A stretch of 59,251 nucleotides of DNA from Flavobacteriales bacterium (GTDB lineage Bacteria; Bacteroidota; Bacteroidia; Flavobacteriales; ECT2AJA-044). The notes beneath the pieces are model-generated. The model saw only the letters and a list, made by a program, of their open reading frames with translations, did no database searches and was not told where the DNA came from. Every line of letters starts with the position of its first letter. The stretch's first letter is position 1. Below, in pieces: positions 1 to 59,251 of the stretch. Both the position numbers and the translations under genes were made by a program. Location of the stretch: NCBI GenBank assembly GCA_021296215.1, contig JAGWBA010000003.1, positions 1 to 59,251 of the forward strand, written 5' to 3'.

Positions 1-112
1 AGAAAAACCCCGGACCGGGTCCGGAAACAAAACTATAAACCCACAAAAAATCAAGAAAATAACTTGTTAAACCCAAAAGCTCTGCTAAATTGATTGATAA
101 TTTCTGTCCAAT

Positions 113-604
113 TTATAGGGGGTCAATACAATAGTATCCGCAGTCCATAACAATTTCCGAAGTGGTCCCATGTATAGTGTAGGCCCCTCCGCCAATGCGA
201 TTAATTGAAATATAATCACCCGGCTGTGGGTCTTCGTTGATCAACACATAGGCGATGCACGTGCGGGGCATCAGGTTCACCAAGTAGTTGTGCTCCGTTT
301 CGCCCTCCAATATGTAATCGGCATCTCCGGCGTAATGCTTCGCATGCCTCGGCACATAGGAGTCAACCCCTACCTGAAAACCTTCGTAAACAAAGTCCGT
401 GGCCTCCGATACGAAATGAAACTCATAAGGCGGCCACAATAATTTTGTTTCAACCTCATCACCGGGTGAGCCAACAGATTTATACAGTGTTACTTCAATG
501 GGTCCGATATATAATAATGAGTCTTCCCGAAAAGTGACCACCTTGCCGCTGATGACCGTTTCGGTGGTTTTTTCGCAGGACAAAAAACCAATGGCTAAAA
601 GCAA
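113..604 (-). CDS. Putative lipoprotein, unknown function
   Basis: A 163-residue protein with an N-terminal hydrophobic stretch ending in a lipobox (LAIGFLSC), so probably exported and lipidated on cysteine 10. No known domain is recognised in the mature part. The only standard start in frame is the TTG at 604, which gives an unusually short signal peptide without a basic n-region. The frame stays open upstream, and translating from the ATC at 628 gives (I)KKSLVPV directly before the hydrophobic core, a textbook lipoprotein signal. The true start may therefore be a non-standard codon, or an ATG may have been lost. It stands alone, divergent from the GNAT gene across a region with a long inverted repeat. 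That it is a real gene is fairly likely; its function is unknown. Confidence 0.6.
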   Translation of the reverse strand: MLLAIGFLSCEKTTETVISGKVVTFREDSLLYIGPIEVTLYKSVGSPGDEVETKLLWPPYEFHFVSEATDFVYEGFQVGVDSYVPRHAKHYAGDADYILEGETEHNYLVNLMPRTCIAYVLINEDPQPGDYISINRIGGGAYTIHGTTSEIVMDCGYYCIDPL

Positions 605-677
605 TACAGGAACAAGTGACTTCTTGATTCTCGTTTTTCCTATACAAGTTTCGGGGTTCTTTCCGTCGGCTCGATGT

Positions 678-718
678 CAAAACCGATAAGTATAATAAAC
701 TAATCATTATCGGTTTTG
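678..718. repeat. Perfect 12-bp inverted repeat between divergent genes
   Basis: Arms CAAAACCGATAA (678-689) and TTATCGGTTTTG (707-718) are exact reverse complements around a 17-nt AT-rich centre. The element lies between the divergent lipoprotein and GNAT genes. A second, shorter inverted pair (TGGCTC at 729-734, GAGCCA at 745-750) follows. It could be a dyad operator or a transcription-blocking hairpin; the A and T tracts at the outer ends of the arms fit a bidirectional terminator, but neither flanking gene ends here, which favours a regulatory role. Confidence 0.55.
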
Positions 719-855
719 GAGAGTTTCTTGGCTCTTTAGTTATTGAGCCAGTACCTCACCTCACTCAGGTTGGCCCAATTCAATCGAAATCAACTACTGT
801 ATAAATACCTCGCTTTAGTTCAATCCGTTTACTATTTAACTAACTTGTAAGCACT

Positions 856-1332
856 ATGCCTCAATGGAAACCCAAGATCCGACGCGGAGAGCCGCACGAC
901 TATCGTGCCGTGGTCGAGGTGTTCCAAGCGGCGATCAAAGCCGGCGAGGATTATTACTCTGAGGAGCAGCGATCGGCCTGGAAGTCGAGTACCGACAACC
1001 GCGACCGATGGCACCGAAAGATTCGCGACGATCATTTCCTGGTCGCAGAAGACGAAACCGGAAAGCTCATTGGATTCGGATCCATTTGCTGGGATGGGTA
1101 CTTAGACGTACTATATGTACATCCGGATTTTCAAAGAAGGCGAGTAGCAAAAAAACTGTACAAGGCGCTTGAAAAGGAGGCGAAAAAGAAGGCGTTCGAT
1201 CGACTATTTTCCGATGCCAGTCAATGGGCCAAACCCTTTTTCGAAGCTATGGGTTTTATGGAAATCGCCGAGAACGAAGTAGAGCGAAAAGGCGTGAAAA
1301 TGACTAATTTCCGCATGGAAAAACATTTGTGA
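856..1332 (+). CDS. GNAT family N-acetyltransferase
   Basis: A 158-residue protein of typical GNAT length. The central strand-turn-helix (LDVLYVHPDFQRRRVAKKLY, about residues 83-102) matches the acetyl-CoA-binding motif A, with QRRRVA in place of the usual Q/RxxGxA/G pyrophosphate loop. The C-terminal half (FFEAMGF...) matches motif B, where an end-on phenylalanine and glycine are common. It should transfer an acetyl group from acetyl-CoA to an unknown amine in the cytoplasm. It starts at the ATG at 856 and ends one base before the SPFH gene, so the two are probably co-transcribed. The substrate cannot be inferred. Confidence 0.85.
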   Translation: MPQWKPKIRRGEPHDYRAVVEVFQAAIKAGEDYYSEEQRSAWKSSTDNRDRWHRKIRDDHFLVAEDETGKLIGFGSICWDGYLDVLYVHPDFQRRRVAKKLYKALEKEAKKKAFDRLFSDASQWAKPFFEAMGFMEIAENEVERKGVKMTNFRMEKHL

Positions 1333-1333
1333 T

Positions 1334-2236
1334 ATGGGGTTTATGAATATAGTTTACCTGGTCCTGGTCCTCTTGCTCATTCTGGGATCCGTGTTCGTGG
1401 TCAAGCAGCAAACATCGGCCATTGTAGAGCGATTTGGACGCTTCCAAAGTGTTCGCAGGGCCGGACTTCAATTTCGCATTCCGCTGATCGATCGAATTGC
1501 GGGCCGACTCAGCCTCAAAATCCGGCAGCTCGACGTGCTGGTGGAGACCAAGACCAAAGACGACGTGTTCGTGCGGATGAAAATCTCGGTACAGTACCAG
1601 ATAAAACCCGCACAGGTCTACGATGCCTTTTACCAGCTCAGTGATCCGGTCGACCAAATAACGAGCTACGTATTCGACACCGTGCGCGCCGAAGTGCCGA
1701 AAATGAAGCTCGACGATGTCTTCGAGCGCAAAGACGACATTGCCATAGCCACTAAGCGCGAGTTGGAACAAGCCATGGAGACCTACGGTTTCAGTATAGT
1801 CAAAGCCCTGGTCACCGACATCGATCCCGATCAAGAAGTGAAGATCGCCATGAACCGGATCAATGCTGCGGAACGACAAAAAGTGGCGGCCGAATATGAG
1901 GCCGAAGCGGACCGCATCAAGATCGTAGCCAAAGCGCGGGCCGAAGCCGAAAGCAAGCGGCTACAAGGTCAAGGTATCGCCGACCAGCGCCGAGAGATCG
2001 CCAAAGGATTGGAAGATTCGGTTACGGTCCTGAATAAAGCCGGGATCAACCCGCAAGAAGCCTCTGCCTTGATCGTTATTACACAGCACTACGACACCTT
2101 GCACAGCGTTGGTGAAAACGCGAACAGCAACCTCGTGATGTTACCCAATGCGCCAAATGCCGCCAGCGATATGCTTCAGAGCATGGTGGCGAGTTTGGCC
2201 GCCACCAAAAATTTCCCGCCGAAGGCGGAAAAATAA
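1334..2236 (+). CDS. SPFH/band 7 (stomatin-like) membrane protein
   Basis: A 300-residue protein with one N-terminal membrane segment (about residues 6-24), an SPFH domain (about 25-190, including ERFGRF, GLQFRIPLID and SVQYQIKP) and a charged Ala/Glu/Lys-rich coiled coil (about 180-225). This is the layout of QmcA/stomatin-like proteins that form membrane-anchored oligomers and often modulate FtsH-type proteases or membrane microdomains. The start is the ATG at 1334, one base after the GNAT stop. The C-terminus FPPKAEK is encoded by a hairpin word (2213-2230: TTCCCGCC, loop GAA, GGCGGAA) nearly identical to one in the DnaE-like gene, so the last residues and stop region appear to be repeat-derived. 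Confidence 0.9.
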   Translation: MGFMNIVYLVLVLLLILGSVFVVKQQTSAIVERFGRFQSVRRAGLQFRIPLIDRIAGRLSLKIRQLDVLVETKTKDDVFVRMKISVQYQIKPAQVYDAFYQLSDPVDQITSYVFDTVRAEVPKMKLDDVFERKDDIAIATKRELEQAMETYGFSIVKALVTDIDPDQEVKIAMNRINAAERQKVAAEYEAEADRIKIVAKARAEAESKRLQGQGIADQRREIAKGLEDSVTVLNKAGINPQEASALIVITQHYDTLHSVGENANSNLVMLPNAPNAASDMLQSMVASLAATKNFPPKAEK

Positions 2237-2337
2237 AAACACCGTATCAAGAAAGGACTTGTTTTATCGCCCTACTGTGGGCCGCTACTACTCAAGCTCA
2301 AACCATCATTAACCTCCAAGATCGGCCCAGCCCTGAA

Positions 2338-2712
2338 TTGATCGATTCTTTGGATAACGCTTTCCCTCCGGCTCTGGGGCCCGATTCAATATCGCCGGTC
2401 ATGGGAGACCGAGTGGAGGAGTTTCAAGCGGAGTGGATCAATTGGCTCACCGATTTCGCCGGTCACTTGAACGAGCGTAATTACCGCTGGGGAGTACCCA
2501 CGCGGGCCTTCGTACGACTATACAGCAACCCTGAGGGCGAAGTACAATACATGCTGTACAAGTTCATGCCGGGGTCCATGGACGAAAACAACATGGTTCG
2601 TTTTCCCGAACTTCTTGAGGGTTATATTAAAGAGAATCCGCTTCCGTTGAGCGAACCGGCCATGCTTCCTTTTTCGCAATGTGGACCGGTGAACTTCATC
2701 GACGCCGACTAA
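2338..2712 (+). CDS. Hypothetical protein, probably secreted; 5' end damaged
   Basis: A 124-residue reading from a TTG at 2338; no family recognised. The same frame is open upstream and reads IALLWAATTQAQ (from about 2264), a good signal-peptide core and cleavage site. A plausible n-region KKGLV is encoded just before it (2249-2263), but in another frame and behind ATC rather than ATG. One extra T in the TTTT run near 2261-2264 would join them. The gene has therefore either a non-standard start or a one-base deletion within its signal peptide. It follows the SPFH gene by 100 bp and overlaps the convergent hemolysin III gene by 4 bp. Confidence 0.5.
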   Translation: MIDSLDNAFPPALGPDSISPVMGDRVEEFQAEWINWLTDFAGHLNERNYRWGVPTRAFVRLYSNPEGEVQYMLYKFMPGSMDENNMVRFPELLEGYIKENPLPLSEPAMLPFSQCGPVNFIDAD

Positions 2713-3344
2713 GCGAAGATCTTCCAGATACCGATAAAATGAGAAACCGCTCCGCCGAGCACGAATACGTGCCAAATAGCGTGGTTGAACGGGATGCGCT
2801 CAATCAAATAAAAGATCGTGCCCAAAGTATAGAATGCCCCTCCGATGAAAATCCACTGAACTTGTTCATCGGGCAGCGCAGCTCTAAATGACGTCGGCGC
2901 CAAAATAATGAGCCAACCCATCGCGAGGTAAATCCCGGTAGAAACCAACCTAAACCGACCGGTAAAGAACACCTTGAATACGGTTCCTAAAGCCGTTAAT
3001 CCCCAGAGAACCGCCAGCATGTTCCACTGCACCCGAGGCGTCGCATAGTGCAATAAAAATGGCGTATACGTTCCGGCGATCAAAAAGTAGATACTGATGT
3101 GATCCCAGATCTTCATCAGTCTCTTTTTCTTGGGCTCTTTGTGAAAATGATAGAGCGACGAAAACCCAAAGACCATTAAGAATCCAATGCCGTACACCAC
3201 GGCCCCAATAGGGTCGTATGGCCGTCCGCCCTCGATCAAAATATGCCGCACCAACAGCGGAAAGGTCACGAGTCCAAATAAGAATCCCAAAAAATGTGTT
3301 ACGGTATTCGCCCGTTCGTGAGCACCACTATATTCTTGTGCCAT
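2709..3344 (-). CDS. Hemolysin III / PAQR family membrane protein
   Basis: A 211-residue integral membrane protein with about seven hydrophobic segments. It carries the family's conserved features: an N-terminal E-x-x-N-x-x-T-H segment (ERANTVTH), a SSLYHF motif after the second helix with serine and histidine, D-H in the third segment (WDHISIYFLIAGTYTP), and a C-terminal HAIWHVFVLGGA with two histidines. In PAQR proteins these Ser/His/Asp residues bind a metal and are thought to act as a lipid hydrolase. The 'hemolysin' name is historical. The start is the ATG at 3344. It is 9 bp downstream of the secreted 120-residue protein gene on the same strand, so the two may share a transcript. Confidence 0.92.
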   Translation of the reverse strand: MAQEYSGAHERANTVTHFLGFLFGLVTFPLLVRHILIEGGRPYDPIGAVVYGIGFLMVFGFSSLYHFHKEPKKKRLMKIWDHISIYFLIAGTYTPFLLHYATPRVQWNMLAVLWGLTALGTVFKVFFTGRFRLVSTGIYLAMGWLIILAPTSFRAALPDEQVQWIFIGGAFYTLGTIFYLIERIPFNHAIWHVFVLGGAVSHFIGIWKIFA

Positions 3345-3353
3345 GCGATCGAT

Positions 3354-3716
3354 CTACTGCGCAAAAATAAGGGAATCGCCGCAGCTGACCATTACCAAAT
3401 GATGTGCGCGCCCGTTCGGGTCAAAAAGTGACTTGTGCTTCATGAAAGTAAGATCCACGCCCTTGCCCTTCACAAATGCCTCAATGGCCTCCGGATCGAG
3501 ACCCCGCTCTACGCCTCGATTGATATAAAAATTTTCGCCCTCGTGATCGCGCACCTTAAAAAAGATGTCGTAACTCCCAGTAGCCCGAACACCCGTAACC
3601 ACCGCCGAAACGGTTTCCATATTCTCTTCCGTTGGCTCGTGAACAGGCCTCATGCCCGGCACGGCAAACGCCAATGACCCGATCGTAAGAACCGACAAGA
3701 TCAACTTGATTTTCAC
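3354..3716 (-). CDS. Small secreted protein, unknown function
   Basis: A 120-residue protein with a clear N-terminal signal peptide (MKIKLILSVLTIGSLAFAVPG, cleavage probably near residue 18). The mature part is a compact predicted beta fold (VSAVVTGVRATGSYDIFFKV...) with one cysteine near the C-terminus. No family is recognised. It lies directly upstream of the hemolysin III gene on the same strand with a 9-bp gap, which suggests co-expression. The ATG at 3716 is preceded by an AT-rich leader. Reality of the gene is well supported by the signal peptide and clean frame; function is unknown. Confidence 0.65.
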   Translation of the reverse strand: MKIKLILSVLTIGSLAFAVPGMRPVHEPTEENMETVSAVVTGVRATGSYDIFFKVRDHEGENFYINRGVERGLDPEAIEAFVKGKGVDLTFMKHKSLFDPNGRAHHLVMVSCGDSLIFAQ

Positions 3717-3779
3717 AATCTCCTCTTTTGCTTTCCTTTATACCAACGTCATCAACGGCGACTTACGTACATTACTAGT

Positions 3780-5312
3780 GTGAATCCGTTACGTAAAACA
3801 ATCTTGTTCCTTCTCTTTCTTCTGGCCCTACGGGCCGAAGGGTAAGTTCCCGTGCACACGTTCACCGAGCTCGTTTCGCCACTCGACTCCCACAAGATCA
3901 CGGCCGCCATACGCCTGAGTAACGGCGACCTGTTGCAGGCCGGATGACACATCCGACGCCTTCCGAGCGGGATTACCGTCTCCGTGGGCGGACACGAAAC
4001 GGGGGATCCCTCCATCGTTTATTACCGCCCTGGCCATGGCGTGATACAACGCATCGAGTGGGATCAAAGTATAGCCTCCATACACGACATCGTCGAAGGC
4101 CCCGATCGGTCGCTCTTCATTTTCGGCAGTTTCCGAGCCGATCTCGAAACGGGCCAAGACACCCTGCGCCTGCACAACGCCCTCGAACGTTCCTTTACCC
4201 TTCGGCTCGGCTCGGCCGGAAACGTACTTTGGGCCAAATGCCACGGCGACACACTACTGAGCTACCGCAGTGGTGCCGTGGCCGGTACGTTCGCCAACGA
4301 CACGGTCTACAAAGTCGGAATCCACAATACGCTGTTCAGCTACCTGCTCAAGTGAGATCCGGCGACCGGACAAGCACTCGACAGTCTTTTTTTCCCGGCC
4401 CGCACCTGCTCCGATATCGAAGTGAATGCCCAAGGAATGATCGCCTTAACGGGCACCACCGGCAACGGTGTTTTTCCGGGTCTAAGTCTGCCCCCGCCCT
4501 CGGTACCGTCGAGCTACTATCACTATATCGTGGTACTCAATGCTCGCCTCAGCCGAATTTGGGGCCACCTCACTCCATACATCAGCTTTGACGTCGAAGA
4601 TCAACTCCATCGATCGAATAACAACCTCGTTCACCAAGCACTCACCTTTCCACAAGGAGTCAATAATCCGGAGGTGGTTTTACTCACCAAGTACAATTGG
4701 CAAGGCAATTTCCTGCGTACCGATACCCTGCCCTATTCCTCCACGTCCTTTCACTTCAACGCAAACGACGTACTCGTGCGCGGAAACGAGTACTTTACCT
4801 TCGTGTACGACCCCTATACCCGGGTCGAAGTGCACCATTTCGGCAGATCCGGCCGGACCGAAGAAGGCTACTTCACCGGATCCTTCTTTTTACCCCTTTA
4901 CCTCGTGCCCGACGGCCCCGAGGACCTCTGGATCGCGGGTTGTGTTCACAGGGCCAACCTCACGGTCAACGGCGACACCTCGATAGTGAACCCAAACTAC
5001 CCCGATGGTGCCATTCCCATGCATCGGTATTGGATTTGGTGGGACCGAACCGCCGCGGTGTCTCTGACCGAAACCCACTTGCCCGAATTGCGCATTGGGC
5101 CCAACCCCACCGCGGATCGCATGGGTATATCGCTACCCAACAGCGCCTTCCGCTGGTATCTGCTGACCGCCAAAGGTGTGCATCGTGCCGCAGGCACAGA
5201 AAAAAACGAAGCCGAAATCGATTTGGGCGGCCTCGCGGCCGGATACTACATATTGGTCGTTGAAACGGACCAAGGTCGGAGGGTGGAGCGCGTAGTTAAG
5301 CTAAATTCTTGA
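3780..5312 (+). pseudogene. T9SS-secreted protein broken by three in-frame stops
   Basis: A single reading frame from a GTG at 3780 encodes a signal peptide (NPLRKTILFLLFLLALRAEG), about 400 residues of repetitive beta-rich sequence, and a C-terminal type IX secretion sorting domain (from IGPNPTADRMGI to VVKLNS). It is interrupted by TAA at 3843, TGA at 3945 and TGA at 4353 (codons 22, 56 and 192), with no frame change and with coherent sequence on both sides of each. Restored, it would be about 510 residues, exported by Sec and then across the outer membrane by the Por system. The word GGCCCTACGGGCCGA (3824-3838) in the signal peptide occurs at two other loci. Either a decayed gene or sequencing errors; the ligand or enzyme activity is not recognisable. 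Confidence 0.8.
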
Positions 5313-5320
5313 AAAAACAC

Positions 5321-5328
5321 TAAATTTG
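5321..5328 (+). promoter_or_regulatory. Candidate Bacteroidota -7 box
   Basis: TAAATTTG matches the TAnnTTTG consensus used by the main sigma factor of this phylum and lies 55 bp upstream of the TonB-type receptor ATG, just after the stop of the preceding broken gene. No convincing -33 TTTG is seen at the right distance, so this is a tentative assignment. Confidence 0.35.
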
Positions 5329-5383
5329 CGATCGCTGAACAAGCGTAGTATTACAGCGTTGTTTTGCTGAACGGACCACACTA

Positions 5384-7792
5384 ATGAAGAACGCCCTACT
5401 CCTCTTTTTACTATTCACATTGTTCCCCACGGCACTACGGGCGCAGAACTCGGGTATTACCGGAACGGTGGTGGACCCCGAAGGAGTGCCGGTGCTCTAT
5501 GCTTCGGTGGTGGTGATGGAGCAAGGCGATAGCAGCATCGTTGAAGGGTCTGCGACCGATATCGAGGGGTTCTTCCGGTTGACACCTCCGGCCGGGCCCT
5601 ATATTCTGCAAGTTAGTTTCCTGAGTTACGAAAACGAATACCGCGACATCGACTTCAACGGAAAGTCGCTTGCCTTGGGCACCCTTAACCTGAGTCCATC
5701 GAGCTTGGTGATCGGTGAGGTAGAAGTGGTGGAAAAACGGAGCGAAATGGAACTCAAGCTCGACAAGCGCGTCATGAACGTGGGTGAAGACCTGAAATCA
5801 TCGGGACTGAACGCCAGCGAGATTCTCGAATACGTTCCAAGCGTTACCGTCGACGTTGAAGGAAACGTGAGTCTACGCGGATCCGAGAACGTTCGGATTC
5901 TCATAAACGGCCGCCCCTCCGGACTCTTGGGAACCAACGTGGCCGACGCCCTGCGCCAGCTTCCGGGCGACCTCATCGAAAGCGTAGAAGTGATCACCAA
6001 CCCGAGTGCGCGGTACGATGCCGAAGGAGAAGTGGGGATCATCAATATCGTTCTCAAGAAAGAGCGCAAGAGTGGACTCAACGGATCGGTTCAGGCCGTG
6101 ACGGGCTACCCCGACGATCACCGACTTACACTCAACGCCAACTACCGCAACCAAAATGTGAACCTCTTTGGGAGTTACAGCGTGCGTTACCGAAATAGCC
6201 CGGGGGGTGGAATGGCCACGCAAATCATCGACAACAGCGACACCTCGTATACCTTTGTGAGTGACCGCGATCAATTGCGCGGAGGGTGGAGCAATACCTT
6301 TAGGGCCGGAGCCGATTTTTACCTCGGCGATTACAGCACGCTGACCGTGAGCGGACTCTACGATACCGAACGCGGAAACAACTACGTGGACCTTTTATAC
6401 TACGACGAAACCAACGAGGGCATCACCCTTGGGGAAACCTTGCGGGCCGATAAAGAGCTGGAATTGGAAGATACCTACGAGGTTAACGTGAACTGGCTGC
6501 GCACCTTCGACGAAAAAGACCGAAAATGGACGATAGACTTGCAGTTCATCAAAGACAACGACGTGGAGGACAGTGACCTCTTGCAAACCAGCACATACCC
6601 GGGAAGCGATAGTCTATTTCAGCGTTCTACCAATACCGAGAACGAAACCAACTACCTCATTCAGACCGACTACATCGACCCGCTGCCGAACGGTGCACAG
6701 CTCGAATTGGGGTATAAAAGTGCCTGGAGATTGATCGACAACGATTTCAGCGTCGAAACACGAGAGGGTTCGGAGGGCGATTGGACTCCGGTCGATGGGC
6801 TCAACAACTACTTCCGTTACACGGAGGGCATTCATGCCGCGTACGCCATTTTAAGTCAAGATCTCGGTCGTTGGTCATGGCAAGGAGGCTTGCGAGCCGA
6901 GTACAGCGACATCGAGACCGAGCTCGTCGAAACGGGTGAAACGAACCCCCGCAATTATCTCAACTGGTTCCCGAGCGTTTTCTTCGGTTATGAGCTCACC
7001 GAAAATCAGACCCTTCAAATGAGTTACAGTCGCCGACTTAGTCGTCCGCGATTCCGATGGCTTCTGCCGTTCAGCAGCTACAGCGACAACCGAAACTTCT
7101 GGGCAGGAAACCCCGGCCTCAACCCGGAATACACCGATAGCTACGAAGCCAGCTACCTCTATTACTTTGATAAAGGAAGCGTTCTCACCTCTGCCTACTA
7201 CCGCCACCGCACGGGCATCATACAGCGCATCACCTTTATCGATTCAGTAGGTAATACCGTGCGTTTTCCGGTGAATTTGGCCGTACAAGACGCCTATGGA
7301 TTCGAGTTTACCGCGAATTACGACATCAACTACGATTGGCGCATCAACGGAAACGTGAATTTTTTCCACGAAGTAACGGCCGGATCCTACGAAGGTGAAG
7401 ATTTCGGGGCCGATAACACCTCGTGGACCGCCCGACTTAGTTCGCAGTGGAATTTCACCGACAAACTCAAAGGACAAGTGAGCGGGTTCTGCCGGGGACC
7501 AACTCAAAACGCTCAAGGTCGCGTTCAGGCCATTGCGGCCGTCGACGCCAGCGTGGGCATCGACCTGTTCAATGGAAAAGGGAACCTTAGCCTCAACGTG
7601 CGCGACCTCTTTAACTCGCGCAAACGCCGGTGGGTCATTGAAGAACCGGGCTACTACAGCGAAAACACTTTTCAGTGGCGACAACGTCAATGGTTGCTTA
7701 CCTTTAGCTACCGCCTCAAACAAGAGCGCAACCCCAGCGATCGCCGTGAAGGCGGTCCGGGTAGCGATGGCGGTGGTTTCGATGACGAATAA
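5384..7792 (+). CDS. TonB-dependent-type outer-membrane receptor, carboxypeptidase-regulatory N-domain
   Basis: An 802-residue outer-membrane protein. Residues 1-21 are a signal peptide ending at RAQ. Residues about 24-105 form a carboxypeptidase-regulatory-like beta-sandwich (GITGTVVDPEGVPVLYASVV). A plug domain follows (about 135-225, including SLRGSENVRILINGRPSGL and GIINIVLKKE), then a long beta-barrel of the Omp_b-brl_3 type with many aromatic-rich strands. The end is an acidic Gly/Asp tail (GSDGGGFDDE) instead of a closing aromatic. Such proteins take up or export ligands across the outer membrane, powered by TonB; this subgroup has no SusD partner, and none is present here. The next gene starts inside its last codons (ATG at 7782), so they are translationally linked. 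Confidence 0.9.
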   Translation: MKNALLLFLLFTLFPTALRAQNSGITGTVVDPEGVPVLYASVVVMEQGDSSIVEGSATDIEGFFRLTPPAGPYILQVSFLSYENEYRDIDFNGKSLALGTLNLSPSSLVIGEVEVVEKRSEMELKLDKRVMNVGEDLKSSGLNASEILEYVPSVTVDVEGNVSLRGSENVRILINGRPSGLLGTNVADALRQLPGDLIESVEVITNPSARYDAEGEVGIINIVLKKERKSGLNGSVQAVTGYPDDHRLTLNANYRNQNVNLFGSYSVRYRNSPGGGMATQIIDNSDTSYTFVSDRDQLRGGWSNTFRAGADFYLGDYSTLTVSGLYDTERGNNYVDLLYYDETNEGITLGETLRADKELELEDTYEVNVNWLRTFDEKDRKWTIDLQFIKDNDVEDSDLLQTSTYPGSDSLFQRSTNTENETNYLIQTDYIDPLPNGAQLELGYKSAWRLIDNDFSVETREGSEGDWTPVDGLNNYFRYTEGIHAAYAILSQDLGRWSWQGGLRAEYSDIETELVETGETNPRNYLNWFPSVFFGYELTENQTLQMSYSRRLSRPRFRWLLPFSSYSDNRNFWAGNPGLNPEYTDSYEASYLYYFDKGSVLTSAYYRHRTGIIQRITFIDSVGNTVRFPVNLAVQDAYGFEFTANYDINYDWRINGNVNFFHEVTAGSYEGEDFGADNTSWTARLSSQWNFTDKLKGQVSGFCRGPTQNAQGRVQAIAAVDASVGIDLFNGKGNLSLNVRDLFNSRKRRWVIEEPGYYSENTFQWRQRQWLLTFSYRLKQERNPSDRREGGPGSDGGGFDDE

Positions 7793-8333
7793 TCCAGAAT
7801 ACGAGGCCCTACGGGCCGATTTGCAACATCCGAGTCAAAAGGGCATGAAGCCCCTGATCGACCGTTTTCTTCGGGAGCCCGAATACCGCGCCACGGTGGT
7901 CTATATGGCCCTTAGCGAAGACTACCCCTTTGCTTGGCGAGCCTCGTGGGTCATGAAATTCGCCTTTCGGCAAAACCCCTCCACCTGGACTCCCTTTCTC
8001 GAACGCATTACTTCGGCCTTGCCCGAGCTCAAGACCCACCAGCAAATCGGATCGTTCATTCCATCGCTCACCAAGTGCGACCTCTCCGAAGAGCAGGGCG
8101 ATCGGTTATTGAATTTGGCGATCGATGAGCTCGAAAAAGAACGTGAAACGGAGTACACCAAGGCTCACGCAGTCGATGTGCTGCACAAGTACGTGAGTCA
8201 TTATCCGGAGCTGGCGGGGGAGTTCTGCCTCATCGTTGAACGCGCCGTCGAAACGGCCCAAAAGCCGTACTTTCGGAATAAGGCACTCAAGCGTGTAAAA
8301 CAATGGAGCACAAAATATATCGATCGAAGTTAA
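7782..8333 (+). CDS. Hypothetical helical repeat protein
   Basis: A 183-residue cytoplasmic protein, predicted all-helical with a HEAT-like feel (PLIDRFLREPEYRATVVYMAL..., ASWVMKFAFRQNP..., followed by similar amphipathic helices). The family is not firmly recognised. The start chosen is ATG 7782 (MTNNPEYEALRAD); the longer open frame upstream lies inside the receptor gene and is a shadow. It overlaps the receptor stop by 11 bp and the next gene by 31 bp, so the three form a tight operon. The in-frame word GGCCCTACGGGCCGA (7805-7819) encodes ALRAD and is repeated exactly at two other loci. Confidence 0.75.
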   Translation: MTNNPEYEALRADLQHPSQKGMKPLIDRFLREPEYRATVVYMALSEDYPFAWRASWVMKFAFRQNPSTWTPFLERITSALPELKTHQQIGSFIPSLTKCDLSEEQGDRLLNLAIDELEKERETEYTKAHAVDVLHKYVSHYPELAGEFCLIVERAVETAQKPYFRNKALKRVKQWSTKYIDRS

Positions 8334-8719
8334 GCTGGGGCTTGGCTGCGCTGGCGGCCGGACCGCTGCTCTTGGCGTTGGCCCTTACGATCAACCAACG
8401 AGCCTGGGCTGCAACGGCCATTGTAGCGGCCACGCTCATTTTCATGGGCATCACCTACGCCTTGACCTTTTATTCGATCACCAAAGAACATGACTTGGTG
8501 GTGCACGGTGGACCGTTCGTACGGCGGCGATTTCCCATAAGTACCATCAAGAGCATTGAGCCGGCGCGCACCATCTTAGCGGCCCCGGCCTGGTCACTCG
8601 ACCGGCTACACATCAGCTTCGGCAAGTACGATGCGGTGGTGATTTCGCCGGTTAATAAAGAAGAATTCATTTCGCTCTTACGGAACATCAACCCCAATAT
8701 CGAACTAAAAGTAAAGTGA
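8303..8719 (+). CDS. Small membrane protein with bacterial PH-like domain
   Basis: A 138-residue protein with two N-terminal membrane helices (about residues 12-30 and 35-53) and a cytoplasmic beta-rich domain (ITKEHDLVVHGGPFVRRRFPISTIKSIEP..., LHISFGKYDAVVISPVNKEEFISLL). That strand pattern, with an R-R-x-P-I-x-x-I-x-S-I core and a C-terminal P-x-x-x-x-x-F-I-x-x-L helix, is typical of bacterial PH-domain membrane proteins. The function of the family is unknown. The start ATG 8303 lies 31 bp inside the preceding gene and the stop is one base before the DHFR-like gene, so it belongs to the same operon. Confidence 0.75.
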   Translation: MEHKIYRSKLSWGLAALAAGPLLLALALTINQRAWAATAIVAATLIFMGITYALTFYSITKEHDLVVHGGPFVRRRFPISTIKSIEPARTILAAPAWSLDRLHISFGKYDAVVISPVNKEEFISLLRNINPNIELKVK

Positions 8720-8720
8720 C

Positions 8721-9233
8721 ATGGTGATCCTGTACATCGCAACCACCTTGGACGGATTCATCGCCGATGAACAGGGCGGCGTCGGTTGGATTCCGCCCGC
8801 ACCCGATGGTGAGGACTTCGGCTACAACGAGTTCTACGCGAGCTGTTCGCATACCTTTCAAGGCGGAAACACCTATCGCCAGGTACTGACCTTTGGTGAG
8901 TGGCCGTATGCATCGACGCATAACGTAGTGGTGAGCAAGACCGCTACGGCCGCACATCCGACCGTTGAGGTCGTAAACCAAAACCCCATGGAAAAGCTAC
9001 GGCAACTGCGGGCTATCGCCGAAAAGCACGTGTGGCTCATCGGCGGGGGCGATTTGAATGGCCGGGCGCTTGGGGCCGGACTCATAGAAGAGGTGTGGCA
9101 GTTCGTTATGCCCGTGAATCTGGGCCGGGGAATTCCACTTTTCGGCAACCACAAAGCAGTGGAGCGGCCGGTCGAGATTCTGGAGCGCAGGGTGCTGCCC
9201 GGGGGCGGATTCTTCGTGAAGTACCGTCCGTAA
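8721..9233 (+). CDS. Dihydrofolate reductase family protein (RibD C-terminal domain)
   Basis: A 170-residue single-domain protein of the DHFR/RibD-C fold. Features seen are the opening strand MVILYIATTLDGFIAD, a central GGNTYRQVLTFGEWPY segment matching the family's MGRxTYxxVL helix, a glycine-rich NADPH-binding turn (WLIGGGDLNGRAL, about residues 107-119), and the closing P-x-x-L-G-R-G-I-P-L-F motif. These proteins reduce pterin- or ribityl-like substrates with NADPH; the actual substrate of this stand-alone type is unknown. It starts at ATG 8721, one base after the previous stop, and is the last gene of a four-gene run headed by the receptor. Confidence 0.88.
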   Translation: MVILYIATTLDGFIADEQGGVGWIPPAPDGEDFGYNEFYASCSHTFQGGNTYRQVLTFGEWPYASTHNVVVSKTATAAHPTVEVVNQNPMEKLRQLRAIAEKHVWLIGGGDLNGRALGAGLIEEVWQFVMPVNLGRGIPLFGNHKAVERPVEILERRVLPGGGFFVKYRP

Positions 9234-9278
9234 CCGGCATCACGGAGCAGGTCGTCGGAAATCGCGACCTTCGGGGGC

Positions 9279-9951
9279 ATGAAAAAACTCGGACTCATTG
9301 CCGGCACGTCGTGGCATTCGACCATCGTGTATTACCGCCTCCTGAATGAAATGGCGACGGACAAACTCGGCCCTATGAGTAATCCGCCCATGATCCTTTA
9401 CAGCCAAAATATCGACATCATGCGGCGCGGCGATCACAACGAGATTCGCTCCGAATATCTGCGCATTGCGAAGTTACTGGAAGACGACGGCGCCGACGGG
9501 ATCGCCATCTGCGCCTCATTTGGTGTATGACCACGTGCAGCCGCAGATCGATATCCCCATCTTGCATATCGCGGATGCTACGGCTAAAAAGGCCCTCTCG
9601 GGCCGATGGCCACGTCTCGGTCTGCCGGGCACCAAACCGGTGATGGGCATGGAATTTTTAAAAGAGCGGCTTCGTGATAAGCACGGTCTGGAGGTACTGC
9701 TACCCCCCGAAAAGCACCGCGAGCAAGTGCACCATTATATCGCCAAGGAGCTTACTAGCGGGATCTTCAGCGGTGAGGCACGTGCGTTTTATTCGGAGCG
9801 CATGAAGGAGTTCAAGGAAGCTGGTGCCGACGCCATTATTCTGGGATGTACGGAACTGCCGATCATGTTCGGCCCTGAGGACTTCGATCTGCCTTTGCTC
9901 GACACAACAAGGTTACACGCTGAAATGGCCATGGATTTTATCTTTTCCTGA
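9279..9951 (+). pseudogene. Aspartate/glutamate racemase family, frameshifted at active site
   Basis: The first part (9279-9530) starts MKKLGLIAGTSWHSTIVYYR, the N-terminus of Asp/Glu racemases. The second part reads on from about 9511 in another frame (APHLVYDHVQPQIDIPILHI ... IILGCTELPIMF). In intact relatives the junction reads C-A-N-T-P-H-L-V-Y-D. Here TGCGCC is followed directly by TCAT, consistent with loss of about 8 bp between two CGCC copies near 9511-9516. The lost Asn-Thr is where the family's first catalytic residue lies, while the second catalytic cysteine (GCTELP) is intact. Without the shift it would be a cofactor-independent racemase of about 225 residues. It stands alone between the DHFR-like gene and the PPK2 pair. 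Confidence 0.85.
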
Positions 9952-10010
9952 CCATTATCATGGCGATTAGAATTTAAAGGTGCGTACATTGGTCATCTAA
10001 ACACGTGCCT

Positions 10011-10856
10011 ATGTTCACCGCCGAAGAGTTGGTTGGGTTAAAGACCCGTAGGGATCTTATTGACCTGGCCGACGACAAAAATCTGGACCTGCGTAAATTC
10101 AAGAGAAACCTGCGGTACGAAGAAGAGCTATCGCGCCTGCAGGTCGAGTTGGTGAATCTTCAGCGCCACATCTCCAATAAAAAAATGCGGGTGGCCGTGC
10201 TTTTCGAAGGGCGCGATGCCGCCGGAAAGGGGGGCGCAATAAAGCGATTCAAGGAACATTTGAATCCGCGTACCATGCGCGTGGTGGCCTTGACCAAGCC
10301 CACCGTGGCCGAGCAGGGATCGTGGTACTTTCGACGGTACATTCGCGTGCTGCCCGAACCCGGCGAGATCGTCTTCTTCGACCGCACCTGGTACAATAGG
10401 GCCGTCGTTGAACCGGTCATGGGCTTTTGCACTAAGCAGCAATACGAGCTCTTTATGAGGCAAGTTCAGGAGTTCGAGCACATGCTTTACGAAGATGGCG
10501 TGCACGTGATCAAGTTCTGGTTTTCGATCTCCAAAGAAGAGCAACAAAAGCGGTTCGAGTCGCGCCTCGAAAACCCCCTCAAGGTCTGGAAATTCAGTCC
10601 TGTCGATATGAAGGGTCAAGAGCTCTGGGATAAATACACCTATTTCAAAGAGCAGATGTTCTCGCGCACGCACAGTGCCTTTAGTCCGTGGACCATCGTG
10701 AAGGCCAACAACAAGCGCACTGCTCGGCTCGAAAGCATTCGCCACGTCTTGAGCCAAATCGACTACCCGGGCAAGCCGAGGGCCAAGACCACCATCTTCC
10801 CCGATCCGAATATCGTTCAGCGTTATTATCGTCAACTCGAACAAATCGACATTTGA
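10011..10856 (+). CDS. ppk2: Polyphosphate kinase 2 family protein (first of tandem pair)
   Basis: A roughly 281-residue protein from ATG 10011 (an in-frame GTG at 10005 would add two residues). It has the PPK2 hallmarks: Walker A GRDAAGKGG (about residues 67-75), Walker B FFDRTWYNRA (about 122-131) and the lid region (EFEHMLYEDGVHVIKFWFSI...). PPK2 enzymes use inorganic polyphosphate to phosphorylate nucleoside mono- or diphosphates, replenishing ATP or GTP in the cytoplasm. Length and single-domain layout fit the short class. The downstream paralogue begins two bases after this stop, so both are made from one message. Which nucleotide is preferred cannot be read from the sequence. Confidence 0.92.
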   Translation: MFTAEELVGLKTRRDLIDLADDKNLDLRKFKRNLRYEEELSRLQVELVNLQRHISNKKMRVAVLFEGRDAAGKGGAIKRFKEHLNPRTMRVVALTKPTVAEQGSWYFRRYIRVLPEPGEIVFFDRTWYNRAVVEPVMGFCTKQQYELFMRQVQEFEHMLYEDGVHVIKFWFSISKEEQQKRFESRLENPLKVWKFSPVDMKGQELWDKYTYFKEQMFSRTHSAFSPWTIVKANNKRTARLESIRHVLSQIDYPGKPRAKTTIFPDPNIVQRYYRQLEQIDI

Positions 10857-10857
10857 T

Positions 10858-11670
10858 ATGAAAGCATCAGATCTGACACCGGAAGGCGTGGCCATTCTGA
10901 ACACCAAGGTGGGCGTTACCCACTTGCTGGAAAAGAAGAAGGTCGATTTGGAAAAAGCGCTGCGTTATACCAGGTATGAACTTCGGTTACGCCAACTTCA
11001 AGTGGAACTGATCAAGTTACAGAACTGGGTCATCGAGGAGGGAAAAAAGGTCGTGGGGCTCTTTGAGGGGCGCGATGCTGCGGGTAAAGGGGGCGCTATT
11101 CGGCGTATCACCGCGCATATAAATCCGCGGCACTACCGGATCGTGGCCTTGCGTAAACCCACTGATGAGGAGGCCGGACAATGGTATTTTCAGCGGTACG
11201 TGAATCAGTTGCCCAAGGGCGGAGAGATCGTGTTCTTTGATCGCAGCTGGTACAATCGGGCTATCGTAGAACCGGTAAACGGGTTTTGCACGCCATCGCA
11301 ATACGAGATCTTTATGAGTCAGGTGAACGAATTCGAGCGAATGATCCAGGAATCGAACATTCACCTCATCAAATTCTATTTCTCGATCACCAAGGATGAG
11401 CAAGCGAGTCGGTTCAAGGACATTAGTAAAAGTCCTTTGAAAAAGTGGAAAATGAGCCCGGTCGATGAGAAAGCACAAGAGCTTTGGGACGACTACACGA
11501 AGTATAAAGACGCCATGTTCGCCAAGACGAACTTACCTACTTCGCCCTGGGTGATCGTTCAGGCGAACGACAAAACCGATGCGCGGATCGAAGCCGCCAA
11601 GCATCTCTTACGTACGATTCCGTACCCCGATAAAGGTGAAGTTGTGCATAAGGATGTACCTTTGGTTTAA
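10858..11670 (+). CDS. ppk2: Polyphosphate kinase 2 family protein (second of tandem pair)
   Basis: A 270-residue PPK2 paralogue with Walker A GRDAAGKGG, Walker B FFDRSWYNRA and the same C-terminal SPVDEKAQELWDDYTKYK helix as its upstream neighbour. By eye the two are roughly half identical, so the duplication is not recent, and both keep all catalytic motifs. Compared with the first copy it has a different N-terminus (LTPEGVAILNTKVGVTHLLE) and lacks the first copy's C-terminal YYRQLEQIDI tail. Retention of both suggests different substrates, or a hetero-oligomer. Its TAA stop overlaps the ATG of the 60-residue gene, extending the operon. Confidence 0.92.
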   Translation: MKASDLTPEGVAILNTKVGVTHLLEKKKVDLEKALRYTRYELRLRQLQVELIKLQNWVIEEGKKVVGLFEGRDAAGKGGAIRRITAHINPRHYRIVALRKPTDEEAGQWYFQRYVNQLPKGGEIVFFDRSWYNRAIVEPVNGFCTPSQYEIFMSQVNEFERMIQESNIHLIKFYFSITKDEQASRFKDISKSPLKKWKMSPVDEKAQELWDDYTKYKDAMFAKTNLPTSPWVIVQANDKTDARIEAAKHLLRTIPYPDKGEVVHKDVPLV

Positions 11671-11852
11671 TGCGTTATGCCTTTTTCTCTTTTTTGAGTA
11701 GCCTCAACAGGGCGGTTTTGCCCATGCTGTGGAAACGGGTCGAGCTCGACAAAATGTCGAAAGTTCAAATGGCCATCATTGGATACAAGCGCTGGGTGAC
11801 GTTCAACTACTTGGACGAGCGAAAGAAGAAAGGAACGAGTTCCAACCGGTAA
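11670..11852 (+). CDS. Small basic protein, unknown function
   Basis: A 60-residue protein with a short hydrophobic N-terminus (MRYAFFSFLSSLNRAVLPML) and a basic C-terminus (DERKKKGTSSNR). It resembles the roughly 50-residue proteins found in many Bacteroidota genomes, with LNKxxLP...K(R/V)xLxKxSKxQxAIIxx(K/R)xWVTxNxLD, that are sometimes labelled 'SsrA-binding protein' although they are far too short to be SmpB; this comparison is from memory. The start ATG shares an A with the PPK2 stop (TAATG), strongly suggesting translational coupling. The role is unknown. Confidence 0.65.
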   Translation: MRYAFFSFLSSLNRAVLPMLWKRVELDKMSKVQMAIIGYKRWVTFNYLDERKKKGTSSNR

Positions 11853-11870
11853 TCACTAGTTGAGGATCAA

Positions 11871-12287
11871 CTAGCCCTGCGAAATAAAATAGGCATCGAG
11901 TATTGCCGGTAAAAGGCCTTGAGTTGCCCATCCGGCCGCGAGGCCGAGAAACAAATTGCCCACGTTCTGGAATCTTCCGATGAAATAGGCGAGCAGTCCT
12001 GAGACGATCACGAAGAAATCAAAAACGAGATTCAGAAGCATCCAGAAAAGCGAATGACCTTGGGCGAAAGCAAGTTGATCGGGATTGGGCACGCGGATGT
12101 GGTTGAACCGCATGATGGCCACGATGGTGTTTACAATGCACCAGACCCATGTCATGATCGAAAAGCCGCGGCACCACTCCGTTTTGCGGCGCGCCAGAAA
12201 GTACGCCCCCGGGGCTGAAATGGCGATGACCACGCAGAAACGGAGTCCGTGGTCGTATGCCTCGGCGAAGATCTGTTCGGCTTGCAT
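11871..12287 (-). CDS. Small four-helix membrane protein, unknown function
   Basis: A 138-residue protein with four hydrophobic segments (about residues 18-33, 43-60, 82-105 and 108-132) and no obvious signal peptide, so probably an inner-membrane protein. The sequence (FSIMTWVWCIVNTIVAIMRF, GRFQNVGNLFLGLAAGWATQG) recalls a Bacteroidota-specific uncharacterised family in which the helices pack without catalytic residues. It is on the opposite strand to its neighbours, convergent with the PPK2 operon (18-bp gap) and divergent from the DinB-superfamily gene. Function is unknown. Confidence 0.7.
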   Translation of the reverse strand: MQAEQIFAEAYDHGLRFCVVIAISAPGAYFLARRKTEWCRGFSIMTWVWCIVNTIVAIMRFNHIRVPNPDQLAFAQGHSLFWMLLNLVFDFFVIVSGLLAYFIGRFQNVGNLFLGLAAGWATQGLLPAILDAYFISQG

Positions 12288-12337
12288 GTGCTACGATTAC
12301 GGTCTGAAGTTCTTAGATTTAAGCAACATTTGAAAGC

Positions 12338-12871
12338 GTGGACAAGAAAGAAATCACATCGGCCATTGAGCGAAACTACGGGGACTTTATAGCGCTCGTG
12401 AACGGGTTATCGGATACGGACTTTGAGCGAGCGCCGGAAGGAAAGTGGACTCCCGGCAAGCAACTGGAGCATTTGGCCAAGTCGGTGCGGCCACTGGCCT
12501 TGGCCCTTTACTTGCCCGAGTCGGTGCTTCGATGGCGTTTCGGAAAGGCAAACCGTCCAAGCAAGACGTACGATGCGTTGGTCGAAAAATACCTAGCGAA
12601 GATCCAGCCGGGCTATGTACCCAAGAAACAATACATACCGCGTAGCGTTCCTATTTCGGAACGAGACAGATGGTCGCAGAAGCTGGGTAGACAGGTAAAG
12701 ACGGTCGTGCGGCATGTAGAGGGCATGTCCGAAGAACAGCTCGATCGTATGGTAGCCCCGCATCCGGCGATCGGGGTATTGACCTTGCGCGAGATGATGT
12801 ACTTCACGATCTACCATGCCGAACACCACTCGGCTTTGGTGAAGCGCGACCAACAAATATTGAAAGCATGA
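12338..12871 (+). CDS. DinB superfamily (four-helix, metal-binding) protein
   Basis: A 177-residue protein starting at GTG 12338. It shows the DinB-superfamily pattern: an N-terminal helix, W-T-P-G-K-Q-L-E-H-L-A-K (first metal histidine, about residue 47), and a C-terminal YHAEHHSALV segment (about residues 158-167) with two further histidines that complete a typical His3 site. This superfamily (DinB/YfiT, unrelated to DNA polymerase IV) contains thiol-dependent transferases and many uncharacterised proteins. The stop overlaps the msrB start by 4 bp (ATGA), so the two are co-translated, which hints at a thiol or redox-stress role. The precise activity is unknown. Confidence 0.85.
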   Translation: MDKKEITSAIERNYGDFIALVNGLSDTDFERAPEGKWTPGKQLEHLAKSVRPLALALYLPESVLRWRFGKANRPSKTYDALVEKYLAKIQPGYVPKKQYIPRSVPISERDRWSQKLGRQVKTVVRHVEGMSEEQLDRMVAPHPAIGVLTLREMMYFTIYHAEHHSALVKRDQQILKA

Positions 12872-13317
12872 ATTGGAACGACGTAATACGCTACGCCAAT
12901 AATGGCTCTCCCGAACCCTCGCGGCGAGTTGAGAGGTCGACAGATGAATGGGCGCGTCAACTGACTCCCGAACAGTTTCGCATCACGCGACAAAAAGGAA
13001 CGGAACGGGCGGGGACGGGCGCCTATTGTGAATCGCATGTCGCGGGTAAGTACAACTGCATCTGCTGCGATGAGCCGCTGTTCGATAGCACAGTCAAATT
13101 CGCATCGGGATCCGGGTGGCCCAGCTTTACAGAGCCAGTGAGACAAAACGCCATCAAGTACGAAAAAGATACCTCGTTCGGAATGGTTCGTGTTGAGGTC
13201 CTGTGCAGCGTTTGCGACGCCCATCTAGGACACGTTTTTCCGGATGGCCCACCCCCTTCAGGGCTTCGATTCTGCATCAACTCCGAAAGCTTGAAACTGG
13301 TTGAAAAAGCGGAGTAA
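12868..13317 (+). CDS. msrB: Peptide-methionine (R)-S-oxide reductase MsrB
   Basis: A 149-residue MsrB. Visible features are the first zinc Cys pair in YNCICCDEPLF, the substrate-pocket motif GSGWPSF, the second Cys pair CSVCDAHLGHVFPDGP, and the catalytic cysteine in GLRFCINSESL. It reduces methionine-R-sulfoxide in oxidised proteins, using thioredoxin. The start ATG 12868 overlaps the preceding DinB-superfamily gene by 4 bp. No signal peptide is present, so it acts in the cytoplasm. Length and motif order match stand-alone MsrB proteins; MsrA is not fused or adjacent. Confidence 0.95.
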   Translation: MNWNDVIRYANNGSPEPSRRVERSTDEWARQLTPEQFRITRQKGTERAGTGAYCESHVAGKYNCICCDEPLFDSTVKFASGSGWPSFTEPVRQNAIKYEKDTSFGMVRVEVLCSVCDAHLGHVFPDGPPPSGLRFCINSESLKLVEKAE

Positions 13318-13337
13318 AATTCGCTAACTTAGAGGGA

Positions 13338-13988
13338 ATGGAAGCGTACATACCCCGACCGGTTCAGCAGGTACGCGCCTTTTACGGCGACCTGTGGACG
13401 CGTCGGTTCGACTTCCCCTGTGTGGGTGCTCACCTTGAGGCGTTGAGCGAACACCTGTTCAAAGGGATCGAATCGGGCGATGAACGTGTACATGTTTTAC
13501 TTTCCAATTTTCACCCGGACTTCATTGGCACACCATTCATTCCTGAACGGTTAAGATCGCTCAAGACCGACGATGCTCGCTTGGTTCATTCCAAAGAGTT
13601 CGGATTCAGCCTCATGGTGGCGGCCTGCGATTGTAGGTACGAATACGACCCCGAATTCGAAGCGGCCGTAGATGCCGTGATCTGGGGTAAGGCCGACGAG
13701 CTGCGCGATCTGCTGAAATCGCACCCCGAACTCGTCGAAGAGCATTCACCCTATGGTCACCGCGCCACCTTACTGCACTACGTGTCGAGCAACGGTGTTG
13801 AGGTCATTCGCCAACAAGTACCGGCCAATTTGGTGGAGATCGCCGAGATACTCATTGAAAATGGCGCCGACAAGGGAGCCACGATGCGCGTTTACGGTGG
13901 CGATCATACGCCACTGCAATTACTTCGTACCAGCGCGCACCCGAAAGCGGCCGGACTCCTACACGAGGCGGAGTCCGTCCTTCGTTAG
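13338..13988 (+). CDS. Ankyrin-repeat-like protein
   Basis: A 216-residue cytoplasmic protein. The C-terminal half contains ankyrin-like units: AAVDAVIWGKADELRDLLKSHPELV..., then a HRATLLHYVSSNGVE unit, then VEIAEILIENGADKGATMRVYGGDHTPLQLL, with the typical T-x-L-H and N-G-A-D signatures. The N-terminal third (about residues 1-85) is not recognised. Ankyrin repeats mediate protein binding; no partner can be named. The start ATG 13338 lies 20 bp after msrB, so it probably belongs to that operon. It overlaps the convergent small coiled-coil gene by 4 bp. Confidence 0.75.
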   Translation: MEAYIPRPVQQVRAFYGDLWTRRFDFPCVGAHLEALSEHLFKGIESGDERVHVLLSNFHPDFIGTPFIPERLRSLKTDDARLVHSKEFGFSLMVAACDCRYEYDPEFEAAVDAVIWGKADELRDLLKSHPELVEEHSPYGHRATLLHYVSSNGVEVIRQQVPANLVEIAEILIENGADKGATMRVYGGDHTPLQLLRTSAHPKAAGLLHEAESVLR

Positions 13989-14230
13989 TTCAACTGAATG
14001 TCCGCACTAAGTGAGAGGCGCTGGGCCCCGTGCTCCTTGGCCGCTGAGCGCAAAGCGTTCAACTGGTTTTGAAGCTCTACGATTCGGCGTTCACGCATTT
14101 TCATGTCCTCTTCGGCTAGCTCGGTAGATATGGTTTCTTCGAGGAAACGAATCTTACAATCGACGAGGCACTTGACTAATTCCAAGGCATCGCTTTGAGA
14201 GTATCTTCCTTTGATGAGTTGAATTTCCAT
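13985..14230 (-). CDS. Small coiled-coil protein, unknown function
   Basis: An 81-residue, highly charged, predicted helical protein (FLEETISTELAEEDMKMRER, followed by a leucine-containing heptad pattern RIVELQNQLNALRSAAKE) with no signal peptide or catalytic motif. The start ATG 14230 lies 10 bp after the isocitrate dehydrogenase stop on the same strand, so it is probably read from the same transcript. The opposite-strand open frame at the same place lacks any protein-like features. Function is unknown. Confidence 0.65.
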   Translation of the reverse strand: MEIQLIKGRYSQSDALELVKCLVDCKIRFLEETISTELAEEDMKMRERRIVELQNQLNALRSAAKEHGAQRLSLSADIQLN

Positions 14231-14239
14231 AAGCAGTAT

Positions 14240-15676
14240 TTATTGTCCTTGTCCTTTCGAGAATCCCTCTACTCCATCAAAGGTGTACAGGTTCTCTGTT
14301 TTTATGACTTCAATTCCCTCCTTCACCGCTCGATCCATCAGTTCCACAATTATCTCACGAGTCATTTGTACACTGTTCTTCGGCTTAAACCGACAGCGCC
14401 AATGATCGGTCCAAAAAGTCTCGTCGAAGCCGTTTGGCCATACCTTGATGCCGCGGTTCGTGATCATGGTGAGTTCTGCTGAATCGGTATTGATTCGTTG
14501 CAGCAAAGCCCCGCATTCGTCGGCCGACACATCGCGGCGATCGACGAACAAATCGACCCCTACTAATTCCTTCTTGGCCGGTGTTCTTCGTTTAACTGCG
14601 GGAGGCACCAAGGCTCCGCGCCGGATATTCTCTTCGGACTTCAGCTTTGTTGGTTTCTGTCCCAACCGCTCGATCACCGCTTCGGCGAAGGCTCGGGTTC
14701 CGACCTTCTGAATACTTATTCCTTCTTTGTAGACATCGTAAGTATGCACACTATCCTCCATGGTCTTGAGCCAGGCGTTTTGAATTTTCACAGCGGCTTC
14801 AGACTCACCTATGTGGTGAAGCATCATCAGCGCCCCTTGCAGTAACCCGCTCGGGTTGGCCATGTCCTGACCGGCGCGGCGTGGCGCCGACCCGTGAATA
14901 GCCTCGAACATGGCTACCGTTTCTCCGATATTCGCCGACCCGGCGAGTCCGACCGATCCGGCGATCTGAGCCGAGACATCGGACAAGATGTCCCCGTACA
15001 GATTCGGCATCACGATCACGTCGAAGATCTCCGGAGTATCGGCCAATTTCGCGTTGCCGATGTCCACGATCCAGTGTTCATTTTCGATGTCGGTGTATTC
15101 GGCCTCGATCTCATCGAAAACCTTGTGGAACAGTCCGTCGGTCTGCTTCATGATGTTGTCCTTGGTGAAACAAGTGACCTTTTTGCGCCCGTGATGACGA
15201 GCGTATTCGAAAGCATAGCGAATGATCTTCTCACAGCCCGGGCGGCTGATGAGCTTTAAGCACTGTACTACCTCATCGGTCTGCTGATGCTCGATCCCAG
15301 CATACAGATCCTCTTCGTTCTCGCGGATGATCACCACATCCATATCGGGGTGTTTGGTGCTCACGAAAGGATGAAGGCTGCGGCAAGGGCGAACATTGGC
15401 ATATAGGCCGAGTGCCTTCCGCGTAGTCACGTTCAAGCTCTTGTAGACCCCACCTTGAGGAGTGGTGATCGGAGCTTTGAGGAATACTTTGTTTTGTCTG
15501 ATCGAATCCCACGACTCCGGTGCGATTCCCGAAGTGTGATCGGCTTTATATACTTCCTCGCCAATCTCGATCTCGTCGATCTCAATTTGGGCCCCTGCCG
15601 CTTTGAGGATGCGCAGCGTGGCGTCCAAGATCTCCGGGCCAATTCCATCGCCCTTTGCAACCGTAATTCGCTTCAT
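14240..15676 (-). CDS. icd: NADP-dependent isocitrate dehydrogenase, Thermus-type
   Basis: A 478-residue protein. Residues 1-335 are the isocitrate/isopropylmalate dehydrogenase fold: KGDGIGPEI near the N-terminus, substrate-binding ITTPQGGVYKSLNVTTRK and REN-EEDLYAGIEH segments, the metal-binding NLYGDILSD, and the nucleotide-binding HGSAPRRAGQDMANPSG. A C-terminal extension (about residues 340-478) follows, as in the roughly 500-residue IDH of Thermus and Bacteroidota. It converts isocitrate to 2-oxoglutarate and CO2 in the TCA cycle. It is divergent from a LysR regulator, which may control it. The start is ATG 15676; the next upstream bases are AT-rich non-coding DNA. Confidence 0.93.
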   Translation of the reverse strand: MKRITVAKGDGIGPEILDATLRILKAAGAQIEIDEIEIGEEVYKADHTSGIAPESWDSIRQNKVFLKAPITTPQGGVYKSLNVTTRKALGLYANVRPCRSLHPFVSTKHPDMDVVIIRENEEDLYAGIEHQQTDEVVQCLKLISRPGCEKIIRYAFEYARHHGRKKVTCFTKDNIMKQTDGLFHKVFDEIEAEYTDIENEHWIVDIGNAKLADTPEIFDVIVMPNLYGDILSDVSAQIAGSVGLAGSANIGETVAMFEAIHGSAPRRAGQDMANPSGLLQGALMMLHHIGESEAAVKIQNAWLKTMEDSVHTYDVYKEGISIQKVGTRAFAEAVIERLGQKPTKLKSEENIRRGALVPPAVKRRTPAKKELVGVDLFVDRRDVSADECGALLQRINTDSAELTMITNRGIKVWPNGFDETFWTDHWRCRFKPKNSVQMTREIIVELMDRAVKEGIEVIKTENLYTFDGVEGFSKGQGQ

Positions 15677-15768
15677 GTGGTATTTTTTATTGATTTCGGA
15701 GGCAAAATTGCGACAGGATATTCATATATTTTCATTTATATTTTTCATTATTCGCATTAGTATATCGT
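15677..15768. promoter_or_regulatory. AT-rich divergent promoter region (icd / lysR)
   Basis: This 92-bp stretch between the divergent icd and LysR genes is the most AT-rich in its neighbourhood, with repeated TTCATWTATWTT words (15720-15750). LysR regulators commonly bind T-N11-A sites in exactly this position to regulate themselves and the divergent gene. I see no single clear dyad, so the operator is not pinned down. Confidence 0.4.
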
Positions 15769-16683
15769 ATGAATTATTCATTGCAGCAACTTCGGGTATT
15801 CGAGTGCATCGCACGTTTGGGAAGTGTTACGGCCGCGGCGAAAGAGCTGCACCTCACCCAGCCCGCGGTATCGCTTCAGCTCAAGAGTCTGCAAGATGCC
15901 TTCGACCTGCCATTGACAGAGCGCATCGGCCGAGGCTTGCACATCACTCCTTTCGGTCGCGATATCGCCCAGGTGGCCGAGAACATCCTGCGTGAAGTCG
16001 ACGAGATCAACTACCGCGCACTCCAACACAACAGCCTCCTGGCCGGTAAACTTTCGATCATGACCGTCTCCACCGGGAAATACGTGATGCCCTACTTCCT
16101 TACGGCCTTTATGAGGGCTCATCCGGGGGTGGAACTTTCCCTCGACGTTACGAGTCGGTCCGCGGTCCTCGACGAACTCGCTCACAGCGCGCTTGACTTC
16201 GCCCTGGTATCGATCTTACCGGACAGCCTGCCAGTAAAGCACATCACCCTCATGAAGAACGAGCTCTTCCTTGTGGGGCGTCCCGATGGCATAGACCCCA
16301 ACAAGGGTGGTGATGAGATCCTCCGTACCGACCCACTCCTCTTCCGCGAACAGGGCAGCGGAACCCGATCGACCATGGAAGAGTATCTTGGATTCAGAGA
16401 CATCCCCTTCAGGAAAGGGCTCGAACTCACCTCGAACGAAGCGGTGAAACAGGCACTCTTGGCCGGACTCGGATTTTCCGTGATGCCGCTCATCGGCATA
16501 CGGCAAGAACTCGAACAAGGGCTCCTCAAGATCATTCCGGTAACGGACTTTCCACTCACCACCTCCTGGCGACTCATCTGGCGAATAGACAAGAAGCTAT
16601 CGCCGGTCGCTAAAGCCTACCTCGAATTCGTGAACGAGCACAAAGACTCCATCATTAATGAGTACTTTAAAGCCTCCAAATAA
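15769..16683 (+). CDS. LysR-family transcriptional regulator
   Basis: A 304-residue LTTR. The N-terminal winged helix-turn-helix (about residues 4-63) contains SVTAAAKELHLTQPAVSLQL, the classic LysR recognition helix region. Residues about 90-300 form the periplasmic-binding-protein-like effector domain (VSTGKYVMPYFLTAFMRAHP..., REQGSGTRSTMEEYL). The domain recalls CysB/CbbR-type members that bind small anions or metabolites, since the GSGTR segment is common there. It is transcribed away from icd across 92 bp, so regulation of icd in response to a central metabolite is a reasonable inference. The ATG at 15769 is well placed. Confidence 0.93.
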   Translation: MNYSLQQLRVFECIARLGSVTAAAKELHLTQPAVSLQLKSLQDAFDLPLTERIGRGLHITPFGRDIAQVAENILREVDEINYRALQHNSLLAGKLSIMTVSTGKYVMPYFLTAFMRAHPGVELSLDVTSRSAVLDELAHSALDFALVSILPDSLPVKHITLMKNELFLVGRPDGIDPNKGGDEILRTDPLLFREQGSGTRSTMEEYLGFRDIPFRKGLELTSNEAVKQALLAGLGFSVMPLIGIRQELEQGLLKIIPVTDFPLTTSWRLIWRIDKKLSPVAKAYLEFVNEHKDSIINEYFKASK

Positions 16684-16694
16684 AATCTCCATTC

Positions 16695-17231
16695 ATGCTC
16701 TACATCGCTTTCCTTCGCGGCATCAACGTCAGCGGCCAAAAGAAGATAAAAATGGCCAAACTCCGTCAAAAGCTTTCGGAATGCGGGTTTGGCGAGGTCC
16801 ACACCTATATTCAGAGTGGGAATCTGGCCCTACGGGCCGATGCGCAACCGAGCGACCTCGAAAGGGCTTTGAAGGATTGCATCGCCCAACACTACGGCTG
16901 GGATGTACCTGTAGTCGTACGGACCGTTGATGAAATGAAGTCCATACTCGCCCAAATACCCTTTAAAGGAAAGAAATACCTGCTCGAGCGCATTTACTTC
17001 GCTCTTTTGCATGAGGCTCCGTCCTCGGAAGCCGTCGAAGATCTAACCGGAGTCGATTTCTCTCCCGAAGAGGTGATCGTGCAACAAAAGACCGTGTATC
17101 TCTACAGCCCTGATGGAGCAGGCAAATCAAAGTTGAACAACAACTTTTTAGAGCGGAAGCTCAAGGTCAGCGCTACGACGAGGAACCTTTATACCATGCA
17201 AAAAATGATAGCATTGTGCGAGGAGCTCTGA
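16695..17231 (+). CDS. DUF1697 family protein
   Basis: A 178-residue protein starting MLYIAFLRGINVSGQKKIKM, the signature opening of DUF1697 (LLRGINVGGxxxxxM), followed by TYIQSGNLAL and the family's closing RNxxTxxKMxxL (TRNLYTMQKMIALCEEL). The family has a ferredoxin-like fold and no known function. It starts 11 bp after the LysR stop, and the next gene's GTG start lies within its last codons. The word GGCCCTACGGGCCGA (16826-16840) encodes ALRAD here, as at 7805. Confidence 0.9.
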   Translation: MLYIAFLRGINVSGQKKIKMAKLRQKLSECGFGEVHTYIQSGNLALRADAQPSDLERALKDCIAQHYGWDVPVVVRTVDEMKSILAQIPFKGKKYLLERIYFALLHEAPSSEAVEDLTGVDFSPEEVIVQQKTVYLYSPDGAGKSKLNNNFLERKLKVSATTRNLYTMQKMIALCEEL

Positions 17232-18493
17232 GAACGACTTTACTGACCTTCGCCCTGCTGTACTTGGCCTATGCCGGAGCGCAAAGCTATTTCCCGCCTT
17301 TGATCGGAAATAACTGGGACACCGAAAATGCAGGCTATGACCCCACGGCCCTTCAGGAACTCAATACTTTTTTGGACACAACCGGTACCAAGGCATTCAT
17401 CCTACTGGAAAACGGACGAATCGCACACGAACAGTATTTCGATTCCTTCACACAGGACAGTTTATGGTACTGGGCTTCGGCCGGAAAAACCATGACCTCC
17501 TTCTTGATCGGCTTGGCCGAGGCCGATGGGCTTATCTCACGCGGCTAAAACTCCAAGGCTTATCTCGGGCCCAACTGGTCGTCGTGCGGATCGGGATATG
17601 AAGACACTACCACTGTGCTTAAGCACCTGACCATGACCACCGGTCCGGACCACAGCGGGGACCTCGATTGTACGAATCCGAGCTGTCTCACTTGCAGCGG
17701 AAGTCCAGACCCGTGGTTTTATCACAATGCACCCTACACCCTGTTAACGCATATGCTCGACTCGGTGACACCAAATGGCTTGGCACAATACATCATTGGC
17801 AAGTTGTCGCTTACCACCGGTGTGATCGGGTCTTATGTGCCCCTGAATGACCTCCGGGTATTCGTTTCAACGGCCCGTTCCATGGCTAGGTTTGGACTGC
17901 TCGTCCTTAACGAAGGTACCTGGAACGGGAACGTCATCATGGCCAGCGGCTCGGGCAGCTACTACGATGCCATGATCAATACCTCGCAATCGGCGAACTT
18001 ATCGTACGGCTACCTCTGGTGGCTCAATGGAAAAAGCAGTTATATGCTGCCCGGTACGGCCTTCACGTTCAACGGCCCACTAATTCCGAATGCACCGGCC
18101 GATCTCTTCGCGGGACCGGGAAAGAACGATCAAAAACTGTACGTGATACCCGGTCAGGATCGGGTGATCATTCGCCTGGGAAATGACGGCGGACAGGGAC
18201 TTTTAGCAGCGAACAGCTACGACAATCAACTTTGGACCATGATCAATGCATTGGATGGAACGAGCTCTTTGTCTGAGGTGAAGAACAAACTCGAACTCTA
18301 TCCGAATCCGACCAGCGGGGCTGTGTATATCCCATCGGCCCGCGAGGGCCAAGTCTTTATTGTTTTCGATATTGCCGATCGGGAAGCTCAGCGCGGAAGG
18401 GTGGGCAAAAATGGCGAGGCGCAGCTCATCCTTTCGGCAGGTGACTATTTCATTAGGGTTGCGGATCGCGTTGAGAAAATCATCGTTGAATAA
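17216..18493 (+). pseudogene. Secreted serine hydrolase (beta-lactamase family) with T9SS tail, one in-frame stop
   Basis: The frame from GTG 17216 encodes a signal peptide (LLTFALLYLAYAGAQS), a serine beta-lactamase-like domain and a C-terminal type IX sorting domain (LYPNPTSGAV ... VEKIIVE). A TAA at 17546-17548 (codon 111) interrupts it without a frame change. The SxxK nucleophile motif (SAGK in YWASAGKTMTSFLIG) lies before the stop and the YxN motif (FYHNAPYTLL) after it, so the active site would be complete if read through. Intact it would be about 425 residues and secreted. The word TGGCCCTCGCGGGCCGATG (reverse strand of 18333-18351) recurs in cysS. Interpreted as a recently broken gene or a sequencing error. 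Confidence 0.85.
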
Positions 18494-20257
18494 ATGAAGA
18501 GAAAGATTGTTTTGCGGCTGTTGCTGGTGCTGTCGCTGCTGCTATTGGCTAGCGTTTGGGCGGTGAATTCGCAACGAAACAAGGTCGTAAAGGCTTTGAT
18601 CGGCGAGGCGAACAAGGAGATCAAAGGGAGAATCGAGTACGGCGAGGTCGAGATCACGGGTTTGGGGCACTGGCCGGAGATCGCATTACGGGTGAAGGAC
18701 ATCGTACTGCATCAGACCGAAGAAGTTGGGACGCGTGATACCGTTGCACACATTCAGTATATGTACGTCGGCATTCCGATATCGTCGCTTTGGACTAATG
18801 ACTTTGCCATTGAGGACGTTTTTTTTGAAGGGGGACGCATGGTCTTGGTAGACGAATGGGGCGGCAAGCTGAGTATTGAGGAGTCCATAGGCTTGAAGCG
18901 TCCTTTTACGGAACGGACCGAAAAGGATCGAGGCGGAAATCCCCTGTTGCTCAGTATTGATTCCGTACACGCTCGGAATTTCGAGTTCATTTACAGGGCT
19001 GATCGATTCGAGGATGAGCTGAAATTGCGTATAGAACGGCTCGATGCGGAATTCAAGCAGCACGGCGATTCAACCATCGCTTCGGCCCGTGTGATCACCC
19101 ATTTGGAGGAGCAGTTCAACCGAGAGGACGACCTTTTGGATCGAGAGAGATTTGAAGGGCGACTAAGCATAAATTCGGACGTCGTGGCTACGAAGAACGA
19201 CCTGCGCATCACCAATATCGACTTGGTGGCGAGTGAGTTGCTTTACCACTCCGATTCGAGCGACTTGACCATTGACAGCATATCGCTTCGATCGAAAGAG
19301 CTGTACTACCCCTTACGGTCGGGATCCTTTTTCACGAATTTCACTTTGGAAGGACTTGTAACGCTTGATTAATTGAGTGCGTCTCCATATGTGCTCAAGC
19401 ACACGAATTTCGTTTTGCGGGTAGATACGGGCACTTACAGCTTTAATCCGGGAGACCTTCCGGTGTTCGGAACTTTAGGAACCGGGATGCTCAGTGCTCG
19501 TCCCTTTGATAGTATACCGAATTACTCGCTGCTCATGCGCGTCGGCTCGTTCTAGGTGCACGATCTCATGAACAACGCGTTTGACTCGATCCCTTTTTAC
19601 GGACCGGGGTCGCTTATCATCGATTTGCGCACGCGGGGTTATGGTGAATCGCTTTATCGGAACTTGGACGGATTCGTTCAATTTGAGGGTAAGGATTTGA
19701 CCCTCACCGATGTCGATATCGACAAGTTCGTTCGGAAATTCAAGCGAAGCCAGAACTTTAACTTGGTAGATCTCGGCGCGGTCATCGTCACGGGCCCCAT
19801 TGGCTTGGCTGCAACTAAGGGTGGGGCCTATGCGAATTTAGCCTTGTTTTCGAAGGGAGATACAACCCACGTAGCGCATATTTTGAGTCGGATCGATGTC
19901 GAAAATGGCCGAGCCGTACTGTCGGATGTCGCCATGGCCACGCCGGAAACACGCATTGCGGGAACCGGTTATGTAGATCTTGCGGCCGACACTATTGATC
20001 TAAGTGTAGATGTAGTAAACCGGATGGGCTGCAGCTTGGTTGGTCAGCAGGTATACGGCACCATCGAAGAGGTGGAGCGTAGCAAGGTCAAGATCGTAAA
20101 GACCTTGTTGGGTCCGGTCGAGAACTTTTTAAAGGGCGTGAGCATCGTCGATTGCAAGCCCATTTACGAGGGTTCGGTCGATCCCCCACCCAACAAATCC
20201 GAGTTGAGGAAGATCGAGCGAGCGGCGAAGAAGGCAGCCAAAGAGCTGTCCGATTAA
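18494..20257 (+). pseudogene. AsmA-like protein broken by two in-frame stops
   Basis: One frame from ATG 18494: an N-terminal membrane anchor (IVLRLLLVLSLLLLASVWAV), then the AsmA N-terminal pattern (IGEANKEIKGRIEYGEVEIT), a beta-rich body, and the well-conserved AsmA-2 C-terminal region (VDIDKFVRKFKRSQNFNLVD, AMATPETRIAGTGYVDL). TAA at 19370 (codon 293) and TAG at 19553 (codon 354) interrupt it with no frame change. At about 587 codons it is also shorter than the 800-1000 residues common for Bacteroidota AsmA-like proteins. AsmA-like proteins span the periplasm and are linked to lipid transport to the outer membrane. It begins right after the serine hydrolase stop. Confidence 0.85.
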
Positions 20258-23193
20258 GCGTATCGCGGATCCTCGACATAAGGCAGCTTCTCGAGCTCCT
20301 TGCAATCGATGGCGTAGCAGCCGAACTCCTCGGTGACCTTTCCGGCGATGCGGTAGATACCACGTCCTTTAAAGGGGTGTTTTTCCGCCTGCGGCGGGAA
20401 GTGCACCGAATCGATGAATAGACCATTTTGGTCGACCCATGTACCGAAGTGCATACGTTTACCGCTCTTGGTCTTGGTGTCTTTAATGGTCACCAGGTAA
20501 CCGTAGACCTCTATGCGTTTGCCGAAGAATTCGGGCAGGCCACTTGCTCCGAGTTTGTTTTTGGGAGGTGTTTTCAGCAGTTCATAGGGCGCTACGAGCG
20601 GAAAGCCGATGATCTCCAATTCGTCGAATGCCGCTTCGTGGTCGCATCCGTTGAGTGGGGGCAGGTCGTACTTCTTTTGTCGAATCTCGAACAGCTCGTG
20701 TTTGCGGGGTTTCGACTTGCCCTTGCTGAGGTGCATGTGGGCTTCCCAAAGGAGTTCTTTTTTCGATTTGCCGGTAAAGCGGAAGGCGCCGACGCGCACG
20801 AGCAAGCGCAGCTGCTCGAGCGATATGGAGATACGCCGGAGAAAATCTTCGAGATCGGTAAAGGGTCCGGCCGCGTTACGCTCCGCCAGGAGCTGCCGGA
20901 TCATGCGCTGTTCGAGCGATTTCATGTGTTGAAACCCGAGGAAGAGGTCGTGGCCATAGATGGTGGTTTCGTGCCGGCTCTTGTTCACACAAGGCGCGCA
21001 TATATTGGCTCCGCCCATGCGCGCCTCGTGAACATAGAATTCGGTGCGGTAAAAGCCGCCGAAGTTATTGATGACACCGACCATAAATTCCAGCGGATAA
21101 TGCGCTTTAAGGAAGAGGCTCTGATAGCTTTCGACGGCGTAACTGGCCGAGTGGCCCTTGGCGAAGGCGTAGCCGGCAAAGCTTTCGGTCTGCCGCCACA
21201 CTTCGGCGGTCAGTTCTTCGCCGTAGCCTTTTTCGCGGCAGTTGCTGAAGAATTTTTCGCGCGCGCGGGCAAACTCCTCGCGGGAACGGTACTTGCCCGA
21301 CATGCCGCGGCGCAGCACGTCGGCTTCGCCCAAAGTGAGTCCGGCAAAGTAATGTGCCACTTTGATCACGTCTTCCTGGTACACCATGACCCCGTAGGTG
21401 TCGGGCATGATCTCCTGCATTACCGGATGGGCTTCTTTGCGCTTTTCGGGAAAGCGGTGGCGCAGAATGTACTCGCGCATCATGCCGCTTTGGCTGACTC
21501 CGGGGCGTATGATCGAACTGGCCGCAACCAGTCCCGAATAGTCATCGGTACCGAGTTTGTGCAGCAACTGGCGCATGGCGGGCGACTCCACGTAAAAGCA
21601 GCCCATGGTTCGGCCCACGCGCAGGAGTTCTTTGATGGCTGGATCTTTCTTGAATCCGGGAATATCGTGGATGTCGAGGTCTACTCCTCGATTCCGCTTG
21701 ACCTCATCGAGCGTATCGCGAATATGGCCGAGTCCGCGCTGACTCAGGATATCGAATTTGTACAGTCCCATATCTTCGGCAATCACCATATCGAAATGGG
21801 TGGTCTCAAAACCCTTGGGCGGCACGTAGGTGGCCGTGTAGTAATGTACGGGTCGTTCAGAGATGAGGATTCCGCCCGCGTGCACGCTCAAGTGGCTCGG
21901 GAAGCCGTGGATGTATTGGCTATAGCGGAGTACAAGCTGTTCAATTTCATCGAGCCGACCGTTGTACTTCACCTTTTGCTGTAAACTGTCGATCTCGTGT
22001 TTGGGGAGTCCGAACACCTTACCCAGTTCGCGCAGGACCGATTTGAACTGGAAGGTGATGTAGGTGGCAAGCAAGGTCGTGCGTTCGCGCCCGTACTTAT
22101 TGAAGAGGTAGTGGGTGACATCATCGCGGTCGGTCCAGCTGAAGTCGAGGTCGAAATCGGGCGGATTCTCCCGATAGAGGTTGATGAACCGCTCGAAGTA
22201 CAGGTCGAGTTCTATGGGATCGACATCGGTGATGCCGAGGCAGTAGGCTACGACGCTATTGGCACCACTCCCCCGCCCCACGTGAAAATAGCCCTTGCTT
22301 TTGGCGTAGTGTATGAGGTCCCAACTGATGAGGAAGTACGAAGTGTAGTCTTTTTGCTCGATGATGTCGAGCTCCATTTGGATGCGATCGAACAGTGCAT
22401 CGTCGGGATTCTTATACCTGTATTTTACTCCTTCATAGGTGAGTTTGCGGAGTTGGGCGAAGTCTTCTTCGGCGGTATCGGCCAAACGTTTGAGGTTGTT
22501 GTTGATGCCGAAAGAGAACGAGATACTGCAGTGCTCGAGCAGGGCTTCGGCCTTTTCGAGCAGGTACTCGTGTCCGTTGTAGGCCGCGCGCAGCTGTTGT
22601 TTGTCGAGAAAGCGGTCGTCGGGGTGAGCCTCTTCGGACTTGGGGAGTTTGCTCAACAGCGCGTTGTTATCGATCGCGCGCAGGAGTCGGTGAGCGTTGT
22701 AGTCGCGTTTGTGGCGAAACGTAGCGGTGTGTAGTGCGACGAGCTTGTCCATCCGCCCGTTGAAGGGCGAGAAAGTAAGTTTATTGAGGTCGCGCGGGCC
22801 TATCCCCACGTACTCGTTGGGGCGGAGTTTGGTCGGTGCTTTGGCGAAGGGGTAAATGACCGAAACGTGCTCGAAGGCCGGGGCGCGATCGGGTAGCTCG
22901 CGGTCGGTTTCGTGCACGAGAAAGGGCGAGAGAAAGCGGTTGAGCTCGTACCAGCCGTCGTTGTCGTGAGCCAGGGCCACGAAGTGCTGATCGGCCCCGC
23001 GGCGGAAGTCGATGCCGAGTACGGGTCGAACCCCATAGCGGTGGGCAATGCGGACGAAGTTGAGGGCTGCCGAGGTGTTGTTGATATCGGTCAGCGCCAG
23101 GGTCTTGAATCCGTGTATTTGCGCCTGTTCGAGCAGGTCTTGCTCGCTCATGACACCGTATTTTAGGCTGTAGTATGTGTGGTTGTTCAGCAC
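20254..23193 (-). CDS. dnaE2: DnaE-like DNA polymerase III alpha subunit, likely translesion type
   Basis: A 979-residue C-family polymerase, shorter than a replicative DnaE (about 1150 or more). An N-terminal PHP domain is present but its metal sites look degenerate: HTYYSL and ALTDINN replace the usual HxH and TDHGN. The polymerase core is intact, with GRGSGANS (307-314), PPDFDLDF (palm Asp 348 and 350), SHLSVHAGG and KFDILSQRGL (Asp 481). Helix-hairpin-helix and OB-fold regions follow, and the C-terminal tau-binding part is missing. The position next to dinB and an S24 regulator fits an inducible error-prone polymerase. It contains the in-frame hairpin word FPPQAEK (20384-20400). The symbol is by role and is not certain. 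Confidence 0.85.
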   Translation of the reverse strand: MLNNHTYYSLKYGVMSEQDLLEQAQIHGFKTLALTDINNTSAALNFVRIAHRYGVRPVLGIDFRRGADQHFVALAHDNDGWYELNRFLSPFLVHETDRELPDRAPAFEHVSVIYPFAKAPTKLRPNEYVGIGPRDLNKLTFSPFNGRMDKLVALHTATFRHKRDYNAHRLLRAIDNNALLSKLPKSEEAHPDDRFLDKQQLRAAYNGHEYLLEKAEALLEHCSISFSFGINNNLKRLADTAEEDFAQLRKLTYEGVKYRYKNPDDALFDRIQMELDIIEQKDYTSYFLISWDLIHYAKSKGYFHVGRGSGANSVVAYCLGITDVDPIELDLYFERFINLYRENPPDFDLDFSWTDRDDVTHYLFNKYGRERTTLLATYITFQFKSVLRELGKVFGLPKHEIDSLQQKVKYNGRLDEIEQLVLRYSQYIHGFPSHLSVHAGGILISERPVHYYTATYVPPKGFETTHFDMVIAEDMGLYKFDILSQRGLGHIRDTLDEVKRNRGVDLDIHDIPGFKKDPAIKELLRVGRTMGCFYVESPAMRQLLHKLGTDDYSGLVAASSIIRPGVSQSGMMREYILRHRFPEKRKEAHPVMQEIMPDTYGVMVYQEDVIKVAHYFAGLTLGEADVLRRGMSGKYRSREEFARAREKFFSNCREKGYGEELTAEVWRQTESFAGYAFAKGHSASYAVESYQSLFLKAHYPLEFMVGVINNFGGFYRTEFYVHEARMGGANICAPCVNKSRHETTIYGHDLFLGFQHMKSLEQRMIRQLLAERNAAGPFTDLEDFLRRISISLEQLRLLVRVGAFRFTGKSKKELLWEAHMHLSKGKSKPRKHELFEIRQKKYDLPPLNGCDHEAAFDELEIIGFPLVAPYELLKTPPKNKLGASGLPEFFGKRIEVYGYLVTIKDTKTKSGKRMHFGTWVDQNGLFIDSVHFPPQAEKHPFKGRGIYRIAGKVTEEFGCYAIDCKELEKLPYVEDPRYA

Positions 23194-23590
23194 TTTTTCG
23201 AATTCTTAATTCTTAATTGGCAGTGAGCTTTGGCTTTGGCTTTGGCTTTAGCGAAGTTCATTTTTTCGAAAACCAGGCTAACGCAAGGCTTAAGCTGTTG
23301 GCTTTTTCAAAAATTGATCGCTTTGTGCAGCCTGATTTGCTCGAGGCAAGCTCAATCGCAAGTCCCAATTTCGGCTGCGCCGAAGTCCATTCGCTCTACG
23401 AGCGAGTAAATGACCATTGACTCCGTAAGGAATTAACTCGCGCGAAGCGCGAATTCACATTGACGTTGTCAATATTCACTTCTAGGTTCCAACCCCCACC
23501 AGCGGGGGACGATAAACTCGGGCGAAGCGCGAATGGACTCGCCAAAGCGAATCGCACTGGCCTTAAGGGCCAATTTTGGCGACCGCGCTG
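23194..23590. repeat. 397-bp non-coding block of hairpin words and short repeats (dinB-dnaE gap)
   Basis: No protein-like frame is present. The block is built from short motifs: ATTCTTA twice (23202-23215); a TTTGGC hexamer run (about 23229-23250); hairpins TTCGGC-TGC-GCCGAA (23370-23384), TCGCTC-TAC-GAGCGA (23391-23405), TCGCGC-GAA-GCGCGA (23438-23452) and TTGAC-GTT-GTCAA (23460-23472); and TGGCC-TTAAG-GGCCA near 23560. Two copies of the spacer GAAGTNCATT precede hairpins (23253, 23383). CATTCGCTCTACGAGCGAGT (23388-23407) recurs with one mismatch at 41849-41868. It separates dinB from dnaE, which are on the same strand, so transcripts may cross it. Confidence 0.75.
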
Positions 23591-24808
23591 CTAACTCTTT
23601 CGGTTGGCGAGTAATTCCGGCGGTCGGCCGTCGAAGGGGTTGTGCATACGTCCGATGGTCCGAGCGCCCATGCTGACCGCTCGTTTGACCGATCCTTCGC
23701 CGAAGCGGTGTCTCATTTTGTCCATAGCCTGATAGAGGTTCATCATTTCTTCAGTGTCTTCGAACAGGTTGATTTGGTGTCCGCCCCCCACGAGGTGACT
23801 CATACGCACGCCGATGAGTCGGACCAGAAGGCGACGGTTGTACAGCTTGTAAAAGAGTTCCTTGGCCTTTTCGATGAGTACGTGGTCGGAGGCTGTATAC
23901 GGAATTCGGGCCTGGAGGCTGTGGGTGTTGAAGTCTGAATAGCGGATTTTGACCGTAATGCAGGCCGTGAGTTTGTTACCTCGACGCAGTTGGTAAGCCA
24001 GACTTTCGGTCATCGCCACGAGCAGATCGTGCAGTTTGTGCACGTCGATGGTATCGCGCTGAAAGGTGCGCTCGGTGGAGATCGACTTACGCTCGTGGTA
24101 GGCGATGACCGGACTGTCATCGACTCCGTTGGCCTTGAGCCACATGATGCGTCCGTGTTTGCCGAAGACCCGCTCGACGAGCTCAAGGGGCATGTTTTGC
24201 AGCGTGCGGATGAACTCCACGCCGAGGTCGCGCAGCTGGCGGTAGGTCACGGCGCCGATCATGGGGATCTTGCGGACCGATAAAGGCGCCAGGAAGGGTT
24301 TTTCAGCTCCGCGGATGATGTGCATGTGTCCGTGTGGCTTGCCTTCGCTGGTAGCGACCTTGGCGACGGTTTTGTTGGTGCTGAGCCCGAACGAAATGGG
24401 CAAGCCCGATTCACGGGTGATCTTTTGCTGCAGCTCACACACGAATTGGTAGCACCCAAAAAAGCGGTCCATACCCGTGAGGTCGGCGTAAAACTCATCG
24501 ACCGAACTCTTCTCGTACAGCGGCACCTCTTCTTTGATGATCTCGGTGACGAGGTCCGAGTATTTGCTGTAGTTCATAGAGTTTCCGCGCAGGTAAATGG
24601 CGTCGGGACACAGCATTTTGGCCTGCCGCATGGGCATGGCCGAATGGATGCCGAACTTGCGGGCCTCGTAGCTGCACGAGGCCACTACCCCGCGGTCGCT
24701 GGAGCCACCGATGATGACCGGTTTGCCCACCAGTTCGGAGTTGAGGAGGCGTTCGACCGACACAAAAAAAGTGTCGAGATCGAGATGAACGATGTTCTTT
24801 TCTTTCAT
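23591..24808 (-). CDS. dinB: Y-family DNA polymerase IV (DinB)
   Basis: A 405-residue Y-family polymerase with all catalytic features: HLDLDTFFVSVE (first Asp pair) and SSVDEFYADL (Asp-Glu of the second acidic motif). These are followed by thumb helices (VRKIPMIGAVTYRQLRDLGV), a little-finger domain (about 240-345) and a beta-clamp-binding QINLF motif near residue 347. It copies past damaged bases in the cytoplasm at the replication fork. Because the catalytic residues are intact it is a true DinB, unlike the inactive ImuB of proteobacterial imuABC cassettes. It is divergent from the S24 regulator across a palindromic operator and upstream of dnaE on the same strand. The start is ATG 24808. 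Confidence 0.93.
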   Translation of the reverse strand: MKEKNIVHLDLDTFFVSVERLLNSELVGKPVIIGGSSDRGVVASCSYEARKFGIHSAMPMRQAKMLCPDAIYLRGNSMNYSKYSDLVTEIIKEEVPLYEKSSVDEFYADLTGMDRFFGCYQFVCELQQKITRESGLPISFGLSTNKTVAKVATSEGKPHGHMHIIRGAEKPFLAPLSVRKIPMIGAVTYRQLRDLGVEFIRTLQNMPLELVERVFGKHGRIMWLKANGVDDSPVIAYHERKSISTERTFQRDTIDVHKLHDLLVAMTESLAYQLRRGNKLTACITVKIRYSDFNTHSLQARIPYTASDHVLIEKAKELFYKLYNRRLLVRLIGVRMSHLVGGGHQINLFEDTEEMMNLYQAMDKMRHRFGEGSVKRAVSMGARTIGRMHNPFDGRPPELLANRKS

Positions 24809-24841
24809 TTTAACGAGCCGTATTCTTGTCTTTTAATCGTT

Positions 24842-24872
24842 TTGACAGTATATTTGTCAATGTTGTGACAAC
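24842..24872. promoter_or_regulatory. Tandem palindromic operator overlapping a -7 box
   Basis: Two dyads lie between divergent dinB and the S24 regulator: TTGACA-N7-TGTCAA (24842-24860) and GTTGT-G-ACAAC (24862-24872). The TATATTTG at 24849-24856, inside the first dyad, fits the TAnnTTTG -7 consensus for the regulator gene, with TTG at 24826-24828 at -33 distance. A repressor bound here would cover that promoter and could also control dinB. This is the expected place for a LexA-like (SOS) operator, although the sequence differs from known SOS boxes. Confidence 0.65.
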
Positions 24873-24920
24873 AAATTAGTCATAGCGAAAATAGAACGCA
24901 ACCCTTTGTTGAAAAGTTTT

Positions 24921-25715
24921 ATGGATTTCGGATCGAACCTACAGCTCCTTAGAAAGCGTCAGCACCTGTCGCAGCAAGACGTTGCACGCGAATTGAACGT
25001 TTCGCGATCGTCGTTGAGCACCTATGAATTGGGCACGGTGGAGCCGCCCTACAGCACGTTGTTGAAGCTGGCCAAATTCTACCGTTTATCGGTAGATGTG
25101 TTGTTGCGCGAAGACCTGTCGAAGTGGAGTGAGCAAAAGATCTCGGCGTGGCAGCAGGAGGCCGATATCGCCGGGCAAAAGTTAAGGGTATTGACCACCA
25201 CCGTGGGCTCGGACAACGAAGAGAATATCGAGTTGGTCGACACCAAGGCCAAGGCGGGGTATACGACCGGTTTTGCCGACCCGGAGTACATTGCCTCGCT
25301 ACCGACCTTTCGCCTACCCTTCCTGAATGGTCAGCGCAAGTACCGCGCCTTCTCTATTACCGGGGACTCTATGCCGCCCGTACCGGATGGGTCCATCGTC
25401 ATTGGGGAGTTCGTGCAGGACTGGAACGCCATATCAGACGGACAAGAATGCATTGTACTCACGCTGGATGAGGGAATTGTATTCAAAAAGGTGTTCATCG
25501 AGCCGCAAGGCTTATTGCTCGTTTCTACGAATCCGACCTACGAACTCTACTTGGTCCCCTTTAACGAAGTGCGCGAAGTATGGCGGTTCACGCATTATAT
25601 CAGCGACGCCTTGGAGTCGGATTTTGGGAGTGATGGGGTTTGGACTCAGGCGATCAGAAATTTGCAAAGAGAAGTGGCAGAAATCAAGGCAAATCAAAAT
25701 GGTTTACTAACTTAA
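24921..25715 (+). CDS. XRE-S24 (LexA/CI-like) self-cleaving transcriptional repressor
   Basis: A 264-residue regulator from ATG 24921 (a TTG at 24906 would add five residues). The N-terminus is an XRE helix-turn-helix (about residues 7-60: LRKRQHLSQQDVARELNVSR). The C-terminus is an S24 peptidase: nucleophile serine in TGDSMPPV, general-base lysine in GIVFKKVF, and an Ala-Gly pair in KAGYTTGF upstream of it that fits the scissile bond. It probably represses itself and the divergent dinB, with relief by RecA-stimulated self-cleavage after DNA damage. The palindromic operator just upstream supports this. True LexA has a different (winged-helix) N-domain, so this is a functional analogue rather than an orthologue. 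Confidence 0.88.
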   Translation: MDFGSNLQLLRKRQHLSQQDVARELNVSRSSLSTYELGTVEPPYSTLLKLAKFYRLSVDVLLREDLSKWSEQKISAWQQEADIAGQKLRVLTTTVGSDNEENIELVDTKAKAGYTTGFADPEYIASLPTFRLPFLNGQRKYRAFSITGDSMPPVPDGSIVIGEFVQDWNAISDGQECIVLTLDEGIVFKKVFIEPQGLLLVSTNPTYELYLVPFNEVREVWRFTHYISDALESDFGSDGVWTQAIRNLQREVAEIKANQNGLLT

Positions 25716-25739
25716 CGGCTCCAAACCAAGTCCCTGTTT

Positions 25740-26576
25740 ATGAACAAAATGCTACGTTATTCACTTCTTTCCATCGCGTTGCTGGCCACCTCATTTACGG
25801 GTTGGTCACAGAATCGCGATGCTTATTTGGCCGGAATCCAAGGCTGCCTGGATCGCAACAACAAAGCTTGTGCGATCGTGGCGATCAAGAAATGTATCGA
25901 GGTGTTTCCGGACGACCCCGACAATGCTCGTTTATACGCCCAATTAGGTGGCTATTACGAAGACCTGAATCAGGTTCCAAAAGCGCTGGAAATCTATGAG
26001 GAGGGCTTGAATAGTTTTCCGACCGACCCACAATTGCTTAGCGCCAAGGCCAGCGGGTTATCAGCCATGGGTTACTATAGCGAGGCAGTTGAGTTGTACT
26101 CCAGCGTACTCAAAGAAAACCCCAAGGATCGATCGGCCCGCTTGGGTCGCGCTGAGATGTACATCAACGCCAGTGAGCTCGATAAGGCTATTATGGACCT
26201 CGAATACGTATTGCGCGAAGATAGCGGTAACGACCCCAATGTGGTGCGGCTATTGGCGGAGATCGAATTGGAGAAAGACAATTTTGACGAGGCCATGAAT
26301 TATTGTAACCAACTGATTGTAGCAGAACCTCAGAATGCGTTGGCGTACGAGCAGCGCGCACGCATTTTTATGGAGAAGGGGAATGCAGTCGCAGGCCTCA
26401 TCGACATCAACCGTTCCATCGATCTCGATAAAGAGCGGGTGAGCCCCTACTTGACCAAAGGCAAAATTTTGGAAGCTCTGGATCGCAAAAGCGAAATTTG
26501 CGGCGTGGCACAGGTTGCTAAGAAGAACGGCATTGCCGAGGCGAGCATCGGAAACCTGATGGTTCATTGCCCTTGA
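25740..26576 (+). CDS. Secreted tetratricopeptide-repeat protein
   Basis: A 278-residue protein with a signal peptide (LRYSLLSIALLATSFTGWSQ) and about six TPR-like helical pairs with the typical A-x-x-x-Y/L and P-x-x repeat spacing (for example NARLYAQLGGYYEDLNQVPK, then AIMDLEYVLREDSGNDPN). Several cysteines are present (CLDRNNKACAIVAIKKC and a C-terminal ICGVAQV...HC), so it may be disulfide-bonded in the periplasm. TPRs mediate protein-protein contacts; the partner is unknown. It starts 25 bp after the S24 regulator, which could make it part of the same transcript. Confidence 0.85.
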   Translation: MNKMLRYSLLSIALLATSFTGWSQNRDAYLAGIQGCLDRNNKACAIVAIKKCIEVFPDDPDNARLYAQLGGYYEDLNQVPKALEIYEEGLNSFPTDPQLLSAKASGLSAMGYYSEAVELYSSVLKENPKDRSARLGRAEMYINASELDKAIMDLEYVLREDSGNDPNVVRLLAEIELEKDNFDEAMNYCNQLIVAEPQNALAYEQRARIFMEKGNAVAGLIDINRSIDLDKERVSPYLTKGKILEALDRKSEICGVAQVAKKNGIAEASIGNLMVHCP

Positions 26577-26682
26577 TTATTCAAAATGGGCATCCCCCTT
26601 TACTCTAAAAGTTGACTTTTCATTACAACTGACTGATGGATAGGTTAATCTATAGATCAAATCATTTATAGGCGGCCACTCT

Positions 26683-27105
26683 ATGCGCTTTTTGACTCAA
26701 AAACCCATCCGAATTCTATTCTTACTTGTTCTTGTGTACAGTGCCTATGACTACTGGGAACATATATCACGACCCGATTCAACATTCGAGGCTTATCCTG
26801 AACAGTGGTTGGCGTTCAATTTAGGGGTGATCAGTTCATTCATCCTTTTCGTCACTATATTCAAACGCCTGAGTGAAAGCACGCTAAAAAGAAAGAGCGT
26901 CCTCATAGAAGCTTTTCCCATAGGATTATGGCTAGCCCTGTACGTTATTGGCATTGGACCCTTACTCAATAAATTGCTTTGGCCGGCGGACCAGCTTTAT
27001 TTTTCTTTCCGCCTCGTTCCCACCTTTATATTGGTAGTGGGTAGTACCGTAGTTCGCGTATTCATTAACCTCCTTGTCGGTAAAAAACCGCTCTATTCTA
27101 ACTAA
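26683..27105 (+). CDS. Small membrane protein, unknown function
   Basis: A 140-residue protein with four predicted membrane helices (about residues 8-24, 43-62, 76-95 and 106-130) and no known motif. Codon use is AT-rich relative to genes on either side of the 26.6-29.4 kb patch. It begins 106 bp after the TPR gene; that gap holds no recognisable element. Followed by a methyltransferase and a glycosyltransferase in the same direction, it may be part of a small cell-surface modification cluster acquired by transfer. Function is unknown. Confidence 0.65.
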   Translation: MRFLTQKPIRILFLLVLVYSAYDYWEHISRPDSTFEAYPEQWLAFNLGVISSFILFVTIFKRLSESTLKRKSVLIEAFPIGLWLALYVIGIGPLLNKLLWPADQLYFSFRLVPTFILVVGSTVVRVFINLLVGKKPLYSN

Positions 27106-27194
27106 TTGTAGGCGCTTAAAACCCTTGAATTTTAGAGGATGTTTTTTAGTATTCATGATACTACATGCCTTGCAAAAAACTTCAGCAAACTCAT

Positions 27195-27956
27195 ATGAGC
27201 AAACTCTCAATAGACTTTAGTTTCATTAATCGCTATTTCGTACCGAAATCCTATACGCGACATGCGGAATATCGAAGGGGAAGAGCCCTTAATAATAAAG
27301 AGGCTGGAAAGTCACCTAAGCATACCGACATTATTAATTACCTAGTTTCTAAAAAAGACGATCCTAACTATCTCGAAATAGGTGTCAATGACCCCAGGTA
27401 TAACTTCAATTTGATCAATGCCTCTCAAAAACATAGTGTTGATCCGGGAGTTGAATTCAAACAAAACCCTGTGGACTTTCAACTAACGAGCGATGAGTTT
27501 TTCGCGAAGTTATCGAAGGGAGAAATTCTAAATCCAGAAATCCGATTTGACTTAATTTTCATCGATGGTCTTCATTTGGCGCATCAGGCCGATAGAGATA
27601 TTGCAAATGCACTGAAATTCATTCAGGATGATGGATTTATTGTCATACACGATTGCAATCCAGCAACGGAATGGCATGCCAGGGAGTTCTTTCAGTACAA
27701 CTTTACGCCGGCCGGAAAAGCTTGGAATGGAACCACTTGGAAAGCTTTTATGAAGTGGCGGTATGACTCTTCCGTATTCTCCTGTTGCATCGATTCCGAC
27801 TGGGGTGTAGGGATCATTTCGAAGAGCATCCCTATCGGCAAGAGTATTGAAAACACAAATCCGTTCTACGAATTCAGGGTATTTGAAGAGAACCGGAAGG
27901 AATATTTGAACTTGGTAACTTTTGAGGAGTTCGAGCATTTAGTCGATATGCAGTAG
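27195..27956 (+). CDS. Class I SAM-dependent methyltransferase
   Basis: About 253 residues from ATG 27195 (MSKLSIDF); an upstream in-frame ATG at 27165 gives a non-conserved-looking N-terminus. The fold signatures are YLEIGVNDPRYNF (SAM-binding motif I), VDPGVEF (motif II acid) and FDLIFIDGLHLAHQADRDI (post-motif strand), with FIVIHDCNP closing the core, as in the Methyltransf_24 type. These enzymes often methylate sugars in surface polysaccharides. The glycosyltransferase begins one base after its stop, so the pair is probably co-expressed. The substrate is unknown. Base composition is lower in GC than the flanking housekeeping genes. Confidence 0.85.
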   Translation: MSKLSIDFSFINRYFVPKSYTRHAEYRRGRALNNKEAGKSPKHTDIINYLVSKKDDPNYLEIGVNDPRYNFNLINASQKHSVDPGVEFKQNPVDFQLTSDEFFAKLSKGEILNPEIRFDLIFIDGLHLAHQADRDIANALKFIQDDGFIVIHDCNPATEWHAREFFQYNFTPAGKAWNGTTWKAFMKWRYDSSVFSCCIDSDWGVGIISKSIPIGKSIENTNPFYEFRVFEENRKEYLNLVTFEEFEHLVDMQ

Positions 27957-27957
27957 G

Positions 27958-29445
27958 ATGAGCAAGTTCCTGAGAAATAGTGTTTTCTTTCTGATCGTTG
28001 GATTCAGCACAATCCTCCACTTCAAGCATTTTCCAAAAGACCTCATGAGTATTCATGTTTGGAGGCAGACGCAAACACAGTCTACCATCGACAACTTCTA
28101 TGAAGAAGACATGAATATTTTGAACCCCAAGCGAAACGACCGTGGGGACGGCGATGGGATATTTCGCATGGAATTTCCACTCATGCAATGGCTGGTCGCT
28201 GTATTGTTCAAAATTTTTGGAAAGCACATTATTATCTCAAGGATATTCATGTTCATAGTTGGTCTTATAACCACACTGGGCATGTATCAACTCCTTCAGG
28301 CATTGTTTAGAAGACCGGTCTTGTCCATGATCGGGGCCTGGACATTCACATTCTCTCCCAGTTTCTTCTATTATACTATAAACCCACTTCCTGATAACCT
28401 GGCTCTCTGTTTATCTCTTTGGGGGCTCGTTTTCTTCTTTCAATGGTATAATAAACCTAAGAAATGGTTACTGACACTATGTGGGGTTTTCCTTTCGCTT
28501 GGAGCATTGTGCAAGCTTCCTTTTATAGCTTTCTACGCGATTCCGTTGGCCTATTTTGCCAAACGTTTTCTTTCGACCGGAAACCTAAGTGCGAAAGTTA
28601 TTTCTTCGGCTATCCGTGTATTCGGGTTATCAATTTTACCCTTATCATGGTACGCCAGCGTCATACCCGATTGGAGTGGGAATCCGATCGTGCAGGGTAT
28701 GCTCAATAACCAAAAATCGATTTCAAAAATTCTGGACTATTATCAGCACAACTTATTCTCTACCCTTCCCGAACTACTGTTGAATTATGGTTCGGTATTG
28801 TTCTTCCTTTCAGCGTTCTATTTTCTAATCAAAAAGAAGGCTTTTCGCGATGCTCGCTTCATGTTTCTAGTTAGCCTTAGCGCAGTCTTATTGGCCTATT
28901 TTTTTTTCGAAGTCAATGCCATTGCAAAGATCCACGACTACTACCTTTTCCCCTTTTATCCTTTGCTCTTTGTTCTCGTTTCATATGGTGCTTATCACCT
29001 TATACACTCCGGAGGTGGAAAGAAGTATTTGGCCTATGCTCTCTTGATCCTTCTTCCAATTACTTGCTACTTGCGCATGCAAGCCCGTTGGAACCCTGAT
29101 GCCCCTGGGTTTAATAAAGATTTACTCCTTTTCAAAGAAGAGTTGCGAAACGCAGTTCCAAAAGATGCCTTAGTGGTTGCGGGTAACGACGAATCCCATT
29201 TCATCTTCTTTTACTACATCGATAAAAAAGGCTGGGGGTTCCATGAAGACCAACTCAATTTCGACCAGCTCCTTGACATGGTCAACTGCGGCGCAGAGTT
29301 TTTGTATTCCGATTCAAAAAAAGTCAGCACTAATCCTGTTATAGCCCCTCTGCTGGAAGAGATGGTCATAGAAAAAGGATCTATTAAAATCTTCCGCCTG
29401 AAGTCCTCACCATCCCGAGATTTGAACGAAGATATGACCCCTTAA
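27958..29445 (+). CDS. Membrane glycosyltransferase, ArnT/PMT-like (GT-C fold)
   Basis: A 495-residue polytopic membrane protein with about 10-12 helices in the N-terminal 370 residues and a soluble C-terminal domain. The first periplasmic loop carries H-V-W-R-Q-T-Q-T-Q-S with acidic residues after it (FYEEDMN), resembling the catalytic loop of dolichyl/undecaprenyl-phosphate-sugar transferases (PMT_2/GT39, GT83). It probably moves a sugar from a lipid carrier to a surface acceptor. The stop overlaps the convergent rnr stop by 4 bp. AT-rich codon use and the linked methyltransferase suggest an acquired surface-sugar module. Confidence 0.82.
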   Translation: MSKFLRNSVFFLIVGFSTILHFKHFPKDLMSIHVWRQTQTQSTIDNFYEEDMNILNPKRNDRGDGDGIFRMEFPLMQWLVAVLFKIFGKHIIISRIFMFIVGLITTLGMYQLLQALFRRPVLSMIGAWTFTFSPSFFYYTINPLPDNLALCLSLWGLVFFFQWYNKPKKWLLTLCGVFLSLGALCKLPFIAFYAIPLAYFAKRFLSTGNLSAKVISSAIRVFGLSILPLSWYASVIPDWSGNPIVQGMLNNQKSISKILDYYQHNLFSTLPELLLNYGSVLFFLSAFYFLIKKKAFRDARFMFLVSLSAVLLAYFFFEVNAIAKIHDYYLFPFYPLLFVLVSYGAYHLIHSGGGKKYLAYALLILLPITCYLRMQARWNPDAPGFNKDLLLFKEELRNAVPKDALVVAGNDESHFIFFYYIDKKGWGFHEDQLNFDQLLDMVNCGAEFLYSDSKKVSTNPVIAPLLEEMVIEKGSIKIFRLKSSPSRDLNEDMTP

Positions 29446-31601
29446 CCCTCATCTCCTAAAACCAACTCAAAGTCGAGCTGTTTCTGATTGAGATCGGCCC
29501 GTGCCACACGCACCATGACCGTATCGCCGAGTTGGTAGATCTTTCCCGTGTACTCGCCAATGATGCTGTAGCTCGACTCTTCGAAGGTGTAGACATCGTC
29601 GTCGATCGTAGATAGTCGCACGAGACCTTCGCGCTTGTTGTCGTTGACCTCTATGAAAATACCCCATTGAGTGACTCCGGAAATAACACCGAGGTACTCT
29701 TCGCCGATGTGGGCCGACATATACAGCACCTGCATATACTTGATGCTGGCGCGCTCGGCTTGAGCGGCCATTTTTTCACGCTCACTGCTGTGGTCACATC
29801 GCGCCTCGTACTTGTCGGCATCTTTAGGTTGTTGATTGCCGTCGAGGTAATGCTGCAGAAGTCGGTGCACCATGACGTCCGGATACCTCCGAATGGGCGA
29901 AGTGAAATGGGTGTAAAAGTCGAACGACAAACCGTAATGCCCTATGTTCTCGGTGGTATAAACCGCCTTAGACATGGTTCGGACCGCTAGTTTTTCGATC
30001 ATGTTCTCCTCGGGCTTACCCTGCACCTCATCGAGAATACTGTTCAGCGAATTGGTGATGGTTTTGCGGTTGGTGAGGGTCATGCGGTAGCCAAACTGTT
30101 TTACAAAGTTGTTGAACTCCGCGACCTTGGTCGGATCCGGCTCATCGTGCACCCGGTACACCATGGTTTTGTTGCTGAACTTGCCTTCTGGCGTGCGACC
30201 CACGAATTCGGCCACCTTGCGGTTGGCCAAGAGCATAAATTCCTCAATGAGCTTGTTGGCGTCTTTTGATTCTTTAAAGTAAACGCCCAAGGGTTTTCCG
30301 TTGTCGTCGAGGTTGAATTTTACCTCCACACTGTGAAACGAGATGGCCCCGGCCTTCATGCGTTTCGCCCGCATCTTTTTAGCGAGACGATTGAGCAAGT
30401 GCAGTTCATTTTCCATTTCGCCATCGGCGCCTTCGAGGATCTTTTGCGCGTCTTCATAAGCAAAGCGCTTGTCGGATTTGGTCATCGTACGGCCAAACCA
30501 CGAATTCAAGATCTCGGCGTTGTCGTTCATTTTGAACACGGCCGAAAAAGTGAATTTCTCTTCATTGGGTCGCAGCGAACAAAGTCCGTTCGAGAGTACT
30601 TCGGGCAGCATGGGCACCACACGGTCCACCAAGTAAACCGAAGTGGCTCGTTCGTAGGCCTCGCGGTCGATAATATCGCCGGGGGTTACGTAATGAGACA
30701 CATCGGCGATATGCACGCCGATCTCATAGAGTCCGTCACCCAATACTTTAACAGACAGGGCGTCGTCGAAATCCTTGGCATCGACCGGATCAATGGTAAA
30801 GGTGGTGACGTCGCGCATATCGCGCCGGCGTTCGATCTCTTTAGGGTCGAGTTCTTTAGGGATTTTAGCGGCGGCCTGCTCCACTTCTTCGGGGAAGCGG
30901 TAGGGCAAGCCGTATTCGGCCAGCACGGCGTGCATTTCGGCGTCGGCCTCACCGGGGTTTCCGAGTACGTCGATCACTTCGCCAAAGGGCGAGGTGGCCA
31001 ATTCGGGCCAGTCGGTCATTTTGACCAAGGCGATTTGCCCGTGCTTGGCTCCTTTGAGTTTATCGAGGGCAATGTAAATGTCGGTGTGCATGCGCGGGTT
31101 ATCGGGCACGAGGAAGGCAAATTGCTTGCTGATCTCGATTTTACCCACGAACTCGGTGCGTGCGCGCTCCAAAATTTCTTCGATCTCGCCCTCGGGCTTT
31201 TTATTACGTCGCCGCGCATGGGCATATACCCGGACGTAATCGCCGTGCAGCGCGTGCTTCATGTTCCGCGGTGCTACCCAAAGGTCGTCTTCGTCGGTAT
31301 CTTCGAGTACGATATAACCGCCGCCACTCTTGGTCATATCGACCCAGCCGGTGTAGTGTCGCTGTTTTCGCTTGGCGCGGAATTTTCCTCTATCGACCTG
31401 TTCGAGCACCCCTTCGGTGGCGAGGGTGGCGATGATCTGTACTATGAGGTTTCGGTCGTGCGCGTTCGTAATGCCCAGTTGGGACGCGACTTGTTTGTGA
31501 TTGAGTACTTTACCGGCGTTTTCCCGGTAGGTACGAAGGACGCGGCGTTGTAGTTCCTTCTTTTTGAATTTCAGGTTGCCGCCTTTATTGCGTTTTGCCA
31601 T
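29442..31601 (-). CDS. rnr: Ribonuclease R
   Basis: A 719-residue exoribonuclease from ATG 31601 (MAKRNKGGNLKF); an upstream in-frame ATG would add 13 unlikely residues. The domain order is a basic N-terminal helix-turn-helix-like region, cold-shock/OB domains (about 70-220), the RNB catalytic domain (DPVDAKDFDDALSVK, with the Asp cluster that binds magnesium, about residues 253-267; RRYPDVMVHRLLQHYL near the end) and a C-terminal S1 domain (GVISGVTQWGIFIEVNDNKREGLV). It degrades structured RNA 3' to 5' in the cytoplasm and matures or recycles rRNA and tmRNA-tagged messages. It is single on its strand between the glycosyltransferase and the sigma-factor operon. Confidence 0.95.
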   Translation of the reverse strand: MAKRNKGGNLKFKKKELQRRVLRTYRENAGKVLNHKQVASQLGITNAHDRNLIVQIIATLATEGVLEQVDRGKFRAKRKQRHYTGWVDMTKSGGGYIVLEDTDEDDLWVAPRNMKHALHGDYVRVYAHARRRNKKPEGEIEEILERARTEFVGKIEISKQFAFLVPDNPRMHTDIYIALDKLKGAKHGQIALVKMTDWPELATSPFGEVIDVLGNPGEADAEMHAVLAEYGLPYRFPEEVEQAAAKIPKELDPKEIERRRDMRDVTTFTIDPVDAKDFDDALSVKVLGDGLYEIGVHIADVSHYVTPGDIIDREAYERATSVYLVDRVVPMLPEVLSNGLCSLRPNEEKFTFSAVFKMNDNAEILNSWFGRTMTKSDKRFAYEDAQKILEGADGEMENELHLLNRLAKKMRAKRMKAGAISFHSVEVKFNLDDNGKPLGVYFKESKDANKLIEEFMLLANRKVAEFVGRTPEGKFSNKTMVYRVHDEPDPTKVAEFNNFVKQFGYRMTLTNRKTITNSLNSILDEVQGKPEENMIEKLAVRTMSKAVYTTENIGHYGLSFDFYTHFTSPIRRYPDVMVHRLLQHYLDGNQQPKDADKYEARCDHSSEREKMAAQAERASIKYMQVLYMSAHIGEEYLGVISGVTQWGIFIEVNDNKREGLVRLSTIDDDVYTFEESSYSIIGEYTGKIYQLGDTVMVRVARADLNQKQLDFELVLGDEG

Positions 31602-31777
31602 ATGTCTGTGCAAGGTAAGGAAATGCCGAGGGACATCCACATCGTGCCGCGAGGCACTTATTTTTTAACTTTCTTTACACTGAATATCAGTGACTTGTGA
31701 AAATTTAGCGAAAAAACTTCACATTCAGGCAACGCTACGGACAAAAGCCGTGTCTATATCATTGAAACCCGGAAACA

Positions 31778-32332
31778 GTGCGACTGATCAACCTCGGAAA
31801 TTCGGAACAGCAGCTGATTAAAAAGTGCCTCAAAGGGGAGCGCAAAGCTCAAAAGGCACTTTATGATCGCTACTCGGGCAAGATGCTCGGGGTTTGTCGC
31901 CGCTACGTACGGAGCACGTACGATGCCGAAGAAGTACTGTCGAACGGTTTCATCAAGGTCTTTAACAAATTGGAATACTATCAAGACGAGGGGAGTTTCG
32001 AAGGCTGGATCCGCAAGATCATGGTGCGCGAGGCACTGAATTTTCTGCGCAGTCAAAAGGACTTCTTCGACGAAACCGAGGACGCCACTCTGGAGCGGTT
32101 AGAGCCGGTGGCCGAGCAGCACGAACTGGAGGCACAGGACCTCATGAAGTTGATCGATGAGCTGCCAACCGGATACCGTACGGTGTTCAACCTCTTCGCC
32201 ATCGAAGGGTACAGTCACCAAGAGATCGCCTACGAACTCAGTATTTCGGAAGGCACGTCCAAAAGCCAATTGAGCAAGGCCCGCAAGATGTTACAAAGTA
32301 GAATGACCGAATTAGAATATCAACAGCTATGA
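31778..32332 (+). CDS. ECF-type RNA polymerase sigma factor
   Basis: A 184-residue sigma-70-family factor starting at GTG 31778. Region 2 (about residues 15-80: YDRYSGKMLGVCRRYVRSTY, DAEEVLSNGFIKVFNKLEYY) contacts core polymerase and the -10 element, and region 4 (about 118-175: LPTGYRTVFNLFAIEGYSHQEIAYELSISEGTSKSQ) holds the -35-binding helix-turn-helix. Regions 1 and 3 are absent, as in ECF sigmas. The stop overlaps the start of the next gene (ATGA), which encodes a membrane-anchored protein with the right position for its anti-sigma factor. The third gene encodes an envelope protein, so envelope stress is a likely signal. Confidence 0.92.
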   Translation: MRLINLGNSEQQLIKKCLKGERKAQKALYDRYSGKMLGVCRRYVRSTYDAEEVLSNGFIKVFNKLEYYQDEGSFEGWIRKIMVREALNFLRSQKDFFDETEDATLERLEPVAEQHELEAQDLMKLIDELPTGYRTVFNLFAIEGYSHQEIAYELSISEGTSKSQLSKARKMLQSRMTELEYQQL

Positions 32333-33084
32333 ATGCTACCGACAAAAAATTTCGCGAAGACCTCGAGGGCTACGAGGTAAAGCCCAGCGAATCCGTTTGG
32401 GAGCGTATCGAAGGTTCTCTCCCTCAGCGGGAGGATGCTAAAGCTCCCGTGCTTTGGTACCGATGGGCCGCGGCGGCCGCCATTGTGCTCGTTTTCGGCC
32501 TCGGCTGGATGAGCCGCGAGTGGACCGGCACCCCGGCGAACGACCAAATTGCCGCCAAGCCGACCGAGGAGTTGGAAGAAGCGAAAGGAAGTGAGGGAGG
32601 TGATAGTAGCGGTAGCAGTGATATAAGTGATAGCAGTGGCATAAGTGATGAGGGTGATGAAAGCGCGTCTGAGGAGAATACATCTCCTGTTGAGAAAGCC
32701 ACTTATAACACTAATGAAACTGATAACACCTCTAACACTGTCGTGCGCGATAGCGAAGAAAAGATCAGCCTCCCGCGGGCATCAGTAAACCTGGCGTCGC
32801 TCTCGGATCCTGCCGAAAGGCAGCAAGCATCCGACAAGCGCAAGAAGTTCAAGGTGGAGTTACAGTTCGCCCAGCCCGATCACCGCGCCCTCATCGCGCA
32901 GGCGAATCCGCCCAAGCAAAGCATCACAGAATTCGCAAGCAGTCAGTGGGAAGCGCTGAACAGCCTGAAACTGGGACAACTCGAGAATCCACGTGGCAAG
33001 GTGGCCTTGCCCAGGATCGACAAGAACAGCTTGCCGAAGATCGAGAAGGGCGCGCTTGGAAAGCTCTTTAACCGAAGCAAGTAA
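32329..33084 (+). CDS. Putative membrane anti-sigma factor
   Basis: A 251-residue protein. Residues 1-38 form a cytoplasmic segment, residues about 43-61 a single membrane helix (WAAAAAIVLVFGLGW), followed by a long periplasmic region. The segment just after the membrane (about 85-140) is a Ser/Asp/Gly/Glu-rich low-complexity tract. At DNA level this is a run of GTGAT-containing hexameric words (32590-32665). Topology, the 4-bp overlap with the ECF sigma gene and the operon order support an anti-sigma role, although a recognisable anti-sigma domain or zinc motif is not seen. The alternative is a structural envelope protein with no regulatory role. Confidence 0.6.
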   Translation: MNATDKKFREDLEGYEVKPSESVWERIEGSLPQREDAKAPVLWYRWAAAAAIVLVFGLGWMSREWTGTPANDQIAAKPTEELEEAKGSEGGDSSGSSDISDSSGISDEGDESASEENTSPVEKATYNTNETDNTSNTVVRDSEEKISLPRASVNLASLSDPAERQQASDKRKKFKVELQFAQPDHRALIAQANPPKQSITEFASSQWEALNSLKLGQLENPRGKVALPRIDKNSLPKIEKGALGKLFNRSK

Positions 33085-33111
33085 TAACAGCAACACTTAA
33101 CACCAATCATT

Positions 33112-34284
33112 ATGAAAACCAAAACCCTGAAATTAGCGATGGCCTTGTTGGCGGGCCTTTTCGTAAGTATGCCAACGTTCGCGGCCGGAGTTCCCGGTGG
33201 CGAAGGAGACACAGTAATCATTGAATCGAACGGTACCAAGATCATTATTCAGACCGACTCGAGCAGTGGCCTCAACGGTTTGTCGAGTGTCGACATCAAC
33301 CGTATGGTGCAGGAGATCACACGCAGCATGACCGCTGCCAGCGAAGAAATGGCTCGCGAAATGAAGGCCATTGAAGAGGCGCGCAAAGCCGGCGAGATCA
33401 GCGACGACGAGGCTGAAGAGCGACGCGAGCGCGCAGAAGAAGAACTCGAGCGCCAAGTTGAGGCCATGGAAGAAGAACTCGAAGCTCAAATGGAAGCCCT
33501 GGAACTCCTCAATGAAGAAATGGGGCGCCGTGTGATCATCGAGGCCATGGGCGATGATGAAGAAGATTTTGATTACGAATTCAACCGGGAGTCGGACGAC
33601 GATGAGTGGGATGAGGACTGGGATGAGGACTGGAATTGGGACTGGGACGATGAAGGCGATCCTACCATCGGTTACTTCGACCTGAGCATCGGACTCAATA
33701 ACTACCTCGATGCCGACGGACAATTCCCCGCTGCCGGAACGGACGATTACGCTTTGCGCACTTGGAGCATGCACTGGGGGCTTGGCTTTGGAGCTAAAAC
33801 ACGCCTCGGTAACGAAAACAGTCCGGCCCACATCAAGTACGGAATCGAAATGGCCTGGAGCAACTACAACTACGAAGGAACCCATATTCCGGTGAAAACC
33901 GAAGATGAAACAATTTTTCCTGACAATCTGCAGTCTTCGTACGACAAAAACAAAATGAACGTCACCACCTTGAACATTCCCCTGATGTTGCAACTCGACT
34001 TCAGCGATAATCGCGCTACTGAAAACGGGTTCAATATGGGCATCGGAGGGTACGCCGGGCTCCGCATCGGGTCGAGCGGAAAGTTCAAGTATCGCGAAGG
34101 CAACAACGAAAAGGTTAATACCAAGGTGAAGTCGGACTTCTTCTTGACGGATTTTCAATATGGTTTGCAAGCCCAGATCGGGGTGGCCGGAGTAAACTTC
34201 TTCGCACGCTATGCCCTCAACACACTTTTCCAAGAAAACCGCGGCCCGGAACTTACTCCGGTAGTTTTCGGAATCGTGCTGTAA
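33112..34284 (+). CDS. Outer-membrane beta-barrel protein with coiled-coil and Asp/Trp-rich linker
   Basis: A 390-residue protein: signal peptide (LALLAGLFVSMPTFAAG), a charged coiled coil (about residues 60-145, rich in Glu/Arg), a tandem acidic-aromatic linker (DEWDEDWDEDWNWDWDDEGD, about 163-182, coded by near-repeats of GATGAGGACTGG) and a C-terminal barrel of PorT-like type (about 190-390, including GFNMGIGGYAGLRIGSSGKF). It is the third gene of the ECF operon, 28 bp after the putative anti-sigma gene, and ends in a strong terminator. It may act as an envelope scaffold or sensor; no enzymatic function is seen. Confidence 0.8.
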   Translation: MKTKTLKLAMALLAGLFVSMPTFAAGVPGGEGDTVIIESNGTKIIIQTDSSSGLNGLSSVDINRMVQEITRSMTAASEEMAREMKAIEEARKAGEISDDEAEERRERAEEELERQVEAMEEELEAQMEALELLNEEMGRRVIIEAMGDDEEDFDYEFNRESDDDEWDEDWDEDWNWDWDDEGDPTIGYFDLSIGLNNYLDADGQFPAAGTDDYALRTWSMHWGLGFGAKTRLGNENSPAHIKYGIEMAWSNYNYEGTHIPVKTEDETIFPDNLQSSYDKNKMNVTTLNIPLMLQLDFSDNRATENGFNMGIGGYAGLRIGSSGKFKYREGNNEKVNTKVKSDFFLTDFQYGLQAQIGVAGVNFFARYALNTLFQENRGPELTPVVFGIVL

Positions 34285-34423
34285 TGAATTGGCTTGCCGA
34301 TCGTCTTAGTGATGAAGGTTTGAGTTAATTAAACTTTGGCAAGCGAATTGCATCAGAACAAATAGACCTATCGTTTAGATTTATTTCGTAGCAGAAACAC
34401 TTAACACTTGCTTGTTAAAGTGG

Positions 34424-34453
34424 AAAAGCCCAGGAGGAGTCCGGGGCTTTTTA
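34424..34453 (+). terminator. Rho-independent terminator of the ECF operon
   Basis: AAAAGCCC (34424-34431) pairs with GGGCTTTT (34444-34451) around a 12-nt loop, followed by TATT. Stem and T-rich tail fit intrinsic termination about 140 bp after the barrel gene. The rest of the 345-bp gap between that gene and the ORF6N remnant (34285-34629) holds nothing else I can identify. Confidence 0.75.
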
Positions 34454-34629
34454 TTGTGAGCACTATCGATCAAGCTTACTTGACGCGTTGTATGGACTAC
34501 TTTAGTTCCTACCTGACCGAAACCGTAACCATACGACAAATCAATTCTTCCCGGGAATAACGGAACCTATTCGTTATGTACCCGGCCCTGGGGCAACGTA
34601 CTTTTCACTTTGTTAGCCAGGATAGGATC

Positions 34630-35136
34630 ATGAATGAAATGGAAGTTTCGGAGGACGTTCTTCTGAGTAAGATCTATGTATTAAGAGGTTCCAAAGTTAT
34701 GCTCGACAGCGATTTATCCGAGTTGTACCAAGTGGAGACCAAAAGGTTAAACGAGCAAGTCAAGAGAAACGTGGCCCGTTCTCCAGAAAACTTCATGTTT
34801 CAACTCACAGAAGAGGAGTAGAAGAACTTGAAGTCTCATTTTGCGACTTCAAGGTGGGGAGAACGGCGAAAACGCCCTTATGTTTTTTCGGAACAAGGTG
34901 TGGCAATGCTATCGAGCGTTTTATCCAGTGATGTCGCCATTCAGGTGAATATCCAGATCATTCGGGTATTCACAAGAATGAGAGAACTGCTTCTGAATCA
35001 TCAAGAATTGATCATTGAGCTAGAGAAAGTCAAGAAAAAGATCGGGGCTCAGGACGAGCAAATTGCTCTTGTCTTTAGCTACCTTAAAAAGTTCGTTCAA
35101 GAGAAAAAAGCGAAGCCCAAACCGATCGGTTTCTAA
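34630..35136 (+). pseudogene. ORF6N-domain protein interrupted by one in-frame TAG
   Basis: From ATG 34630 the frame reads an ORF6N domain: [37 protein letters not shown] ending QLTEEE, then TAG at 34819-34821 (codon 64), then KNLKSHFATSRWGERRKRPYVFSEQGVAMLSSVL in the same frame, with a coiled C-terminus (LEKVKKKIGAQDEQI). Intact homologues usually have an aromatic or similar residue at the stop position (LTEEE-x-xNL). It would be about 168 residues. ORF6N proteins are phage- or mobile-element-associated DNA-binding-like proteins common in Bacteroidota. No phage genes surround it, so it is probably a remnant, or a sequencing error at one base. Positions are given in place of the full motifs where longer than allowed. 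Confidence 0.85.
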
Positions 35137-35181
35137 TGATCTTACGACCGACCATAGCTGAAGAGATGTTGTGAAAATGGG

Positions 35182-35682
35182 TCATTCCCGCGTCAACCGC
35201 GTAATGACTTCTTCGTGTTCGGAATATTTCCCGAGCATTTCGGCCCGAGTAGGCATTTGAAAATCCGAAAAATCGAATCCAGGAGCAACGGTGCATCCGG
35301 CCAAGGCATAATCTCCTTCAACGACTTCGCAAGCAAACCACGTTTGTCCGGGAATAATGACTTGGTATTCTTGGCCTGCGGCCAGATCCTTGCCGACATC
35401 GACCCGGGCGTAGTTTCCGAGGATGCTGATCATATGGATCCGAATGACCCCTCCTTCGTAATGGTGCCAGATCTCATCTTGATGGATACGGTGCCATGCC
35501 GAAAAGGAAGTTTTGGGTAAGAGAAAGTAGATGGCGGTGCTCTGGCTGCGCGACCCGCGATAGGCCTTGTGAAGTGCTTCTTGCGGAATATAGCGTTCGC
35601 TCCGGTAGTTCTCGCGAAAGAATCCGCCCTCGGGGTGAGGCTTCAGTTTTAAAGCCTCGACTAATTCATCGATCCTACTCAT
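35182..35682 (-). CDS. Cupin superfamily protein (DUF985 type)
   Basis: A 166-residue protein starting DELVEALKLKPHPEGGFFRE, the signature opening of the DUF985 cupins (L-x-P-H-P-E-G-G-x-Y/F-x-E). The core (STAIYFLLPKTSFSAWHRIH, DEIWHHYEGG) gives the cupin beta-barrel, and APGFDFSDFQMP near the C-terminus matches the family's closing P-G-F-x-F-x-D-F. Members are small cytoplasmic barrels with a possible metal or sugar pocket; function is not established. Its ATG at 35682 lies inside the last codons of paaE on the same strand, an 8-bp overlap, suggesting co-translation, although no link to phenylacetate catabolism is known. Confidence 0.88.
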   Translation of the reverse strand: MSRIDELVEALKLKPHPEGGFFRENYRSERYIPQEALHKAYRGSRSQSTAIYFLLPKTSFSAWHRIHQDEIWHHYEGGVIRIHMISILGNYARVDVGKDLAAGQEYQVIIPGQTWFACEVVEGDYALAGCTVAPGFDFSDFQMPTRAEMLGKYSEHEEVITRLTRE

Positions 35683-36748
35683 CGAAACTGATGCTCACTT
35701 TTGCAGTGCGCGGATGCGATTGACAGGTAAGGACATATTTGGCCTCGAGCTCACCGTCCTCGAGAGCGTAGTTCATTTCCATTTCGACTTCTCCCTCGAG
35801 CACTTTGGCTTTACAAGTACAGCACACTGCCCCTTTGCATGCAAAGGGAACATCAGCACCGTGGTGCAAAGCGGCGTCGAGTACATTGGGTCCATCCTCG
35901 TCGAGACCGAAACTGTAGGTAATTCCGTCCAGGGTTACCTCTAATTGGCTATCGTAATCTTCTTCGGCCTTTTCGACTACCGGTTTTGGGGCAGCTTTTG
36001 GCTGTCCTGGGGTAGTAAAGAGTTCGAAGTGCACCTTTTTCTTGTCGACCCCTTTTTGAATGAGGGTGTCCTTAATGTCCATGATCATTTCGCCTGGCCC
36101 GCACAAAAAGAACTCATCAACCTTTTTCCAGTCGAAGAGTCGATCGAGGAAATGATTGGCCTTCTCGCCGCTGAGGCGACCATTAAAAAGAGGGGCGTCG
36201 GTGATCTCACGACTGAGCAAGTGGTACACGCTCAGTCGCTGGAGGTAATCGTTTTTGAGTGCCTCGATCTCGTCGCGGAAGATGATACTGTCGAAATTCT
36301 TGTTTCCGTAGAACAACGTGAAATAACTGTTGGGTTCGGTGCGCAAAACCGACTTCATGATCGACATCACCGGCGTGATTCCGGACCCGGCGACGAAGGC
36401 TACATAGTGCTTGCCGTTGGAGGCATCGAGCTCGGTGTAGAACTTTCCGATGGGTGTCATGACCTTGAGTTCATCACCCGGGCTGAGTTCCTGATTAGCA
36501 TAGGTCGAGAATTTTCCGCCCGGAACCTCCTTCACTGCAACGCGTAATTCGTTGTCGAGCGGACAGCTGCAAATGGAGTAAGAACGGCGAACTTCCTCGC
36601 CATCGATATCTGTTTTGAGGGTCAGGTATTGCCCTTGAATGTATTGGTACTCGGAGGCGAGCGTTTCAGGTACGTCGAAGGCAATGCTGACGCACTCCTC
36701 GGTTTCGCGGCGGATCTCTGCGACCGCAAGCGTATGAAAATGAGGCAT
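35675..36748 (-). CDS. paaE: Phenylacetyl-CoA epoxidase reductase subunit PaaE
   Basis: A 357-residue two-part reductase. Residues 1-240 form a ferredoxin-NADP reductase module: FAD-binding RRSYSICS, GKFSTYANQELSPGD, and the NAD(P)H-binding VAGSGITPVMSIM and FFLCGPGEMI. Residues about 265-357 are a plant-type 2Fe-2S ferredoxin with CKGAVCCTCKAKV (three Cys) and YVLTCQSHP (fourth Cys). It feeds electrons from NAD(P)H to the diiron centre of PaaA so that phenylacetyl-CoA can be epoxidised. Unlike the common paaABCDE order, paaE here is divergent from paaABCD across about 100 bp and is followed by a cupin gene. Confidence 0.94.
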   Translation of the reverse strand: MPHFHTLAVAEIRRETEECVSIAFDVPETLASEYQYIQGQYLTLKTDIDGEEVRRSYSICSCPLDNELRVAVKEVPGGKFSTYANQELSPGDELKVMTPIGKFYTELDASNGKHYVAFVAGSGITPVMSIMKSVLRTEPNSYFTLFYGNKNFDSIIFRDEIEALKNDYLQRLSVYHLLSREITDAPLFNGRLSGEKANHFLDRLFDWKKVDEFFLCGPGEMIMDIKDTLIQKGVDKKKVHFELFTTPGQPKAAPKPVVEKAEEDYDSQLEVTLDGITYSFGLDEDGPNVLDAALHHGADVPFACKGAVCCTCKAKVLEGEVEMEMNYALEDGELEAKYVLTCQSHPRTAKVSISFDE

Positions 36749-36768
36749 GATTCGTCGGTTAAGCTCAG

Positions 36769-36776
36769 CAAAAATA
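36769..36776 (-). promoter_or_regulatory. Candidate -7 box for paaE
   Basis: Read on the minus strand the bases are TATTTTTG, an exact TAnnTTTG match, 21 bp upstream of the paaE ATG. A TTG lies at about the -33 distance (complement of roughly 36796-36798). It sits back to back with the candidate paaA promoter. Confidence 0.5.
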
Positions 36777-36801
36777 GGGTTTTACGTGGACCAAACAATT
36801 C

Positions 36802-36830
36802 TTTGCCCTCACCCGTTTTTCGTATACTTG
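36802..36830 (+). promoter_or_regulatory. Candidate promoter for paaABCD
   Basis: TTTG (36802-36805) and TATACTTG (36823-36830) are spaced 21 bp start to start, as in Bacteroidota promoters (-33 TTTG, -7 TAnnTTTG, one mismatch). The -7 box is 22 bp upstream of the paaA ATG. I see no obvious PaaR- or PaaX-type palindrome between the divergent promoters. Confidence 0.5.
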
Positions 36831-36852
36831 TAAACTGGTTCAAGCTACTATT

Positions 36853-37797
36853 ATGGACGAAAAGAAACTGGAAGAAGCGTTTCAGGCAAAGATCGACCGC
36901 GAGGAAAAGATAGAGCCGCGCGATTGGATGCCCGAAGCGTATCGGAAGACCCTCATTCGACAGATCTCACAGCACGCGCACAGCGAGGTGGTGGGTATGT
37001 TGCCCGAGGCGAACTGGATCACGCGTGCACCGTCGTTGCGACGTAAAGCAGCCTTATTGGCGAAAATTCAAGACGAGGCCGGTCACGGGCTTTATCTGTA
37101 CAGTGCTGTGGAAACCTTGGGTGTAAAGCGCGAGGATACCATCGACGATCTGCATACGGGAAAGGCAAAATACTCGAGCATCTTTAACTACCCCACTTTG
37201 ACCTGGGCCGATATCGGTGCCATAGGTTGGTTGGTAGATGGTGCTGCCATCCAGAATCAGGTTCCACTCTGCCGGACCTCTTACGGTCCTTATGCGCGAG
37301 CCATGATTCGGGTGTGTAAAGAAGAGAGCTTTCACCAACGTCAGGGGTACGAGATCATTTCGACCTTGGCGAATGGAACTCCCGAGCAAAAAGAAATGGC
37401 TCAAGACGCACTGACCCGCTGGTGGTGGCCATCGCTCATGATGTTTGGACCAAGCGATGCGGACTCGCCCAACTCGGCACAGAGCATGAAGTGGAAGATC
37501 AAGAGAAAAAGTAACGACGAGTTCCGTCAGGAGTTTGTAGATAAAACCGTACCGCAGGCCGAGTTTATTGGTTTGCGCGTACCTGACGACGATTTGAAGT
37601 GGAATGAGGACCGCAGTCAATACGATTTTGGTGAGATCGATTGGAACGAATTCTACGACGTGATCAAGGGAAATGGCCCTTGCAACAAGGAGCGCATTGC
37701 GGCTCGACTCAAAGCCAAGGAAGAAGGTATGTGGGTTCGTGAGGCTGCCAATGCATATGCCGAAAAGCGACGTCAGCGTAAAGCACAAGAAGCATGA
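36853..37797 (+). CDS. paaA: Phenylacetyl-CoA epoxidase catalytic subunit PaaA
   Basis: A 314-residue diiron monooxygenase. Ligand motifs are visible: the N-terminal [16 protein letters not shown] region, E-x-x-H in [10 protein letters not shown] (about residues 75-84) and a second E-x-x-x-H in [13 protein letters not shown] (about 155-167), which together bind the two irons. With PaaC and PaaB it inserts one oxygen atom into phenylacetyl-CoA to form the 1,2-epoxide. Length and sequence are typical. It heads the paaABCD operon, starting at ATG 36853 behind a TTTG/TATACTTG promoter, and its last codons overlap the paaB start (ATGA). Confidence 0.96.
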
Positions 37798-38090
37798 GTG
37801 AGAAAAAACCGAGTGACTGGCCCCTTTGGGAAGTCTTTATCCGCAGTAAATCAGGTCTGCACCACAAACACGTAGGGTCCTTGCATGCCGCCGATGCCGA
37901 AATGGCCATCGAAAACGCCCGCGACGTTTATACGCGCCGATCTGAGGGAATCAGCATTTGGGTCGTGGAGTCGAAGCACATGCACGCTTCTAATCCGACC
38001 GAAGGCGAATCGCTCTTCGAACCGGCCGACGATAAAGTTTACCGACACCCGACCTTCTACGATATCCCGAAGGAAGTCGGACATATGTAA
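37794..38090 (+). CDS. paaB: Phenylacetyl-CoA epoxidase subunit PaaB
   Basis: A 98-residue protein with the PaaB pattern [43 protein letters not shown] and a closing HPTFYDIP. PaaB bridges PaaAC heterodimers in the epoxidase complex and is required for activity, although it is not catalytic itself. It overlaps paaA by 4 bp and is followed by paaC after 6 bp, so the subunits are translationally coupled. Confidence 0.95.
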
Positions 38091-38096
38091 GTCGCC

Positions 38097-38855
38097 ATGG
38101 AGATTAAAGAAGCACTTTTTAATTACGCCCTTCGCATGGGCGACAATAGCCTCATCCTTGGACATCGCTTAAGCGAGTGGTGTGGCCACGGTCCAATTTT
38201 GGAGCAAGACATTGCTCTTATCAATATGGCGCTGGACCTCATTGGACAAAGCCGCAGTTACTTGACCTATGCGGGCGAATTGGAAAGTAAAGGCCGAAGC
38301 GAAGATGATTTGGCTTACATGCGACGCGAACGCGAGTTTAGCAATGTGTTGCTTACCGAGTTGCCAAACGGTGACTTCGGTCGAACCATTGTTCGCCAAT
38401 TCTTATTCGATGTGTTCCACTACCTTCAGCTCGAGCGGTTGTCGAACAGTGCGGACGAACAGCTCGGGGCCATAGCCCGTAAGTCGTTGAAAGAAGTGAC
38501 CTATCACTTGCGTTACTCGAGCGAGTGGATGATCCGCCTCGGTGACGGTACTGACGAAAGTCACCGCCGAGTGCAGGAGCCGTTGAATGAACTCTGGGCC
38601 TACACCGGTGAGTTATTCGAGATGGACGAGGTCGATGAAACACTCTTAGGCGTAGGAATTGCACCGAATTTAGCCGAGCTGAAACCACTTTGGGAAGCCA
38701 AGGTCAAGGAGATCCTTGAAGAAGCTACTTTGAACGTTCCGGAAAGTGGCTGGATGCACTCGGGCGGGCGCAAAGGCGTGCATTCCGAGCACCTCGGATA
38801 CTTGTTGACCGACCTGCAGTACCTACAGCGCAGTATTCCAAACGCAAAATGGTAA
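38097..38855 (+). CDS. paaC: Phenylacetyl-CoA epoxidase structural subunit PaaC
   Basis: A 252-residue ferritin-like subunit related to PaaA. Conserved pieces include LGHRLSEWCGHGPILEQDIA, the LIGQSRSYLTYAGELE helix, LPNGDFGRTIVRQFLFD and the C-terminal SGWMHSGGRKGVHSEHLG. PaaC stabilises PaaA and has no functional diiron centre. It is the third gene of the operon, 6 bp after paaB and one base before paaD. Confidence 0.96.
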   Translation: MEIKEALFNYALRMGDNSLILGHRLSEWCGHGPILEQDIALINMALDLIGQSRSYLTYAGELESKGRSEDDLAYMRREREFSNVLLTELPNGDFGRTIVRQFLFDVFHYLQLERLSNSADEQLGAIARKSLKEVTYHLRYSSEWMIRLGDGTDESHRRVQEPLNELWAYTGELFEMDEVDETLLGVGIAPNLAELKPLWEAKVKEILEEATLNVPESGWMHSGGRKGVHSEHLGYLLTDLQYLQRSIPNAKW

Positions 38856-38856
38856 A

Positions 38857-39345
38857 ATGATGGCGGTGACCCACGACATCTGGCAGTGGATGGAAGAGGT
38901 CAGCGATCCGGAAATTCCCGTGCTGACCGTCGTTGACTTGGGCATTGTTCGCCGGGTCGATATGGATGGGGAGAATCCTGTGGTCACCATTACCCCGACT
39001 TACAGTGGATGCCCTGCGATGAACACCATCGAAGAAGAGATCAAGGAAAAACTAGCCGAGCACGGATACGCCGATGCGGAAGTTAAAACCGTGTTGGATC
39101 CCGCGTGGACGACGGACTGGATGACCGACAGCGGCCGTAAAAAGTTGGAAGAATACGGAATTGCGCCTCCTGCCGCAGGCAGCGTCAATAAAAAAGCCCT
39201 ATTTGGAGAAGCGGATAAGGTGCGTTGCCCTCAGTGTAAATCGACCAATACGCATATGGTGAGTCAGTTTGGCTCAACGGCGTGCAAGGCGATGTACCAA
39301 TGTGATGATTGCCTGGAGCCGTTTGACTATTTCAAATGCCTCTAG
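38857..39345 (+). CDS. paaD: PaaD, Fe-S/metal-cluster maturation factor for the epoxidase
   Basis: A 162-residue protein with an N-terminal MIP18/SufT-like domain (SDPEIPVLTVVDLGIVRRVD, TYSGCPAMNTIEEEI with the conserved cysteine) and a C-terminal zinc-ribbon-like tail (CPQCKSTNT, then CDDCLEPFDYFKCL). PaaD is needed for assembly of the epoxidase, probably delivering its Fe-S cluster. The in-frame hairpin word CCTGCCGCAGGCAG (39169-39182, encoding PAAG) also occurs in the sugar dehydrogenase and, inverted, in the BNR gene. The last five codons and stop form the left arm of a 16-bp perfect inverted repeat. Confidence 0.94.
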   Translation: MMAVTHDIWQWMEEVSDPEIPVLTVVDLGIVRRVDMDGENPVVTITPTYSGCPAMNTIEEEIKEKLAEHGYADAEVKTVLDPAWTTDWMTDSGRKKLEEYGIAPPAAGSVNKKALFGEADKVRCPQCKSTNTHMVSQFGSTACKAMYQCDDCLEPFDYFKCL

Positions 39346-39360
39346 GCATTTGAAATAGTC
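39325..39360. repeat. 16-bp perfect inverted repeat spanning the paaD stop codon
   Basis: GACTATTTCAAATGCC (39325-39340) and GGCATTTGAAATAGTC (39345-39360) are exact reverse complements around TCTA. The left arm encodes the DYFKCL end of PaaD and the TAG stop lies in the loop and right arm. It could terminate the paa transcript, but no T-tract follows; the right arm looks like a reverse copy of the gene end. Heptamer repeats begin immediately afterwards. Confidence 0.8.
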
Positions 39361-39388
39361 CGTGAACCATGGACTATGGACCATGAAC
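39361..39388 (-). repeat. Degenerate heptamer array, left flank of four-helix-bundle gene
   Basis: Four 7-nt units in a row (CGTGAAC, CATGGAC, TATGGAC, CATGAAC), equal to GTYCATG-type units on the minus strand. TGAACCATGGACTATG (39363-39378) is the exact reverse complement of 39855-39870 on the other side of the four-helix-bundle gene. The same four units in another order occur at 41702-41729. Confidence 0.75.
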
Positions 39389-39465
39389 TTCATGATCTTC
39401 CACTAAAAATTACGTTTTGGCCTCAGGTGTCATGATCAGTCCCTTATACTAGGGATATTGTAAGC

Positions 39466-39822
39466 ATGAGAAATTTTAGAAATTACACTGTCCGGGAAGA
39501 CGGATTGGCGCTTTATACTAGCATTTTCAAAGTCACACGGCAATTTCCAAAAGAAGAGGTTTATGGTCTTACTTCGCAATTACGGCGTGCGGCACTCTCA
39601 GTTCCGTCAAATATCGCGGAGGGCAGCAGTCGTAGTAGCCCTGTAGAATTCTCGAGGTTCATCGAAATCGCAACCGGATCACTTTTTGAACTCGAAACTC
39701 AGCTTATTGCAGCTCACCAATTATCTTACCTCAAACCAATCGACTTGGATATTCTTCAAGAAATGATCTCTTCGTTGAGAAAGCAACTCTTAGGCTTACG
39801 AAAGAAGCTGAAAGCTGCGTAA
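39466..39822 (+). CDS. Four-helix-bundle protein (S23/Avd-like)
   Basis: A 118-residue protein of the four-helix-bundle/'S23 ribosomal protein' family: F-P-K-E-E-V-Y-G-L-T-S-Q-L-R-R-A-A-L-S-V, then S-N-I-A-E-G-S-S-R-S-S, then F-I-E-I-A-T-G-S-L-F-E-L-E-T-Q, then the C-terminal basic helix. Relatives are encoded in 23S rRNA intervening sequences, near repeats, or (Avd) in diversity-generating retroelements; their function is nucleic-acid binding at best. No reverse transcriptase is present here. The gene is flanked on both sides by heptamer arrays carrying a 16-bp perfect inverted repeat, so the 508-bp unit (39363-39870) may have moved as a block between paaD and lgt. Confidence 0.9.
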   Translation: MRNFRNYTVREDGLALYTSIFKVTRQFPKEEVYGLTSQLRRAALSVPSNIAEGSSRSSPVEFSRFIEIATGSLFELETQLIAAHQLSYLKPIDLDILQEMISSLRKQLLGLRKKLKAA

Positions 39823-39851
39823 GCCCGTTTTACTATCCCTCTAAAGCCTCA

Positions 39852-39914
39852 GTTCATAGTCCATGGTTCAAAGCCCATGGCTCATGGCTTACGGCTTATG
39901 ACTCACGGCTTATG
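39852..39914 (+). repeat. Nine-unit degenerate heptamer array reaching the lgt stop
   Basis: Nine consecutive 7-nt units follow the pattern G(T/C)(T/C)CATG with single-base variants (GTTCATA, GTCCATG, GTTCAAA, GCCCATG, GCTCATG, GCTTACG, GCTTATG, ACTCACG, GCTTATG). The last units encode the C-terminal His-Lys-Pro and stop of Lgt on the minus strand. The array also carries the right copy of the 16-bp inverted repeat that brackets the four-helix-bundle gene. Confidence 0.8.
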
Positions 39915-40703
39915 GCCTCTACCGCGGTACATGAAATACGCCCCTACCAACACGGCCGGAATACTCAACCATTGCCCCATGTTCAGGGCCATGCCCTCTT
40001 CGAACTCAACCTGATTCTCCTTGATGAACTCCACGAAAAAGCGCACCCAAAAAATGGCCACCAAAAAGAAGCCGAAGAAAAATCCCTGAAGGTCTTTCCA
40101 GTTGCTTCGATAGTACTGTCGGATCATCACAATGAAAATCGCTAAATAACAAAGGGCCTCATACAGTTGCGCGGGGTGCCTCGGGGTCAAAGGATCCGCC
40201 ACATAGGCCTTAGTAAATATGAACGCCCAGGGTACATCCGATGCCACACCAATGATTTCGTGGTTGAATAGGTTTCCCATTCGAATAAAGAAACCCGCCA
40301 AGGCCACCACGATTACGATTCGATCCAAGATCCACAGCACCGATTTCTTCGAATACTTGCGCGACCACAAATAAAGCGACAGAATGATTCCGATCGCAGC
40401 CCCATGACTCGCTAACCCACCATTGTTGATCATGATGATCTCGCCCAAATTCTGCGAGTAATACTCCCAATCGTAAAAGAACACGTGTCCCAGTCGCGCC
40501 CCAACTATGGTCCCCACCATAGTGTAGATCAACAGGCCGTCGAGCCATTTCTCGTTCAGTTTCTCATACACGAACATGCGCTGCACAATCGTATAGCCAA
40601 AGAAAAACGCAAACGCAAACATGAGCCCATACCAGCGCACGGGCAGCCAATCGACGTTCGGAAAAATCTCGGGTTCAACGATCCAAGTGATGTAGCTGAG
40701 CAT
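39903..40703 (-). CDS. lgt: Prolipoprotein diacylglyceryl transferase
   Basis: About 266 residues from ATG 40703 (MLSYITWIVEPEIF); a longer upstream reading would add 42 residues with no membrane or family character. Seven membrane helices and the Lgt signatures are present: the HGA motif in GGLASHGAAIGI, the RxGNxxNxE motif in FIRMGNLFNHEI, and the HPAQLYE segment. It transfers diacylglycerol from phosphatidylglycerol to the lipobox cysteine of prelipoproteins in the inner membrane, the step before LspA. The C-terminal residues are encoded within a heptamer repeat array, suggesting the original end has been altered by the repeat. Confidence 0.94.
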   Translation of the reverse strand: MLSYITWIVEPEIFPNVDWLPVRWYGLMFAFAFFFGYTIVQRMFVYEKLNEKWLDGLLIYTMVGTIVGARLGHVFFYDWEYYSQNLGEIIMINNGGLASHGAAIGIILSLYLWSRKYSKKSVLWILDRIVIVVALAGFFIRMGNLFNHEIIGVASDVPWAFIFTKAYVADPLTPRHPAQLYEALCYLAIFIVMIRQYYRSNWKDLQGFFFGFFLVAIFWVRFFVEFIKENQVEFEEGMALNMGQWLSIPAVLVGAYFMYRGRGHKP

Positions 40704-40720
40704 AGTCGCTAAGGTAGAAA

Positions 40721-41839
40721 TTAATACCAATCGAGCAGGGCCCAAATCCCCTTGCCGGCCATTAGATATCGGCGCGTTCCGGGCACGGGCACCACCGTGT
40801 AAAAGCCCCGTTCGGTAATAGAACTCCACTCGCCCTCAATTAGTACATCCGCTCCCTTTCGGCCTACCACCAATATGGATGGTTCTCTGCCTGCGGCAGG
40901 AAGTAGCACTATCCCCGTACGGTGACCGGGATTGCTCGACGGCATAAAATTCACCCACGTCTGGCCCCCGTCGTAAGTACGGGCCATACTCTGTGTATTC
41001 AGCTCCGGATGTTCCCAATCACCCCCTACCATGAAACCGACCGAATCGGTCAGCGCCATCCCCATGGGTCCCATCATTGCCGAACCTTTGGGCATCGGTG
41101 TGGCGATCGCATCCCAAGAACTCCCGTGATCACACGTGCGAAGGATCCGATTGCTTTTTCCGCCCGTCGCGATATACGTGCAATTCTTTGCGAACCCGAT
41201 CAGCTGATCACTCGCTGCGAACCCCGCTTCGCCCTCCAAGGGCTCCGGCAATAGTTCCGCATCGATCCGACTCCAGGTCAGTCCCCGATCCAGCGACCTG
41301 TAGATAGCAAAGGCCCCATCGAATGGATCCCCGAACATCCAACCGTAGCCCTCCGGTGAAAACCGCAGAGCGTCCATGAAAACTAATTCGGAATCTTCCC
41401 GCCAAACGATGTTCCAACTTTGTCCGGCATCTTCCGTGCACCACAATACTCCGGGACTCCCGGCCGATAACACCAATATCGTACTGTCGTCCAGCATTTC
41501 AATAGCCCGGTATTGCAAGGGCTCGGCAATGTCCACGGGCGGAATCAACGTATCGACACTCCACGTTCGACCCCCGTCATAGGTACTCGCTACGCGAAAG
41601 TCATCACCTCCCAACCAAAAGGTACTCGCGTTCCAAGCCTCCGCCGCTCTACAGCTCATGTCTTGAGGTAAGCGATCGAGCTCGAAATGGAACTGTTGGG
41701 CTATGGACCATGGACCGTGAACCATGAACAAAAAAAGGGATACTGGCAAAAGCCGGGAAGTTCTGGCACGGCCAAAGGATATTCGCCCTGCGGGCGAGGA
41801 AAAATGGGATATTGGCTTACGCCCGGATATTTTCGCCAT
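40721..41839 (-). CDS. Secreted BNR/beta-propeller (Ycf48-like) protein
   Basis: About 372 residues when started at the ATG at 41839. The mature part carries repeated propeller blades with BNR/Asp-box character (TYDGGRTWSVDT, TEDAGQSWNIVW, SLDRGLTWSRID, CDHGSSWDAI, TYDGGQTWVNF), resembling Ycf48/Hcf136-like and sialidase-fold proteins whose function in bacteria is unclear. The hydrophobic signal peptide core (SLFLFMVHGPWSIAQQ) is encoded by a heptamer array (41702-41729), and the basic region before it by hairpin words, so the export signal appears built from repeats. In-frame hairpin word CTGCCTGCGGCAGG at 40887-40900. The start is uncertain; a later start leaves only the hydrophobic core. 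Confidence 0.75.
   Translation of the reverse strand: MAKISGRKPISHFSSPAGRISFGRARTSRLLPVSLFLFMVHGPWSIAQQFHFELDRLPQDMSCRAAEAWNASTFWLGGDDFRVASTYDGGRTWSVDTLIPPVDIAEPLQYRAIEMLDDSTILVLSAGSPGVLWCTEDAGQSWNIVWREDSELVFMDALRFSPEGYGWMFGDPFDGAFAIYRSLDRGLTWSRIDAELLPEPLEGEAGFAASDQLIGFAKNCTYIATGGKSNRILRTCDHGSSWDAIATPMPKGSAMMGPMGMALTDSVGFMVGGDWEHPELNTQSMARTYDGGQTWVNFMPSSNPGHRTGIVLLPAAGREPSILVVGRKGADVLIEGEWSSITERGFYTVVPVPGTRRYLMAGKGIWALLDWY
41702..41729 (-). repeat. Degenerate heptamer array inside a signal-peptide coding region
   Basis: Four 7-nt units (TATGGAC, CATGGAC, CGTGAAC, CATGAAC) in a row, the same four as at 39361-39388 in a different order. On the minus strand they encode part of the hydrophobic core of the BNR protein's signal peptide (FMVHGPWS). 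Confidence 0.75.
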
Positions 41840-41868
41840 ACAAAAGTACATTCGCTCTTCGAGCGAGT
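41783..41868. repeat. Hairpin-word cluster upstream of the BNR gene
   Basis: Contains TCGCCC-TGC-GGGCGA (41783-41797), several GGATATT words, the spacer AAAGTACATT (41843-41852, identical to 52444-52453) and TCGCTC-TTC-GAGCGA (41852-41866). CATTCGCTCTTCGAGCGAGT (41849-41868) differs by one base from 23388-23407, and that difference is in the loop. Confidence 0.75.
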
Positions 41869-41933
41869 TGATGGGAGAGCAAGGCCTCCACAATGATGTT
41901 TTAGAAAAGTAGAAGAATCTATTGTAACACATA

Positions 41934-41982
41934 CCCCACTAAGAACTTAAAACTATGAAATAAGAACTCGCTACTATTCACT
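41934..41982 (+). repeat. Degenerate heptamer array at the paaH stop codon
   Basis: Seven 7-nt units in register (CCCCACT, AAGAACT, TAAAACT, ATGAAAT, AAGAACT, CGCTACT, ATTCACT), mostly ending in ACT. The paaH stop (minus strand, 41974-41976) lies within the last two units. The unit AAGAACT also occurs in the lspA-adjacent array. Confidence 0.65.
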
Positions 41983-43134
41983 ATAGAACTTCTCATTCAA
42001 ACGCACCATGCGCCTAAGTATTGGGCTCGGTCGGTACCGATCCTCACCGTATTCGGCCTGTAGCCTTTCTAGTGTTTCGAGCGTGTGTTGAATACCCTTT
42101 TCATCGGCCCATTTTAAAAGCCCTTTCGGGTAGTTCACCCCCTTGGTCATGGCCAGATCGAGATCTTCCCGAGTTGCGATGTTCAAATACAGGGCATCTG
42201 CCGCTTCGTTAATGAGCATGGCCAAGATGCGCCAAACGATGTTCTCACCGAGCTCTTTGTCCTTAATTGGCTCGGGTTTTGGGGCTCCATCTCGGTAGTC
42301 GTAGTAACCGCGACCGCTTTTGCGCCCCAGCCAGCCAGCCTCCGAATGTCTTTTTTGCGTGAAGCTGGGCCGATAACGCGGGTCGTAGTAAAATGCAGCG
42401 AACACACTTTCGGTTACGGCGTAGTTGACATCGTTCCCAATGAAGTCCATCAACTCAAAAGGCCCCATGCGAAAACCACCCAGCTCCTTCATGGCCCAAT
42501 CGATGGTCGCGAAATCGGCAAAGCCTTCTTCGTAAATACGGAGTGCTTCCCCATAAAACGGTCTGGCCACTCGATTCACAATGAAACCCGGAGTATCCTT
42601 CGCCAACACGGTCACCTTTCCCCACGAGTCGATCAATCGACGCGCGGCATCGGTGATGTCAGGTGAAGTTTGTACGGCCGGAATAATCTCGACGAGCGGC
42701 ATCAGCGGGGCCGGATTAAAAAAGTGGATGCCGATGGCGCGCTCGGGCTGGTCTAGGGAACTCGCGATGGCCGCAATCGACAGCGACGATGTATTGGTCG
42801 CCAAAATGCAGTCCTCCCCCACAATGTCTTGAAGGTCCCAAAAAAGCTTTTGCTTTACCTCGATCTTCTCTACAATGGCCTCAATCACCAACCCACAACC
42901 GGCAAAGTCCTGCAGATCGCTAGAGGTGTGAATCCGCCCGATGAGGGCGCCCGTCTCTTCCTCCGTCAATCGCCCTTTTTCGACCAAGCGCGTTATGATC
43001 TTCTTCAGTGCGGCCATGGCCTTTTCCAGCGCCTGCGGCGCGATGTCGAACAACACCACTTCGTGACCGCTTTGTGCTGCGACTTGGGCAATTCCGCTGC
43101 CCATCGATCCCGATCCTACGACTCCGATCTTCAT
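41974..43134 (-). CDS. paaH: 3-hydroxyacyl-CoA dehydrogenase (PaaH)
   Basis: A 386-residue NAD-dependent dehydrogenase. Residues 1-185 form a Rossmann fold with GSGSMGSGIAQVAAQSGHEV and the catalytic GIHFFNPAPLMPLVEI histidine region. Residues about 190-386 are the 3HCDH dimerisation domains (GFIVNRVARPFYGEALRIYE, INEAADALYL, GVNYPKGLLKWAD). In phenylacetate breakdown it oxidises 3-hydroxyadipyl-CoA to 3-oxoadipyl-CoA. It is shorter than the roughly 475-residue E. coli PaaH. The paaG gene upstream overlaps by 4 bp, so the two are a coupled pair. The fatty-acid oxidation role is an alternative, but the neighbouring paaG and paaABCDE favour PaaH. Confidence 0.9.
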   Translation of the reverse strand: MKIGVVGSGSMGSGIAQVAAQSGHEVVLFDIAPQALEKAMAALKKIITRLVEKGRLTEEETGALIGRIHTSSDLQDFAGCGLVIEAIVEKIEVKQKLFWDLQDIVGEDCILATNTSSLSIAAIASSLDQPERAIGIHFFNPAPLMPLVEIIPAVQTSPDITDAARRLIDSWGKVTVLAKDTPGFIVNRVARPFYGEALRIYEEGFADFATIDWAMKELGGFRMGPFELMDFIGNDVNYAVTESVFAAFYYDPRYRPSFTQKRHSEAGWLGRKSGRGYYDYRDGAPKPEPIKDKELGENIVWRILAMLINEAADALYLNIATREDLDLAMTKGVNYPKGLLKWADEKGIQHTLETLERLQAEYGEDRYRPSPILRRMVRLNEKFYSE

Positions 43135-43907
43135 TTTCCGGTGAATTTGGGTTTGCGTTTTTCCAGGAAAGCATTCACGCCCTCCTTGTAATCGGCCGTA
43201 CCACCGGCACTTGTTTGCAGTTCGTCCTCGAGCGCGAGTTGCTTATCGAGGCCATTGCGCATGCTTCGGTTCAGCGCGCATTTGGTGAATCCAAGCCCCT
43301 TGGTCGGCATCTGCGACAGCTGAACGGCAATGGCCATCGACTCTTCGGCGAAGGTATCGTCTGAAAAGACTTTGTAGAGCATGCCCAGTCTTTCGGCCTC
43401 AACGGCCGGAACCTTATCGCCCAGCATCATTAGGGCACATGCCTTTTGGAATCCGATCAATCGCGGTAAAAAGAAGGTGCCGCCACTGTCGGGAATGAGT
43501 CCGATCTTGCTAAAGGCCTGAATAAAGCTCGCGCTTTCGGTCGCTACGACCACGTCGCACGCCAGGACAATGTTGGCCCCTGCACCCGCCGCAACACCGT
43601 TCACGGCAGCTACGATCGGCTTGCGAATGCGGCGAATTTTTTTAATGATGGGGTTGTAGTGCTCGCTGACGATCTTGGTAAGCTCAGGGCCTTCGGGGTC
43701 TATGGCTTCGGCCAAATCCTGACCGGCGCAAAAGGCCTTTCCCTCCCCAATGATGTAAATTGCTCGGATGCTGTCATCGGCCTCGCAGGCATCGAGTTGC
43801 TCTTGCATGGCCAAGGCCATGGGTCTGTTGAAGCTGTTGTATTTGTCGGGTCTATTCAGCCGAATGATCGCAACGGCATCGCGCTGTTCAAAAAGAATGG
43901 AATCCAT
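43131..43907 (-). CDS. paaG: Enoyl-CoA hydratase/isomerase PaaG
   Basis: A 258-residue crotonase-fold protein. It shows the CoA-binding KAFCAGQDLAEA loop, the oxyanion-hole segment AAVNGVAAGAGANIVLACD, and the KIGLIPDSGGTFFLPRLIG region with the aspartate used by PaaG (a glutamate in true hydratases). It isomerises the ring 1,2-epoxide of phenylacetyl-CoA to the seven-membered oxepin-CoA. The start is ATG 43907; the stop overlaps paaH by 4 bp. It lies about 4.5 kb from paaABCD on the opposite strand, separated by lgt and the BNR gene. Confidence 0.93.
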   Translation of the reverse strand: MDSILFEQRDAVAIIRLNRPDKYNSFNRPMALAMQEQLDACEADDSIRAIYIIGEGKAFCAGQDLAEAIDPEGPELTKIVSEHYNPIIKKIRRIRKPIVAAVNGVAAGAGANIVLACDVVVATESASFIQAFSKIGLIPDSGGTFFLPRLIGFQKACALMMLGDKVPAVEAERLGMLYKVFSDDTFAEESMAIAVQLSQMPTKGLGFTKCALNRSMRNGLDKQLALEDELQTSAGGTADYKEGVNAFLEKRKPKFTGK

Positions 43908-43946
43908 GGGTCAATGTACGTTTGACCCAAAGGTACTATTCACGGA

Positions 43947-44613
43947 TTACGAAGCCAACTCGGGATATTGCTCTCGGATATCGCGAAACGATTCGTTGAT
44001 CACCCGGCGTGAAGCCAGCACCAAGACCAAGGTTACCGGAAAGGCGAGTACGATGTACCACTTGGCAGCTAAACTCATGGTTTCATCGAATACGTTGAAC
44101 ATATTGAGCAGGTTGAGCGGTATAAAGAGTAGGGAGAACGACACACTACGTGCGATTCCATCAAAAAGTAGTTTGGGCATTCTTTTGCGTTCACGGCGAT
44201 CACGGATGACCAGAAGGAGCCAATAAAGGAACAGCACTCCGAACCCACCCGCGAGGGCCCAACCGGCACATCGTATCGGAATACGATGTGCCGGGCTCCT
44301 ATGCCGGACAAAAGGGTCATGAAGATCTGAGGTGGCTTCCAAAAATGGAGAAAATGAACCCACAAACGCCGGTAGTAGTAGTTGCCCAATGATTTTTGTC
44401 GCTCCACGAGCACATCATCGAAACCGAAGATCCCGAATTCTTTATGCGTTATGCGAATAGCCTCATCCGGAGTAAGGTCGGGGTTTTCGGTCATGCGCTC
44501 TTCTGCAGATGAGGCTAGGTGGTCGACCAACTCTTCCTGTGGTCATAGAATTCGATCCCCTTCTGTTTAACGAAAGCTCTGATTTGTTCTATTTGGTCTT
44601 GATTTAACTCCAT
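43947..44613 (-). pseudogene. PadR-linked membrane protein (HAAS/DUF1700-like), two frameshifts
   Basis: Starting at ATG 44613 the frames read MELNQDQIEQIRAFVKQKGI, then (after a shift near 44539-44546) EELVDHLASSAEERM...HKEFGIFGFDDVLVERQK, then (after a second shift near 44262-44272) WALAGGFGVLFLYWLLLVI and two further membrane segments to the stop at 43947. Each shift corresponds to one missing base. The N-terminal VDH helix bundle followed by membrane helices matches the HAAS/DUF1700-type proteins that commonly follow PadR regulators, where they sense or regulate at the membrane. Intact length would be about 220 residues. Broken gene or sequencing errors. Confidence 0.8.
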
Positions 44614-44948
44614 AGTGGTCCATTGTTTGGATTCAACAAGAGTTGCATGTTTTGTAGGTAATCGGCCAGTTCATCCATTTTCTGCTTAGCCGCATGGCCG
44701 CCTTGTGGGGTGATCGAATAATACTTTCGGCGGCGTCCATCGACCCGCAGCGTTTCTGTCGATAGCCATCCTTTACTTTCTAACTTGTGTAAACTAGGGT
44801 ACAGCGCTCCCTCTGTTATTTCGAGCCCGCCCGAAGTCACCTCCTTCACCTTCTTGGTGATCTCGTATCCGTACATACGCCCATTCTCTTCGAGCAACCG
44901 GAGAATGATGGTCTCTAAACTTCCCTTGTAGAACGAGTTTTCTTTCAT
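44604..44948 (-). CDS. PadR-family transcriptional regulator
   Basis: A 114-residue winged-helix regulator: FYKGSLETIILRLLEENGRMYGYEITKKV, then LEITEGALYPSLHKLESKGW (recognition helix with the typical EGALYPxLxxLE), then the wing RRRKYYSITPQGG and a short dimerisation helix. PadR proteins repress genes, often their own operon, until a ligand binds. A perfect 19-bp palindrome directly upstream of its ATG is probably its own operator. Its stop overlaps the start of the HAAS-like gene by 10 bp, so the two form one operon. The ligand is unknown. Confidence 0.93.
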   Translation of the reverse strand: MKENSFYKGSLETIILRLLEENGRMYGYEITKKVKEVTSGGLEITEGALYPSLHKLESKGWLSTETLRVDGRRRKYYSITPQGGHAAKQKMDELADYLQNMQLLLNPNNGPLWS

Positions 44949-44967
44949 TACCTAAGATTCTTAGGTA
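44949..44967. promoter_or_regulatory. Perfect 19-bp palindrome abutting the PadR start (operator)
   Basis: TACCTAAGA-T-TCTTAGGTA begins at the base next to the PadR ATG. A second, imperfect copy (CATAAGAATTTTAGG, about 44975-44989) lies just upstream. Position and symmetry fit an autoregulatory site that would block transcription or translation start of the padR operon. Confidence 0.75.
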
Positions 44968-45049
44968 AATATACATAAGAATTTTAGGCATGTAATGGGA
45001 ATGCGCATTTTAGTCTTGGCCCCAACGAGGTGATGTATTGGCCGAACGC

Positions 45050-45316
45050 CTAATGCTGATGACCGTGGTGTTTCCCATCGTGCCGCTTAGGCACCGGATC
45101 GTAACCCGAGGTTCCCCACGGACGACAACGCGCAATGCGCTTGGCTCCTAGCCAGATTCCGCGAATGACACCCCACTCCCGAATGGCTTCGATGGTGTAA
45201 TTCGAGCAAGTCGGATAGTGCCGACAATTGCGCGGCAATATCGGACTCAGAACGTATTGGTAAACGCGAATCAGAAAAATGAAGGGCACTTGCAGTATGG
45301 CCCTCAGCGTTTTCAC
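45050..45316 (-). CDS. yidD: Membrane protein insertion efficiency factor YidD
   Basis: An 88-residue protein started at GTG 45316, chosen because it overlaps the dcd stop (GTGA) and matches the family's usual start ([19 protein letters not shown]). The YidD core follows: [20 protein letters not shown] and [17 protein letters not shown], with the three conserved cysteines. YidD assists YidC in inserting membrane proteins at the inner face of the membrane. The longer open frame upstream lies within dcd and is a shadow. A His-rich tail (KHHGHQH) is unusual. Confidence 0.92.
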
Positions 45317-45834
45317 TTCTGAAAATCTTTGTACAACATGCTGGGCTGTACCTCTTTGTTGTGCTGGTACTTGTTCGATTTGTACTTGTCGAATTCGCCA
45401 TCTATGCTGTGGTAGAAGATTTGGCAAATCTCAACGCCCGGATAAATACGAATCGGCTGTACGCAGAACATTTCGAGTGTCCAGTATCCGCTGAATCCAA
45501 CATCGCCGAAACCGGCCGTCACGTGCACGAACAAGCCCAAGCGACCGATCGACGAACGACCCTCGAGCATCGGCACAAAACGCTCCGTAGTGGTATGCTC
45601 AGTGGTACGGCCCAGATACAATTTTCCGGTCTCGAGCAACAGCCCCTCCTCCGGAATGATCATCTTGGTGGCCGTATTGACCTCCTTCATATCGAGCACA
45701 TCGTTGTCGTACACCAACACCTCATTGTGCAAGCGCAAGTTGTACGAATTGGGGTTCAGCTGCCCTTCATTGAACGGCTCGATCTTGATGTCCTGCCCCA
45801 TGTGCGACAGAATTTGCTTCCCAGATAGAATCAT
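45313..45834 (-). CDS. dcd: dCTP deaminase
   Basis: A 173-residue protein with the dCTP-deaminase/dUTPase trimer fold: [17 protein letters not shown] at the N-terminus, the active-site [20 protein letters not shown], then [11 protein letters not shown], and [13 protein letters not shown]. The glutamate of TLE is the deaminating base. It converts dCTP to dUTP as the first step of dTMP synthesis in the cytoplasm. The length is slightly short but complete. It is co-oriented with cysS upstream (3-bp gap) and yidD downstream (4-bp overlap). Confidence 0.95.
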
Positions 45835-45837
45835 ACC

Positions 45838-47325
45838 TTATCCGTTTTGGATCCAAAAGGTTCCCTCTTTACTATCTTTCAATTGAATGCCAAGCTCGGC
45901 TAACTCATCGCGGATCTTGTCCGACGTCGCCCAATCTTTATCCGCCCTCGCGGTATTCCGCAGGTCGATCACCAATTGCATTACGCCGTTCATATCCTTC
46001 TGGCCCTCGCGGGCCGATGCTTCCCTTTCGAGACCTAGTACGTCTTCGATCATGGCGGTGAAGAACGCCGAAAGCTCGTCAATGGCTCCTTGTGTCAGCT
46101 CCAACTTTCCATTGATGTTCGAGTTGATCACACGCACGGCATCGAACAACTCGGCGATCAAGATGGGGGTATTGAAATCGTCGTTCATTGCAGCAAGTGC
46201 CTTCTCCTTCCAAGCTGCAACATCGAATTCGTCATTTCCTCCGGCCTTCATACGGCCTATGTCGGCCATGGCCTGCATCATCTTCTGATACCCCTTCTCC
46301 GCTGCCTGCAAAGCCTCGTTTCCGAAATCGATCGGCGAACGATAATGCGCTTGAAGCATGAAATAGCGGATGATCATAGGCGAATAGGCGCGCTCCAACA
46401 AATCGTGATCACCGGTGATCATCTGCTCGAAGTTGATGAAATTCCCTTTGCTCTTGGCCATCTTCTGTCCCTCGATAGTCAACATATTGTTGTGCATCCA
46501 GTAATTCACCGGAACCTTGCCATGTGCCGTGCAACTCTGTGCGATCTCGCCCTCGTGGTGTGGAAACTGAAGATCCATTCCACCACCGTGGATGTCAAAG
46601 GTATCGCCCAAATACTTCGAACTCATCGCCGTACACTCGAGGTGCCACCCGGGGAATCCCTCGCCCCAGGGCGAATCCCATTTCATGATGTGTTCCTGCT
46701 TGGCCTTCTTCCACAAGGTAAAATCCTTGGGGTCGCGTTTCTCCGATTGGCCATCGAGAGAACGACTTCCACTTTGCAGGTCTTCGAGCACCTTGCCCGA
46801 TAACTGCCCAAAAGGATAGTCCTTCACGTACTTGTCCATATCGAGGTACACGCTTCCGTTGACCTCATAGGCATACCCGTTTTTCAGGATCGTCTCCACG
46901 ATCTTGATCTGCTCGGGAATATGTCCGGTAGCGCTCGGTTCAATACTCGGAGGCAATGTATTGAGTTTAGCATAGGCGTCGTGATACGTATACGTATACT
47001 TCTGCACGATCTCCATCGGCTCCAACTGCTCCAAGCGCGCCTTTTTCGTAATCTTGTCTTCACCTGCGCCTGCCAACTCGTCTTCGAGGTGACCTACATC
47101 GGTAATGTTGCGTACATAGCGCACCTTGTACCCGAGGTATTTCAAGTATCGGAATACGATATCGAATACCACGGCTGCGCGCGCATGTCCGAGGTGCGGC
47201 TCACCATAGACGGTAGGGCCACAAACGTACATGCCCACGAAAGGCGGGTTTATTGGTTTGAAAATTTGTTTCTCGCGTCCGAGAGAGTTATAAATACTTA
47301 GGGGAAATTCTTTGGTCAGATCCAT
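45838..47325 (-). CDS. cysS: Cysteinyl-tRNA synthetase
   Basis: A 495-residue class I synthetase. It shows the zinc-binding and HIGH region MYVCGPTVYGEPHLGHARAA, the second zinc cysteine region (GFPGWHLECTAMS, then FPHHEGEIAQS) and the KMSKS-type loop EGQKMAKSKGN, with a C-terminal tRNA-binding helical domain. It charges tRNA-Cys. The hairpin word TGGCCCTCGCGGGCCGATG (46001-46019) lies in frame in the C-terminal domain and recurs exactly in the serine hydrolase pseudogene. The start is ATG 47325; the upstream bases hold a CAACAG-type hexamer run (47374-47397). Confidence 0.96.
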   Translation of the reverse strand: MDLTKEFPLSIYNSLGREKQIFKPINPPFVGMYVCGPTVYGEPHLGHARAAVVFDIVFRYLKYLGYKVRYVRNITDVGHLEDELAGAGEDKITKKARLEQLEPMEIVQKYTYTYHDAYAKLNTLPPSIEPSATGHIPEQIKIVETILKNGYAYEVNGSVYLDMDKYVKDYPFGQLSGKVLEDLQSGSRSLDGQSEKRDPKDFTLWKKAKQEHIMKWDSPWGEGFPGWHLECTAMSSKYLGDTFDIHGGGMDLQFPHHEGEIAQSCTAHGKVPVNYWMHNNMLTIEGQKMAKSKGNFINFEQMITGDHDLLERAYSPMIIRYFMLQAHYRSPIDFGNEALQAAEKGYQKMMQAMADIGRMKAGGNDEFDVAAWKEKALAAMNDDFNTPILIAELFDAVRVINSNINGKLELTQGAIDELSAFFTAMIEDVLGLEREASAREGQKDMNGVMQLVIDLRNTARADKDWATSDKIRDELAELGIQLKDSKEGTFWIQNG

Positions 47326-47479
47326 AATAGCTGGTTTTGCGGTTGTTGAACGAACGATTCAAAAGGGGTGAATCAGCAACAACAGCAACAGCCGGCAGAG
47401 TAGAGCACAGAAATAATAGAATGACGCATTATAGTTCTCGTTTCCGGTACAAAGAAAGTGATTTTCCCTCGAATTCAGG

Positions 47480-49084
47480 TCATTCTTTCATTAGAATGAA
47501 CCCTCCCTTTTTCCCTTTATCCACATCGCTAAAAATGAGCCACTCTTCATTTTCTCCTTTGTAGTACTGTGCATTATTCAAATAAATGGGAACATTTTTC
47601 CATTCGTTGGGCATCACACTGTTGTATTCCATTTGGCGCCCTTCACTTACCCCGACCAGAACTAACTGGCCTCTCATTCCAATGTAGGGTTTGCTTACAT
47701 CTTCCGGCCAGCGATTTTGGTTGTTGGGGTGATCGATGTACATGATTCCGATACCGTCGTTGAGCTCAATAACCTTTGATCCTACAGTCGATTCATAGGT
47801 CGTTTGCGTCGACTGACGCTGTTCTTTCGGCACTACATCCATCCACTCGGGAACGCCCGCTTTATCGAGCTTGATTACCACAATATCGTTGGCACAAGAC
47901 TCCCAATAGGTGACCGTGCCGCCCACACCATCACTGATTTGAACCCAACGGCCGTAATGATTCTCTACGACGTGGAAGTATCCGCCATCATTGGATGGCC
48001 TGAACCACTTCGTATCCATGTACATGTCTTTAAACCCTTCGGTACTCTTGCGATCGGGTATTTCCTTGTGGTTTTCAGTCAAACGGTTCCAAACACTGTT
48101 CGAAAGGGGCATTAGGTTGACCTCCCCACATTCCCATTTTTCGCGATCGATGATAAAAGTAAATGCGCCTGCAAATGTTCCTCGCTCACTTCCTCCGTAA
48201 GTTCCGGAAATCAAGAAATCGCCCGACTCCATCTTTCGTGTTGCAAAAGTTCGGGCAAATGCGGTGATCTCTCCCATTAGCTCTTGTACCCGCGATGTCG
48301 TTTGGAGTTCTTCTCCATCGGCGGAGAATTTGTGGAAGTAAAGCACTTGACGGGGGGTCCCATTCGCCTCCATCTTTTCTTCTTCCATGGTCAATACCAC
48401 CTCGCCGTTATCCATGAGGTCGATTCCGTGGAAGGTCAGAAACTCATTATCCGTTTCCATATCCACGGTTTTCTTCCAAACCAAGTCACCACCGAGGTCT
48501 ACGATTCCGACCGATACTATTGCTCTATCCCGATCTTCTTCAGACATCGTAGAATAAAAAACCAGCTGCTGTTTTTCTTCATTGTAGTCGTACCTCGTAA
48601 TCCCGGTTACCTTACGATCGACTTCTTGAGTCCAATACTCGATAGGTCGGCTATAAACACCGGTGCGTAGGTCAATATCCATTCCCAGTACGGTCTTTAC
48701 TCTGGTCTTTTTATCGTAGGACAACAAGAACAAAGTAGCCACCCCGTTTTCGATGATGATCGGACGCTTACTGAGCGAGAGCCCCTTCCAATACCATGCA
48801 TCCACGCGGCCGTATTTCAATTTTCCGAGATCGATCTCTACGATCTCCCGCATGTCCCCTCTGTAAGGATCAACCTGATAAAAAATGAGCTCTTTTGACT
48901 TTCTGGTGTGCCCCACACCGATGACGACGTCATTTTCCTTATCTAAATAATAGCTCGGATCTAAAACTCCTTTCGGAATCTCAAAGCTTACGGTTTGCTT
49001 TCGACGAAATGGATTCTCGCTTACTTGGGCACTTGAAACAAGGACTGAACAAATAACGAAAAGCAGGATAATTAGTCGTTTCAT
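47480..49084 (-). CDS. Secreted protein, unknown function (paralogue A)
   Basis: A 534-residue protein from ATG 49084 (MKRLIILLFVICSVLVSSAQ, signal peptide cleaved after SAQ). The mature part is beta-rich with repeated blade-like segments (for example ELIFYQVDPYRGDMREIVEI, AIVSVGIVDLGGDLVWKKTV, VVLTMEEEKMEANGTPRQVL), suggesting a propeller; no family is recognised. It shares organisation and sequence blocks (IPKG near the mature start, FYQVDPYRG, ALxxD/GxDxDLRTG) with the frameshifted neighbour at 49.9-51.5 kb. It is divergent from the outer-membrane barrel gene across 47 bp. Probably periplasmic or surface-attached. Confidence 0.75.
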   Translation of the reverse strand: MKRLIILLFVICSVLVSSAQVSENPFRRKQTVSFEIPKGVLDPSYYLDKENDVVIGVGHTRKSKELIFYQVDPYRGDMREIVEIDLGKLKYGRVDAWYWKGLSLSKRPIIIENGVATLFLLSYDKKTRVKTVLGMDIDLRTGVYSRPIEYWTQEVDRKVTGITRYDYNEEKQQLVFYSTMSEEDRDRAIVSVGIVDLGGDLVWKKTVDMETDNEFLTFHGIDLMDNGEVVLTMEEEKMEANGTPRQVLYFHKFSADGEELQTTSRVQELMGEITAFARTFATRKMESGDFLISGTYGGSERGTFAGAFTFIIDREKWECGEVNLMPLSNSVWNRLTENHKEIPDRKSTEGFKDMYMDTKWFRPSNDGGYFHVVENHYGRWVQISDGVGGTVTYWESCANDIVVIKLDKAGVPEWMDVVPKEQRQSTQTTYESTVGSKVIELNDGIGIMYIDHPNNQNRWPEDVSKPYIGMRGQLVLVGVSEGRQMEYNSVMPNEWKNVPIYLNNAQYYKGENEEWLIFSDVDKGKKGGFILMKE

Positions 49085-49131
49085 TTTGATTGGGTGGAGA
49101 GAATATTTATTTTTGGCCAAAATACTAGCAA

Positions 49132-49821
49132 ATGTTCACCAAAGCAACTCTGGTTTCGGTTTTCTGCCTAATCCCTACTTTACTATTCGGGCAACGAATC
49201 ATTGAATCCGATGAGACGGTCCGCAACTCATCCAGAAAAAAGGCATATCAATCGAGCCTGGCACTGAAGCTCGGTTTTACCGATGCCCTCCGTGGTGAGA
49301 TACCCGTTTCATTGGAATACGGATTTTCTGAACAGGTTTCCGTTGAAGTTGGAGTAAGTTATTTGATCAAGAATTTTTGGTACTTCTCGGAGTGGGGGTT
49401 CCTGGCGGGAAACGACCCTTTTGTCGGAAGTACCTACGACATATACGGGTCGCCAGACGCCAGTGTCGGAGTCTTTAGTAAAGTTCGTTTCTACTACGAT
49501 GACCAATTCTACGAAGGATGCTTCTTCGAGATCGAGTTCAACGACCGCCGCTATAACTCGACTTATACGTACGAAGATTTTGAACAGCCAACGTTCATGC
49601 ATTTTACGGACTTTTCTTTGAACTGGGGTGCAGTTCACCACTCCAACGAACGCTTTTGTTTGGAAGGGTTATACGGGTTTGGCGTCAGAAATGCTCGTTT
49701 GCAGTTCTCTGAAGGCGACAACTTCGAACCCGCTGTACCAGGTGAATCACCAGGGCTGTACACGAGCCAAGGAAACACATTAATGTTGCGCATTGGATAC
49801 AAGCTCGTCTACCTATTGTAA
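49132..49821 (+). CDS. Outer-membrane beta-barrel protein
   Basis: A 229-residue protein with a signal peptide (ATLVSVFCLIPTLLFGQ) and alternating hydrophobic strands with aromatic ends (ALKLGFTDALRGEIPVSLEY, VSVEVGVSYLIKNFWYF, ..., GNTLMLRIGYKLVYLL). The C-terminal YKLVYLL strand fits insertion by the BAM machinery. No specific family is recognised. It lies between two paralogous secreted-protein genes on the opposite strand, so it may be an anchor or partner for them. Confidence 0.75.
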   Translation: MFTKATLVSVFCLIPTLLFGQRIIESDETVRNSSRKKAYQSSLALKLGFTDALRGEIPVSLEYGFSEQVSVEVGVSYLIKNFWYFSEWGFLAGNDPFVGSTYDIYGSPDASVGVFSKVRFYYDDQFYEGCFFEIEFNDRRYNSTYTYEDFEQPTFMHFTDFSLNWGAVHHSNERFCLEGLYGFGVRNARLQFSEGDNFEPAVPGESPGLYTSQGNTLMLRIGYKLVYLL

Positions 49822-49911
49822 CCCCCTATTTCCCGAGGATTTGCTCAGGAACCTGAATGTGAAGCGTTAACTCTCGCTTATTAAAATACGAGAAAAGCAC
49901 TTCGGAGCCGA

Positions 49912-51524
49912 TCACCGCTCTCCGACCGGTAGTATTAAAAAATGATCCGGCGCTCGAGTGTGAGGGAAATACAGTAAATATTCCCCATTATAATTGTAGT
50001 AGAACGAAGGGCGAAGGGTATAGTCCTTTATCTCATAACCCTCATTGATAACTTTATAATCCATTCCCCCTAGATCGTCAATCGTAACGCCTACGAAGTT
50101 GGGTTTTCTTATACCCCAAGGTTTTTCGATGTTCGGAAAAGTGCCTAGGTTTTCTTTTTCATCCAAGTACGCGATCAACAGATCAGCACCCTTTCTAACA
50201 GCCGAATAACTTAAAAATGTCAAGCTTAGGTAGGGAGTGCGCTCGATTTGAGATTTGGGAACAAGGGTGATCCAGTTTATCGCACCGGATTCAGCGAATT
50301 GTACTGCGAGAATATAGCCACGTATAACCGCGTACTGTCGCGTAACAACTTGACTTGCAGGGTTGCCTTCTGTGTATTCCTCCCAGTGATAATCCTCCAT
50401 GAGCATAAGCACCTTTCCTGATTCAGTACGCTCCATGAAGTCGATCCTAAAGTTCGGGGTCTTATAGTTTTCTTCCGTTTTCTTAGTGTACTCGTGAAAA
50501 GACAAAAATTGTTCTATTTTCTCTGATTGCGCCCTTGAAACGGATTCGTGAAACACCTTCCCAACTGCCAGGATTGAGCGTCTATTAGTGCTCCAAAAAC
50601 ACCGTTATAATCGGTATAATGCTTTACTCGGCACGATCCTTCAATGAACAAGTCTCCGTTGGGTAAAAACTGGCTATCCCATTTCGAAATCGAAAGACCT
50701 TGGTCCCGATCGATTTTGAAATCGAGTGTGGCATACATGGGCCGGTCCGATTCGAGGTCGAATCGGTAAAAGTCGAAATGCGTTTCCCATTTGTCTTCAC
50801 CCACTTCTTCATAACGCATGAATCCATATTCCATTCGCCCTTGCGAATCAAATTGAATATCGCGTAAGCGCATTAAAAAATAGGTCGGCGGAATTTCAAA
50901 ATTCTTTCTCCACCGGTCGGTCCGATTCCGGTTAATTATTCGAAGATCAAACTTGGCTGGCTCCTTATCAATGGAAGGATACGACCCTAAAGCCAAAGCA
51001 TTTTGTTCCTGATCAACTTGAAACTTTATACCTCCATTATCGCCATTTTCAGAATGCTGCTTGTGAATTACTTTCATTGGTGAAACTAGTCCCGCATGAA
51101 GATCCACATCCAGGGTCAAAAGAAGTTTGACGTCCTCTTTTACATTCGAATAAGTGAATAGGAAACGGGCCGTCCCCTGGAATGCCCAAACCGGCTTACC
51201 CTTGATAGCCTCCCAATCTACCGGTGCTGCCGCATCCCTTTTAACGGAATATATCTTGCTTGGAATCTCAATGATGGTACTCACGGTTCCTCGCTCCGGG
51301 TCCACGGAAAAGACGACCATATCCTTTCGTTTCTTCGTGAAAGCATAGGCGTATAATTCCCCTTCGCTGGTGTCCTCGAAAAAATAAGGCTCTGAAATAC
51401 CCTTTGGCAGTTCTAATCGTGTAGCATTTTGAACCTCTAATTCAGGGCCATCTACGCTCTGCTCCGATGAAATCAGGGTAGAAGTATAACTAATACCGCT
51501 GCGAGACCTATCGATCGGAGACAT
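49912..51524 (-). pseudogene. Secreted-protein paralogue B, frameshifted
   Basis: Two frames form one gene: 51524 down to about 50560 (LELPKGISEPYFFEDTSEGE ... GALIDAQSWQLG), then 50556 down to 49912 (KVFHESVSRAQSEKIEQFLS ... HFLILPVGER). The join corresponds to one missing base in the GGGAAGG run near 50555-50562, where a Gly-Lys-Val reading restores the match with paralogue A (GAFTFIIDREKWECGEVNLM). Unlike paralogue A there is no signal peptide at its first ATG (MSPIDRSRSGIS), so the N-terminus may be lost too. Intact it would be about 537 residues. Decayed duplicate, or a sequencing error. Confidence 0.75.
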
Positions 51525-51592
51525 TTATTCAAAAGCTCGGTTTTATACTACCCTTTAAATGAATGATAATGCTGTCAAGCCGCAGTAATCAA

Positions 51593-52279
51593 TTACAGCT
51601 CCATATTGATGTAGTCCAAGAACTCCTTCCTCACTTCGAGGTCTTGGAACTTGCCGCCGTATTCGGCAGTCACTGTAGAGCTATCGATATCGCGGATACC
51701 GCGCGAATTCACACAAAGGTGCTTGGTGTCGATTACGCAGGCCACATCCTCGGTATTCAACGCTTCTTGTAGATCCTTAACGATTTGCATCGTCAAACGC
51801 TCCTGAACCTGCGGGCGACGAGCGTAGTAATCTACGATCCTGTTCATCTTCGACAATCCGATCACTCGGCCATTGCTGATATATGCGATGTGGGCCTTAC
51901 CCACGATCGGCAACAAGTGGTGTTCACAGGTAGAGTACAGTGAAATATTCTTCTCCACCAACATTTCGCCATACTGGTACGAGTTGTTGAACGTCGACAT
52001 CTTCGGTTTCTCATCCGGCCGTAGGCCGCCAAAAATCTCTTGCACGTACATCTTCGCGACCCTAAAAGGCGTACCCTTGAGGCTGTCGTCGGTCATATCC
52101 AAACCGAGCGTGTGCATAATGTCGTACACCTTCTCCGAAATGATGTTCATCTTCTGATCATCACTCATAGCAAAGGCATCACTGCGCATCGGAGTCCGGG
52201 TGTAATCGCCCGAGGCATGGTGATCGCCCATCTCCTCGCACGATTCGCGCTTCGTGTCTATATCGTGTTTCAAGCTCAT
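51593..52279 (-). CDS. folE: GTP cyclohydrolase I
   Basis: A 228-residue enzyme from ATG 52279 (MSLKHDIDTKRESCEEMGDH). Visible motifs are the zinc ligands CEHHLLP and the third cysteine in KHLCVNSRG, the substrate region GKAHIAYISNGRVIGLSKM, and the active-site helix ARRPQVQERLT. It converts GTP to dihydroneopterin triphosphate, the first step of tetrahydrofolate synthesis. It has a 40-residue N-terminal extension with extra Cys and His that is not part of the conserved fold. Transcribed alone. Confidence 0.95.
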   Translation of the reverse strand: MSLKHDIDTKRESCEEMGDHHASGDYTRTPMRSDAFAMSDDQKMNIISEKVYDIMHTLGLDMTDDSLKGTPFRVAKMYVQEIFGGLRPDEKPKMSTFNNSYQYGEMLVEKNISLYSTCEHHLLPIVGKAHIAYISNGRVIGLSKMNRIVDYYARRPQVQERLTMQIVKDLQEALNTEDVACVIDTKHLCVNSRGIRDIDSSTVTAEYGGKFQDLEVRKEFLDYINMEL

Positions 52280-52603
52280 TTTCTTCTGCTTTTCCGTACA
52301 AACGCCCTGCGGACAGAAAGGTTCCATCCGACCCCGCGACATCATCGCGTTTGGCTATCTCAATCTCTGGGCCTGAATGAAATAAAGCCGCAAAGATACG
52401 AAACAACTTTTCGCCATTGGCGAAAGGAGATTTTGGCTTTGCCAAAGTACATTAGCTAGCGCCGCAAGTACATAGCAACACAACGAGTAGGTGAAACCTA
52501 TTAGGATACCCATGGCCCGCTGCCCACCGCCCTCAATAGAACATTTTCCACATAATAGTATTACTATTCATATATTTATGTGTTCCGTCAAAATGTCTAC
52601 CCT
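52280..52603. repeat. 324-bp intergenic block with hairpin words and a heptamer run
   Basis: No protein-like frame. It holds the hairpins TTTCGCC-ATT-GGCGAAA (52409-52425) and TTTGGC-TTT-GCCAAA (52432-52446), the spacer AAAGTACATT (52444-52453), and four 7-nt units each starting CCC (CCCATGG, CCCGCTG, CCCACCG, CCCTCAA; 52509-52536). The last 60 bp are AT-rich and probably contain the promoter of the following gene. Confidence 0.7.
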
Positions 52604-53215
52604 ATGACGACCTACACAAAGATAAAATGGACCCTGGGCATACTGCTCGTGTTCGGATTGGTTGTGGCCACCAACCTGATCGATCAGAATAACTTCACTC
52701 AAGTCCGCAACTCCGCCGTAACCATTTACGAAGATCGACTGGTCGCTAAAGACCTCATTCTCGACTTGCACGAGATCACACACCAAAAGGAAGTCGCTGC
52801 GTTGCGGTCCGACACCTCCTTTTTTCGAACTCAAAACCAGCGAGTAAATAAGGATGTACAGGGAATCTTAGACCAATACCGCAGCACAAAGCTCACGGAT
52901 AAAGAGGGAAGGGTTTTCGGCGACCTCCAAAGTAGTCTGAAAAAGTTACAGAACGTTGAAGCTACGGTCCTGAGCTCAAAACCGCTGAATTTCGATACCC
53001 TATTCGAACAGACCGAAGTGGTAAAGGGCCACCTCGATGAACTCTCCAAGATCCAACTCGAAGAAGGACGTCGCGAAATGCTGCTAAGCAACAAAGCCCT
53101 GGACAAAGTCAAACTATTCACCCAGATCGAGATCTACTTGCTAATCGTGATCGCCGTGCTGATCCAAATCATCGTGATGTACGATCCGCGTCGGAAAAAA
53201 ATGGAGGAAGGTTGA
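52604..53215 (+). CDS. Membrane sensor-like four-helix-bundle protein (4HB_MCP type)
   Basis: A 203-residue protein with an N-terminal membrane helix (about residues 9-26: TLGILLVFGLVVATNL), a 150-residue periplasmic helical bundle (ITHQKEVAALRSDTSFFRTQ ..., LDELSKIQLEEGRREMLLSN) and a C-terminal membrane helix (about 175-194: IYLLIVIAVLIQIIVM) ending in a short basic tail. This is the sensory module of chemoreceptors and histidine kinases, but with no signalling domain attached. The ATG at 52604 is preceded by AT-rich DNA. It may modulate a separate partner. The function is not known. Confidence 0.75.
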   Translation: MTTYTKIKWTLGILLVFGLVVATNLIDQNNFTQVRNSAVTIYEDRLVAKDLILDLHEITHQKEVAALRSDTSFFRTQNQRVNKDVQGILDQYRSTKLTDKEGRVFGDLQSSLKKLQNVEATVLSSKPLNFDTLFEQTEVVKGHLDELSKIQLEEGRREMLLSNKALDKVKLFTQIEIYLLIVIAVLIQIIVMYDPRRKKMEEG

Positions 53216-53271
53216 ATCGTTGATCGAAATTCCGGAGCTTGACTTATTTCACCAAACGAAGAACACTCACA

Positions 53272-53355
53272 GTTCATGGTTCATGGTTCATCGTTCATGG
53301 TTCATGGCCCACCGCCGACTGCCGACTAAGAACTCAACACTAAACCCTAAGGACT
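53272..53355 (+). repeat. Twelve-unit heptamer array between a sensor gene and lspA
   Basis: Five units of GTTCATG (one with a final C) from 53272 to 53306 are followed in the same 7-nt register by GCCCACC, GCCGACT twice, AAGAACT, CAACACT, AAACCCT and AAGGACT to 53355. The array runs into the lspA stop codon (53354-53356, minus strand). It is the clearest heptamer array in the window. Confidence 0.85.
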
Positions 53356-53956
53356 ACTCAGCTTCCATCGCCGAAAACGCCTGCTTCTGAAATAAGATCA
53401 ACAAAGCCACACCGATCGAAATAGCGCTGTCGGCAATGTTGAATACAGGTCTAAAGAAAACGAAGTAATCGCCACCCCAAAAAGGCAGCCAGTCGGGTAA
53501 ATAACCCTTCCAAATAGGGAAGTAGAGCATATCGACCACACGGCCTTGCAAGAATCCGGCGTAACCGCCTCCATCGGGTAAAAAGGCTGCGACCTGGCCA
53601 TAGCTCTCACCGAATAAAAGTCCGTAGAAGGCCGAATCGATAATATTTCCCAAAGCACCGGCCATGATGAGTGAGAAAGCGACCACTACAATGCCCTTGG
53701 CTCCCTTATCGATCAGCGACTTCAAATAGTACCCAATCGCAATGACGGCTCCGATGCGGAACAGACTCAGCGCGAGCTTTCCCCATACACCTCCGAACTC
53801 CAGTCCAAAGGCCATTCCATTGTTCTCAGTAAAGTGTATACGCCACCAGTCGAATACTCTGATCTCTTCTCCGAGATAAAAGTTCGTTTTAATGTACACC
53901 TTCACGATCTGATCGATCAGGAGCACAGCGGCGATGATGAGGTACGCTTTCTTCAA
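53354..53956 (-). CDS. lspA: Lipoprotein signal peptidase
   Basis: A 200-residue inner-membrane aspartyl protease with four helices (for example AYLIIAAVLLIDQIVKVYIK, FSLIMAGALGNIIDSAFYG). The catalytic aspartates lie in GNIIDSAFYG and FNIADSAISIG. It removes the signal peptide from prolipoproteins after Lgt has added diacylglycerol. Somewhat longer than the E. coli enzyme, as usual in Bacteroidota. Gene order ileS-traR/dksA-lspA on the same strand is common in this phylum. The start is ATG 53956. Confidence 0.95.
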   Translation of the reverse strand: MKKAYLIIAAVLLIDQIVKVYIKTNFYLGEEIRVFDWWRIHFTENNGMAFGLEFGGVWGKLALSLFRIGAVIAIGYYLKSLIDKGAKGIVVVAFSLIMAGALGNIIDSAFYGLLFGESYGQVAAFLPDGGGYAGFLQGRVVDMLYFPIWKGYLPDWLPFWGGDYFVFFRPVFNIADSAISIGVALLILFQKQAFSAMEAE

Positions 53957-53969
53957 GACCCGGGGCGCC

Positions 53970-54356
53970 TTAGCGCTTGCTCAAGTTCTTGGCTTCGATG
54001 CTCATAGTGGCATGTGGCACCAACATAAGGCGCTCTTTGCTGATGAGCTTGCCAGTCACTCGGCAAATTCCATAGGTCTTATTTTCGATTCGCACCAGGG
54101 CATTCTTGAGGTCGCGAATGAATTTCACCTGACGACTAGCCAATTGAGCATTAGCCTCTTTACTCATCGTGCTAGACCCTTCTTCGAAGGCCTTGAACGT
54201 TGGTGAAGTATCGTCGGTTCCATTATTTACATCATTAACATAGGTCGCTTTGATGGCGGCCAAGTCAGCTTCTGCTTTCCCGATCTTTTCGAGAATGATC
54301 TTGCGGAACTCTCCTAGCTCCTCGTCACTGTAGTGTGTTTTTTCCTTCTCTGCCAT
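53970..54356 (-). CDS. TraR/DksA-family protein
   Basis: A 128-residue DksA-like protein with an N-terminal coiled coil (EEGSSTMSKEANAQLASRQV, IRDLKNALVRIENKTYG) and a C-terminal ICRVTGKLISKERLMLVPHATMS segment. The zinc finger is degenerate: only one cysteine (YGICRVTG) remains from the usual four, as in many Bacteroidota members. These proteins bind the RNA polymerase secondary channel and may modulate transcription with ppGpp. It sits between lspA and ileS, 5 bp after ileS, so it is co-transcribed with them. Confidence 0.88.
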   Translation of the reverse strand: MAEKEKTHYSDEELGEFRKIILEKIGKAEADLAAIKATYVNDVNNGTDDTSPTFKAFEEGSSTMSKEANAQLASRQVKFIRDLKNALVRIENKTYGICRVTGKLISKERLMLVPHATMSIEAKNLSKR

Positions 54357-54360
54357 AGCC

Positions 54361-57300
54361 TTATACTTTATTGATCACAATTTCGGTCTCGACATCATCA
54401 AACTCTACGGTAACACCTTCATTCGAAAGTTGATCTACCATATTCAATTCTTCGGCCAACGTTTCACTGCAAATATAAGACCGATTATTCTCTACAGCAC
54501 TCACCAAGGCCGGATGCCTTTTCATTTCCAACACAATTCGATCGGTCACTTCCAGCCCCGAATCCTTTCTGAGATTCTGGATACGGTTAACCAATTCGCG
54601 GGCCGTACCTTCTTCTCGCAGGGCATCCGTCATCGTCACATCCAAAGCGACCGTTAGGCCATTTTCAGAGGCAACGAGCCAGCCCGGAATATCCTCGCTG
54701 GTGATCTCGACGTCATCCTTATTTAAAGTAACGGATTCTCCGTCGATATTTAGCTGATAAACGTCAGCTCGCTCGATTTCGCGTATCGTCTGTTGGTCAA
54801 ATTGAGCCAACGCCGAGGCGATTTGTTTCATCAGGCGCCCATAGCGAGGCCCTAATATCTTAAAATTCGGCTTAATCTTCTTCACCAATACTCCGCTGTC
54901 TTCGGAGATAAGTTCCATCTCCTTGACATTAACCTCCGACAAGACCAAATCCTGTACGGCGTTTAACTGCCTTGCACTGGTTTCATCGAGTACCGGAACC
55001 ATCACTTTTTGCAATGGCTGACGCACTCGAATTTTTTCTTTCTTCCGCAAGCTCAAGATCAAACTCGTAATCGTTTGAGCCTTGCGCATACGCTCTTCCA
55101 AGTCATGATCGACCTCGTTTTGCACATATGCCGGGAACGAACTCAAGTGCACACTTTCATGAGCTTCTTTTCCCGTAACGCCATTCAAATCTCGGTACAA
55201 AAGCTCCGCAAAGAAAGGCGCTATTGGCGCCATGAGTTTGGCCACCGTTTTAAGGCATCGATAAAGAGTCTGGTACGCAGCATGCTTGTCGGGGCCGAAT
55301 TCGCCTTTCCAAAAACGACGTCGACTCAAACGAACGTGCCAGTTACTCAAGTTTTCAGTTACGAAATAACTGATCGCCCGAGCAGCTCGGGTAGGCTCGT
55401 AGTCATCGTATGCCTGCTCGACCGTCTTGACCAACGTATTCAGTTCCGATAGAATCCAGCGATCGATCTCGGCCCGATCACTTACAGGCACTTCAGCTTC
55501 CGAATCGTCAAACCCATCGATGTTGGCATACAGCGCAAAGAATCCGTACGTGTTGTACAGTGTTCCAAAGAATTTGCGCTGAACCTCAGCAATCCCCTCT
55601 AGGTCGAACCGTAAATTATCCCAGGGCTGCGCATTACTGATCATATACCATCGGGTAGCATCGGCTCCATACTTCTTCAATGTCTCGAACGGATTCACGG
55701 CATTGCCGAGTCGCTTCGACATTTTTTGTCCGTTCTTGTCGAGTACTAGTCCGTTCGACACCACATTCTTATACGCCACACTATCGAATACCATGGTTCC
55801 GATAGCGTGCAGGGTAAAGAACCAACCTCGCGTCTGATCAACACCTTCAGCGATGAAGTCGGCCGGATAATACTCCTTGTTGTCGATCAGCTCTTTATTC
55901 TGGAACGGATAGTGCAATTGCGCATAGGGCATGGAGCCCGAATCGAACCATACATCGATCAAATCCGCCTCGCGCGTCATCGGCGCACCGGCCGAACTGA
56001 CCAAAGTGATCTTGTCCACGTGACTCTTGTGCAGGTCAAACACGTTGTAATTGTCATTGGCCATATTCCCCGGCTCAAAGTCCGCGAGCGGATTCACGTC
56101 CATAATGCCAACAGCAACAGCTTTTTCACATTCCGCCTTCAATTCTTCCATGGATCCGATACACTTCGCCTCAGCACCGTCTTCGGTGCGCCAGATCGGA
56201 ATCGGAATGCCCCAGTAGCGGCTCCGACTCAGGTTCCAGTCGTTTAGGTTTTCCAACCAATTTCCGAAGCGACCCGTTCCCGTACTCGCCGGCTTCCAAT
56301 TGACGGTTTTGTTCAACTCAATCAATCGGTCCTTTACCGCAGTGGTCTTAATGAACCACGAATCGAGGGGATAGTACAAGATCGGTTTATCCGTTCGCCA
56401 ACAATGCGGATAACTGTGTTCGAATTTCTCGACCTTGAAGGCCTTGTTCTCTTCTTTCAATTTAATGGCGATCTCCACGTCTACCGACTTCTCCGGAGCC
56501 TCGCTCTCATCGTAGTATTCACTCTTAACGTACTTCCCGGCAAACTCTCCCATCTCCGGCCTAAATCGACCCTGAAGGTCAACGAGCGGAGCCGGATTCC
56601 CGTTCTCGTCTTCCACCAGCATAGGTGGAACACCGGCATCTGCCGCAACCTTGGCATCATCTGTACCAAAGGTAGGCGCCGTATGCACGATCCCCGTTCC
56701 ATCTTCCGTGGTCACAAAATCACCCGGGATCACGCGGAAAGCTCGCTCCGGATTCTCCATCGGCTGAGCGTAGGGCATAAGCTGCTCATATGGGAGTCCA
56801 ACGAGTTCACTTCCTTTCCATCCGCCTACGGCGAAATAGGGAACTTTCTTGTCTCCCAATGTGAATGTCAGCTCATCTTCCGTCTCCACAGCAACGAACT
56901 TCCCACTGAACTGATACTCTACCAACGGCTTCGCCACGATCACCTGGATCGGATCACCTGTATACTGGTTAAAACTCTTCACGAGCACGTAGTCGACCTT
57001 GGGCCCAACGGTCAATGCCGTATTCGATGGAAGGGTCCATGGCGTAGTCGTCCAAGCCAACAAATGAACGTCGCCCTCAATGCCCTCCAGCATTGTGGCG
57101 TGCTCATCACGGACCGCCTTGAACTGAGCTACTACCGACGTGTCCTTAACATCGCGGTACGTTCCCGGCATGTTCAACTCATGTGAGCTCAGACCCGTAC
57201 CGGCTTTTGGACTATATGGTTGAATTGTGTAGCCCTTGTAGAGCATCTCCTTGTCGTAAATGCGCTTCAACAGCCACCAAACCGATTCAATGTATTTATT

Positions 57301-57759
57301 CTCGTAGGTGATGTACGGGTCGTCCGTGTCGACCCAGTATCCCATTTTCTCCGTCAAGTCGTTCCAAACGTCCGTGTAGCGCATTACCGCTTCACGACAA
57401 GCCTTGTTGTAATCTTCAACAGAGATCTTATTTCCGATATCTTCCTTGGTGATGCCGAGCTCTTTCTCTACCCCGAGCTCCACGGGCAATCCATGCGTAT
57501 CCCAACCGGCCTTTCTCTTGACCTGATAACCCTGCAAGGTCTTGTATCGACAAAAGATATCCTTGATGGTACGCGCCATCACGTGATGGATCCCCGGCAT
57601 TCCGTTCGCAGAGGGCGGCCCTTCGTAAAACACGAATGGCTTACTGTCCGGGCGCTCGCTTACGCTGCGCTCGAAGATCTTCTCCTCCTTCCAAAAGGCC
57701 AACACCTCATCGGTGATCTTGGCCAAATTCAACTGCTCGTATTCGGGATATTTCTTCAT
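54361..57759 (-). CDS. ileS: Isoleucyl-tRNA synthetase
   Basis: A 1132-residue class I synthetase of the long bacterial type. Visible are the HIGH-type motif in GMPGIHHVMARTIKD (about residue 50), the CP1 editing domain (about 190-420, with AWTTTPWTLPSNTAL), the tRNA-acceptor region DVWFDSGSMPYAQLHYPF, the KMSKS-type loop GQKMSKRLGN, and a C-terminal anticodon-binding helical domain. It charges tRNA-Ile and edits valine. The start is ATG 57759. It is the first gene of the ileS-traR/dksA-lspA group. Confidence 0.97.
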   Translation of the reverse strand: MKKYPEYEQLNLAKITDEVLAFWKEEKIFERSVSERPDSKPFVFYEGPPSANGMPGIHHVMARTIKDIFCRYKTLQGYQVKRKAGWDTHGLPVELGVEKELGITKEDIGNKISVEDYNKACREAVMRYTDVWNDLTEKMGYWVDTDDPYITYENKYIESVWWLLKRIYDKEMLYKGYTIQPYSPKAGTGLSSHELNMPGTYRDVKDTSVVAQFKAVRDEHATMLEGIEGDVHLLAWTTTPWTLPSNTALTVGPKVDYVLVKSFNQYTGDPIQVIVAKPLVEYQFSGKFVAVETEDELTFTLGDKKVPYFAVGGWKGSELVGLPYEQLMPYAQPMENPERAFRVIPGDFVTTEDGTGIVHTAPTFGTDDAKVAADAGVPPMLVEDENGNPAPLVDLQGRFRPEMGEFAGKYVKSEYYDESEAPEKSVDVEIAIKLKEENKAFKVEKFEHSYPHCWRTDKPILYYPLDSWFIKTTAVKDRLIELNKTVNWKPASTGTGRFGNWLENLNDWNLSRSRYWGIPIPIWRTEDGAEAKCIGSMEELKAECEKAVAVGIMDVNPLADFEPGNMANDNYNVFDLHKSHVDKITLVSSAGAPMTREADLIDVWFDSGSMPYAQLHYPFQNKELIDNKEYYPADFIAEGVDQTRGWFFTLHAIGTMVFDSVAYKNVVSNGLVLDKNGQKMSKRLGNAVNPFETLKKYGADATRWYMISNAQPWDNLRFDLEGIAEVQRKFFGTLYNTYGFFALYANIDGFDDSEAEVPVSDRAEIDRWILSELNTLVKTVEQAYDDYEPTRAARAISYFVTENLSNWHVRLSRRRFWKGEFGPDKHAAYQTLYRCLKTVAKLMAPIAPFFAELLYRDLNGVTGKEAHESVHLSSFPAYVQNEVDHDLEERMRKAQTITSLILSLRKKEKIRVRQPLQKVMVPVLDETSARQLNAVQDLVLSEVNVKEMELISEDSGVLVKKIKPNFKILGPRYGRLMKQIASALAQFDQQTIREIERADVYQLNIDGESVTLNKDDVEITSEDIPGWLVASENGLTVALDVTMTDALREEGTARELVNRIQNLRKDSGLEVTDRIVLEMKRHPALVSAVENNRSYICSETLAEELNMVDQLSNEGVTVEFDDVETEIVINKV

Positions 57760-57805
57760 AATCGCTTCTCCGTCGGGAACTTAAGCGTGCAAATTTATGA
57801 AATAG

Positions 57806-57937
57806 CAACAGCTTCAGCTTCAGTAAAGACCAGTGCTCATCGCCCACTATACCAAGGTCTTTCGTTGCAGCCTGTAGGTTGTACCCATGCTGCCGCTATC
57901 GCTAGCACTGTGGCCGTGGCTGTAACTGTAGCTATTT
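57806..57937 (-). repeat. Hexamer arrays ending in the RidA stop codon
   Basis: CAACAG, CTTCAG, CTTCAG (57806-57823) and then eight 6-nt units at 57890-57937 (CTGCCG, CTATCG, CTAGCA, CTGTGG, CCGTGG, CTGTAA, CTGTAG, CTATTT), nearly all beginning CT. The last unit contains the RidA gene stop (57932-57934, minus strand). Between the two runs nothing is recognised. Confidence 0.65.
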
Positions 57938-58363
57938 TTCCACTGCCGCGATACATTTCAACTCGATGGCGATCGGCGTCGGCAAGGCATTGATCGCCAC
58001 GGTGGTTCTACAGGGCTTGTTGTTCGGAAAGTACTCCGCGTAAATGCGGTTGAAGGTCTTGAAGTCGCGTTTCATATCGACCAAGAATACCGTAATGTCC
58101 ACGAGGTCTTCCCAGCCAGCCCCGGAGTCCACTAAAATTGCCTTTACATTGGCGAAGACACTGTGTACCTGAGCTTCGAAATCGAACTCCTCGAAATTGC
58201 CGTTGTGGTCGAGTTTGAGCCCCGGAACACCGCTGTGGTGTTCCCCGGTTCCAGCCGTACGAGGCCCTACGCCACTTAAGAACAACAAATTGCCCACCTT
58301 GCGAGCATGTGGATAAGCCCCCACCGCTTTCGGGGCTTTACTACTATCGAATGCCTTACTCAT
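57932..58363 (-). CDS. RidA-family protein, possibly 2-aminomuconate deaminase-like
   Basis: A 143-residue Rid (YjgF/YER057c/UK114) protein. The family core is present: LLFLSGVGPR near the N-terminus, FANVKAILVDSGAGWEDLVD, and the substrate-binding arginine in CRTTVAINALPTPIAIELKC. The GVGPR opening and about 143-residue length, slightly longer than RidA (about 128), resemble the 2-aminomuconate deaminase subgroup of aromatic degradation, but no kynurenine-pathway genes are near, so RidA-like imine deaminase is also possible. The start is ATG 58363, 49 bp from the divergent sugar dehydrogenase gene. Confidence 0.82.
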   Translation of the reverse strand: MSKAFDSSKAPKAVGAYPHARKVGNLLFLSGVGPRTAGTGEHHSGVPGLKLDHNGNFEEFDFEAQVHSVFANVKAILVDSGAGWEDLVDITVFLVDMKRDFKTFNRIYAEYFPNNKPCRTTVAINALPTPIAIELKCIAAVEK

Positions 58364-58412
58364 TTTCGTAACTTTATAGCATGTCGCCCATTGCGACCGT
58401 TGCTAAAGTACA

Positions 58413-59251
58413 ATGAATCGCATACTCTACTTCCTTTTCGTTCTATTTACTTCGTGCCGAGTCGCCGCACAAGATTCCATAGTACTGAACCGGACCACCT
58501 TGGAGGTGCGTATCGTGGCCGACGACCTCCACGTTCCATGGGAGCTTCAATGGGGGCCCGATGACCATTTGTGGTGCTCGCTGCGCAACGGATACCTCGT
58601 GCGCATACATCCTGCCGCAGGCAGTAAAGACACCCTGCTCGACCTATCGACTACCGTGTATCAGGAAGGAGAAAACGGGCTGCTCGGTTTCGCTATCGAT
58701 CCGGATTGGAAATTCGGCACTCAGTATGTTTACGTCGCCTACACCGTTCCGGCTCCAACGCCAAACGACCCGTACGGTGCGCACTTCTACGCGGCCAAGT
58801 ACCAATACCTCGATTCTACCCTTCAAGCTCCTCAAACCCTGGCCGGACCTATTCCCGCGTGGTTGATCCACAGTGGGTCTCGTTTGATGTTCTTGCCCGA
58901 TAAATCCTTGCTCATTACCGTGGGAGATGCCAATCGGCTCGATGCTCCGCTTTCCCTAGATTCTTTAAATGGTAAAATTCTGCGCCTATGGCGCGATGGT
59001 AGTATTCCGCCCAATAATCCATATCCCAACTCGCCGGTCTACACCTACGGCCACAGAAACCCTCAGGGACTCGTTAGGCTTCCCGACGGACGCATCTTCA
59101 GCAGCGAACACGGACCCGATAGCGACGACGAGCTCAATGCCCTTTTCAAAGGCAGGTGCTGGGGCTGGCCCCTCATAGAGGGCTTTTGTGACACCCCGGA
59201 AGAACTGGATACGTGTTCGCAAATTTGGGCCCATAACCCCGAGATCGCGTG
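58413..59251 (+). CDS. PQQ-dependent sugar dehydrogenase-like (glucose/sorbosone), partial
   Basis: The gene starts at ATG 58413 and runs off the window end with no stop, 279 residues so far. It has a signal peptide (RILYFLFVLFTSCRVAAQ) whose cysteine is not in a strong lipobox, then a beta-propeller of the glucose/sorbosone dehydrogenase family: ENGLLGFAIDPDW, IHSGSRLMFLPDKSLLITVG, YTYGHRNPQGLVRLPDGRIF and EHGPDSDDELN, which contribute PQQ- and calcium-binding residues. It would oxidise sugars in the periplasm. The hairpin word CCTGCCGCAGGCAG (58611-58624, encoding PAAG) lies in an N-terminal loop and matches paaD exactly. Confidence 0.9.
   Translation, partial: MNRILYFLFVLFTSCRVAAQDSIVLNRTTLEVRIVADDLHVPWELQWGPDDHLWCSLRNGYLVRIHPAAGSKDTLLDLSTTVYQEGENGLLGFAIDPDWKFGTQYVYVAYTVPAPTPNDPYGAHFYAAKYQYLDSTLQAPQTLAGPIPAWLIHSGSRLMFLPDKSLLITVGDANRLDAPLSLDSLNGKILRLWRDGSIPPNNPYPNSPVYTYGHRNPQGLVRLPDGRIFSSEHGPDSDDELNALFKGRCWGWPLIEGFCDTPEELDTCSQIWAHNPEIA

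Follow-up and report, generated by a model that had tools for sequence, protein, structure and literature searches.

A four-helix-bundle gene between inverted heptamer arrays in a Flavobacteriales genome, a candidate copy of a small mobile-type element

In the genome of a Flavobacteriales bacterium, a small gene for a four-helix-bundle protein is lodged between paaD and lgt and bracketed by inverted repeats, which raises the question of whether the gene and the repeats form a single entity and, if so, of what kind. The gene (39466-39822, plus strand, in the window, that is, the whole analyzed stretch of 59,251 nucleotides) is intact and encodes a 118-aa protein that belongs to both PF05635 (E 6e-32, 110.5 bits, curated cut-off 33.8) and TIGR02436 (E 1e-31, 109.4 bits, curated cut-off 24). 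Its neighbors, paaD on the left (plus strand) and lgt on the right (minus strand), are convergent. To our knowledge, no catalytic activity has been described for the PF05635 family. The closest PDB chain is 2gsc (XCC0516 from Xanthomonas campestris; E 2e-22); the genome of the latter species is rich in GGGAATC heptamers that often form convergent pairs (PMC4692102).

The preliminary description of this locus reported a perfect 16-bp inverted repeat around the gene, and the positions turned out to be exact: TGAACCATGGACTATG occupies 39363-39378, with the reverse complement at 39855-39870. In the entire window, this is the only pair of perfect 16-mer inverted repeats within 1 kb, besides a hairpin at the paaD end, and no such repeat is present in 40 equally long Markov-1 windows; chance is ruled out as its source. 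Both copies are indeed embedded in heptamer arrays, as had been noticed, and represent the best-matching stretch of two mirror-image, degenerate arrays. The left, upstream array (about 39358-39391, plus strand; lag-7 score 16 of 21) consists of ATGRACY-type units and holds the left 16-mer, and the right, downstream array (about 39852-39916, minus strand; TRF hits, lag-7 score 17) is its reverse complement. The right array grades into GGCTTAT-type units and overlaps the 3' end of lgt, so that the C-terminus of the encoded protein (...GHKP-stop) is specified by the array. The 16-mers had been taken for the ends of a 508-bp unit, a delimitation that does not hold: relative to the empty site in a genome of the same genus, the extra DNA stretches from just after the paaD stop codon (39345) to the last lgt codons (about 39905). 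Thus, neither 39363 nor 39870 marks an end of the element, and the arms are degenerate 7-mer arrays. The hairpin (39325-39360), identified by repeat search, is perfect, with a 17-bp stem and a 2-nt loop; it combines the paaD end with an inverted copy thereof, abuts the left array, is not followed by a T-run and has the appearance of an inverted duplication at the border of the insertion. Arrays that are not accompanied by a four-helix gene were detected by TRF and the lag-7 score at 41695-41735 (ATGGACC/ATGAACC units), 53262-53334 (GTTCATG units) and 23201-23228 (short, AATTCTT units, the weakest of the five arrays in the window). The array at 41695-41735 lies within the N-terminal coding part of a minus-strand ORF (40721-41932), encodes FMVHGPWS and apparently corresponds to a signal peptide portion.

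Comparison of the source genome (hereafter G000) with the same-genus genome (G001, a single contig) shows that an empty paaD-lgt junction, which the preliminary description had suggested looking for, exists in a relative. In G001, where a TIGR02436 profile search yields no match, 4 bp separate the two stop codons, compared to about 560 bp in the window. A second intact copy in G000 (L004, contig C19) is a 432-bp insert with arrays at both ends, and its flanks are contiguous in G001 (CTACGAA joined directly to TTGG); a third, decayed copy (L006) is likewise absent from G001, with a less clean junction. No clear target-site duplication was detected at the two empty sites in this comparison, in which the flanks are only about 77-80% identical. 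Altogether, G000 contains 8 four-helix gene matches, 6 of them with internal stop codons, and most have heptamer-like flanks whose sequence varies between copies. The four-helix gene and the arrays are therefore present or absent as one block between close relatives. Judging from this presence/absence pattern and the dispersal of the copies, the block probably transposes; gain in G000 and loss in G001 both fit.

The association extends to many phyla. We analyzed 80 loci of relatives from named genomes, picked by the protein alone. Period-7 arrays occur at 33.0 per 10 kb upstream and 29.8 per 10 kb downstream within 200 bp of the gene, compared to 1.0 at 3-6 kb, so that instead of being equally common elsewhere, the arrays are about 30 times denser next to the gene. 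Under a loose threshold, 71 of the 80 loci have an array on at least one side and 9 have none. This count, together with the enrichment by distance, gives a positive answer to the question, raised in the preliminary description, of whether other four-helix genes are flanked by the same heptamers, with respect to the presence of flanking arrays but not to their sequence, which differs by locus. Period 8 is enriched near the gene as well, with 8-bp units at some of the 80 loci, whereas periods 5, 6, 9, 10 and 11 are not, and period 13 is represented by just two arrays per side. Among the 39 loci with arrays on both sides (loose threshold), 32 combine period 7 with period 7, seven combine 8 with 8, and none is mixed. 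The downstream flank is an inverted match to the upstream one in 68% of the loci (score of at least 14), compared to 3.8% for cross-locus pairs and 21% for the direct orientation; the two arms of one locus mostly match, even as the repeat varies from locus to locus. A single universal heptamer is rejected, there being only a weak AG-containing consensus: on the sense strand, it reads AG[TA]NNTN in the case of heptamers and AGNTWCWA in that of octamers, each scoring above nulls obtained by column shuffling; the upstream arm is poor in C. Copies on cyanobacterial plasmids mostly fit the pattern (e.g., GGGAGTA...TACTCCC in Nostoc), with the exceptions of Pseudanabaena, where the arms are direct, and Calothrix, where there are no arms. 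The Pseudanabaena galeata copy (L345, plasmid pPg_01, 2501-2860) is inserted between cas6 and cas4 in a type I-D CRISPR operon, and its heptamer arrays are long and in direct, not inverted, orientation.

Numerous copies occupy the same junction in different genomes, including one junction with octamer-flanked copies in twelve Flavobacterium-type genomes. Across such sites, an arm agrees better with its own partner (928) than with the arms of orthologous sites (734 +- 29; maximum of 839 in 5000 permutations). Furthermore, the choice between periods 7 and 8 tracks the protein tree, with 8 changes compared to 13.0 expected by shuffling and 0 of 2000 shuffles as low, in a test that kept one copy per site on a tree with many unresolved forks. 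These observations support the conclusion that the gene and the repeats belong together. At the genome level, lag-7 arrays number 29 in 414 kb of G000, a sample partly chosen for four-helix genes, and 0 in 400 kb of G001, and lags 9 and 12 give similar counts in both; 17 copies of RRACYATRRACYAT are present in G000 and a single one in G001, compared to 0 control matches. Genomes that lack the gene show no excess of lag-7 arrays over the control lags (25 vs 24 in 1.14 Mb), whereas 20 genomes with the gene contain 40 vs 12.3 in 0.40 Mb, an excess that partly depends on one genome, G038, which supplies 19 of the 40. Covariation per genome, assessed on one 20-kb stretch each, is not significant (p 0.10, Spearman 0.12), whereas pooling over more stretches against the control lags gives a significant excess, dominated by G038.

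Arrays located away from the gene often form inverted pairs of their own. A partner within 250 bp is found for 35-50% of these arrays in three sample sets and for 11% in a fourth one (nulls 3-8%), and in 53% of the cases, their repeat is that of the gene-bearing unit nearby, compared to 6% for other loci. In G048 and G064, octamer hairpins, some of them with a four-helix gene, are present at almost all junctions of the paa operon, and additional four-helix genes reside in the paa operons of G038, G052 and G137. Some orthologous junctions in the G048 and G064 operons (L300 and L301) carry different octamers, AATGTAAC vs AATTTGAA. Several four-helix genes are found at successive junctions of one operon in L299 (G038), L304 (G137), L303 and L306; such series, in paa and ABC-transporter-like operons, suggest local spread within operons. 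In G002, three gene-less heptamer hairpins with one repeat (TTTGAGG type) fall within 3 kb (L124, 12832-15817); they lie 2.5-5.5 kb away from a four-helix gene that lacks a clear array of its own. With the longest nearby ORFs taken as neighbors, both are encoded on the same strand as the four-helix gene in 102 of the 121 loci with readable neighbors and on the opposite strand in 6; after deduplication, co-directional gene pairs contain 61 sense and 5 antisense copies (p 2.6e-13). The elements are thus mostly located inside operons in the sense orientation, and the window copy, between convergent genes, is an exception.

Given these features, it seems reasonably probable that the window unit is a copy of a small, widespread element of a mobile type that has a REPIN/RAYT-like organization, in which the four-helix protein is cognate to the repeats. 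The protein would bind its own repeats, and binding would promote copying of gene-bearing units into operon junctions, in the way RAYT proteins are thought to promote copying of REPINs; acting in trans, the same protein could promote copying of gene-less hairpins into such junctions. Strand cutting and joining would be left to host enzymes or a separate partner because neither an RVT_1 reverse transcriptase nor a Y1 transposase is required. Indeed, the RVT_1 profile has no match in G000 or in most of the genomes of the order that carry elements (the element-rich G048 and G064 among them), and the Y1_Tnp profile has no match in G000 and none in G048; by this absence, either enzyme is rejected as a required partner for G000 and several element-rich genomes. 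This dispensability, along with the compatibility of the reading with upkeep of the arms at the DNA level, is why a REPIN/RAYT-like partnership is proposed. The sense orientation within operons would allow the gene to be transcribed from the host operon. Long-term retention of copies at one junction argues against this reading, being unlike a fast-moving element, as do the lack of a known catalytic activity in the protein family, the lack of a clear target duplication, the array-free loci, the direct-armed cyanobacterial copy and the partial dependence of the genome-level excess on G038. The original suggestion of a small non-autonomous mobile unit is retained insofar as gene and repeats go together; 'non-autonomous' is dropped, given that this copy carries the gene, and better suits the gene-less pairs.

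The element resembles several known systems and coincides with none of them. As in REPIN/RAYT systems, a repeat-flanked protein gene coexists with dispersed gene-less inverted pairs of the same kind; however, RAYTs are Y1 (HUH) transposases associated with GTAG-type REP palindromes, whereas here a four-helix protein is combined with tandem heptamers, and a REPIN/RAYT system proper is ruled out by the PF05635 membership of the flanked gene and the lack of a Y1_Tnp match in G000. Intervening sequences (IVS) of 23S rRNA that carry an S23 ORF, as in Coxiella and Leptospira, have been termed selfish or mobile. They encode the same protein family within complementary termini over a few hundred bp, an arrangement shared by the window element, which, however, is inserted between paaD and lgt rather than in a 23S rRNA gene; unlike in the IVS, the arms are locus-specific tandem 7- or 8-mers and cognate gene-less copies exist. 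Short length, inverted termini, presence or absence at given sites and gene-less derivatives are reminiscent of MITEs or minimal insertion sequences. The termini in the window are inverted, but degenerate, with 16 perfect bp at best, and in contrast to MITEs and insertion sequences, they vary between copies; no clear target-site duplication was seen at the two empty sites with diverged flanks, and there is no transposase within the unit (the genome scan covered Y1_Tnp and RVT_1). The heptamers of Cyanobacteria (STRR), Xanthomonas (GGGAATC) and Beggiatoaceae (TAACTGA) are also tandem 7-bp repeats, intergenic, dispersed and often in convergent pairs; unlike the gene-bearing unit, they have been described without an associated gene or, in the papers cited here, a proposed mechanism. 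One study of such repeats covers Beggiatoaceae, Cyanobacteria and Bacteroidetes and sees no evident mechanism for their transfer (PMC4679880); another describes them, often as convergent pairs, in Xanthomonas and Nostoc (PMC4692102). A search of the open-access literature, which mostly leaves aside subscription papers and preprints, found no report that connects S23/four-helix genes to heptamer arrays.

More tentatively, and with somewhat less than an even chance of being correct, we propose a new class of mobile elements, represented in many bacterial phyla and on one archaeal MAG contig, in which a four-helix protein, not a known transposase, drives the spread of inverted heptamer or octamer arrays into operon junctions; this class would then include, as its gene-less forms, the heptamers of Cyanobacteria, Xanthomonas and Beggiatoaceae and, as its rRNA-resident forms, the rRNA intervening sequences. 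The dispersed heptamers, with their puzzling origin, and the S23/four-helix genes, with their puzzling function, seem to belong to a single system, in which the period of the repeats can be predicted from the protein lineage, and the repeat in turn points to where the target of the protein may be sought. If confirmed, these elements would be a common class that has escaped notice and that remodels operon junctions in Bacteroidota as well as in other groups.

A different, rather unlikely explanation places the function of the arms in RNA: they would pair in the operon mRNA into a long stem, and RNase III would cut it, releasing the gene in the manner of 23S rRNA IVS or processing the mRNA, so that the hairpins are kept for RNA cleavage and not by transposition. 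The window element folds better than shuffled sequences (z -3.45), with the arms paired, and the hairpins at paa operon junctions fold far better than shuffles; the sense bias in co-directional gene pairs, the long-term conservation of the same junction and the S23-bearing IVS of Coxiella, whose ORF is enclosed by a terminal stem of 28 bp that RNase III cuts (PMC4990558), all agree with this explanation. However, selection for a stem in the sense transcript should produce an excess of G-U pairs, and sense-strand G-U pairs in the arms are not above A-C mismatches (176 vs 234; the per-locus sign test is not significant), so that an RNA stem gains no support; this result leaves room for arm upkeep at the DNA level and is compatible with RNA binding. 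Neither the period-7/8 units nor the dispersed gene-less copies with the repeat of the gene are accounted for by RNA cleavage, and the window copy lies between convergent genes.

The association could also be passive, with arrays arising by slippage or hairpin-templated copying and the gene inserting there or being tolerated. Many arrays do lack a four-helix gene nearby, and heptamers have been described with no partner (PMC4679880, PMC4692102), but the roughly 30-fold enrichment at the gene across many phyla, the correspondence of the period with the protein tree and the lack of a lag-7 excess in genomes without the gene render this improbable; slippage as the only origin is disfavored since it alone cannot make inverted arms 400 bp apart agree. 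Still far less probable is a retroelement satellite, in which the four-helix protein would be an Avd-like adaptor that recruits to the element RNA a reverse transcriptase encoded at another site. PF05635 is homologous to, and shares the four-helix fold with, Avd of diversity-generating retroelements (PMC10053308), and the sense bias in operons fits as well, but these retroelements include a reverse transcriptase, and the lack of RVT_1 matches, noted above, in G000 and in most genomes of the order that carry the element speaks against such a satellite. Another genome, G078, has nineteen RVT_1 matches, many with identical scores, which probably reflect a burst of one reverse-transcriptase-bearing element.
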